IMG/VR virus record: IMGVR_UViG_3300046463_000739
Span: 1 to 36,057 of that record
DNA from: a virus
Strand: one strand, 5' to 3'
Length of the DNA: 36,057 nucleotides
Shown: in pieces, positions 1 through 36,057 of the stretch
Layout of the letters: each line of letters opens with the position of its first letter
Position numbering within the stretch: the stretch's first letter is position 1
Notes under the pieces: generated by a model
What the model was told of the DNA's origin: nothing
The model's input: the letters and a program-made list of their open reading frames with translations, nothing else
The model's database searches: none
Made by a program: the position numbers and the translations under genes

Positions 1-144
1 GCGCAATGGCCGGGTCAGGTGGTGGGTGGCCTGCCGCGCTTTGCGGTCGCACCCATCGAAGATGGCCCCTTTTTACAGGTCGATTCTGGTGGCAGCAAGA
101 CCGTTTTAATGCCATCCGGTGAATGTGTGGGTGACGCCCGGTGA
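1..144 (+). CDS. C-terminal end of an unidentified ORF (partial)
   Basis: An open frame runs from the first base to a TGA at 142-144, encoding at least 47 residues with a plausible composition (Gly/Pro/Val rich, containing GLPRFAVAPIEDGPF). The start lies outside the window. It would converge on the leftward early operon. I do not recognise the family. The frame is short and could be chance, and several GGTGA motifs of the adjacent repeat region fall inside its end. Confidence 0.3.
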   Translation, partial: AQWPGQVVGGLPRFAVAPIEDGPFLQVDSGGSKTVLMPSGECVGDAR

Positions 145-476
145 ACGGCTGGCGAATGTCGGTGAATATCTATCCCGGCTGTCTTTTGCTTTTCTGGCGT
201 CCCATGCGTCCCACCTCTCTAAATCAAGGTGGGACGTCTGAAAGCCCCGTAGATTGGGGCTTTGCCCCACCGTCCTACTTTTATCTCTCTTTTCTCGTGT
301 ATAGAGAGAATATTTAAAAACACGCGTGCGCGTGAACACGCGCATTGATGCCCGCTACGCACACACGGGCGGGTGGCATGAAAAAGGTGGGACGGTGGGA
401 CAGCCCAACAACGACGGGGCCTGCGCCCGTCCCACCACCGCAATAAGCGGTGGGACGGAGGCAGGCCGGTGGGACG
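118..476. repeat. GGTGGGACG iteron cluster, candidate replication origin
   Basis: The nonamer GGTGGGACG or its complement occurs at 207-215 (complement), 228-236, 386-394, 394-402 (last base A), 428-436 (complement), 449-457 and 468-476, with a partial complement at 198-204. Copies 207-216 and 227-236 form a 10-bp inverted repeat; 428-436 and 449-457 form another. Looser GGTGA(A/C) motifs lie at 118, 130, 140 and 161. No convincing gene covers 145-501. The P4 alpha primase-helicase binds GGTGAACAG-type iterons, so a similar role next to the Toprim/VirE helicase gene is reasonable, but it is inferred. Confidence 0.55.
241..263. terminator. Hairpin inside the iteron region
   Basis: AAAGCCCC and GGGGCTTT form an 8-bp stem around a 7-nt loop. 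The flanking A and T runs are only 3 nt, so it would be a weak terminator in either direction. It could end the leftward early transcript after the antiterminator gene, or be a structural part of the candidate origin. Confidence 0.3.
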
Positions 477-501
477 GCGTGAGCCAGAGTAATGCCCACG
501 A

Positions 502-843
502 TCAAGCCGCTTCCCCCATGAGGAAGTGCTCGACCACGATATGAGCGTCATGCAGGCGCTGGTAGTAGAGATTGCGGGTGCAACCACTCTCAGCCAGACG
601 CGCAGTCAAGGGCGCATCAGGCTGGAAGTAATGCACCTGCACCACCGTCATCAACTCGGGATCAAGGCGTTTCTTGACGATGCGCTCGATGTCCAGGGAG
701 GCCTCCAGCGGCACCCTGCTCCCGCGCCTTCCGCGCACAAGCTGACCACCACTCTCCATCATCATGGCGACCATGTTGCCGCCCGAGTAACCGGCAGCCA
801 CTTCATCGCTGTGCAGCTCCTGCGCCCATTGCTTGAGGGCCAT
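502..843 (-). CDS. Phage antitermination protein Q-like
   Basis: A 113-aa protein, last gene of the leftward early operon. The C-terminal half (around VHYFQPDAPL...CTRNLYYQRLHDAH) has the layout of a sigma-like helix-turn-helix, as in small phage antitermination Q proteins (PF06530 type). Such proteins load on RNA polymerase at the late promoter so that it reads through terminators. The ATG at 843 is preferred because AAGG lies 8 nt upstream; an ATG at 861 also exists but overlaps the primase stop. Its place at the end of the early operon fits a late-gene switch, and the terminator-like hairpins in the late tail operon on this contig fit the need for antitermination. Family assignment is from pattern only. 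Confidence 0.55.
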   Translation of the reverse strand: MALKQWAQELHSDEVAAGYSGGNMVAMMMESGGQLVRGRRGSRVPLEASLDIERIVKKRLDPELMTVVQVHYFQPDAPLTARLAESGCTRNLYYQRLHDAHIVVEHFLMGEAA

Positions 844-853
844 ATCGATTACC

Positions 854-3073
854 TTAATCATCGAAGCACGGCTCCTCGAACTCTGGTTGTTCCAGCGCAG
901 GCGCCCTGCCCCAACCCTCAGGTTTCTTGTACGCCCAAGGCCGCTGACCGCTCTTGCTCAAGGCGCCCAAACGGAACCGTCGCCAGCCCAGACGATGCAA
1001 GATCGCACCCACGCGCATCTGCTCGGGTTTACCCCAATGACCAGGATCGAGCTTGAGCGCCTGGCTCATCACCTCACTGCCGGTGGTAGTCTCACCAATC
1101 TGCGATTCTTCGAGCCAGGTCAGGATGGGCGTTTCCCATTCGTCCACCACGAAGCGTTCGTCCTGTTCCTCGCTGAACATTGGCGCTTCCTCTCGCGTCA
1201 CCCACCAGAGGTCGCCGGCCTCAAAGCAGAACATCGCTTCGGCCCACAGCTGATCGCGGATCTCGCGCAGCAACGCCACGTCGACCTTGGTACAGGCCAC
1301 CGGCCAATAGCGTCGGTTGCCGGTGGCGTCCTTGAGGTATTCGTCCTGGTTAGTCGTGCCGACGAAAACACACTGGCGTGGCACGTCCAGGGTTCTGCGG
1401 CCATAGCTTTCGCGGTAGGTGTCAGTCGATGCCGAGAAGAACTGCTTGGCCTTGGTGCTCTCGGCCTTGTTGAAGCTGTCCAACTCGCCGAGCTCGACGA
1501 TCCACTTGCCGCGGATCGCCTGAAAGCCGTCCTTGTCACCGAGAGCAAACGGCGTATCCATGAACCAATCACCGCCGAGCACGCTCATGGCGGTCGACTT
1601 ACCGGCGCCTTGTACGCCTTCGAGAATCATCACCGAGTCCGCCTTGCAGCCGGGCTTCATCACCCGTGCCACGGCCGAGATCATCCAGCATTTGCCGACC
1701 TTGGACGTGTAATCGGTTGCCTTAACCCCCATGACATCCGTCAACCAGCGCTCTAGGCGCGGCACACGATCCCATTCGAGTTTCTTCAGGTACTCGCGCA
1801 CCGGGTGAAACGCGTGGTCGTGTGCAACGACACTGACCGCCTCGATCACGTGCGACGACTTCACACGCAGGTTGTACTGCTGCGCGAGCCACTTCATCAC
1901 GCGCACATCATCGATGTCGGCCCATTCGCCGGTACCGCCGCCATAAGGAGCGGCCCGCAGCTTGACGATCTTCGAGCTAAAGGCGCAGTAGCTGACCACC
2001 CCAGCCCAGCGTTCGTCGTGAGCGAGGATCAATTCGACGTTCTGCATGTGCGCGATCAGGGCGCCGCTTTCACTGCGGGCCAGCTGATCTTTCCAGCCAC
2101 CGGCAGCGGGAGGACGTACCACCGCGAGCACTTGTCGACGAACCGCGTCCAAACCCTCAGCGACGTGCAGGTCGTTGAAGTCGGTCCACTTGTCGTGACG
2201 CTCGACAGAGAAGATCGGCGCAACGACCTGGGCACCGACGATCAGCGCGGCGTTGCTAGCCTTCTCTTCACCGGGGTTCCACGCATCGCCATTAGGCTTG
2301 GTGGTCTTCCAGTCGTCGTCGCGACAGATGATCAGCGGGCAACCGGCGAAGCGCTCGCGCATGACCTTGCACACAGCCAGCAGGTTGCCCGCATCGAAGG
2401 CCACGGCCACGGCAAGCGATGTCGCCATGTGCAGGCTGGCGCCGGTGGCGTAGCCCTCACACACCAGCACCGGTTCGCCCGGTACCGGGTGCGGACCGAG
2501 CAGGTGAAAAGTACCCTCCTTCGCCATCCCGTAAGGCCAGTAGGATTTGTCGCGGCCGGTGTCCTCTTGCTTGTTCGGGAAGATCACCTGCAGGCCCATG
2601 ATCTGATCACGGGCATTGTTCATCGGCACCAGTACCGCACCGGTGCGCGGCGCGTAACGCACTTTGATACCAACGATCTGCTTACGGTCCAGGTAGTCGC
2701 TGCGGCCGGTGGTCGGCATGCGCTCGAACAAACCCTGTGCCCTTTTCGCGGCCCGCCGCGCAGCGTTACTCGCGATTTCGGCAGCGCGGCGCTTGGCTTC
2801 CTCCTGGCGGGCGCGCATCACTTCACGTTCTTCAGGCGACATGCGGCCGGCCTTGACCTTGATCTTCTGCGTCTCGCCCGAACGCCAGTCACCGAAGGCG
2901 CCAAAGATCAGGGTGTCGCCCTTCTCCGTGCGCTGCTCGTGCACCACGTACCAGCCGTTCTTTTCCTTGCCCTTGTCCTGCGATGTCTTACAGCGGGTCA
3001 GCTTGCCGAACACCAGCGGTTGCGCTGGCTCCAGACCGTAATCGGCGAATTGGCCCAATACCTCATCGAGCAT
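854..3073 (-). CDS. Toprim and VirE/VapE-type primase-helicase
   Basis: A 739-aa replication protein. Residues about 80-115 are a highly charged Arg/Glu/Ala helix. Residues about 198-300 form a Toprim fold with the acidic motif around CEGYATG (E206) and the RDDD motif (D252-D254). Residues about 330-700 are a VirE-type SF3-like ATPase with Walker A GVQGAGKST at 486-494 and a Walker B-like WIVELGEL at 524-531. Proteins with this layout prime and unwind phage DNA at an origin. An upstream extension of the frame (to 3262) is rejected because it would cover the zinc-finger gene. The ATG at 3073 overlaps the end of that gene by 11 nt, which suggests translational coupling. The GGTGGGACG repeats lie just beyond the operon end. 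Confidence 0.9.
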   Translation of the reverse strand: MLDEVLGQFADYGLEPAQPLVFGKLTRCKTSQDKGKEKNGWYVVHEQRTEKGDTLIFGAFGDWRSGETQKIKVKAGRMSPEEREVMRARQEEAKRRAAEIASNAARRAAKRAQGLFERMPTTGRSDYLDRKQIVGIKVRYAPRTGAVLVPMNNARDQIMGLQVIFPNKQEDTGRDKSYWPYGMAKEGTFHLLGPHPVPGEPVLVCEGYATGASLHMATSLAVAVAFDAGNLLAVCKVMRERFAGCPLIICRDDDWKTTKPNGDAWNPGEEKASNAALIVGAQVVAPIFSVERHDKWTDFNDLHVAEGLDAVRRQVLAVVRPPAAGGWKDQLARSESGALIAHMQNVELILAHDERWAGVVSYCAFSSKIVKLRAAPYGGGTGEWADIDDVRVMKWLAQQYNLRVKSSHVIEAVSVVAHDHAFHPVREYLKKLEWDRVPRLERWLTDVMGVKATDYTSKVGKCWMISAVARVMKPGCKADSVMILEGVQGAGKSTAMSVLGGDWFMDTPFALGDKDGFQAIRGKWIVELGELDSFNKAESTKAKQFFSASTDTYRESYGRRTLDVPRQCVFVGTTNQDEYLKDATGNRRYWPVACTKVDVALLREIRDQLWAEAMFCFEAGDLWWVTREEAPMFSEEQDERFVVDEWETPILTWLEESQIGETTTGSEVMSQALKLDPGHWGKPEQMRVGAILHRLGWRRFRLGALSKSGQRPWAYKKPEGWGRAPALEQPEFEEPCFDD

Positions 3074-3287
3074 GCTGAATCCCCCGCTCAGAGAGGGACT
3101 GACAGCTGATGCACTGCGAGCAACCCGGTGAGGCCAGGCGACGGGCTTCCGGAATCGGATCGTCACAGGCTTCACAGAACAGCAAAGAATGGGCAGCGCT
3201 TTCTGCTTTGGCAGCGCTGCGCGCGGCCATGGCCTGATCGATGCGTTCCTGCACCAGATCATTAGCGAAATCGGCGATGTCAGCCAC
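3063..3287 (-). CDS. TraR/DksA-type C4 zinc-finger protein
   Basis: A 74-aa protein with the zinc finger C-x2-C-x17-C-x2-C (CEAC ... CISC) and an N-terminal helix ADIADFANDLVQERIDQ, as in short phage TraR/DksA proteins. Family members bind the secondary channel of RNA polymerase and change promoter choice without needing ppGpp. I chose the GTG at 3287, which has GAGG 8 nt upstream and gives the usual (M)ADI start; a GTG at 3296 is also possible. It overlaps the CII gene by 8 nt upstream and the primase by 11 nt downstream, so it is part of the early operon. An additional Cys lies between the two Cys pairs. Confidence 0.85.
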   Translation of the reverse strand: MADIADFANDLVQERIDQAMAARSAAKAESAAHSLLFCEACDDPIPEARRLASPGCSQCISCQSLSERGIQHAR

Positions 3288-3798
3288 GGTCAGCACCTCG
3301 CGTCGTCTGGTTGACGTAGGTGGCGCGGTTGAACAAACCCAGCAGACCTTGAATACCCCGGAACACCTGCAGACGAATCGCCGCGAGCTCCTGATCCGTC
3401 ACCACACCGTCGCCGATGCTCTTGGCCCAGGTCTCGGCCAGATCCGCGACCTGGCGGAAGTATTCGGCGATACCCGTGGTCAAGGTTTCGGGCATGTCGT
3501 TGGTGTAGGTGTCCGCCAGCTCCTGCCAGATCGTGTCACCGACCAGCGCATGCACCGCATCGAGAATGCGGCGATCCTTAGTCAGTTCGAGGATCTCACC
3601 GAATTCCTGAATGTTGATGGAGTGACTCGGGTGAGTTGGCGATAGCTTGTGCTGCAGCGTGGTCGGGTTGCGGCCCGTAGTCGCGGCGATGGCAGCGGCG
3701 CCGCCCGGGTAATCGCGAGCGGCGTGGTACAGCGCTAAATCGAGCGGCAGGATTTCCCGCTGCGCCCGTTCCAGAGAACTGAGAGCAATTCGGCTCAT
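3280..3798 (-). CDS. Phage regulatory protein CII (CP76 family)
   Basis: A 172-aa protein starting SRIALSSLERAQREILPLDL, with AAAIAATTGRNPTTLQHKL as the helix-turn-helix region, matching the CP76/CII-like regulators (PF06892) found between Cro and the replication genes in Pseudomonas and P2-like phages. It probably controls the choice between lysis and lysogeny by activating repressor or integrase transcription. The ATG at 3798 has AGGA upstream (spacing about 9). The longer frame up to 4164 has low-quality composition and overlaps the leader region, so it is not used. The start overlaps the stop of the small upstream ORF as ATGA. Confidence 0.75.
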   Translation of the reverse strand: MSRIALSSLERAQREILPLDLALYHAARDYPGGAAAIAATTGRNPTTLQHKLSPTHPSHSINIQEFGEILELTKDRRILDAVHALVGDTIWQELADTYTNDMPETLTTGIAEYFRQVADLAETWAKSIGDGVVTDQELAAIRLQVFRGIQGLLGLFNRATYVNQTTRGADRG

Positions 3799-4067
3799 GG
3801 CATTAATCCTAAAAGTTGCCAGTGCCGCGCGACAGAAGTTGGTGATACATTTGCCGCGTGGCTTGGTATGGCCCAAACGCCGGGAACCCTTGCAGGGGAT
3901 GACCGGCACCGTGCAGGGGCGAACAATCCGTTGTTCACCCCTGGCGCAACAGCTGCCAGCTCTGTGGTAAGAACGGCAGCAACACCAAGGCTTCCGAGCC
4001 TTGGAAACGCGATGAAGGTCGGCGGCATGTGGTGTGCTCGCCTTCCGACATCGCGACCCGACCGCAT
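3795..4067 (-). CDS. Small leader ORF coupled to CII (uncertain)
   Basis: A frame of up to 90 codons, or 77 if started at the ATG at 4028. It ends in LLGLMP and its TGA overlaps the CII start codon as ATGA, an arrangement typical of translational coupling. It fills the stretch between Cro and CII, where P4-like phages carry small ash/icd-type genes. Composition is Ala/Val/Pro rich and I do not recognise a domain. The opposite strand is also partly open here, so coding status is unsure. The region could instead be an immunity or regulatory RNA. Confidence 0.35.
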   Translation of the reverse strand: MRSGRDVGRRAHHMPPTFIAFPRLGSLGVAAVLTTELAAVAPGVNNGLFAPARCRSSPARVPGVWAIPSHAANVSPTSVARHWQLLGLMP

Positions 4068-4093
4068 TGTGGTGATGCTGTCGGGAGAAACTG

Positions 4094-4117
4094 GGCGACC
4101 CTTGGGTCGCCTTTTTT
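4094..4117 (+). terminator. Rho-independent terminator facing right, next to Cro stop
   Basis: GGCGACCC (4094-4101) pairs with GGGTCGCC (4104-4111) and is followed by six T (4112-4117). The T-run gives it plus-strand polarity, although the neighbouring genes read leftward. It may end an antisense or small regulatory RNA crossing 3800-4090, or work as a transcript-blocking structure beside Cro. Confidence 0.5.
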
Positions 4118-4342
4118 CTATGCGGCTTGGGACTCTTCCATTTCCGGAGGAAATACGTCATCAAGACTGCACGGCGCTCCTAGCTTATTGAGCGCTCTGA
4201 CTATGGCTCTGCACTCCGTAAGCCCTGCGATTCGACGTCCTGCTTCGTAATTGCTTATACGTGCCTGAGTCCATCCAAGAGCTACAACGAGTTCCTTTTG
4301 CTTGATCCCAGCTTTCTCTCGATGTTCAGCGATCAGATTCAT
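4118..4342 (-). CDS. Cro-like HTH (XRE) repressor
   Basis: A 74-aa protein. An XRE helix-turn-helix occupies about residues 6-60 (REKAGIKQKELVVALGWTQ, ISNYEAGRRIAG). It diverges from the CI-like gene across a 100-bp operator region, which is the standard Cro position. The ATG at 4342 has GGAGG 5 nt upstream; a TTG at 4354 would place that ribosome-binding site inside the gene, so it is rejected. It is the first gene of the leftward early operon (Cro, CII, zinc finger, primase, antiterminator). Confidence 0.85.
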   Translation of the reverse strand: MNLIAEHREKAGIKQKELVVALGWTQARISNYEAGRRIAGLTECRAIVRALNKLGAPCSLDDVFPPEMEESQAA

Positions 4343-4442
4343 GATGCCCTCCAATTAGCCGCAGCCATCTTAATCACGAATCGTAGATATTTCAACACGC
4401 AAAGTGATGATAAATAATTTCAGAGCGTGGTAAAAAAAGCAC
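4343..4442. promoter_or_regulatory. Divergent cro/CI promoter-operator region
   Basis: This 100-bp AT-rich gap separates divergent repressor genes and must hold both lysogeny-switch promoters. A short dyad ACGA-A-TCGT lies near 4377. A poly-A run precedes the CI start at 4443, with no clear Shine-Dalgarno, so CI may be translated from a leaderless or poorly initiated message, as for some lambda-type repressors. Exact operator boundaries cannot be fixed by eye. Confidence 0.6.
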
Positions 4443-5192
4443 ATGAACACACTCGGCGAACGTATTAAGCAATACCGCAAAGCCAAGGGCATGAGCCAAC
4501 AAGCCCTTGCTTTCGCTTGCGGTTGGGAATCTCAGTCTCGGATAGGCAATTACGAGAAAGGGGCTCGTCAGCCCAATCTCCACGACTTGCAAAAGATAGC
4601 GACAGCACTGGGAGTATCTTTTCCAGACTTGGTAGCAGGAAAAAATCGTTCCGACGTTGAGTCGTACTCAGACGCCATTCAAGGTCGGATTCGGTCTGAA
4701 GACCGTCTTGTGAGGGACTACGGAAGATCGAAAGACAAAGACCAACCTGTTAGCAGCCTTGTAGGCTGGGCTAAGGATGGAAAGGTCCCTGTGCTATCAA
4801 ACGCGCAGCTTGGGAATGAGGGCTTCTTCGACACGGTAGAACCGCCACCAGGGCAAGGTGAAGGCTACCTAAACATACATAGCGATGACCCAGATGCCTA
4901 TGGCATAAGAGTCATGGGCGATAGCCTGATGCCCCGCATAAAAAATGGCGAGTTCGTTCTTATAGAGCCGAACAAACGCTTCATTAGCGGTGACGAGGTC
5001 ATAGTTCGAACGTCCTCCGGCAAAGCGATGATCAAAGAGTTTATTTATCTCCGAGACGGAATGTACCGGTTGGATAGCGTCAATACCGAGCACGAAACTC
5101 TTCACATTGCAGAACAAGAGGTGGAAGAAATTCATCTCGTAGGCGGAATATTGAAGTCATCACGCTTTCTACACAGTGCTGCGCTATTTTAA
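4443..5192 (+). CDS. CI-like prophage repressor (XRE HTH + S24 peptidase)
   Basis: A 249-aa protein. An XRE HTH covers residues about 1-60 (LGERIKQYRKAKGMSQQALA). The C-terminal LexA/S24 fold covers about 115-245 with catalytic Ser161 in MGDSLMP and Lys198 in GKAMIKEF. It keeps the prophage silent by binding the adjacent operators. The usual Ala-Gly cleavage pair is not evident: the linker reads GKVPVLSNAQLGNEGFF, so cleavage could be at Leu-Gly or be poor. It diverges from Cro and is followed by small early genes. The antirepressor-like KilAC gene downstream offers another route to induction. Confidence 0.92.
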   Translation: MNTLGERIKQYRKAKGMSQQALAFACGWESQSRIGNYEKGARQPNLHDLQKIATALGVSFPDLVAGKNRSDVESYSDAIQGRIRSEDRLVRDYGRSKDKDQPVSSLVGWAKDGKVPVLSNAQLGNEGFFDTVEPPPGQGEGYLNIHSDDPDAYGIRVMGDSLMPRIKNGEFVLIEPNKRFISGDEVIVRTSSGKAMIKEFIYLRDGMYRLDSVNTEHETLHIAEQEVEEIHLVGGILKSSRFLHSAALF

Positions 5193-5269
5193 TCACACTA
5201 TGTGTTGACACACATAAGCACATTGCGTGATATTTGCCTCACTCTTTACCACAGAGCGAGGCAATACCA

Positions 5270-5449
5270 ATGCGTACCACCGCAACCTTGCATGTCCATC
5301 CGGCATGCGTCAGCAATCGCAAACTGATCGAACAGCTGCAGCTCACCACGGGCTGTCTGGTCATCATTCATAACAGCAAACCCAAGCTTGTCGCCAAGTC
5401 CTGCCAGCCCTCTCCTATCGATCCGAACGGTGGAGGGCACGCGGCATGA
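5270..5449 (+). CDS. Small conserved-type phage protein, unknown function
   Basis: A 59-aa protein starting MRTTATLHVHPACVSNRKLI, with an apparent beta-alpha-beta pattern. The ATG at 5270 has GAGG 9 nt upstream; an earlier ATG at 5234 has no ribosome-binding site. Its TGA overlaps the next start as ATGA, so the two are probably translated together. It lies between the repressor and the KilAC-like gene. No function recognised. Confidence 0.6.
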   Translation: MRTTATLHVHPACVSNRKLIEQLQLTTGCLVIIHNSKPKLVAKSCQPSPIDPNGGGHAA

Positions 5450-6036
5450 TCAAGTACAAGATCGACAACCGCACCCTGCAGTTGCTTAACGCCCAGGTCA
5501 ACCTGACCGAGACCTTCAACCACGTCCTGCGCACAGCACCGAAGCGTGAATGCCTGGCATTCCGTCTCAAGGCTGAGCGCGGCGCAGTGGAAAGCACTTT
5601 TGTCGTGGAGCTGGGCAGCGAACGCCACACGCTGACCCTGCAGAACGACAAGAAGATGCACCTCAAACTGGCCGACTTTATTGAAGAGATTGCCAACGCT
5701 TCGTTCGACTCGAGCAACTCCAGCGATCTGGTGCATCTCCCGCATGCCGATCGTCAATACGGCCGTTTTGATGTCCAGGACAAGCAACGCGTGTTCGAAC
5801 TGGTGCACACCGGCGGCGTGCTGAGCCTCGACATGAGTTTTGAACTTCCCCTGCATGTGGCGGTGCATCGCACTCATACACGCCGCGGCGTCACCGTCAT
5901 CTTGAGCATCGGCAACAAGAGTCCGCATACGCGCTGCTTCACCTTGTACGACCCCGATGCCGAGATCTACGCAAGGCTCATTGAGTCCATCAACCACCTT
6001 GCTGCAGCGGCCACTCCTGCTGCGCACGCGGCATGA
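5446..6036 (+). CDS. Phage protein of unknown function
   Basis: A 196-aa soluble protein with no signal peptide or membrane segment. Its sequence alternates charged and hydrophobic residues and ends in an Ala-rich tail (AAAATPAAHAA). The start overlaps the upstream stop as ATGA, and the next gene begins 11 nt after its stop with a strong GAGGAGG. It belongs to the rightward early cluster ending at the integrase. I do not recognise a family. Confidence 0.7.
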   Translation: MIKYKIDNRTLQLLNAQVNLTETFNHVLRTAPKRECLAFRLKAERGAVESTFVVELGSERHTLTLQNDKKMHLKLADFIEEIANASFDSSNSSDLVHLPHADRQYGRFDVQDKQRVFELVHTGGVLSLDMSFELPLHVAVHRTHTRRGVTVILSIGNKSPHTRCFTLYDPDAEIYARLIESINHLAAAATPAAHAA

Positions 6037-6046
6037 GGAGGACGAA

Positions 6047-6328
6047 ATGGAACGCACCCTCGCCCAAGCAGCCACACAACTCGGCCTCACTCGCCCCAAA
6101 CTGATCGCTCTCATGCGGGAAAAAGGTTTGCTCAAGGGAAACCTGCCGGCGGACCCGAAGCGCGACAAAGCGTACCTGCGTGTCAAGGACAGCCCCTGGT
6201 ATGACGAAAAATGCGGAATGCAGTACAGCCAGTCGACCCGCGTCATGCAAGCCGGCATCCGCTGGCTGGCCGAGCAGTTGGACATCGATCTTCCTGCCAT
6301 CCCGGCAGATCGCCGTGACGTGGCCTAG
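6047..6328 (+). CDS. KilAC-like phage antirepressor domain protein
   Basis: A 93-aa protein resembling the C-terminal KilAC/ANT DNA-binding domain of phage antirepressors: TLAQAATQLGLTRPKLIALMREKGLL, then a basic YLRVKDSPWYDEKC strand region and a TRVMQAGIRWLAEQL helix, where family members read T-x-KG-x-WL. It lacks the BRO/AntA N-terminal domain, so it stands alone. The GAGGAGG ribosome-binding site before the ATG at 6047 is strong. Antirepressors relieve CI-type repression; here it is a plausible trigger for a repressor without a standard cleavage site. The family call is a pattern match. Confidence 0.6.
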   Translation: MERTLAQAATQLGLTRPKLIALMREKGLLKGNLPADPKRDKAYLRVKDSPWYDEKCGMQYSQSTRVMQAGIRWLAEQLDIDLPAIPADRRDVA

Positions 6329-6494
6329 GGAGTACGCCCGCCAGATCGTTGCCATGCGCACACGCGAGGAGCGCAACGCCGCGCTCCTCGAAGTGCCCGA
6401 ACATCTGCGCGAGCTGACCAGACGCCACTGTCTGAACGCCTGGAACCACCCGGCACGACAACAACGCAAGGAGGCTCGACAAGTTCATGAGTAA
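6315..6494 (+). CDS. Small phage protein, unknown function
   Basis: A 59-aa basic helical protein read from GTG at 6315 (VTWPREYARQIVAMRTREER...). It overlaps the KilAC-like gene by 14 nt and the PrtN-like gene by 8 nt. Similar short proteins with REYARRIVAMRTREERNAAL-type cores are common in Pseudomonas prophage early regions, from memory. The ribosome-binding site is weak, so translation may be coupled. Function unknown. Confidence 0.55.
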   Translation: MTWPREYARQIVAMRTREERNAALLEVPEHLRELTRRHCLNAWNHPARQQRKEARQVHE

Positions 6495-6843
6495 CGCTGC
6501 ACAGAACCCGCTTCGCCTTCATCCGGCGCCTGAATCGGCCACCGTCGAACTGCTCTATCGAATCTTCGGTGACGTCCTGATACCGCTGGAAAAAGTCCGC
6601 GAGCAGTACTTTCGCAATCTCAACGAGCAGTCGTTCGTGACGGAGATCAACAGCGGCCGCATCCAGCTTCCCATAACCACGCTGGACACCAGCCGCAAGG
6701 CCCTCAAATACGCCCACATCCGGCATGTCGCCTCGCTGATCGACATCCGCGCCTACAAAGCCGACGAGAGCATGCAACGCCAACAGGGCGAACCCATACA
6801 AGCAGAAGTGAATTTAGAAAGGGATGAACATGGAAATTCATAG
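6487..6843 (+). CDS. Pyocin activator PrtN-like regulator
   Basis: A 118-aa protein with the PrtN/PF11112 pattern: TVELLYRIFGDVLIPLEKVREQYF followed by INSGRIQLPITTLDTSRKALKYAHIRHVASLIDIR. PrtN activates pyocin genes in P. aeruginosa; phage versions probably control phage promoters. AAGGAGG lies 12 nt before the ATG. It sits directly upstream of DUF4224 and the integrase, as in many Pseudomonas prophages, so it may set integrase or excision timing. The C-terminal tail (QGEPIQAEVNLERDEHGNS) overlaps the next gene. Confidence 0.75.
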   Translation: MSNAAQNPLRLHPAPESATVELLYRIFGDVLIPLEKVREQYFRNLNEQSFVTEINSGRIQLPITTLDTSRKALKYAHIRHVASLIDIRAYKADESMQRQQGEPIQAEVNLERDEHGNS

Positions 6844-7066
6844 CGAAACTCTTGCCGAGGAAGAGCTGGTCGCAATCACCGGATATCAACGACCTTCATT
6901 GCAACTGGACTGGCTCAATCGAAATGGCTGGAAATATGTACTTACCGGCTCAAGACGTCCCGTTGTCGGTCGTGTATACGCCCGAATGAAATTGTCAGGT
7001 GTAAAGCCTTCATCTGAAAACATCGCGGCCGAAGCCTGGTCGCTTGATCTTTCACGTGTGGGGTAA
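6830..7066 (+). CDS. DUF4224 protein, likely integrase partner
   Basis: A 78-aa protein (EIHSETLAEEELVAITGYQRPSLQL...) typical of DUF4224 (PF13986), which is nearly always found just upstream of phage tyrosine integrases. AITGYQRPSLQLDWLNRNGW looks like a small winged or excisionase-like DNA-binding core, so a role as directionality factor is plausible but unproven. The ATG at 6830 has AAAGGG 6 nt upstream; an ATG at 6824 is too close to that site. The integrase starts 2 nt after its stop. Confidence 0.8.
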   Translation: MEIHSETLAEEELVAITGYQRPSLQLDWLNRNGWKYVLTGSRRPVVGRVYARMKLSGVKPSSENIAAEAWSLDLSRVG

Positions 7067-7068
7067 CA

Positions 7069-8136
7069 ATGCGACCAAGAAAGGCAGCAAATCGCGATCT
7101 GCCCCCTCGAATGATCAGGCGGGTTAGGTCAATGAAAAACGGCTCAGAGTGGGTCGGGTATTACTACGATGGGAGAGATGATCAGGGGAAGAGGAAGGAA
7201 ATTCCGTTGGGTGGCGACTTGGATGTCGCCAAGGCGGAATGGGCGAAACTCGATTGCAAGCCAATTCCTCAAAAGAACACCCTTCTGGGAAAAGTTTTCG
7301 ACCGATACGAAGCCGAGATCATTCCGGCGAAAAAGCCTAGAACCCAAAAGGACAACTTGCTTTCACTGACACAACTCAGGAAAGCATTCAGTGAAGCGCC
7401 GATCAATGCGGTGACACCACAGGTGATAGCCCAGTACCGCGACAAACGGACCGGGAAGGTTCGGGCGAATCGCGAGATCTCACTACTCTCGCACATCTAT
7501 AACATTGCCAGGGAATGGGGTATCACTGACAAGGAAAATCCCGCCTCCGGTGTGCGCAAAAACAAAGAGACACCACGTGACTTTTACGCTGATGCCAGGA
7601 TCTGGAATGCCGTCTATGGTGTTGCCGTGCCAGAACTCAAAGACGCCATGGACCTGGCCTATCTTACGGGCCAGCGCCCTGCTGATGTCCTATCCATGCG
7701 CGCTACGGATGTCACCAACAGCTTTCTGCTGGTTGCGCAGGGCAAGACCTCGAAAAAGCTCCGCATCCGGCTCGATGCAGGCGAGATCATTAACGGTTTA
7801 GGTGAGCTGATAGAAAAGCTGCTCGTACAGCGGAAGGCGCGCGCAGTACGAAACCCGTATTTGATCATTACGGAGGATGGTCGCCGCGTGACCGCGCCAA
7901 TGCTTCGCCTACGATTCGACGATGCACGCAATGTTGCTATCGCGAAAGCTCTAGAGGACGAAGATGCGCAACTAGCTTCAAGCATTCGACAGTTTCAGTT
8001 CAGGGATATCCGGCCGAAGGCAGCCAGTGAGATTGACGATCTTGGTCATGCCAGCCGACTGCTTGGGCATACCGATAAACGCATAACAGAAACAGTTTAT
8101 CGACGCGTCGGCGAGATCGTGAAACCCACACGATGA
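7069..8136 (+). CDS. int: Phage tyrosine recombinase (integrase)
   Basis: A 355-aa site-specific recombinase. Residues 1-65 are an arm-binding-like domain, about 70-165 the core-binding SAM-like domain, and about 170-350 the catalytic domain. Catalytic residues visible: Arg203 (TGQRPADVL), Lys226 or Lys229 (GKTSK), Arg315, His334 (LLGHTDKR) and the nucleophile Tyr344 (TVYRR). The usual HxxR box reads RDIR, so the His is replaced by Arg312. It makes the attL/attR junctions of the prophage. It is the last gene of the rightward arm; no tRNA lies directly after it, and the only tRNA fragment is 7.7 kb to the right. Confidence 0.92.
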   Translation: MRPRKAANRDLPPRMIRRVRSMKNGSEWVGYYYDGRDDQGKRKEIPLGGDLDVAKAEWAKLDCKPIPQKNTLLGKVFDRYEAEIIPAKKPRTQKDNLLSLTQLRKAFSEAPINAVTPQVIAQYRDKRTGKVRANREISLLSHIYNIAREWGITDKENPASGVRKNKETPRDFYADARIWNAVYGVAVPELKDAMDLAYLTGQRPADVLSMRATDVTNSFLLVAQGKTSKKLRIRLDAGEIINGLGELIEKLLVQRKARAVRNPYLIITEDGRRVTAPMLRLRFDDARNVAIAKALEDEDAQLASSIRQFQFRDIRPKAASEIDDLGHASRLLGHTDKRITETVYRRVGEIVKPTR

Positions 8137-8344
8137 ACCCAACATAATTGGTTAAATTCGCTCAGGAGTGCTCTAACCGTTCACCTCGAACTTTAGAGCT
8201 GCTCTCCGCGACATGGAGCTCTCGGCCAAGAGGAGCCGTCCAGCCATCCAAAAACGGACGACTGATGCATTTACTGATTCGCCATGGAATGACAGAAATG
8301 GGCTACCTTGTTGACCCATCTACTCATAGCTCAGGGAGAGCGCC
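8137..8344. other. Intergenic region after the integrase
   Basis: About 208 bp with no convincing gene. An attachment site would be expected here if the prophage ended at its integrase, but no tRNA sequence or copy of the tRNA-Ser core seen at 15849-15904 is present. The change of gene content (GNAT, autotransporter) begins at its right edge. Confidence 0.5.
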
Positions 8345-8770
8345 ATGTCTGTAGAAATCCAGCTTTCGGAAAATGCGACTGAAGCAGAGCGGTTAGGAAT
8401 TTTGACTCCATTACTGGCCCATAATCTGGCCAACGGTGGAGACGACGCCCATGAAACATTTGCCCTGTTGCTACGAGACCCAGACAGTAACGAAATTATA
8501 GGCGGGCTTTACGGCAAGGTCTCATATCAATGGCTGCTCATTGATCTTGTCAGCGTTCCCGAGTCGATGCGTGGCAGAGGTATTGGAGAACGGCTGATGC
8601 GCATGGCCGAAGATATCGCACAGAAAAAGAGCTGCACTGGCATCTGGCTGGAGACCTTCAGCTTTCAGGCACCAGGCTTTTATCAAAAACTGGGCTACTC
8701 CGAGTTCGGACGCCTGGCAGACTATCCACCGGGACATACCCGGCTCTACTACCAGAAGCTGTTGTGCTGA
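8345..8770 (+). CDS. GNAT-family N-acetyltransferase
   Basis: A 141-aa acetyltransferase. The acetyl-CoA-binding motif is visible as SVPESMRGRGIGERLMRMAE (R/Q-x-x-G-x-G/A type) and the C-terminal part as APGFYQKLGYSEFGRLADYP. Members transfer acetyl groups from acetyl-CoA to small molecules or protein amines; the substrate cannot be told. The ATG at 8345 has GGGAG 8 nt upstream. It is monocistronic and converges on the autotransporter. Composition looks like ordinary Pseudomonas chromosome, so it could be host DNA rather than phage cargo. Confidence 0.85.
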   Translation: MSVEIQLSENATEAERLGILTPLLAHNLANGGDDAHETFALLLRDPDSNEIIGGLYGKVSYQWLLIDLVSVPESMRGRGIGERLMRMAEDIAQKKSCTGIWLETFSFQAPGFYQKLGYSEFGRLADYPPGHTRLYYQKLLC

Positions 8771-8952
8771 CAACGTTTTGATCTTTGCCCGATAGCTGTT
8801 TCATAGCAGACCACAATCGGCCATAAGTGGACAGTGGTCTAAACGTCCTGAGTTCCAACCAGCTATAGGCGCAGTTGCATTCCTACGTAGAAATTGTTTC
8901 TTGCCTGGAATGATGAGATTGAACTGGCGGTGCTTATGAACACCAATAGAGA

Positions 8953-8990
8953 CGACCAAGACTCGAATTAAAAGATCCGGGTCTTGGTCG
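8953..8990. terminator. Bidirectional terminator-like hairpin
   Basis: CGACCAAGAC (8953-8962) pairs perfectly with GTCTTGGTCG (8981-8990) around an 18-nt loop. It lies between the converging GNAT and autotransporter genes and could end both transcripts, although T-runs are weak. Confidence 0.5.
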
Positions 8991-9020
8991 CTTATTTGAA
9001 ACTGCCTTCAGGAGAGGATT

Positions 9021-12000
9021 TTACCAAGCGTAGCGGTAGCCTACGTTCACCGAATAAGGCTGTTCGATGCTATCGCCCTTGGTGTATTCCGCGTCGATGA
9101 AGAACTTGTGCTTCTCGGCGGTTTGCAGGATTACCCCGCCACCGATTTCGGCCCGCGAACCTGGTAATTTGCTGTCCAGACTTACGTCGTTGACGCTAAC
9201 ATGGCTGTCACCGGCATGTTCGGTTATCCACGATGCTTTGGCGTATGGCTGCACAGTCATACCGTTATCCAGCTTCATGTTACGACCGAACAGGCTGCCA
9301 ACTCGGCTCTGAACAGAAGTAACGGCGTCCTGTTCGACTTTCAAGCCATTGCTTGCGGTGTAGTCGCCACTGCCCACACGGAACGCTTGCACTTCCAGTT
9401 GTGGTTCGACGAACCAGCCTTGTCCAAGATCGATTTGCTTGCCAACCTCTACGCTAGCCGCGATTGCGTGATTCTTGTATTTGCCATCCACCTTCTTACC
9501 CATATTGCTGGTGATGTCGACCTTGTTGTCCAAGTGGGTGTATTTCAACACGCTGTCCACGTACACGCCGTTTTGGTCGATGTAGGTGGCATAGGTGCCG
9601 AGCATGGCGCTGTCGATTTGGCCTTTGCTGCCTTCGCCGAAGTTCTGACGAGCCTCACCTTTTCCGGCCATACCGCCGAGGTACAGCTTGCCGTTATAGA
9701 AAGGAATGGCCTTGTCGGCGCCGATCTCGAAACCGTTGACCTGTTGCTCAAAGGCACGGCTGGAACCTGTATCGATGCGCTGCTCCTTACCGAAGCCACG
9801 TGTCCACAGACCGCCCTCATCATTGCCCATACGCAACTCGCCCAGTCGTTTAGTCAAGGCATTCATCTGCGCACCGATGAGTCCTGTGGCCGCCGCCTGT
9901 TGAGCGATGGCAGCGTTCGCGCCCTTACTCAGATTCTCCGGCTGAGGATTGCTGATAATTGGTTCAACAGGCGTAATGATACCTCCGGCACCGCCACTGG
10001 TATCACCCACTGGCCCCTCGCCACCGCCCGCACCGCCTCCGGTGTCACCCACTGGCCCCTCGCCATCGCTAGCATCCTCGGCAGTGCCGGCCAGATACCA
10101 GTCATCGCCACGCTGTTCGAGGCCATAACGGAAGGCACCCACGTCGACTTTACCTCCGTACAAATCGAATTTGCCCGCCCCGCCGTTGGTATCCACCAGC
10201 ATCAGTGCACCACCTTGGGCCTGGTGGCCTGAATCGGCAACGATCAGCGTGTGCTCCCCGTCAACTTGCCCTTCAACCTTGAGCAAGTCGCCTTGCAGCG
10301 TCGCCAAGTCAGTGTTGAGCAAGAAGCTGCCATTGCCGCTCAAGTTGCCCACCGTCAGCGTTTTGAACAAGCCGTTGGAGTGGTCGAAATTGACACGGCC
10401 GTCGTTCAACGAAAGAGCACCCAGTGAAGAGTCGCCAGACATTGTCCAGGCGCTTGCACTGTTTACACCAAGCTTATCCAGCCATTGTGCTGCACCTTGC
10501 CAGGTCGAACCATTTTCAAGGCTGATGCCGCTGTCTAGCGTGTGATCATGGTCGATCGAGACGTCACCTTTCAGTCGCGATCCATTGGTGGCGGCCAGTG
10601 TCATGCGTTCGATTTTCTTGCCGCTCGTCTCCACGCTTCGGGAGGCCATCAAGATGTTACCTTCAATCGTAGAACCGTCAGCGGTCACATCAACACCGGC
10701 GAGAACCCCTCCCTTGATAGCATAGTCATTGGAGCTTACAAGGCTGTTTTTGAGATGAACGCTATGCTGGCCCGATGTCAGAGCGGCGATCCCGACAGCG
10801 GTCGTGCCATTGACCACAACACGTGAGTCTTCGAGGCTCAACGATGAACCGACGTCCGTGCCTACATAGACACCGTAGCTGCCATTACCATTTAGAGCGA
10901 TATCGACATTCTTACCGATGACAGTACCCCCAGATGCAGAGTAGAGACCGATGCCGCCGTGCTCACCGTGGATGCGGACATTATCGAACGTTGCTTTCCC
11001 TCCATCGATTTTGCTGCTCCAGAGGCCGTGTTCCCCTAAATCCACTTCACTGTTAGTCAAGTTGAGGGTTGAGCCTGCAGATGCCCGGAGCATAGGTCCT
11101 GATCCGTCGCTGGTGATCTTCACATTGTTCGCATTGACCACACCTCCCTGTTTGGCCGAGATGGCAGTGGCCGTGGAGTGCAGGTTTGACGACTCAACAT
11201 TCACCGTCCCTCCAGCATCAGCAAATACGGCTTCGGCGTTAGAGTTGATGTCCATGTTCTTGACATCAACGGTCGCCCCTTGGGATGCCTGAGCACCATA
11301 GACGTATCCTGATCCGGTGGTGGTTATGCTGCCGCCGTCCAGACTTATGTAAGCCCCCTCTCCTGAGGCCAGCGCTCCACGACTGTTGTCCCCTGAAGTA
11401 CTGATCGCAATATCGTCCGCCACCACCGTCCCGCCTGCGGTGGCGTATATTCCATAGCCCCTGCTATTGGTGGTTTTAATGGAGCCTCCGCGAACGTTGA
11501 CGTTGCTGGTCCCCGTTGTTGCAATTCCATACCCGTTGGCTCCGAGGGTAACGATATCGAGATTGCTGACATCAGCCGTCGCATTCGTCACGAGCAGGCC
11601 CGAACCTGAGCTATTGATCTGCACATTGTTACCAGTTAGCTGGCTTGCTTCTTTGATATCCAACGCGACGCTGTTGCCCAGCGTAGCGACCTCGGTGTTT
11701 TGAAGGTTTACCTTAGAGCCACCAGACGCCACCAACCCAGGCGTATTGGCCATGAGGGAATTCACGGTCATGCCGATTAAATTCAGCGAGGAGCTGGTTT
11801 CTACCAACACAGCGCCCAAGCCAGTGCCTGAAGTGCTGAGAATACCGTTGCTCCAAGTCGCCTCACCGACATTCATAACCCGCAATGCAGGGTTGTTGTC
11901 ACCTGATGTCACCATTTTCCCGGTACCGTTATAGATCGTACCGTCGACGAGCACACCAGTGGCGTGCCCCATGCTGGAAAAGGCCAACAACAAGCTGGCA

Positions 12001-12146
12001 GACAAGGTGCTTAAGGGAAAAGCCGGGACTTTCGAAGATAAGCGCGCAAGACTGTTGCGCGATTCTATTACGTCAGACGCCGACTCCGACGGCACCGTAA
12101 AATAGGTACGTGTACGATTCCATATAGTTCGGTAGATGCTGTTCAT
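9021..12146 (-). CDS. Type Va autotransporter, pertactin-like
   Basis: A 1041-aa secreted or surface protein. The N-terminus NSIYRTIWNRTRTYFTV is an extended signal peptide region, followed by a hydrophobic core LSASLLLAFSSMGHA with probable cleavage after GHA. Residues about 60-690 are a beta-helix passenger of short repeats rich in Asn/Ser/Thr/Gly. A Gly/Pro-rich linker with a repeated GEGPVGDT unit follows at about 690-725. The last 280 residues form the outer-membrane beta-barrel, ending in the usual aromatic residues (GYRYAW). The ATG at 12146 has GAGAG upstream and gives the canonical ESPR; an ATG at 12161 is less likely. No protease catalytic motif is evident, so adhesion is the likeliest role. 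It stands alone. Confidence 0.93.
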   Translation of the reverse strand: MNSIYRTIWNRTRTYFTVPSESASDVIESRNSLARLSSKVPAFPLSTLSASLLLAFSSMGHATGVLVDGTIYNGTGKMVTSGDNNPALRVMNVGEATWSNGILSTSGTGLGAVLVETSSSLNLIGMTVNSLMANTPGLVASGGSKVNLQNTEVATLGNSVALDIKEASQLTGNNVQINSSGSGLLVTNATADVSNLDIVTLGANGYGIATTGTSNVNVRGGSIKTTNSRGYGIYATAGGTVVADDIAISTSGDNSRGALASGEGAYISLDGGSITTTGSGYVYGAQASQGATVDVKNMDINSNAEAVFADAGGTVNVESSNLHSTATAISAKQGGVVNANNVKITSDGSGPMLRASAGSTLNLTNSEVDLGEHGLWSSKIDGGKATFDNVRIHGEHGGIGLYSASGGTVIGKNVDIALNGNGSYGVYVGTDVGSSLSLEDSRVVVNGTTAVGIAALTSGQHSVHLKNSLVSSNDYAIKGGVLAGVDVTADGSTIEGNILMASRSVETSGKKIERMTLAATNGSRLKGDVSIDHDHTLDSGISLENGSTWQGAAQWLDKLGVNSASAWTMSGDSSLGALSLNDGRVNFDHSNGLFKTLTVGNLSGNGSFLLNTDLATLQGDLLKVEGQVDGEHTLIVADSGHQAQGGALMLVDTNGGAGKFDLYGGKVDVGAFRYGLEQRGDDWYLAGTAEDASDGEGPVGDTGGGAGGGEGPVGDTSGGAGGIITPVEPIISNPQPENLSKGANAAIAQQAAATGLIGAQMNALTKRLGELRMGNDEGGLWTRGFGKEQRIDTGSSRAFEQQVNGFEIGADKAIPFYNGKLYLGGMAGKGEARQNFGEGSKGQIDSAMLGTYATYIDQNGVYVDSVLKYTHLDNKVDITSNMGKKVDGKYKNHAIAASVEVGKQIDLGQGWFVEPQLEVQAFRVGSGDYTASNGLKVEQDAVTSVQSRVGSLFGRNMKLDNGMTVQPYAKASWITEHAGDSHVSVNDVSLDSKLPGSRAEIGGGVILQTAEKHKFFIDAEYTKGDSIEQPYSVNVGYRYAW
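9999..10065 (-). repeat. 42-nt tandem duplication in the autotransporter linker
   Basis: A 25-nt block at 9999-10023 recurs with one mismatch at 10041-10065, period 42 nt. It encodes two copies of the Gly-rich unit GEGPVGDT with the following Gly/Ala residues, between passenger and barrel. Such repeats can change copy number by slippage and alter linker length. Confidence 0.7.
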
Positions 12147-12656
12147 AAATCTCTCATTCATTGATTTTTTTCAGGACAGGCTTAAACAAGCCAGCGCTCG
12201 AAAGTCATCGAGGAGAGATTTGAACAGGAAATTTAGCGGCAAAAGTTCAGGCTTTTCCGACGGATCTGTAGGAAATTTCCTACGCGCGAGCCGCTCTCTT
12301 TAGCACTCAGCAATTCGTATTTCCATCTACATGAATCACCACTGGTTTTGTAGACATTCGATGACCGCTATTGGCCGATTGCTGTCCGCTGCGAAGGGCG
12401 CCAGTCGCCCCGTAGAGGACAATCGTCTGTGTGAACTCAGACGCCAAGTCTTTGGGCTCCCGGCATAGTTCATCACAGATTCCGCCCCATTCCCCAGTAG
12501 GTCGCGTCCACAGTTCGTGTCCGTGGCTTGAATGGATTCATCAAATTCAGATCGGCAGAGCTCAACAAATAGCAAAGGGCCCTGACACTTGGCTTGGTGA
12601 TAATGGCTTTCTGACTTCAGTCCGACTACGCTCACGCGCATCAGGAAGGAGGCGCG
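12147..12656. promoter_or_regulatory. Divergent intergenic region between autotransporter and ATPase
   Basis: About 510 bp upstream of both divergent genes. It holds the perfect palindrome at 12268-12283, a degenerate intergenic repeat at about 12360-12400, and a strong AAGGAGG site 5 nt before the ATPase ATG. No convincing gene is present; short frames here have low-quality composition. Confidence 0.5.
12268..12283. promoter_or_regulatory. 16-bp perfect palindrome, candidate operator
   Basis: GTAGGAAATTTCCTAC is self-complementary over 16 bp and lies about 120 bp upstream of the autotransporter start. Its size and symmetry suit a dimeric LuxR/NarL-type or other HTH regulator. The regulator is unknown. 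Confidence 0.5.
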
Positions 12657-15509
12657 ATGAGCCAATACCTTTTGAGTTTTGCAAGGCAGAATCTTGAAGG
12701 ACGCAGTGACGCTTACCTCGTGCTGCTCTGGTGCATGTACCAAGCGAACCAAGGCAAGGGCCGCTATTCTGACCACATCAAAACGCACATCACAGCGGCA
12801 GCTGACCAGTTGCTGGGGCGCAACTATCAGCGGATAGCCGCACGCTTCAAAAAGGTGCTCGACAGTAAGCCCGAATTGGATCGCATACCGCCCTCCGGAC
12901 TCGGTACGTTGGACTACCTTCGCGTAAAAAACTTCCGAGGCTTCGGAGAATTTGGCCCAGACGACACAGGCACCTTTATTCGCTTCGGTAAGCTGAAGAA
13001 TATCTTCTACGCACCCAATGGCGGAGGCAAATCATCGTTGTGCGAGGCGTTGGAAATCGGCACCACTGGCGATATCAAAGAAGCGGCCAGGCGCAAGACT
13101 AAGGTCAATCAGTACATCGCCCGGGGAGAGGTGAGGCCCAGGCTCATGCTGATGGGAACAGACAAGTTGCCAGTCAAGCGAAGCATCAGTTGGTCGGGCT
13201 GTTTCATTGATCGGAACCGTCTTCAAGAGTTTTCGTTGCTGGGCTCCAAGGATACTGGCAGTGCCGAGAGTGATGTCTTGGCCACCTTGTTTGGTTTGGA
13301 GGAACTCCAGGAGGTCATTTCTCGGTTCGTCCGGCCTGAAAGTTTCTCGCTCAAAGCCTTCATGCGTGCTGATCAAGCCGACGCACTGGACATCCTGGAA
13401 CGTGCCAGGGTAAGCCTGGGCCAGCTGCGGCGTAATCACAGAGCAGACCTTCATGCATCGATTTCCGAGAGTTGTAGGCTGCTGGGGCTGAGAGCCGACC
13501 AAGACTTCGATGTGCGCCGAAAGGTCTTGCGGTTGCGCGACACGGTTGAAATGCATATTCGTGGCGCTGAGCGCCTGCGAGCTGCCAAGGCCCCGTTCGC
13601 TATATCTCTAAAGCAAGTCAGGCATATCTGTGCCATCGCCCAGCGCTTGCTCCAACGCAGAGTCGATATCGAGAAGGTGTTTCTGCAGAGAGCCAGCGAG
13701 GTCAATTATCGCGCCGTATATGAGGCATTGGTGGCCATCGAACAGCTACAGGTCGGGGAAGCTTGCCCCGCATGCCTGACGCCCCTCAATCAGGTGGTGA
13801 TGAACCCGTTTGAGAGGGCGCGGGAGCAGATCAAGGCATTGGGTGCACTAGAGTCCCTCAAGCAATCCAAGCAGAGAAATGACACCCGAATCGCGCTCTG
13901 GGCTTCACGAGTAGCGACCGGAATCGGCGAGGTGAAAGGCAATGAACACGCTGATGTTCCCTGTCCACTGAACATGGACGAATTGGAGGTGGAGCTTGCA
14001 AAGTTCCATGCCGCTACCGATCGCTCGGAAGTGGCGCCGTCCGTTCTCGACTCGTTTCTGAAGCTTTGTGCGCGGAGTGCAGATCAGCTCGAGGACTACT
14101 TGCGCACCTGTGAGCGCAAGCTTGGGGAGGTTGGCCAGGCAGACGCCCAGGCAGCTCGCCTCGAAGAACGGGTGACGCAGTTGAAAGAAATTGACGAATT
14201 GCTGAAGCATCAGTTCGACAGAAAAAAACTGGCGATAAGCGAGTTCAAGGTCGCCAACGACCAGATGGCAGACCTGATAAAGCAAAAAGCGGCATTGCTC
14301 AACGATGCAGTCGACAATAGCCACTTCAACCAGTTGCTCAAGGATCTGGAAGCTGAGTACCGAACGCTGTACCGCGACTTGCTGGATTACAAGCTTGAGC
14401 TAGAGAAAGCGCGAATCACCGGGATCGAAGCCAAAGCTGCGGAGTACTACCGCGCGATCAACAACCACGACGATGACCATGAGCAGATCGCGTCGTTGAC
14501 CTTCGACCGCCAGGGGGATAGCTATCGGATCAAGATCACCAGCGTGGACGGATCATTCCTTGATGCGTTTGCGGTGCTTAGTGAAGGGCATCTGCGAGCG
14601 TTGGGTTTGTCCATCCTCTTGGCGATGGCTGAGAAGAACAACTTCCCGCTCATCGTATTCGATGACGTCGTCAATGCGATCGACACCGATCACCGATCGA
14701 ACATCATCGAGCTGTTCTTCAGCGACGCATACCTGCGTCGGATCCAAATGGTCGTCACCACCCATGACCGTCTTTTCTGGGAGCGTTTCTGTATCATTGC
14801 CCAGCGTCACGCGCAACAGGTTCAGTACACCAGTAATGTTCTCAGCTATACGAACAAAGGCATTCTAGTCATTGATCACGTGGGCAGCTTCCAGGAAAAA
14901 ATTCTTGCCGCGCTTTCCGTATTCGATGTGCGTCAAGCGCTGCTCTATTGTCGTATCTGGTTCGAATCCATGGTGCTTGAGTTCTGCATAGAAAATGAAG
15001 TCAAAGTAACCGCGCACTTTAATAAATCACAGCTCAAGAAGAGCATGTACCTGCAGGTCAGCCTGGAACACACCTTTTCGCTGGTGGAACCGTTCATTGA
15101 CTATGACCTGTCATACTTCAATTTCATCAAGAATGACCTGGTCAACTGGGGTGGGCAGAACCAGGAGCACCATGCCTTCGACGAGGGCAGCCTGAACTTC
15201 GTGCACTCAAAGACTAGCAGTGAGGTCGTTAAAATCTACGACGCCATCCGCTATTTGGAGTGCCAGCTATTTGCAGCTAAGAAGAGAGAATCAGGCGTCA
15301 AATGTCTTGCCGACCTGAACGGTGATATCGCGTGGAGGCAACGCAAGCTTGCAAGACTCGCCAAGGCGCCAGAAGAGGTTCAGAAGGAGCACCAGTCGGC
15401 GTTGAAAGCTCTGGAAAAGCGCGCGGTAGAACTCGACCAAGAGCTTCAGTTCATCGAACAGTGTCTCGCCAGCGTCGCTCAGCGCGAGCAAGCTCAAGAA
15501 TTGCCATGA
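12657..15509 (+). CDS. Rad50/RloC-like ATPase with C-terminal RxxxE...H nuclease-like domain
   Basis: A 950-aa cytoplasmic SMC/Rad50-type ATPase. Residues 1-80 are an unusual N-terminal extension. Walker A is APNGGGKSS (119-127). Coiled-coil arms flank a CxxC hook (C370-C373) and continue to about 600. The ABC signature is LSEGH (641-645), Walker B PLIVFDD (664-670), D-loop NAID, and H-loop His703. The region 745-875 contains R766-x3-E770 and His850 in NFVHS, similar in layout to the anticodon-nuclease triad of PrrC and RloC. In those families ATPase activity holds the tRNase in check until phage infection or DNA damage. The C-terminus is coiled coil. The ATG has AAGGAGG 5 nt upstream. It stands alone. 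ATPase call is sure; the nuclease call is inference. Confidence 0.85.
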
Positions 15510-15848
15510 CCTCTGTTCCGCTTGGAGCAGATCTGGCTGTTTTGGGTTCATATTCTGCGAGGACTCAACGGCCGCTTTTGACCGTGTCCTGCCTGTTACG
15601 GCTGACCAGGTTGGCTGCAAAATCTCACTTCAGATGAAAGTCGCTTTCCCTCAAGCGTAGTCTCTCAATTGCAGCTTGAAGTCTAGGGCGATCATGAGCC
15701 TACCCAGAACGCCAAAAAACCGGCCAACTTCGTTTCCGCAAATAAGTGTCCACCCCTTGATTCCAGAGGCCTCCAGAGCATCAACGAATAGTGCCTAGCG
15801 GAAACGAATACAAGTTAAAGCATTGATATATAAGGATTAATCTTCGGA
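15510..15848. other. Intergenic region left of the tRNA fragment, with an 11-bp inverted repeat
   Basis: No convincing gene. TTCGTTTCCGC (15729-15739) is repeated inverted as GCGGAAACGAA (15798-15808), 34 bp before the tRNA-like core ends its left flank. This could be the P-arm of an attachment site. A stretch near 15567 (GGCCGCTTTTGACCG) resembles degenerate intergenic sequence common in Pseudomonas, from memory. Confidence 0.45.
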
Positions 15849-15904
15849 CTTGAAAACCGTCGACTGTAACAGGTCCATGAGTTCGAATCCCATCGCCTCC
15901 GCCA
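15849..15904 (+). tRNA. 3' half of tRNA-Ser(UGA), attachment-site core
   Basis: The sequence begins in the anticodon loop (CTTGAAA, anticodon TGA), continues through the 3' anticodon strand, a long variable arm, the TPsiC arm with GTTCGAATC, the 3' acceptor strand GGCGGAGG-complement (CGCCTCC) and an encoded GCCA. No D-arm or 5' acceptor strand is found upstream, and the 5' anticodon strand pairs imperfectly. It is therefore a fragment, not a working tRNA. Elements that integrate in the 3' end of a tRNA leave exactly such a copy at the far junction; the intact gene should lie elsewhere, to the left. Confidence 0.8.
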
Positions 15905-15916
15905 TCTTAAGTACGA

Positions 15917-15942
15917 CAAAGCCCTGATTATTCAGGGCTTTG
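15917..15942. terminator. Hairpin downstream of the tRNA fragment
   Basis: CAAAGCCCTGA and TCAGGGCTTTG form a perfect 11-bp stem around TTAT. It sits 12 nt after the CCA end and looks like a tRNA terminator, though the T-run is only three bases within the stem. Confidence 0.55.
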
Positions 15943-15981
15943 CCGTTTCTGGCATTTGAGATTTCCGCCGCGCTAGCTGAA

Positions 15982-16018
15982 GCGTTACAAAACTTTTTGG
16001 CCCGCGTTACAAAACTTT
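15982..16018 (+). repeat. Two 15-bp direct repeats, candidate integrase arm sites
   Basis: GCGTTACAAAACTTT occurs at 15982-15996 and 16004-16018, spaced 22 bp. Direct repeats at two-helical-turn spacing beside an att core are typical of arm-type sites for tyrosine integrases. Their location right of the core suggests that the element on this side is a second mobile element. Confidence 0.5.
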
Positions 16019-16112
16019 CTGCTTTTTCTCCCTTCTCCGGCGTCCTGCCAAACGCAAAAAATTCTTCATGTAACACGGTGCTACGCTTGGCTTTTTCACG
16101 GAGGAACGCCTA

Positions 16113-16322
16113 GTGCCAAATTCAGACCTGATCCCTTCTCTGCTTTACAAAATCAATGAAAACCAACTCGCCCTCGAAGCCGCCATCATGGAATTGTCAA
16201 ACTGGGTCGAGCAGCGCGGATCTGCCGACGTCGCCGAGAACGTCCGCGGTGCCCTTTGGGCAATCGACAAGAACGAAGAATTCATCAAGATGACGCTCGC
16301 GGTACTTATGGCCCCCGAATGA
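16113..16322 (+). CDS. Small conserved-type protein, unknown function
   Basis: A 69-aa acidic helical protein (PNSDLIPSLLYKINENQLALEAAIMELSNW...) read from GTG at 16113 with GGAGG 10 nt upstream. From memory, similar short proteins occur in Pseudomonas genomes, but I know no function. A decayed copy of its first part lies at 17514-17580. It is the first gene to the right of the att-like core. A stable hairpin at 16350-16374 follows. Confidence 0.7.
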   Translation: MPNSDLIPSLLYKINENQLALEAAIMELSNWVEQRGSADVAENVRGALWAIDKNEEFIKMTLAVLMAPE

Positions 16323-16349
16323 CTGAAGTCTGTTAAGACCGTCGCACTC

Positions 16350-16374
16350 GTCCCAAGCACCCCATGCTTGGGAC
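16350..16374. terminator. Stable hairpin after the 69-aa gene
   Basis: GTCCCAAGCA and TGCTTGGGAC form a perfect 10-bp stem around CCCCA, 28 nt downstream of the stop. There is no T-run, so it may be an mRNA-end structure or weak terminator. Confidence 0.45.
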
Positions 16375-16640
16375 TGTAGCGATACAAACAATTGTTTTAT
16401 AGGGATAAATTATTTTCTAGGCTGGCAAAAAATCCGTTTTCTTGTGCTTATGCAGGCGATAAACCGTGGTCTGTAGCGGAGGTTTTGCGCACTCCATATC
16501 ACATTGAAACTCTCAACCGGCGGCCACCAATTTTGTATTTGCTTCCTTGTAATTGAAAGTCCAATTACCATTCGGTCGCTGCTCATAACACATGGTCTTC
16601 CATGGCTTGTGACAGGTATTCTTCTAGAGCGATGCAGGCA
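16375..16640. other. Non-coding stretch
   Basis: About 266 bp of lower-GC sequence without a convincing gene, presumably holding the promoter of the membrane-protein gene. Nothing else recognised. Confidence 0.4.
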
Positions 16641-17294
16641 ATGAAAAGTAAAACTGTTCAAGTACCCACATGGATGTTCTGGCTCGCGGCGTTTGCACTT
16701 TTGTCCCTAGTGGTCGGATTTGTTGCGAAAGCTACTGGCGGATGGCCGAGGTTGGAGAACTTTCTCCAAAACTATGCGCCAGCTTGGATCCAGGCGGTCG
16801 GAAGCATTGCTGCAATTCTAGCGGCCTCCGGTATCGCCAATAAGCAAGCCAGTCATGCTCGGGATATAGAAAATGAACAACGTATTCGCAACGAAGTGCA
16901 AAAGCTCGAGGTCATCAAAGCATTGATGATTAGGTCCATGACCATGTCGCGCGAAGTAATTCAGGCATTAGAGAGTAGGAAATTGGAGGATTTTTCGGTG
17001 GTTACTCCATCAATGATGCGTGATGCTCATCAAACACTACTTCTGCTACCTATTTTTGAGATTCCGAATGCGATGCTATCGCTTGATGTATTGACTGTCG
17101 GCAGAGTCTTGGAGTGTCTGAGTGAGACATGGGAAGCCTATGTCGCCGAGGTGGAGAAAATGGAGGCACTGGACACTCCAATGGTAGGCCCTCTCCACAC
17201 GTTAGCAGGTGAGCTTTCGCAGATCAGCGAGGCAGCTTTTGAAGACTGTTTAAAAGAATTGCGTCAAAGGAGAGTGTTGATAAATGATTTATAA
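16641..17294 (+). CDS. Membrane-anchored protein, unknown function
   Basis: A 217-aa protein from the ATG at 16641 (earlier ATGs at 16602 and 16632 have no better ribosome-binding site). Residues about 11-30 (WMFWLAAFALLSLVVGFVAK) and 49-66 (WIQAVGSIAAILAASGIA) are membrane segments. The remainder, from about 68, is a soluble helical, coiled-coil-like domain facing the cytoplasm if the N-terminus is inside. The gene lies alone in a low-GC accessory block beside AbiV and MltR-like genes. The family is not recognised; membrane sensors or effectors of this size are common among phage-defence accessory genes, but that is only context. Confidence 0.65.
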   Translation: MKSKTVQVPTWMFWLAAFALLSLVVGFVAKATGGWPRLENFLQNYAPAWIQAVGSIAAILAASGIANKQASHARDIENEQRIRNEVQKLEVIKALMIRSMTMSREVIQALESRKLEDFSVVTPSMMRDAHQTLLLLPIFEIPNAMLSLDVLTVGRVLECLSETWEAYVAEVEKMEALDTPMVGPLHTLAGELSQISEAAFEDCLKELRQRRVLINDL

Positions 17295-17513
17295 CCACCA
17301 CCATGTCAAGGTGACCCCAAAACCCACGCAACATACTGATATCAAATGAAACATAGCATTTATAATTAGGTACACAACCACTTTACTTTCATATAAGAAT
17401 CAATAACTTAGCGTTGTACACTACCACAGTAGCACCTCTACTCCCGGCGTCACGCCAGCCTTGAATCCCTTTAAAATTTTCCTCATGCCCTGTCCTCCTC
17501 ACGTAGAAAACGT
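17295..17513. other. AT-rich non-coding stretch
   Basis: AT-rich sequence without a convincing gene between the membrane protein and the gene remnant. It probably includes promoter sequences, but no clear -35/-10 pair can be assigned. Confidence 0.4.
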
Positions 17514-17580
17514 GATGCCTAACCCAGACCTGCTCCCTCTCCGCTATCCAAGATCAACTAGAATGTGCTTGTCTTGGAAG
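17514..17580 (+). pseudogene. Decayed copy of the start of the 69-aa gene
   Basis: From the ATG at 17514 the DNA matches the first ~67 nt of the gene at 16113: MPNPDLLPLRYP against MPNSDLIPSLLYK, then GATCAACTAGAATGTGCTTG against AATCAATGAAAACCAACTCG. Single-base differences and shifts break the frame after about ten codons. It seems to be a remnant of a duplication or of an insertion of this gene type into the same location. Confidence 0.5.
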
Positions 17581-17636
17581 AGTTGACCCATACTGATGTA
17601 ATTTAAAGAATTTAATTTTCCATGGAAGAGAATTCG

Positions 17637-18296
17637 ATGCTCTCACTGGTTCAGATAGACGATTACATAGACGCTCTATCAAACAATGCCGGATCCTTGA
17701 TTAAGGAGGCCGAAATCCTGTACGACAATCAGCACTATGCGCGAGCCTTTACCTTGTCTCATATCGCGAGGGAGGAAATCGCGAAGTGCCTAATGCTGCA
17801 AGCCGCAGGGGTTAAGGTCTTGGCAGGGCATGGGGTAGATTTTAAGAAGCTTTTCAAAAGGCTCAGAAACCATGAGCAAAAGCTCATTTCAGAAGGACTG
17901 CAGAACTCTTTATTCGCGTTGGGTACTGGCGATTCAGAATTCGGTCGCCTGCTGCTGAAAACTGTCACAGCAGCAAGCGAGCATAGAAACAATCGAAAAA
18001 ATGAGTCTTTATACGTAGGCTTCGCCGAAGACCGCATTTCGAAACCGGCGGAGGGGTTTAGCGAAAAACAGGCAGATCGCAACATCAAGCTCGCCCAATA
18101 CGCGCTGAGGGATCAGAAGCACAACGCTGTCTTGATGGGTAAATTTTCCCTTCGTGAGCCAATTGAAATGCCCGAAATCACTCCGGGTGATTTAAAAGAT
18201 CAGGATTTGGACTCGTTAATGAAGGACTTAGCACAGGCGCTCCTTCGGATTCGAGAGGCCAAAAATTACGAAGAAGATTCAGACGACCGCCAATGA
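17637..18296 (+). CDS. AbiV-family abortive infection protein (HEPN-like)
   Basis: A 219-aa all-helical protein with the AbiV layout (PF18728): YARAFTLSHIAREEIAK at about 34-50 with the conserved EEIAK, LFKRLRNHEQK at 72-82 with His79, and RKNESLYVGF at 120-129 matching the R..LYV motif. AbiV of Lactococcus blocks translation upon phage infection; the family is related to HEPN ribonucleases. The ATG at 17637 has GGAAGAG upstream (spacing about 8); an ATG at 17622 has no such site. It is monocistronic with a terminator directly after, as for phage morons or defence cargo. Activity in this organism is inferred. Confidence 0.75.
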   Translation: MLSLVQIDDYIDALSNNAGSLIKEAEILYDNQHYARAFTLSHIAREEIAKCLMLQAAGVKVLAGHGVDFKKLFKRLRNHEQKLISEGLQNSLFALGTGDSEFGRLLLKTVTAASEHRNNRKNESLYVGFAEDRISKPAEGFSEKQADRNIKLAQYALRDQKHNAVLMGKFSLREPIEMPEITPGDLKDQDLDSLMKDLAQALLRIREAKNYEEDSDDRQ

Positions 18297-18324
18297 TGCA
18301 GCAGTATGGGCTGGAACAGTTCAT

Positions 18325-18345
18325 AAGCCACGCGCTACGTGGCTT
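18325..18345 (+). terminator. Rho-independent terminator after the AbiV gene
   Basis: AAGCCACG (18325-18332) pairs with CGTGGCTT (18338-18345) around a 5-nt loop and is followed by TTCGGCATTTTT. It lies 29 nt after the AbiV-like stop. Confidence 0.6.
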
Positions 18346-18460
18346 TCGGCATTTTTCTGTCTAAAACTCTACTGTCATTTGCTTGCGTTTCCCCCTAGTA
18401 ATACCGGGATGGGGTGAGCTAGTGTTAGACAGGTTTATGATATCGAAAGGATTCCAAAAA

Positions 18461-18703
18461 ATGCAGATCGACCCCGAGCTGTACAAGCAGATAAAAGACG
18501 TCATCGAAAATTTTCCTCCTTACCCAGACCTGGATGCCTTGATCGCGAATGGTGACCTCAAAAAGGTGCGCGGAGGCTACAATGTGCTCTCCGAAGCAGG
18601 TATGGAGGCAATAAAAAAATACCTCGTTTCTGTCACCGCCCCTCATAACGGAAAGCCTGCAATTTTTAAGCTGTCGCGCAAGCGTAAATCCAGCACTTTT
18701 TAA
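18461..18703 (+). CDS. Small unknown protein
   Basis: An 80-aa protein (MQIDPELYKQIKDVIENFPP...) with a basic C-terminus (KLSRKRKSSTF). LKKVRGGYNVLSEAGMEAIKKYL resembles the wing and last helix of a small winged-helix domain, but this is only suggestive. The ATG at 18461 has AAAGGA 9 nt upstream; the open frame starts earlier at 18383 without a good site. Lies in the rightward accessory block. Confidence 0.55.
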   Translation: MQIDPELYKQIKDVIENFPPYPDLDALIANGDLKKVRGGYNVLSEAGMEAIKKYLVSVTAPHNGKPAIFKLSRKRKSSTF

Positions 18704-18734
18704 TTTCTTCAATTATTCATTGCAGGAAAACTAG

Positions 18735-19082
18735 ATGCTCTCCGGAAAAATCAAAGCTACGTTTGAAATCCCAGACGAAGAAGCAGCCAAAGACGGCATG
18801 CGGCCATTTATCGCGCTCGACACAATCGATTTGGTAGATGCGGCTCTAGACTGCGGGCTGAGTAATAACTCGCCGCTTCTAAAAGCGATTCATGAGGCGG
18901 GAGATTATTTAGACATTCAAGTGCTGCTTGAAGAGCATGTCATGGAGTTTGTCCCAGAAAGCCGATCCGCAGCGGCATATGAAGTTGCAGAGTGGCTTGA
19001 AGACCTGGCGAGGCTATTTAGAAGAGGCGGGGAAAATCTCAAAATGGAGCTAAAACCACGCTATTCATACCCGAGAAACTGA
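18735..19082 (+). CDS. Small acidic protein, unknown function
   Basis: A 115-aa acidic protein (MLSGKIKATFEIPDEEAAKDG...), predicted alpha/beta then helical (AAAYEVAEWLEDLARLFRRGG). AGGA lies about 10 nt before the ATG. It follows the 80-aa gene by 31 nt and may share its transcript. No family recognised. Confidence 0.6.
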   Translation: MLSGKIKATFEIPDEEAAKDGMRPFIALDTIDLVDAALDCGLSNNSPLLKAIHEAGDYLDIQVLLEEHVMEFVPESRSAAAYEVAEWLEDLARLFRRGGENLKMELKPRYSYPRN

Positions 19083-19160
19083 TTAGCATCTAGCAGTATC
19101 ACTAATAGCTCATACAGCATAAGGCGTCATCAAAGTTTCCATCATCAAACAGGTGCAAGT

Positions 19161-19439
19161 ATGATGCGTATTTTCCAGCAGTCTGAAAACGTTTATAACG
19201 CAGCTGATTGCGTCGTAGCTCACGGTTATGCTGCTGTCTCAGGAACCTTATCTTCTGCACTTCCTTATTGTGACCGGATCCTGAAAGTGCTCTCTGCTTA
19301 CGACGAGATATCACCCGTGAAGTCTTACCTAAATGTCGAAAAACAGGGTTATCTGTACTTTGTTTATGACACCAACAGATTCACTCTCGATGAGGTTGCT
19401 CCCTTTATCAAAGCCGTTGACCAAAGTAGTTCTCTATAA
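19161..19439 (+). CDS. Small unknown protein
   Basis: A 92-aa protein (MMRIFQQSENVYNAADCVVAHGYAA...) with an apparently alpha/beta fold and two cysteines. The start is one of two adjacent ATGs; no strong ribosome-binding site is visible. It lies between the 115-aa gene and the MltR-like gene. Function unknown. Confidence 0.5.
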   Translation: MMRIFQQSENVYNAADCVVAHGYAAVSGTLSSALPYCDRILKVLSAYDEISPVKSYLNVEKQGYLYFVYDTNRFTLDEVAPFIKAVDQSSSL

Positions 19440-19508
19440 AACATGTGACCACACCATCACTCGATGATTACTACTCCTAACAATTTTACTTAAATTAGGA
19501 ATACTCTT

Positions 19509-20081
19509 TTGGAACCGATTCCGAGAAACATCGCGATGGGCAACGGCTTCAGAGATGTCGTGACTGCGCTTCGTGACGAATCTGATAGGGGAACAATAGT
19601 GCTAGCAGCATCTTGGCTAGACGAATCATTGACCAATATTATAAAAAAACTACTCAAGCCGTCTGAAAAAGAAGACCTGCTGAGCCCCGGAAAAGCTTTA
19701 GGCGACTTCGGAACAAAAATCATGCTTGCCGACAGACTAAAACTAATAAATCCTAATTTAGTTAAGTGTTTAACAATCTGTAGAAAATTGAGAAATGATT
19801 TCGCTCACTTATCAAGCGAGCTTTCCTTCTCCACGCCCAGTGTTAAAGATAGAGTAGAAAACCTGTTTACTCTTAATGAATCGATTATATCAACCATGGG
19901 TGAAGTTTTACTCTCTTCCGGAGCGGCAATTCTAGAGAATAATGAAAAGCTTTCTACAAAGCTTATGCATGAAACATTTGGCACCAAGCTGTTGTTTCAC
20001 TACACCTGCGGTTTCATCAACGGGGGGCTCGCCGCAATCTTGGTGGACACTGAAGAAATTAACCCGTCGTTTTCCAATTAA
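19509..20081 (+). CDS. MltR-like HEPN protein with RNDFAH motif
   Basis: A 190-aa protein resembling the MltR family (PF05068): DRGTIVLAASWLDESLTNIIKKLL, then LGDFGTKIMLADRLKLI, then IRKLRNDFAH-type motif with R95 and H100. R-x4-H is the catalytic signature of HEPN ribonucleases. MltR itself is a mannitol-operon regulator, but distant homologues appear in accessory regions. Translation starts at TTG 19509 with AGGA 8 nt upstream; an ATG at 19536 is the alternative. It ends 2 nt before the convergent spanin gene. Nuclease activity is an inference from the motif and the neighbouring AbiV-like gene. Confidence 0.7.
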   Translation: MEPIPRNIAMGNGFRDVVTALRDESDRGTIVLAASWLDESLTNIIKKLLKPSEKEDLLSPGKALGDFGTKIMLADRLKLINPNLVKCLTICRKLRNDFAHLSSELSFSTPSVKDRVENLFTLNESIISTMGEVLLSSGAAILENNEKLSTKLMHETFGTKLLFHYTCGFINGGLAAILVDTEEINPSFSN

Positions 20082-20082
20082 T

Positions 20083-20616
20083 TCATCGGCTCAGCGAATT
20101 AACATAGTCCTGGCATGCCTGCAGCGCGATCAGCGCCCGGTCGCCGGTGTCGGTGATGGCGATAATTCGTTGAGCATGCGCCGGGTCAAGTCGGGCGCGT
20201 ACGGTTGCATGATCCACGCGGCCGGCGCCGGTGGCTTTTGGCACGTGACAGCCACCGGCTGAATCCGCGGCGATGAGAACTGACAGCCGGAGATCAGCAG
20301 TGGCAAGGCGATCAGACAAGCGTTGCTGAGCTTTTTGCGCATCGGAAAGTTTCCTGTAGTGTCTTTCATCGTTTTCTTTCAAACGCCCTTCCAGAGCTAG
20401 GCGCTTGTCCTGCTCAATCACTAGCGCGCCCACCATCGCCTCGGCGGCGACCTTGGCCACCTCGGCGGACTGGCGAGCCTGCTCAGCTAGCGCGTTACCG
20501 TAACGCCAGTCCTGAATCACCCAACTGCCGGCAGCTCCGGCCCCGGCGATCGACAGCAGTACCAGGGCGATCGCCCACGGCCGCACTGGCGCCGGAATCA
20601 AATCGAGGACTGACAT
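20083..20616 (-). CDS. i-spanin Rz-like lysis protein
   Basis: A 177-aa inner-membrane protein, last gene of the leftward late operon. One N-terminal membrane segment (WAIALVLLSIAGAGAAGSWVI, about 13-33) precedes a periplasmic coiled coil (about 45-110), the arrangement of Rz. It joins with the outer-membrane lipoprotein Rz1, encoded inside it in another frame, to fuse the two membranes at the end of lysis. The start overlaps the endolysin gene by 19 nt. Confidence 0.8.
   Translation of the reverse strand: MSVLDLIPAPVRPWAIALVLLSIAGAGAAGSWVIQDWRYGNALAEQARQSAEVAKVAAEAMVGALVIEQDKRLALEGRLKENDERHYRKLSDAQKAQQRLSDRLATADLRLSVLIAADSAGGCHVPKATGAGRVDHATVRARLDPAHAQRIIAITDTGDRALIALQACQDYVNSLSR
20130..20342 (-). 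CDS. o-spanin Rz1-like lipoprotein, nested in Rz
   Basis: A 70-aa lipoprotein starting RKKLSNACLIALPLLISGCQ: basic N-terminus, hydrophobic stretch and lipobox LISGC. The mature part is Pro-rich (CQKPPAPAAWIMQPYAPDL), as in Rz1. It lies wholly inside the Rz gene in a shifted frame, as in lambda. The ATG at 20342 has AGGA 9 nt upstream. Confidence 0.8.
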   Translation of the reverse strand: MRKKLSNACLIALPLLISGCQFSSPRIQPVAVTCQKPPAPAAWIMQPYAPDLTRRMLNELSPSPTPATGR

Positions 20617-21257
20617 AACACCGCCTTGGCCTTAGCCCACAGTGCGCGCCGATCGGCTTGGCCGGTGTCGCCCGCGTTGATTTTTCGGCTGATGCCGTCG
20701 AACAGGCCCGCGTCGGCCAGATCGTTAAGCCCTCGATCCCACCAGTACCAAGCCGCCGATAGCGCGGCGTATTCCGGCTGTTCCAGCAGCTCGGGCCGAT
20801 CGAGCAACGGCAAGTCGAGCGCCTTGCCGCACAGACGGTAATTGTCGCGGCCGGTGATCTGGATCAGGCCGCGCCCGCGATAGCGGTAGCCATCGCCCGA
20901 GGCCTCGGAGCCGTTGCCCATGCGATCGGCATAGACGCGGTTGGCCATCTTTTCCGAGTCGCGCAGGTAACCCCGCGCGTCCTCGATCTCGGCCGGATCT
21001 ACCCTACCGTTGCGGTTCAGGTCGAAACCGTACTTGAACAGCCGCGCGACACGCTCGGCGTCCTTGTAGTAGAGGCTTTCCGACAACTTGGTCAGTTGCT
21101 GCGACTCGTGCCCGCACTGCGCGATAAACGCCGCTTGGCGCACTGGCGAGATGATGTGGAAACGCGCCATGGCCGCCTCAAGCACGGACACAAATACGCC
21201 CGCGACAGGGCGGGCGTTGGGGAGGATTTGCAGCAACTGCTGCTTGCTGATAGCCAT
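20598..21257 (-). CDS. GH19-type endolysin with an EF-hand-like loop
   Basis: A 219-aa phage muramidase of the glycoside hydrolase 19 (chitinase-like) fold. Catalytic Glu candidates are E51 (GHES) and E60; YRYRGRGLIQITGRDNY at 124-140 is the family hallmark. No signal peptide, so a holin is expected for release; none was identified in the window. Residues 79-90 (DLNRNGRVDPAE) match a 12-residue EF-hand calcium loop exactly in its liganding positions. The ATG at 21257 has CTGGAG upstream, within the repeated terminator-RBS linker. It cleaves peptidoglycan before the spanins act. Confidence 0.9.
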   Translation of the reverse strand: MAISKQQLLQILPNARPVAGVFVSVLEAAMARFHIISPVRQAAFIAQCGHESQQLTKLSESLYYKDAERVARLFKYGFDLNRNGRVDPAEIEDARGYLRDSEKMANRVYADRMGNGSEASGDGYRYRGRGLIQITGRDNYRLCGKALDLPLLDRPELLEQPEYAALSAAWYWWDRGLNDLADAGLFDGISRKINAGDTGQADRRALWAKAKAVLCQSSI

Positions 21258-21277
21258 ACAAACTCCAGACATAAAAA

Positions 21278-21308
21278 AACCGCACTCAGGCGGCGATGGG
21301 GTGCGGTT
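21278..21308 (-). terminator. Terminator-RBS linker before the endolysin
   Basis: On the minus strand AACCGCAC (21308-21301) pairs with GTGCGGTT (21285-21278), followed by T-run, ATGTCTGGAG and the endolysin ATG. Overlaps the last bases of the D gene. Confidence 0.6.
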
Positions 21309-22356
21309 ACTGTTTCTCGATGTTCACCACCTTGAGCGGTGCTTTTGGCCCTTTCTTTTTCTTGCCCTTGGATTTACCGGCTTTGCCGGCATTGCATTCG
21401 ACTGTGGTGGACCAGCCGGACTGGGTGAACACCTGCTCGACCGAATCCGCCAAGTACTCGCCATCAAGCCCGACCTTGAAACCCTGAGCGATGATGGGAC
21501 GCTCGGCGAAGATGTCCGTCCGGCCGGGCATTTCAAGGCGCACATCGGCGGTCGAGCGGTTGAACGCCGACAGACGTGCCTTTGCCGCCGCTTCAGCAGC
21601 GCCCTTGTCTGGGTAGATATGGCGGTCGGTATGCACTGCCGGCAATCCGTCCGGAGCGTCATCGTTGTCGATGGTAACCACCGCGAGCTTGCCGTTCTTT
21701 TTGTCCTGATGCTTGGTGGCCACCGCCTTGTGCGAATTGCGATCGCCGAGACTGAATTGCCAGCGGCTAAGGTCACTCCGGGCCAGCGTGATAGCGCCAA
21801 ATGCTTGGCCGCTGGCGGTCTGGCCACCTTGGCGTGGCATCACCAACAGCTTGCCGTCGGCGACCTTGGCCGTGCAGTCGTACTGCTTGGCCAGACGGGT
21901 GATGAAATTAAAATCGGACTCGTTGAGCTGGTCGACCCGGGCGACCTTGGTCGACACCGGACACACCGGCGTCCAGCCATTGCGCGCGGCCACGTCAGCC
22001 ACGATCTTCGACAACGGCGCGCCCTCCCAGCTTCCGCTACGGATGGTTTTGCCACTGCCACGCACGTCGCTGGCCTTGCCCTTGATCACGATCGTGTCCG
22101 GCGGGCCTGACACCTCGACCGTGTCGACAGTGTAACTGCCCATACGCGTCAAGGTCGTTTCGGCATAGCCCAGGTAGATCTCGATTGAGCTGCCACGCCG
22201 TGGCAATTGCACTTGCCCATCACGGTCGTCGATGCGCAACTCAAACTCGTCGGACTCCATGCCCGGCTTGTCAGAAGTGCGCAGCAACAACAGCCGATCA
22301 TTGATCTTGGCCGTGACGTCGGCGCCATCGGCGACAATGCGAAACATCGGTGTCAT
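21307..22356 (-). CDS. D: Late control protein D / tail hub
   Basis: A 349-aa P2 gpD-like protein (PF05954), the baseplate hub at the tail-tube tip that engages the spike. N-terminal FRIVADGADVTAKINDRLLLL and central SDFNFITRLAKQYDCTAKVADGKLLV are typical. The tail end is Lys-rich (KSKGKKKKGPKAPLK). The ATG at 22356 has GGA upstream after a terminator-like hairpin. The order X, D, lysis follows other P2-like Pseudomonas prophages. Confidence 0.9.
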   Translation of the reverse strand: MTPMFRIVADGADVTAKINDRLLLLRTSDKPGMESDEFELRIDDRDGQVQLPRRGSSIEIYLGYAETTLTRMGSYTVDTVEVSGPPDTIVIKGKASDVRGSGKTIRSGSWEGAPLSKIVADVAARNGWTPVCPVSTKVARVDQLNESDFNFITRLAKQYDCTAKVADGKLLVMPRQGGQTASGQAFGAITLARSDLSRWQFSLGDRNSHKAVATKHQDKKNGKLAVVTIDNDDAPDGLPAVHTDRHIYPDKGAAEAAAKARLSAFNRSTADVRLEMPGRTDIFAERPIIAQGFKVGLDGEYLADSVEQVFTQSGWSTTVECNAGKAGKSKGKKKKGPKAPLKVVNIEKQ

Positions 22357-22369
22357 AGATTTTTTCCAA

Positions 22370-22392
22370 TAAAAAACCCGCACGAGGCGGGT
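22370..22392 (-). terminator. Terminator-like hairpin between X and D
   Basis: On the minus strand ACCCGC (22392-22387) and GCGGGT (22381-22376) pair around a 5-nt loop and are followed by six T, then the D ribosome-binding site. Confidence 0.6.
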
Positions 22393-22449
22393 CAGAAATA
22401 CAAGGTATCGCTACGCGTTACGCTGCGCCGGCAAAGGCATCGCCCCGGG

Positions 22450-22656
22450 TCAATCCCACAAGCTGACGCCCTCATTGGTCGGGCTGGGCAGATCCGGCAG
22501 GACGATAATCACGCCCGACCGGAAAGGCTGAGGCTCATCGGCCAGCCCCTGATTGGCATCGAGCACGGCCTCGACGCTGCCATTCAGATGGCCGTAAACG
22601 TTGTTGCAAATAACATCGAGCATGTCGCCGTCAGACGTCCTGCATGTCGTCGCCAT
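22450..22656 (-). CDS. X: Tail protein X (LysM-like)
   Basis: A 68-aa gpX-like protein (PF05489). The TSDGDMLDVICNNVYGHLNG segment is the LysM-like pattern RTVQGDTVDALC-x-x-x-YG. The C-terminus GVIIVLPDLP is also typical. The ATG at 22656 lies within the end of the U gene (26-nt overlap), which suggests coupled translation. It is thought to act at the tail tip or during tail assembly. Confidence 0.85.
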   Translation of the reverse strand: MATTCRTSDGDMLDVICNNVYGHLNGSVEAVLDANQGLADEPQPFRSGVIIVLPDLPSPTNEGVSLWD

Positions 22657-23476
22657 AGCGCTCAAACTCCAGAGTGAAGCCCTGTTTACGAGCAATCCCG
22701 CCGTGCAGCAGCGCGGACTGTTCCTCGTTGATGTTTTTCAGGCACCACGTCCCAATCACCTCGCCATAGCCCGTGGTCAGGGTCAGCGGCTGCAGCCTGG
22801 CCCCGATGGAACGCAGCGTGTCGAGCTGCTTTAAACCGCCTTTGAAGCCCGGATAGATGGTGCCCTTGAGCGTTAACTTTTCATCGCCCATACCGATGGC
22901 CTGCTTCGCCGGGCGGCGCGTCAGCCGCTCCTGCGAAGCCCAGCGGAATTCGGTCGAACGGCTCAGCTCGTCGAAAGCTGCCGTGTCCAGGTTGAAGTAA
23001 TACGGCTCAATCTTCGGATCGCGCGGCTGAATGATCATCAGGTGCGGGAACGGCTTCACCGCCTCCGGCGCCGGCGTGGCCTCCACGGCAAAGGAACTGG
23101 TGGGCACGATGTTGGCCAGCGACGGACTGACCTTGCCGGCGACGTTGTTGATCGCCGTGGCCGCCTTGCCCGCCTGTTCCTTCAATGTGCCCAGCCGCTC
23201 CTGCACTTCGGCCGCCGCCCGGGTGGCGCGGCCGTACACCGCCGCCACCTGACCGACCTTGGCCTGAGCCGCGTCGACGCCACGCATGACCCGCTGAAGT
23301 TTGGCGCCGATGGCCGGACCGACGAACGGGATGTTCTCCAGCTCGGACGCAGCGCCGGTCAGTTCGCGGATCGCGCCGTTGACCGGGGTCAGCATGCCGT
23401 CTGCACTGCGCCGTCCGGTTTCTGCTGCATCAACCAAATACTTCAGGCTCGATTGCATTTGCTCCATGTAAGCCAT
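22631..23476 (-). CDS. U: Tail protein U with N-terminal extension
   Basis: A 281-aa protein. Residues about 140-281 match P2 gpU (PF06995), e.g. the region around AIGMGDEKLTLKGTIYPGF and LHGGIARKQGFTLEFERYGDD. P2 gpU is about 160 aa; here about 135 N-terminal residues are additional and mostly helical, Ala-rich (AAQAKVGQVAAVYGRATRAA). The protein helps end or assemble the tail. The ATG at 23476 has AAGGAGG 5 nt upstream. It lies between tape measure and X. Confidence 0.85.
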   Translation of the reverse strand: MAYMEQMQSSLKYLVDAAETGRRSADGMLTPVNGAIRELTGAASELENIPFVGPAIGAKLQRVMRGVDAAQAKVGQVAAVYGRATRAAAEVQERLGTLKEQAGKAATAINNVAGKVSPSLANIVPTSSFAVEATPAPEAVKPFPHLMIIQPRDPKIEPYYFNLDTAAFDELSRSTEFRWASQERLTRRPAKQAIGMGDEKLTLKGTIYPGFKGGLKQLDTLRSIGARLQPLTLTTGYGEVIGTWCLKNINEEQSALLHGGIARKQGFTLEFERYGDDMQDV

Positions 23477-23485
23477 GAAACCTCC

Positions 23486-26140
23486 TTAGACATGGGGTTC
23501 GTCGTACAGCCTGGCGGCGTTACTCTTCGCCGCGTCCGCCATCATTCGCTGCATGTGCGGCATCAGATCCTGCGCCCAGGCTTGCGGGTCTTTCACGTCC
23601 CCCTGCACCGTGACCGGCATGTTCAGCGAGTACTGAAACTGCTGATCCACCTTGGCCGGTACCGGCTTCTCCGCCTCCCTGGGCTGGATGGCCAGCGCCG
23701 CCGACTTGAGCGGCGCCGTCACCGCCATCGAGCGCGCGACATCCCCCAACACCGGGCCTTGCTGCGCCGCTGACGCCATCATGAGCGGCGTGACTGGCAC
23801 CGGCGCCTTTGCCGTTTGTTCGGGCTTTTCATCCTCACCACCGAACAACGACTTACCCAACGACCCGCCCAGCGCCGCACCGCCCTGACTGCCCAGGTAA
23901 GCACCGATCATGCCGCCGATCGCGGTGCCGATGATCGGCACAACCGAACCGATGGCAGCGCCTGCTGCTGCACCGGCCATGGTGCCGGCCAGGTTGCCGG
24001 CGGCCGAACCGTAACCTTCGGCTTTTTCGTCCTTGGTCTTGGCGTTTTGAAAGGTTTCAAGCGCCATCGCGCCGGACTCCAGCAGTGTGCCGCCAGGAAT
24101 GACCTTGGCCGCCTTGCCGACCTTACCGACGGTTCCTGCGACGACGCCGAGCTTGGACAATGCCCCACCTGAAACGGAAGGGACTGATGGGACCGAAACA
24201 GGGGGGCGCGGAGCCGGTACAGATGACCGTGAAACCGGTACAGGCGGACGAGGCACAGACGGGCGAGGACCTCTCGAACTCGGCAACGTCCGGCGCCTAG
24301 CGCTACGGCTTGATCCACGTCCGCGTCGGCGCGATTCGCCCGACGCATCCACACCGCCACCCATAGCGCCGGCATTAACGACGAAAACCTTTTGGACGCC
24401 GTCGTTACCTGCGTCATTTGCAGCACCAAGGCCACCGCCTGTTGCCGCGTCCTTCACCCGCGAAACAACATCTAGGCCAGTCGCTACCAGATCAAGTTCT
24501 CCGGGGTTTTTATTTGGGGCTTCGCTCCCATTCCTGCCACCGCGCGACCCACGCGCAAGGTTTAGCAGCCCCTTGCTGATCTTGATCGTGCTGAAGATAC
24601 CCTTTAAGGCGATCAGTCCCGCCCCGACCGTAGCGATACCGGCAACTACCCCGGGCGCGCTATCAGTCAGCGACGTAATGCCTTTAGTAACCTTGGTCAA
24701 CGACTCGGCCACGGTGTCCGTCACCGGGCGCAGCGCATCGCCGATGCTGCGCATGGCGTCATCCATCGACTGGGCCATTTCCGCCCATTTCTGCGATGAC
24801 GACTCACGCCGCTCCGCGAGGTTTTTGTCGAGGATCCCGGTCGCATCACGCGAATCGTTTTTGAGCTGGCTGTACAGCGCCTTGTTCTGCATGTAGGCCG
24901 ACAGTGCGGCCTTGACCTGCATATCGGCGAACAGGTCGCCGGTGCGCAGGGATTCTTCCAGCGAGGCCATCATGGCCTTGGCCTTCTCCGGGTCGGCTTC
25001 CTTGCTGATTTTTGACGTGGCTTCGGCCATGGCCGCCGCACGCTTCGGATCGGTCGCCTGAATGTATTTCTGAGCCAGCGCCATACTGGTTTCGAGCGTC
25101 GACATGCCGTTTTGCAAACCGGTCTGCATCGACCCCTTGTAATCAATCCCGGCTTTTTCGTAGGCCTTGACCGTGTCGGTCGAACCGATTTTGCCCATCC
25201 AGTTTTTCAGGTTGTTGGCCGCTTCGTCCGAACTGCCGGCCTGCTTCATCTGCACCTGCAACATGGCGCCCAATTGCGTCACCGCATCCAAGCCAGTGAT
25301 GCCGTTGCTGGCCATGTTGGCCAACAGCTCGGGAAACCACTTGGCCATGTCGGCCGCTTCAAAGCTGCCAGCCTGCCCTTGGTAAGCGATCGCCTCCAAC
25401 GCCTGCTGCATCTGCTTGGGGTCGGTGATCTTGGCGTTCTGCCCCAAGGCGTTGATCATCTTCGCCGTGTCGACACCGCTGGATCCCTGCCCCACGACAA
25501 ACTTGGCCGCGACAGGCGCGTACTCCAGCGCCTTGCTCAGGTCCATACCGGCGCCGACCAACTGATTGACCACGTCGGCCACATCGTTGCGCGCCATGCC
25601 GGTATCGCGTGACGTGTCGATGATCTTGCGCGACATCTCCTGCTCTTGCGGCTTGTTGGCAATGCCCGCCTTGATCGCGATGTCACGCACAATCGCACCA
25701 AAATCAGCGCTGACCTTGGCCGGTACCGCCATGGCACCGACACCTACAACCGCAGCACCGACAGCGCCCTTCATGCCCTTTACGCCAGAATCAATCTGCT
25801 GATGACCCTTGGCTTTCAGCTCGGCCTTGTTGGCCGTCTGCCCCATCGAGCGATAGGCTTTTTCCAGCCGGCCGACCTCGATCCCCTGCTTTTTCAAGCT
25901 GTCGAGGTTCGAGTTCAAACGATTGAGTAATTTGGACGCGCCGGCAGCGCCGGTGTCGTGAGCCTTTTTCCATTCTTCGCGCAGGCGGATGGTGTCGCCA
26001 ATCGTACGCTGCAGCACGCGCGCTTTGTTGCCTTCAGCCTCAAGGCGCTTGATGCGCCCGGTCACATCCTTGAACGCGGCGCCGACCGTGGAACTGACGG
26101 CGCCGCCGATCACCAGCCCGAGGGCGAGTTTGTTTGCCAT
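23486..26140 (-). CDS. Tail tape measure protein
   Basis: An 884-aa tape measure (TP901-type core, PF10145) with helical N-terminal part, the core at about 130-330 (SADFGAIVRDIAIKAGIANK...), a hydrophobic segment near 490-520 (APGVVAGIATVGAGLIALKG), a Pro/Ser/Arg-rich segment at about 600-655, and a Gly/Ala-rich membrane-like stretch at about 735-780 that may help DNA entry. Tape measure length sets tail length; roughly 0.15 nm per residue suggests about 130 nm, as an estimate. The ATG at 26140 has GAGG 9 nt upstream. Confidence 0.92.
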   Translation of the reverse strand: MANKLALGLVIGGAVSSTVGAAFKDVTGRIKRLEAEGNKARVLQRTIGDTIRLREEWKKAHDTGAAGASKLLNRLNSNLDSLKKQGIEVGRLEKAYRSMGQTANKAELKAKGHQQIDSGVKGMKGAVGAAVVGVGAMAVPAKVSADFGAIVRDIAIKAGIANKPQEQEMSRKIIDTSRDTGMARNDVADVVNQLVGAGMDLSKALEYAPVAAKFVVGQGSSGVDTAKMINALGQNAKITDPKQMQQALEAIAYQGQAGSFEAADMAKWFPELLANMASNGITGLDAVTQLGAMLQVQMKQAGSSDEAANNLKNWMGKIGSTDTVKAYEKAGIDYKGSMQTGLQNGMSTLETSMALAQKYIQATDPKRAAAMAEATSKISKEADPEKAKAMMASLEESLRTGDLFADMQVKAALSAYMQNKALYSQLKNDSRDATGILDKNLAERRESSSQKWAEMAQSMDDAMRSIGDALRPVTDTVAESLTKVTKGITSLTDSAPGVVAGIATVGAGLIALKGIFSTIKISKGLLNLARGSRGGRNGSEAPNKNPGELDLVATGLDVVSRVKDAATGGGLGAANDAGNDGVQKVFVVNAGAMGGGVDASGESRRRGRGSSRSARRRTLPSSRGPRPSVPRPPVPVSRSSVPAPRPPVSVPSVPSVSGGALSKLGVVAGTVGKVGKAAKVIPGGTLLESGAMALETFQNAKTKDEKAEGYGSAAGNLAGTMAGAAAGAAIGSVVPIIGTAIGGMIGAYLGSQGGAALGGSLGKSLFGGEDEKPEQTAKAPVPVTPLMMASAAQQGPVLGDVARSMAVTAPLKSAALAIQPREAEKPVPAKVDQQFQYSLNMPVTVQGDVKDPQAWAQDLMPHMQRMMADAAKSNAARLYDEPHV

Positions 26141-26178
26141 GTCATGGCCCTCATGTGCACAGCACTACCGATGGCGGC

Positions 26179-26292
26179 TCAATCCGTGAGCCACCACACC
26201 ATATCCGCGAACGGCATCGACTGGATCTCGGCGGCGGAAAATCCGGTTTCCGCAGCCAGACGTTTCGCCGCCGACTTGAGCACGCTGGGGTT
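26179..26292 (-). CDS. Tail chaperone E' extension, read by +1 frameshift
   Basis: A 37-codon frame after the E stop encoding NPSVLKSAAKRL...EIQSMPFADMVWWLTD, typical of the GpE' tail proteins that are made as an extension of E. It has no ATG start; a GTG codon lies four codons in, without a good ribosome-binding site. It is in the +1 frame of E, joining at CTT-TAA. The stop is 38 nt before the tape measure start, as expected for the chaperone pair. Confidence 0.7.
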   Translation of the reverse strand, partial: NPSVLKSAAKRLAAETGFSAAEIQSMPFADMVWWLTD

Positions 26293-26296
26293 AAAG
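26291..26296 (-). promoter_or_regulatory. Candidate +1 frameshift site CTT-TAA
   Basis: The E frame ends GAC-GGG-CTT-TAA-C. tRNA-Leu on CTT could slip one base to TTT, as in prfB (CTT-TGA-C), so that AAC-CCC is read next, entering E'. A GGG codon directly upstream might act as a weak anti-SD stimulator. Confidence 0.55.
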
Positions 26297-26890
26297 CCCG
26301 TCGTAGTTGTCCATGCGAAAATAGCCGGCCTGCAAGCGGTTAAAATCCACCAGCTTCAGCCCCTCCAGATCCGCCACCGAAGCGCCGGACAACGCCGCAA
26401 ACAACACCAGCTCGCGCTGCTCATCGTCGCCACCCACCTCACGGTTGGCCGCTCGCACGTCGCCCACAGTCGGCGAACGCAAGGCCAGCTTATCGACGGT
26501 CACGCCGTTGATTTCGCTCGGACACGACAGCGTTACCACTACCTGATCGGTCGTCAGCGACAACCATGCCGGCATCGAGTCCGAATAATCGGTTTTCGGC
26601 ACCAGGTGCGTATACGCCGCCTGCACGCGGCGATAGTCGGCCATCTTGAGGCCTTCAAGATCCTTCAGCCCGACTTCAGCCAGACCGGCGAACAACATCA
26701 GCTCGCGCTGTTCGTCGTCACCATTGGCGGCGCGATCGGCCGCGCGCACCGCACGCACGGTCGGGGCACGCAGAGTCAACGCCTCGACGTCGACGCTATT
26801 GGCTTGGCTTGGGCGGGTCAGGGTTACGACGGCACCGATTGCACTGAGCGACAGCCAGGCCGGCAGGTTTTTAGCGATTGCTTGAGTCAT
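26291..26890 (-). CDS. E: Tail assembly chaperone E, internally duplicated
   Basis: A 199-aa protein between tube and tape measure, where P2 encodes gpE. Residues 10-95 and 107-191 are two copies of one domain: PAWLSL, VVTL, DDEQREL(M/V)LFA and DLEGLK recur at the same spacing of 97 residues. Single-domain chaperones are about 85-100 aa, so this is a tandem duplication. The chaperone coats the tape measure before tube assembly. The C-terminus is the frameshift site into E'. Confidence 0.85.
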   Translation of the reverse strand: MTQAIAKNLPAWLSLSAIGAVVTLTRPSQANSVDVEALTLRAPTVRAVRAADRAANGDDEQRELMLFAGLAEVGLKDLEGLKMADYRRVQAAYTHLVPKTDYSDSMPAWLSLTTDQVVVTLSCPSEINGVTVDKLALRSPTVGDVRAANREVGGDDEQRELVLFAALSGASVADLEGLKLVDFNRLQAGYFRMDNYDGL

Positions 26891-26903
26891 CTGGATCTAT
26901 TCC

Positions 26904-27407
26904 TTACAGGCCGAGCGCGTTGCGCACTTCGAGCAGTTGGTCTGTGCCGTCGATCACCTGAATGCCGGCGACCATGTCGATTTCGTACATGAGGCGCCCG
27001 TCAATTTCGAGCTTGTAGTACGTGACCGAAACGGCGTGTTTGATCTCGGCCGCATCACCGGCTTTCCAGTCACCGAGATCGACCTCTTTGAGGCGACCGC
27101 GCAGAGTGGCAACGACCGCTGTCACCGCGCCCTTTTGGCCCTTGAAGGCACCTCGGAACGTGGCGTTGAACGCCGTGCCGTCAGCAAGGCCGAAGTACTT
27201 CAGCGACTCGCGGCGCACGCCCTTGGTGACAAACGAGGCTTCCATTTTCTCAAGCCCCTGATCCATATCGATGGGGCCGGCCATGCCGCCGCCACGGTAT
27301 TCGTCGGTCTTGGTGGTCACCTTGGGCAGCGTCATGCTCGGCACGTCGCCGGAGAAGTTCACACCGTCGACGAACAGGTTGGTGTTGTACAAAGTCTGAG
27401 GAATCAT
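26904..27407 (-). CDS. FII: Major tail tube protein (FII)
   Basis: A 167-aa P2 FII-like tube protein (PF04985): MIPQTLYNTNLFVDGVNFSG start, MAGPIDMDQGLEKMEASF and the strand pattern up to GTDQLLEVRNALGL. It makes the inner tube of the contractile tail. It lies 13 nt after the sheath stop. Confidence 0.95.
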   Translation of the reverse strand: MIPQTLYNTNLFVDGVNFSGDVPSMTLPKVTTKTDEYRGGGMAGPIDMDQGLEKMEASFVTKGVRRESLKYFGLADGTAFNATFRGAFKGQKGAVTAVVATLRGRLKEVDLGDWKAGDAAEIKHAVSVTYYKLEIDGRLMYEIDMVAGIQVIDGTDQLLEVRNALGL

Positions 27408-27420
27408 TGGTTACGCCCCC

Positions 27421-28587
27421 TTAGGCTGCTTCAAGCACTTCGGTCATCCACTGATCGGTGACTTCGAAAAGGAAATTCGGGTTTTCTGCCGGCGGCACGT
27501 CGGTGAAACGGATGCGCCAATACACCTTGCCCTGGGCGATCTGGCTGGCCGTGTTCAGTTCGGTGTCGGGGAACACTTCAAAATTGATGATCGCGCCCTG
27601 AGCTTTCAGATCGCGCATGAATGCATCCAGACCGTTGGTGACATCGGTCACGTAGGTCTTGGTGATCGAGCGGTCGACCGCCCACTTGTGCCCGGCCTGC
27701 ACCGCGTCCATGAGGATGAACAGCGTCCGAACGCGGGTAACGAACGCCCACTTCGGATCGCTCGACAGCGTGCGGTTGCCCCACAGGCGATAACCGTCGT
27801 CACGAATGATTGTGGTGATATTGGCGTTGTTGAGCAGGTTGGCCCGGCAGGTCTCGTCGCCGTCCAGGTACTCGACCGCGCGACCGGTTCCGGTGATGCC
27901 AGTCAATTCCTTGTTTGACGGCGAAGCCCAGAAACCGTATTCAGCATCCGTCCAGGCGAAAAGGCCCGCTGCCCATGCCGAACCCGGCGCGTCGACGGTC
28001 TTGCTGGTGATGGTGTCCCAATACCTGACGCCCGGGTCGACCATGAACAGGTTGCGGCTGCCGAAGTTATCGGCGTAGGCCATGGCGGCCTCGTCGGTCG
28101 TGCCCGGGCCATCGATGATGCCGATGGCACGCAGTTTCTGCGCCAGGCTATCGAGCGCCGTGGCCACCGCCTGAGTCGCGGTATGACCCGGCGCGATCAA
28201 CAGCCGCGGCTGTGCGTTGAACAAGCTTTTGCCGTCGAGCAACGCCTGCAGGCCAGTGCGCTGACCCGAGACCAGTTCGCCGCCGATGATCGCCGAGGTT
28301 TGCAGTGCAGCGTCTTCCAGCTTGGGCACGCCAATGGCGACGATCACCGCCTTGGCTTTGACGTAGATCGCCTTACACGCCTTGGTGATCGCCGAGTCAG
28401 CGCCGAAGGCGGTAATGGCTTCGCGCTCGGTGGTGATCAACTTGAGCTCGCCCGCCTTGGCCGTACCACCGCCGAGAACACCAGGTGTGAATGTGTCGCA
28501 CAGACCGATAATCGACGAAGACGGCAGCGAGATTGTGCGTGCCCCAGTATCGACCGACGTGGTCGTGACGCCGTGGAAAAAACTCAT
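27421..28587 (-). CDS. FI: Contractile tail sheath protein (FI)
   Basis: A 388-aa sheath protein (PF04984). Typical are MSFFHGVTTTSVDTGARTIS, GFWASPSNKELTGITGTGR and LLNNANITTIIRDDGYRLWGNRT. It polymerises around the tube and contracts at infection. The start is preceded by a hairpin-T-CTGGAG linker, perhaps to tune the high expression of a structural protein. Confidence 0.95.
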   Translation of the reverse strand: MSFFHGVTTTSVDTGARTISLPSSSIIGLCDTFTPGVLGGGTAKAGELKLITTEREAITAFGADSAITKACKAIYVKAKAVIVAIGVPKLEDAALQTSAIIGGELVSGQRTGLQALLDGKSLFNAQPRLLIAPGHTATQAVATALDSLAQKLRAIGIIDGPGTTDEAAMAYADNFGSRNLFMVDPGVRYWDTITSKTVDAPGSAWAAGLFAWTDAEYGFWASPSNKELTGITGTGRAVEYLDGDETCRANLLNNANITTIIRDDGYRLWGNRTLSSDPKWAFVTRVRTLFILMDAVQAGHKWAVDRSITKTYVTDVTNGLDAFMRDLKAQGAIINFEVFPDTELNTASQIAQGKVYWRIRFTDVPPAENPNFLFEVTDQWMTEVLEAA

Positions 28588-28612
28588 AAGGCTCGTTCTC
28601 CAGAAACGAAAA

Positions 28613-28631
28613 AGCCCCGCATGAGCGAGGC
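28613..28631 (-). terminator. Terminator-RBS linker before the sheath gene
   Basis: On the minus strand GCCTCGC (28631-28625) and GCGGGGC (28620-28614) pair with one wobble around TCAT, followed by TTTTTCGTTTCTGGAG and the sheath ATG. Confidence 0.55.
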
Positions 28632-28668
28632 CGTGAGCGTGTTGGTGTTACGCGTAACGGAAAAGAAA

Positions 28669-28690
28669 ACGCCCCGTCGGTGCGGGGCGT
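28669..28690 (-). terminator. Strong terminator-like hairpin upstream of the sheath
   Basis: On the minus strand ACGCCCCG and CGGGGCGT (28690-28683 and 28676-28669) form an 8-bp GC-rich stem, followed by TTTCTTTT. It lies directly after the DUF4376 stop and 38 bases before the second hairpin. Confidence 0.65.
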
Positions 28691-29239
28691 CTATTGCAGC
28701 TCTGCCGGATCTGGCGGCGAGGAATCCGGCCAGCCCTGCGACAGCATTTCGTCGTGATACTCGCCGGCCTCGATCGCGCGCAACAGCGTCAGCTCGCGGT
28801 CAAAGCAGGCTTGAACGTGCGCCCGTACCGCCTTGGCGATTGTGATGATTTGCGCCGCGCCAATCACGACAAAGCCGTCGAGCGTTTTGAAGTTGCAGCG
28901 GTATTCGGGATCGAGGACGGCGGACAAGCCGGTACTGGCAATCAGCGCCTGGCTGTCTCGGGTCGTTTCGATTTTCAGGCCATCGACGACGACACCCGAG
29001 GCCTCGCGGCGATAGCGCTCATCAGCGATCAACAGCGCGGCATCAGGCGTGCTGCTTGGGAACGGGAGCTTGACTAATTCCCCGTCCTGCAAAGACCAAA
29101 TGCCATCGGCCTCACTGATTGTTTGAAAATACAAATCGGCTTCAACCTCAAAGGCATCAGCCGGAATTCGCCCGTGAATCTCAGAGTTGTATCGTCCGTT
29201 CAACGACGAATCAGCCCCAACGGTAACGTAATACTTCAT
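28691..29239 (-). CDS. Tail fibre assembly-type protein (DUF4376)
   Basis: A 182-aa protein directly downstream of the fibre gene. Its C-terminal half (YRREASGVVVDGLKIETTRDSQALI ... DGFVVIGAAQIITIAKAVRAHVQACFDRE) matches DUF4376 (PF14301), found in tail-fibre assembly proteins and minor fibre subunits. It may chaperone fibre trimerisation or be a fibre-tip piece. The ATG at 29239 gives MKYYVTVGADSSLNG. Confidence 0.8.
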   Translation of the reverse strand: MKYYVTVGADSSLNGRYNSEIHGRIPADAFEVEADLYFQTISEADGIWSLQDGELVKLPFPSSTPDAALLIADERYRREASGVVVDGLKIETTRDSQALIASTGLSAVLDPEYRCNFKTLDGFVVIGAAQIITIAKAVRAHVQACFDRELTLLRAIEAGEYHDEMLSQGWPDSSPPDPAELQ

Positions 29240-29253
29240 TGCTTAACCCCTTA

Positions 29254-30849
29254 TCACCGGCCAACCACTAACCAGCGGATGGACGCACCGAGCGTTTTGG
29301 GCGTAATAGCTCCACCGCTCAAAATATACGGCGCGGCATAAACATTGATTTCATTGAGCGCAGAAACAGCGATGCCTGACGGATAGCATGTGCCACCTCC
29401 ATCCGAGCTGATCCCGCCCAGCGCCTTGTTCGGAAAAGCCATTGGCAGCGGTTGAACAATCGATGTGGTACTACCGGGAATCGTCGAAAATCCCCACTGA
29501 ACAATCCAGCCACCGAGCCAGCTCGGAAAAGCGATGTAGCCAGTGGTATTGAAAAGCGATAGAAAGCCAAACCGCAGCTTTTTCGGGGTCACAATCGTGG
29601 CGTCATCGGTGCCGGCATCGGTCTGCGCCTGCGTGGCGATCTTGGCCGTACCCGGCTTGATTTCCGTGGCCTGCGTCGCCAAAGCCGCGAGCGCGGCAAT
29701 GTCGATATTTCCCTGATTGATTGGCGCGTTCCACGCCTTAATGCACCACATGACCGCCAAGTTGCGCGGGCGAGTTTCCAACCCACCCATAGCATCACCG
29801 TTTAGAGCTTCCACCCCCGAGGTTTTACTATTCGTCTCAGGCTGACCAGAAAAACCTAACTGCACCGTAGCCGCCACAGATGTACCACTACCGCCAGCGT
29901 ACCTTGCCGACATGTAATGCATGTGCTCTCTGATTTCTTCGGCCTGATAACTGCCAACGGCCCGGCCAGCATCCACCCCCCGCCCATGATCCCAGCCACG
30001 CAGAAACTCAGCGCGAGACTCAGGCAAGCGAAAATTGCCCGCGCCCTCGTCGCCCTTGTTGAAGGCAGTACCGAGGAATTGCGCCAGATCGGGATAAATC
30101 GCGATGCTCTTAACGCTGCCGTCCAGCTCTAGAAACCCAGGCGCCACCTTGTCCAGCGGAAAGGCGATAGTGGCGCCTACCGGCAACGCCGAGGCCTGGG
30201 CAATCATCGCTTCGACTTCGGTTTTGGTATAGCTGTCCTTGATGCCCATCTTGGCCAGCGTGTCCGGGTTATCGCCGGACACCACCACGCCGCGATCATT
30301 GACCTTGACCCGCGTGTATTCGCCCGGGATTTTGTTCTTCGGTAGAACTTCCAGAATGGCCGCGTCGACGTAGGCCCGAGAGGCCAGCACAATCGCCGGG
30401 TCAATCTTGAGCTGAATGTTGCCCGTGCTGGTGACAATGAAGTTCATCCGCACAATCTGCGTTCGCCCCGAGCCTTGCGACAGCAACGGCTTGAAGCTCG
30501 GCGCGCAGTTGGCCACCGCCACCAGATCGCCGTCCGCATCGTAGAGGCCGATTTCGCGGATCCACTTACCACCCTCATCGGCGGGAATGATCTGCTCGGC
30601 GATGATTACGGCCGGGTTAACCGGGTCGATCTTCAGTTGGTTTAGCGGCTTTCGTCGCCACTCGTTGAGCAACTTGGTCTGCGTAGGCGAGGGTATCGGA
30701 TCGGGCGGTTTTTCCACTCCGGTCGGATTGGCATCTCCAATGCCCATTTCCGTAAGTTTCCAGGCAACGCCGAGCGCGTCGGCGTTCGCCTGCTTGGCCA
30801 TCCCCACGTTCGTGAGGATGGCGAAAAACTGCGAATTCGCATCAATCAT
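29254..30849 (-). CDS. Tail fibre protein (collar-type)
   Basis: A 531-aa fibre. Residues about 1-155 are the DUF3751-type baseplate-attaching domain (SQFFAILTNVGMAKQANADA). A collar domain lies at about 225-300 (PGFLELDG, RLPESRAEFLRGWDHGRG). The C-terminal ~100 residues (NTTGYIAFPSWLGGWIVQWG...) resemble the gp53-type receptor-binding tip. It decides which host surface structure is recognised. The start overlaps the end of gene I by 8 nt. Confidence 0.9.
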   Translation of the reverse strand: MIDANSQFFAILTNVGMAKQANADALGVAWKLTEMGIGDANPTGVEKPPDPIPSPTQTKLLNEWRRKPLNQLKIDPVNPAVIIAEQIIPADEGGKWIREIGLYDADGDLVAVANCAPSFKPLLSQGSGRTQIVRMNFIVTSTGNIQLKIDPAIVLASRAYVDAAILEVLPKNKIPGEYTRVKVNDRGVVVSGDNPDTLAKMGIKDSYTKTEVEAMIAQASALPVGATIAFPLDKVAPGFLELDGSVKSIAIYPDLAQFLGTAFNKGDEGAGNFRLPESRAEFLRGWDHGRGVDAGRAVGSYQAEEIREHMHYMSARYAGGSGTSVAATVQLGFSGQPETNSKTSGVEALNGDAMGGLETRPRNLAVMWCIKAWNAPINQGNIDIAALAALATQATEIKPGTAKIATQAQTDAGTDDATIVTPKKLRFGFLSLFNTTGYIAFPSWLGGWIVQWGFSTIPGSTTSIVQPLPMAFPNKALGGISSDGGGTCYPSGIAVSALNEINVYAAPYILSGGAITPKTLGASIRWLVVGR

Positions 30850-31450
30850 AATAAACGTCCAGGGTGTCTATGGTGTGTTCGCGGCCGACCACGCCAAAGC
30901 TGCCAGTGACCTCAATGTCACGCATGACGGGCGGGTAAACGTCGATTTCGTCGCCTTCGTAGAGGGACACGGCGATATTCAAATCGCCTTGAGTTTCCAG
31001 GCTGATCGCCAGCCCGGTCAGTTGCCGGGTGACGGGCTTGGCATCGTCAATCAGGCGCTCAAGCTCCTGATACATCTCTTCGGTGATGCCCGTATCGAGA
31101 ACGCCCACCTTCAGCGCGAAGGTGCCGGGCACTCCCTCGGGCACCGTCTGGAACCACTCGACAATCTCGATCAGATAGCCCAGCGGCTCGACCACTCGGC
31201 GCAACGCGCCGATCGTGCCCTTGTGTTTATGAATGTAGAAAGACGCCTTGATGGCCGCGCGCTTGGTCGCCTCAGACCATCGGTAGTCCCAGCGATCGAC
31301 CGACCACGCCCACGCCAGATGCGGCAGCAGATGCACCGGACAGGTGTCGGGGTTGTAGAGGTCGCGCAGTGGGACAATCGTCTTTTCGAAGAACGCGGCT
31401 TCCATGGCCCGTTCCAGTTGCGTGCTGTTGAGCGGCAGTAGACTTTTCAT
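30842..31450 (-). CDS. I: Baseplate/tail protein I
   Basis: A 202-aa P2 gpI-like protein (PF09684): PLRDLYNPDTCPVHLLPHLAWAWSVDRWDYRWSE is the family hallmark. It links the fibres to baseplate J. It follows J by 1 nt. Confidence 0.93.
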   Translation of the reverse strand: MKSLLPLNSTQLERAMEAAFFEKTIVPLRDLYNPDTCPVHLLPHLAWAWSVDRWDYRWSEATKRAAIKASFYIHKHKGTIGALRRVVEPLGYLIEIVEWFQTVPEGVPGTFALKVGVLDTGITEEMYQELERLIDDAKPVTRQLTGLAISLETQGDLNIAVSLYEGDEIDVYPPVMRDIEVTGSFGVVGREHTIDTLDVYYD

Positions 31451-31451
31451 A

Positions 31452-32333
31452 TCAGCCCGCCAGCCTCACGTTGTAGCGCGTACAGAACGCCGCCTGCGCC
31501 TTGGTCGGGGCCAGATCCTGCCATCCGACCAACTCAACCCGGGCAACGCCGGCAACGTGCAACTGAGCGTCAACAGCGGAGCGGGCGACCTCGACGCCCA
31601 GCCGCTTGCGTGGATTGATCCAGGCTGCCAAGCGACTTTTCGCCTCGGCCAAACTGGCATCTGCTTCGGGGCCGGCGCCAGCCATGTGCAAGATGGCGTC
31701 AATCTCGTAGCGGATCACCTGCGCGCTCTGCACGGTCACACGATCACCGACCGGACGCACGTCATCGTCATTCAGCGCAGCGGCCACCGTCGCCAGCAGC
31801 TCCGGCGGCGCTTCACCCTCCCCATCAAACCCCAGCACCGTTACCGTAACGTAGCAAGGTTCCGGGCTTTCGGCCGTGGCGTCTGCCACCAGCCCAGAAG
31901 CGTTACGCGCATGCAGGATGTAGCTGTTACGTGGGCCGGCTGTGGTCAAACCCTCATAGGCCAACTGGATGCGTTCGCGAAACGGGTCGTCGTCTTCCAT
32001 GACCTTGGGTACCGGCGGCACCGCCAGCAGGTCCTCGGCCTGAATGACCAGGCGCTGCAGATTGACGTTGGCCCCCAAGTGATCGAGGTCGCCGCGAATT
32101 GCGTGCGCCAGCAATAGCGCCTTGCCGGCGTCATTGACCCGGGCGCGGTTGCCGACCTTGTTGTAAGCCCCGACCTCAAGCACTTTGACCACGGGATCGC
32201 TTTCCAGCGCGGCCGTCCAGTTGCCACCCATGTACCCACGAAAGACGCCTAAACCTTCCTGATAGACCTCTTCGAAGTCCAGAGGCTCCAGCACGGTCGG
32301 CGCCGGCAGCGACGACAGATCAACGGTACTCAT
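31452..32333 (-). CDS. J: Baseplate assembly protein J
   Basis: A 293-aa P2 gpJ-like baseplate wedge protein (PF04865). LLLAHAIRGDLDHLGANVNLQRL and YILHARNASGLVADATAESPEPCYVTVTVL are typical. Its ATG overlaps the W stop as ATGA. J and I together form the baseplate arm. Confidence 0.94.
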   Translation of the reverse strand: MSTVDLSSLPAPTVLEPLDFEEVYQEGLGVFRGYMGGNWTAALESDPVVKVLEVGAYNKVGNRARVNDAGKALLLAHAIRGDLDHLGANVNLQRLVIQAEDLLAVPPVPKVMEDDDPFRERIQLAYEGLTTAGPRNSYILHARNASGLVADATAESPEPCYVTVTVLGFDGEGEAPPELLATVAAALNDDDVRPVGDRVTVQSAQVIRYEIDAILHMAGAGPEADASLAEAKSRLAAWINPRKRLGVEVARSAVDAQLHVAGVARVELVGWQDLAPTKAQAAFCTRYNVRLAG

Positions 32334-32665
32334 GCAGCCACCTCCAACGTGACGCCGTCGCCCAGGTACTTCCCGACGATTTGCAGATTGATTTGCACAC
32401 CAATGACGGAGAGGACACGCACCTGGTCGAGCTTCAAACGTGGCTCCCAGCGCCCCAAAGCGCGGGCGACCTCAGCCTGTACGGCGCTTTTCCAGCCCTC
32501 GTTAACGGGCAAATCGACAAACCGCCGCAGCTTGCTGCCGTACTCCATGCGGTGCCGGCGACTGCCCAGCGGCGTGCTCAAGATGTCGGCAATGGATTGC
32601 CGTAGATGCTCGATGCCGGATATGGGTAGGCCGGTCTGGCGATCCATTCCGATCATCGATGTCAC
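32330..32665 (-). CDS. W: Baseplate protein W (gp25-like)
   Basis: A 111-aa GPW/gp25 protein (PF04965): LRQSIADILSTPLGSRRHRMEYGSKL is the core motif, with the Glu of EYGSKL as the conserved residue. It anchors the sheath to the baseplate wedge. Its ATG overlaps the upstream stop by 4 nt. Confidence 0.95.
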   Translation of the reverse strand: MTSMIGMDRQTGLPISGIEHLRQSIADILSTPLGSRRHRMEYGSKLRRFVDLPVNEGWKSAVQAEVARALGRWEPRLKLDQVRVLSVIGVQINLQIVGKYLGDGVTLEVAA

Positions 32666-32910
32666 TCCTTGAACGGCTCGTATTCTTCGCTGGCTTTCAG
32701 GAACTTGACCGCTTCGATGTCGGAGACCGGCACCACGACCGCCGCCTTCTCGACCGGATAGGAACGGTCAGTACCGGGCACGATAAACAGTCGCGACGTG
32801 TAGAGCTTGTCGCGGAATTTCAAGGACTCAGGCGATGAGTAAGTTGAGGATGACAATGCCGGTTCCGAGGACGTTTGCGCATCGGTTGAGGTCATATCGA
32901 TCTTGGCCAT
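32662..32910 (-). CDS. Small protein between V and W, unknown function
   Basis: An 82-aa protein (MAKIDMTSTDAQTSSEPALS...) with a flexible Ser/Thr-rich N-terminus and a structured C-terminal half (RLFIVPGTDRSYPVEKAAVVVPVSDIEAVKFLKASEEY), similar in style to DUF2635-type baseplate-associated proteins. CTGGAG lies 7 nt before the ATG, after a terminator-like hairpin. Longer frames upstream run into the V gene and are not used. Function unknown; probably a baseplate or tail accessory protein. Confidence 0.7.
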   Translation of the reverse strand: MAKIDMTSTDAQTSSEPALSSSTYSSPESLKFRDKLYTSRLFIVPGTDRSYPVEKAAVVVPVSDIEAVKFLKASEEYEPFKE

Positions 32911-32931
32911 GTGGTTCTCCAGGCATGAAAA

Positions 32932-32950
32932 AGCCCGCACTTGGCGGGCT
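32932..32950 (-). terminator. Terminator-RBS linker after V
   Basis: On the minus strand AGCCCGC (32950-32944) and GCGGGCT (32938-32932) pair around a 5-nt loop, followed by TTTTTCATGCCTGGAG and the next ATG. Confidence 0.65.
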
Positions 32951-32962
32951 GTCGTAAATGAA

Positions 32963-33529
32963 TTAATGCGTGTGGTGATTGCTGTTGCCGGTGGCGTCAA
33001 TGATTGCGCCGGCGCTGGTGATGCCCTTGGTGACATGCAAAGCGCCGTCGATCATCACCGCTGCTTTCAGGTTGATGTTGCCGGTGGTCACGTTCACGGC
33101 GCTATCGGTGACAACCGCTTCCGTGCTCGCCACTTTGATGCTGACTGTGCCGCTCGGCAGGGTGATGCTGTAGCTCTTGGCCTGCCAGTCGTAGATCAGC
33201 GAGCCGCCATCATCAAAACGCCAGACCTCGACATGGTCGCGATTATCTGGCGGCGGCCCGGCATTGCCATACAAGCCCGGGACAAACGTGCCTTGTGACA
33301 CGTCACCGCTGGGACTGATCAAACTGCCCTGCTCGCCCAAAGACGGCGCCCGCCAGTGCCTGGCCTTGCCGGCGGCGATGCTGTGCCACCGCACCCAGGC
33401 GCTGACCCATTCACTGCCGTCCGACACGCGACATACCGGCGGCGAAGCGGACAGATCCACCGCGACCACATAGCAAGCCTTTACCGCCCCCGCGATCATG
33501 CGGTCATGCTGGGCGCTTGCGTAACTCAC
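32963..33529 (-). CDS. V: Baseplate spike protein V
   Basis: A 188-aa P2 gpV-like spike (PF04717): N-terminal OB-fold part with RWHSIAAGKARHWRAPSLGEQGSLISPSGD, then a beta-helical part and an apex ending NHHTH. The HxH motif binds an iron ion at the tip of P2-type spikes, which pierce the outer membrane. Its ATG overlaps the upstream stop by 4 nt. Confidence 0.93.
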   Translation of the reverse strand: MSYASAQHDRMIAGAVKACYVVAVDLSASPPVCRVSDGSEWVSAWVRWHSIAAGKARHWRAPSLGEQGSLISPSGDVSQGTFVPGLYGNAGPPPDNRDHVEVWRFDDGGSLIYDWQAKSYSITLPSGTVSIKVASTEAVVTDSAVNVTTGNINLKAAVMIDGALHVTKGITSAGAIIDATGNSNHHTH

Positions 33530-34038
33530 GGCAGATCCTCGGGCTTGAATGGCCCGTCACCCGGATCGACTTCTAACACCAACGACCCCGGCGGTTCGTC
33601 CGGCCACGGCCATTCCTCAAGGCCGAGATAAACCTGCTGAGTCCACTCCACCAGCCACACCGTGTAACCATCCAGGTGCGGCTGGGTCCAATCCTGCAGC
33701 GATTGCACAAACTCGGCAGGTTCAACTGCCAACCCCCACGTCTGCGCACGCAGCAGCACCGCCAACTGGGTCGCCAATTGCACGGCCTGTTGATGATGGT
33801 GCGCCTTGATCGGGTCAACAATGATCCGAGCCTCGAACTTGCAGACCAGCGAGGTTTCGCCGGTGCCGATATCGGTACCCGGCTCGATCTCGGCCACCTC
33901 CAGAAACACCGCTGGCAGCAACACGCGATCCTTAATGTCTGGCCAGGCTGTGACGGTTTGCACGCCAGGCAAGTGGGTACGCAGATGCTGTTCTACCGCC
34001 CGATAAAGCTGGTCCAGGATGAACGGTTCTTCAGACAT
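33526..34038 (-). CDS. Probable tail terminator/connector protein
   Basis: A 170-aa protein (MSEEPFILDQLYRAVEQHLRTHLP...) located between the Z-like minor tail protein and spike V. The opening helix, central strand pattern (VFLEVAEIEPGTDIGTGETSLVCKFEARI) and size fit tail-terminator or neck proteins, but there is no motif to prove it. The ATG at 34038 is chosen over an in-frame start at 34071, which would overlap the upstream gene more. Confidence 0.6.
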   Translation of the reverse strand: MSEEPFILDQLYRAVEQHLRTHLPGVQTVTAWPDIKDRVLLPAVFLEVAEIEPGTDIGTGETSLVCKFEARIIVDPIKAHHHQQAVQLATQLAVLLRAQTWGLAVEPAEFVQSLQDWTQPHLDGYTVWLVEWTQQVYLGLEEWPWPDEPPGSLVLEVDPGDGPFKPEDLP

Positions 34039-34696
34039 TGCCGATCCTCTTGAGGTATTTCTGCAGCTCAAAGTTGAGTTCCTGTTTGAGGATCTCTAGC
34101 AGGCGCTCATCCGCTTTTTTTACCCAGCTGTCGAAATGCGGCCGGGCTTGCTCCAGCGACACCTTGGCTTTGGCCAGCGGGAAACGACTACCGTTTTCGG
34201 CGACCCAACCCGAACTCGGCCCGCGACCGGGTGACACCGTACTGTCGGGGTAGTCGTCCGCGTTGAAATGCTTGCTGGCTGTACGGATCCAGATGTCGGG
34301 TTTGTTGCCGTAGACCTTCTTGAGGAAAGCCCCTTGGTAACGCCGCCCCGCCACTGATACACCGCTGCCGGTTTGCCGCGCCCGCCCGATGCGGCTGGAT
34401 TCGATGGCGTTCAACCCGAACCACAGCTTGCCGCTCGCGGCACCGCCGGAAACCGGATAGCTGCGCAACCGTTGACGCACCGCTGCAACAGCAATGCGCT
34501 CTGACCGGCTGACGGCTCGGGCAATGTGCGTGCGCAACCAGCCCAACGTCTTGTTGATTGCGCGTCGATGCGCCGCAGCGGCCGCTTTCGGCACCACCTT
34601 GGCAAAGTCCTGGAACGCCTGAAAATCTGCGGCCGAGGACTGGATAGAGATCATCCCGCCCCCGGCCGAGGGTTTGAAATAGCTGCCGACGCTCAC
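34031..34696 (-). CDS. Prophage minor tail protein Z-like
   Basis: A 221-aa protein similar to the GPZ family (PF06763): AHRRAINKTLGWLRTHIARAVSRSERIAVAAVRQRL and a C-terminal Leu-rich helix. It is a head-tail joining or tail completion protein. Translation starts at GTG 34696 with GAGG 8 nt upstream, overlapping the upstream TGA (GTGA). Confidence 0.75.
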   Translation of the reverse strand: MSVGSYFKPSAGGGMISIQSSAADFQAFQDFAKVVPKAAAAAHRRAINKTLGWLRTHIARAVSRSERIAVAAVRQRLRSYPVSGGAASGKLWFGLNAIESSRIGRARQTGSGVSVAGRRYQGAFLKKVYGNKPDIWIRTASKHFNADDYPDSTVSPGRGPSSGWVAENGSRFPLAKAKVSLEQARPHFDSWVKKADERLLEILKQELNFELQKYLKRIGNV

Positions 34697-35013
34697 GGCC
34701 GCAACCTCAGAATCAGGGCGACCAGGCCGTCACCGCTCGGTTCGAGCTGGATCAGGTCGTAGTCACCGCCGCCATCCAGGGCAGGCAAATCAACGCTGAC
34801 CAGCATGCCCTGTTCAAGACCTTGCGAATCGCTGACGCGGATTTCGAAGCGAGGCTCGCGCAACCCGGTATTGAGCTTGCCGAACTTGGGTTGCAGCCAG
34901 GGCGCGGCAAACATGCCAAGCACTGGCTCTTCGCGACCCTCGATCCGTGCGGTGTCGCCGAGCGTTTCGAACACCACCGCGTCAACCTCGGCGATCAGAT
35001 CGCGAAAGCCCAT
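34693..35013 (-). CDS. Head-tail attachment protein (FII/Phage_attach-like)
   Basis: A 106-aa protein (MGFRDLIAEVDAVVFETLGDTARIEG...) resembling lambda FII-type head-tail joining proteins (PF05354). It starts 2 nt after the capsid stop, in the usual order capsid, attachment, Z. The ATG at 35013 is preferred; the frame opens earlier inside the capsid gene. Confidence 0.75.
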   Translation of the reverse strand: MGFRDLIAEVDAVVFETLGDTARIEGREEPVLGMFAAPWLQPKFGKLNTGLREPRFEIRVSDSQGLEQGMLVSVDLPALDGGGDYDLIQLEPSGDGLVALILRLRP

Positions 35014-35015
35014 GG

Positions 35016-36011
35016 TCAGAGTTCCAGCAGGATCTGGGCGCGCGGTCGAGTGCACAGGTGCAGCGGGTTGGACTGAGCTTCACCGGCCATACCTTTGTTG
35101 AAGGGCAGCGGCTCGATCATGCTGTAGTACGGGATGCCCTGGGTGTTGACCGTTTCCATGTAGTCGGCCGGTGCAAACACGGAGATGTACAGATCGGGCA
35201 CGCCTTCCGGAACCAGCAGCGCCTTGTCGTCATGGACAAAAGACACACCGGCGACCTTGCCACGGTAACGCTCCCAGATGATGCCGCCGAACTCGAAACT
35301 TTCCCGGGCGTCACCACGCAGCGCTGCCGCTTGCTGACTGTTGAGGTAGGTCTCTTTGACCGACTTGTGAACGATCAGCCTGTTCCAGAAGTTCTTGCCG
35401 CAGAAAGCGCGCGAACCGGTACTGGTCACGCTGCCCAGCGCATCCTCCTGCATGTCCAGCGCCTCACCACACTTAACCCGCAGCTCGGTACCGGCTTCAG
35501 TCAGCCCCATGGACATCTTCTGACGCTGCACACCGAAGCGCTCGTACAAGTCCAGCAGCACCGTCGAACCATCAGCGTCGAGGATCTGGCCGTTGAGTGC
35601 GCCCATGCGCTGGAATTCGTGGGTGGCGTCCAACTGACGACGCGCCTTAGCCAGCCGCGCATTGACCACGTCCTGCACCGCCTGCAGCTCAGTGCGAGTG
35701 CCGAAGGCGCGGATGCCTTGGATCTCATCCGCCTTGATGGTGAAGCGCTCCGGCAGGTGCACGGTGTTGAACGGGATCAGGTTGCGCTTGCTCGCAGCAA
35801 CCACCAGGCCAGAACCACCGCGCTCACCGGCCGGCACCAGTGCCAGGGTGTCACCGTCCTTTTCAATCTGCACGGTCAGGGTGGTAATGCCTTCCTCGCG
35901 GAACAGGCCCAAGGCGCTGATGCGGCCCGGCAGGTAGGGTTGATCATTGAGTGCAGCGGTCAGCGAGGTAACGGTAAACGCTTCGTCTTCAAAAATGGCG
36001 ATATCGGCCAT
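35016..36011 (-). CDS. Major capsid protein E-type
   Basis: A 331-aa HK97-fold capsid protein (PF03864): DIAIFEDEAFTVTSLTAALNDQPYLPGRI at the start, SGLVVAASKRNLIPFNTVHLPERFTIKADEIQGIRAFGT, and GEARESFEFGGIIWERYRG. It forms the phage head. A hairpin-T-run and CTGGAG lie before the ATG at 36011. Portal, scaffold and terminase genes would be expected to the right, outside the window. Confidence 0.95.
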   Translation of the reverse strand: MADIAIFEDEAFTVTSLTAALNDQPYLPGRISALGLFREEGITTLTVQIEKDGDTLALVPAGERGGSGLVVAASKRNLIPFNTVHLPERFTIKADEIQGIRAFGTRTELQAVQDVVNARLAKARRQLDATHEFQRMGALNGQILDADGSTVLLDLYERFGVQRQKMSMGLTEAGTELRVKCGEALDMQEDALGSVTSTGSRAFCGKNFWNRLIVHKSVKETYLNSQQAAALRGDARESFEFGGIIWERYRGKVAGVSFVHDDKALLVPEGVPDLYISVFAPADYMETVNTQGIPYYSMIEPLPFNKGMAGEAQSNPLHLCTRPRAQILLEL

Positions 36012-36029
36012 GGGTACTCTCCAGAAACG

Positions 36030-36052
36030 AAAAATCCCGCACGCGGCGGGAT
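36030..36052 (-). terminator. Terminator-RBS linker before the capsid gene
   Basis: On the minus strand ATCCCGC (36052-36046) and GCGGGAT (36040-36034) pair around a 5-nt loop, then TTTT, CGTTTCTGGAG and the capsid ATG. Confidence 0.65.
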
Positions 36053-36057
36053 GCATA

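Follow-up and report, generated by a model that had tools for sequence, protein, structure and literature searches.

Locus and gene

The window, by which we denote the whole stretch of 36,057 nt analysed here (IMG/VR virus record IMGVR_UViG_3300046463_000739), belongs to a temperate phage, a Pseudomonas-type prophage. Its left part encodes a VapE-like protein, a CP76-type regulator, an S24 repressor and an integrase, and its right part provides capsid, tail, baseplate hub, an endolysin-like protein and Rz. These two sets of phage genes are separated by a cargo stretch of lower GC content at 8.3-20 kb, which contains genes for a GNAT acetyltransferase, an autotransporter, an ABC ATPase with a predicted HEPN domain (hereafter the ABC-HEPN gene), an unknown 230-aa ORF and an AbiV-family HEPN protein. 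The ABC-HEPN gene has a good ribosome-binding site ahead of its ATG (AGGAGG at 12647-12652), and the features on which its annotation relies are the following:

12643..12652 (+): Shine-Dalgarno-like AGGAAGGAGG, read directly from the sequence
12657..15509 (+): ABC-HEPN gene, 950 aa, ATG start; supported by motifs, homologues and purifying selection

Comparison with the homologues in loci L002 and L005 yields a dN/dS (NG86) of about 0.10, denoting purifying selection and hence a protein that is maintained.

Domain architecture and conservation

The protein is composed of an N-terminal helical region, an ABC head split by coiled coils and an all-helical C-terminal domain, with the following elements:

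12657..12905 (+): N-terminal helical region, residues 1-83, with MSQYLLSFA invariant in close homologues (homologue alignment, model)
13011..13037 (+): Walker A APNGGGKSS, residues 119-127 (motif reading, alignment)
13353..13745 (+): ascending coiled-coil arm, residues 233-363 (predicted helices in the low-confidence whole model, where this stretch is mostly at pLDDT 55-89)
13764..13775 (+): zinc-hook motif CPAC, residues 370-373 (CxxC in 49/49 covering sequences)
13806..14459 (+): descending coiled-coil arm, residues 384-601 (full-length model)
14577..14591 (+): ABC signature LSEGH, residues 641-645 (motif reading, alignment)
14646..14666 (+): Walker B PLIVFDD, residues 664-670, with DD as in the VIDD of RloC (alignment)
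14763..14765 (+): H-loop His703 (motif reading, alignment)
14889..15269 (+): predicted HEPN domain, residues about 745-871 (predicted fold, structural matches)
14952..14966 (+): R766-x3-E770, invariant in 50/50 sequences
15147..15173 (+): W831-x3-N835-x3-H839 with the predicted catalytic His839, invariant in 50/50 sequences
15204..15206 (+): His850, conserved within the window's own clade but not beyond it (26/50)
15273..15497 (+): helical tail at the C terminus (residues 873-947), largely missing from distant relatives

A preliminary description of this DNA had read a series of ATPase and nuclease motifs in the protein, and all of them were found at the residues it named (APNGGGKSS at 119-127, CPAC at 370-373, LSEGH at 641-645, PLIVFDD at 664-670, H703, R766-x3-E770, and H850 in NFVHS). 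Across 22 homologues with identities of 58-97%, those motif residues that were tested are conserved. In an alignment of 50 sequences extending to about 20% identity, the domain order is retained (N-terminal helical region, ABC head, CPxC-hooked coiled coils, C-terminal all-helical domain), and the head and hook motifs are invariant from 97% down to that level.

Residues 1-80 had been put forward as a new N-terminal extension. The extension exists, but it is not new: the relatives shown have a region of similar length ahead of their ABC head, and it is therefore a feature of the family. The PDC-S06 (RloC-like) proteins of loci L073 and L074 also begin with about 85 aa before their ABC head, which shows that such additions are not confined to a single ABC-HEPN group.

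Fold of the C-terminal domain and active site

The C-terminal domain (residues 724-880) was modelled with 34 homologous sequences, reaching a pTM of 0.75 and a pLDDT of 75.7, and was compared with 746 solved chains. HEPN domains take nearly all of the top 25 places, with Z values of 8.9 to 5.7 that are middling, as helical-bundle fold scores can be by chance; unrelated helical proteins lie mostly below Z 5.7. The top HEPN matches are 2q00 and 2hsb (both Z 8.9), the HEPN domain of sacsin (8.4) and SO_3166 (7.4), and the RNases Csm6 and the toxin HepT are also among the HEPN structures matched. Foldseek returns the same HEPN proteins as leading matches, with probabilities of 0.66-0.87 and weak E-values. 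The comparison could have spoken against the preliminary description by giving an unrelated fold; it gave HEPN instead, and we assign a predicted HEPN fold to this domain. Together with motif conservation, the predicted fold bears out the proposed fusion of a Rad50-like zinc-hook ATPase to a HEPN-type domain. Searched alone, the domain has no Pfam or PADLOC match and a non-significant PHROG match, and no match to the model was found in the viral structure library. The full-length model, built with 22 close homologues, is poor (pTM 0.33) and serves as weak support only, although it does match Rad50 and Lamassu LmuB structures.

Within the 50-sequence alignment, R766, E770, W831, N835 and H839 are invariant, and the position of R759 is occupied by R in 48 sequences and by K in the other 2. 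The initial choice of R766 and E770 as active-site residues is upheld by this invariance. The same cannot be said of His850, initially taken for the catalytic histidine: position 850 is H in 26 sequences, D in 21 and E in 2, and the presence of D or E in 23 of 50 rules this residue out as a universal catalytic one. The universally conserved histidine is H839, in N835-x3-H839, and on this conservation we predict H839, not H850, to be the active-site histidine, correcting the site to be examined.

The canonical HEPN active-site motif is R-x4-6-H. The window protein has N835-x3-H839 in its place, which resembles the N-x-x-S-H motif of many RloC-type members, as seen in the RloC-type controls (INRESH, VNDGSH, NEYSH); the AAA_13 protein of L068 reads NHEHHAF where the window protein reads NQEHHAF. 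The loop from N835 to H850 has a pLDDT under 50 in the C-terminal domain model, so that we can only infer the geometry of the active site.

Distribution, mobility and neighbouring genes

A scan of genome contigs recovered 22 loci whose homologues match along their full length at 58-97% identity, hosted mostly by Pseudomonas and Stutzerimonas and also by Achromobacter, Mesopusillimonas and Billgrantia. Relatives are also present in 31 plasmid records (25-30% identity over the ABC part, among the matches listed) and in viral contigs, where alignment queries detected ten distant and three intermediate relatives after searches of a phage collection, and of viral contigs with a single sequence, had returned none. 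The tree sets the window's clade (support 0.99) against a plasmid-like clade (1.0). The gene family is thus found on prophages, plasmids and chromosomes, and its spread is patchy, with 2 full-length relatives besides the query's own genome in the class searched (274 genomes). The DNA shared between loci has the following extent:

12546..15584 (no strand): approximate extent of the DNA common to several loci, a one-gene mobile unit (DNA comparison; 12409-15577 with L002 and L003)

Similarity between the window and the 22 loci is limited to the ABC-HEPN gene and short flanks, plus one further 247-base match in L008, which indicates that the gene moves as a single gene. This agrees with its earlier portrayal as a stand-alone gene with no restriction-modification (R-M) partner nearby, since the common DNA contains this gene only and the scanned ORFs of the window include no recognised R-M gene close to it.

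A conserved partner gene was sought by clustering all flank ORFs of the homologous loci. ORFs overlapping the ABC-HEPN gene aside, the sole long shared flank gene encodes a divergent DUF4365-domain protein of 1,306-1,321 aa, which was set aside as an essential partner because it occurs at full length in 8 of the 22 loci and was not seen at that length in the others. This protein, with its DUF4365 domain at the N terminus, lies divergently upstream of the ABC-HEPN gene in L010 (3772-7725, minus strand) and in seven other loci, and it is itself a possible defence protein.

Genes found within about 8 kb of the homologues include Avs2 (L003), Tmn (L008), a type IIG R-M system (L005), an nSTAND NTPase (L023) and Lamassu LmuA (L089). 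Hachiman-like and RT-type defence matches are among the scanned neighbours within 10 kb, and the window copy resides in a prophage that also has AbiV. Defence genes in several neighbourhoods, together with the mobile single-gene unit, support as likely the anti-phage role first suggested for this gene; the neighbourhood fits such a role without proving it.

Relationship to known ABC ATPase systems

RloC is a zinc-responsive anticodon nuclease, and the window protein had been regarded as a divergent member of its family. The two have the same domain order, with an ABC head split by coiled coils bearing a CxxC hook, a DD Walker B and a C-terminal HEPN domain with R-x3-E; many RloC members also have N at -4 of the His, as here, and both genes are usually stand-alone. 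The published RloC triad is R-x3-E-x36-52-H, and Arg692, Glu696 and His737 of RloC are each required for cleavage activity (PMC2610378). The R-x3-E element is present in the window protein, but the E-to-H spacing of 68 (68-92 across its family) falls outside the published range. A profile search gave no AAA_13 (PF13166) match, and the PADLOC PDC-S06 (RloC-like) models match the ATPase alone (27.7 bits, 2.3e-7, residues 472-705), far below LmuB, whereas control RloC-like proteins match them at full length with hundreds of bits. Comparing HEPN-region profiles with the RloC type brings the His motifs into register but leaves R-x3-E out of register, and the best probability is only 32%. The W-x3-N-x3-H motif and the N-terminal helical region of about 80 aa further distinguish the window protein. 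Membership of RloC is hence unlikely; by its anatomy the protein would work like RloC, but it is better placed in an ABC-HEPN family of its own. PrrC also combines an ABC ATPase with a HEPN domain containing R-x3-E and His, but it has no coiled-coil/zinc-hook insert, is half the size and is linked to a type I R-M system; the window protein has the hook and, among the ORFs scanned, no recognised R-M neighbour.

The closest ABC-coiled-coil profile in PADLOC, and the best PADLOC match, is the Lamassu sensor LmuB (PDLC03859, 66.6 bits, 6.5e-19, residues 106-705). The window protein has an LmuB-like ABC head and coiled coil, a zinc hook occurs in many LmuB members, and Foldseek also matches LmuB structures, all of which would suit a Lamassu-type sensor needing a separate LmuA effector, with the C-terminal domain as a mere docking or RNA-binding part. 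LmuB, however, is about 650 aa long with a generally E-to-Q Walker B (PMC10586767), and it has no HEPN domain and acts with LmuA/LmuC, whereas the window protein shows DD at that site and possesses, in addition, a HEPN domain that includes invariant polar residues. The DNA common to the loci is one gene, and of 31 genomes or records 2 have a strong LmuA match, which lies close to the ABC-HEPN homologue in L089 only. As LmuA is not linked as a rule, we rejected membership of LmuB, and the sensor reading as a whole is very improbable. The similarity of head and hook to Rad50 could also point to an SbcC/Rad50-type protein that acts in DNA repair, carries an accessory helical domain and takes no part in defence; the patchy spread, the mobility as a single-gene unit on prophages, plasmids and chromosomes, and the HEPN fold with invariant R, E, N and H all argue against this, and we give it marginally less credence still.

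Besides RloC and PrrC, a 2013 survey of the HEPN superfamily reported further ABC-HEPN fusions, some of them in prophages, and proposed the prophage ones as anti-phage (PMC3710099). Its APECO1_4465 and ERFG_01251 groups, compared here by description only, likewise join an ABC ATPase to a C-terminal HEPN domain, and the first of them occurs in prophages. Literature on the exact family was not found in the collection searched, an absence that is not proof.

Proposed function

We propose, with a probability of roughly 0.7, that the protein is a stand-alone, DNA-triggered ABC-HEPN RNase that protects against phages by halting translation in infection, its RNA target and trigger being assigned by analogy. 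It is most likely a single-gene anti-phage suicide system, RloC-like in its working and forming an uncatalogued family of its own. Judging from what Rad50, RloC and Lamassu do, the head, which resembles Rad50 and LmuB, and the coiled coils with their zinc hook would probably form a dimer that clamps the ends of DNA or phage DNA of unusual structure. At rest, the C-terminal HEPN domain may be restrained by the ATPase part, as in RloC, and infection would bring about an ATP-dependent change in the head that sets this domain free. The predicted fold and residue invariance suggest a metal-independent RNase site made up of R766, E770, N835 and H839, which would cut RNA needed for translation, by analogy most likely tRNA, and the infected cell would then stop growing ahead of phage release, in an abortive infection. 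We are less committed to cleavage of the tRNA anticodon in particular, which we place somewhat below even odds.

More tentative still is the notion that the protein constitutes a one-gene counterpart of Lamassu, in which an LmuB-like sensor of DNA structure and an RNase share one chain, so that phage or plasmid DNA ends directly trigger RNA cleavage with no separate effector, and in which the ABC-HEPN family stands apart from RloC and has no entry in defence catalogues. Were the proposed RNase function correct, the DNA-sensing ATPases that work through RNA cleavage, a small set, would be joined by an uncatalogued single-gene defence family whose members occur in Pseudomonas and in further bacteria as well as on plasmids and prophages. 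The fused chain would place the DNA sensing and RNase release of Rad50-like defence proteins in one polypeptide, making the link between them testable.

Other features of the cargo region

The AbiV-family HEPN protein (17622-18296, plus strand; TIGR04498, 5e-32) is another HEPN-type candidate for a defence role and lies 2 kb downstream of the ABC-HEPN gene. Between the two genes, positions 15850-15904 (plus strand) resemble a tRNA-Ser over its 3' half (anticodon loop with TGA, T-arm and acceptor with CCA) without a whole tRNA, and are possibly a phage attachment core. The 230-aa ORF (16602-17294, plus strand), with no confident family match, sits between this attachment-like site and AbiV. The autotransporter (9021-12161, minus strand) has a pertactin-like passenger and an ESPR signal, and its gene contains a 42-nt tandem direct repeat at 9981-10064.
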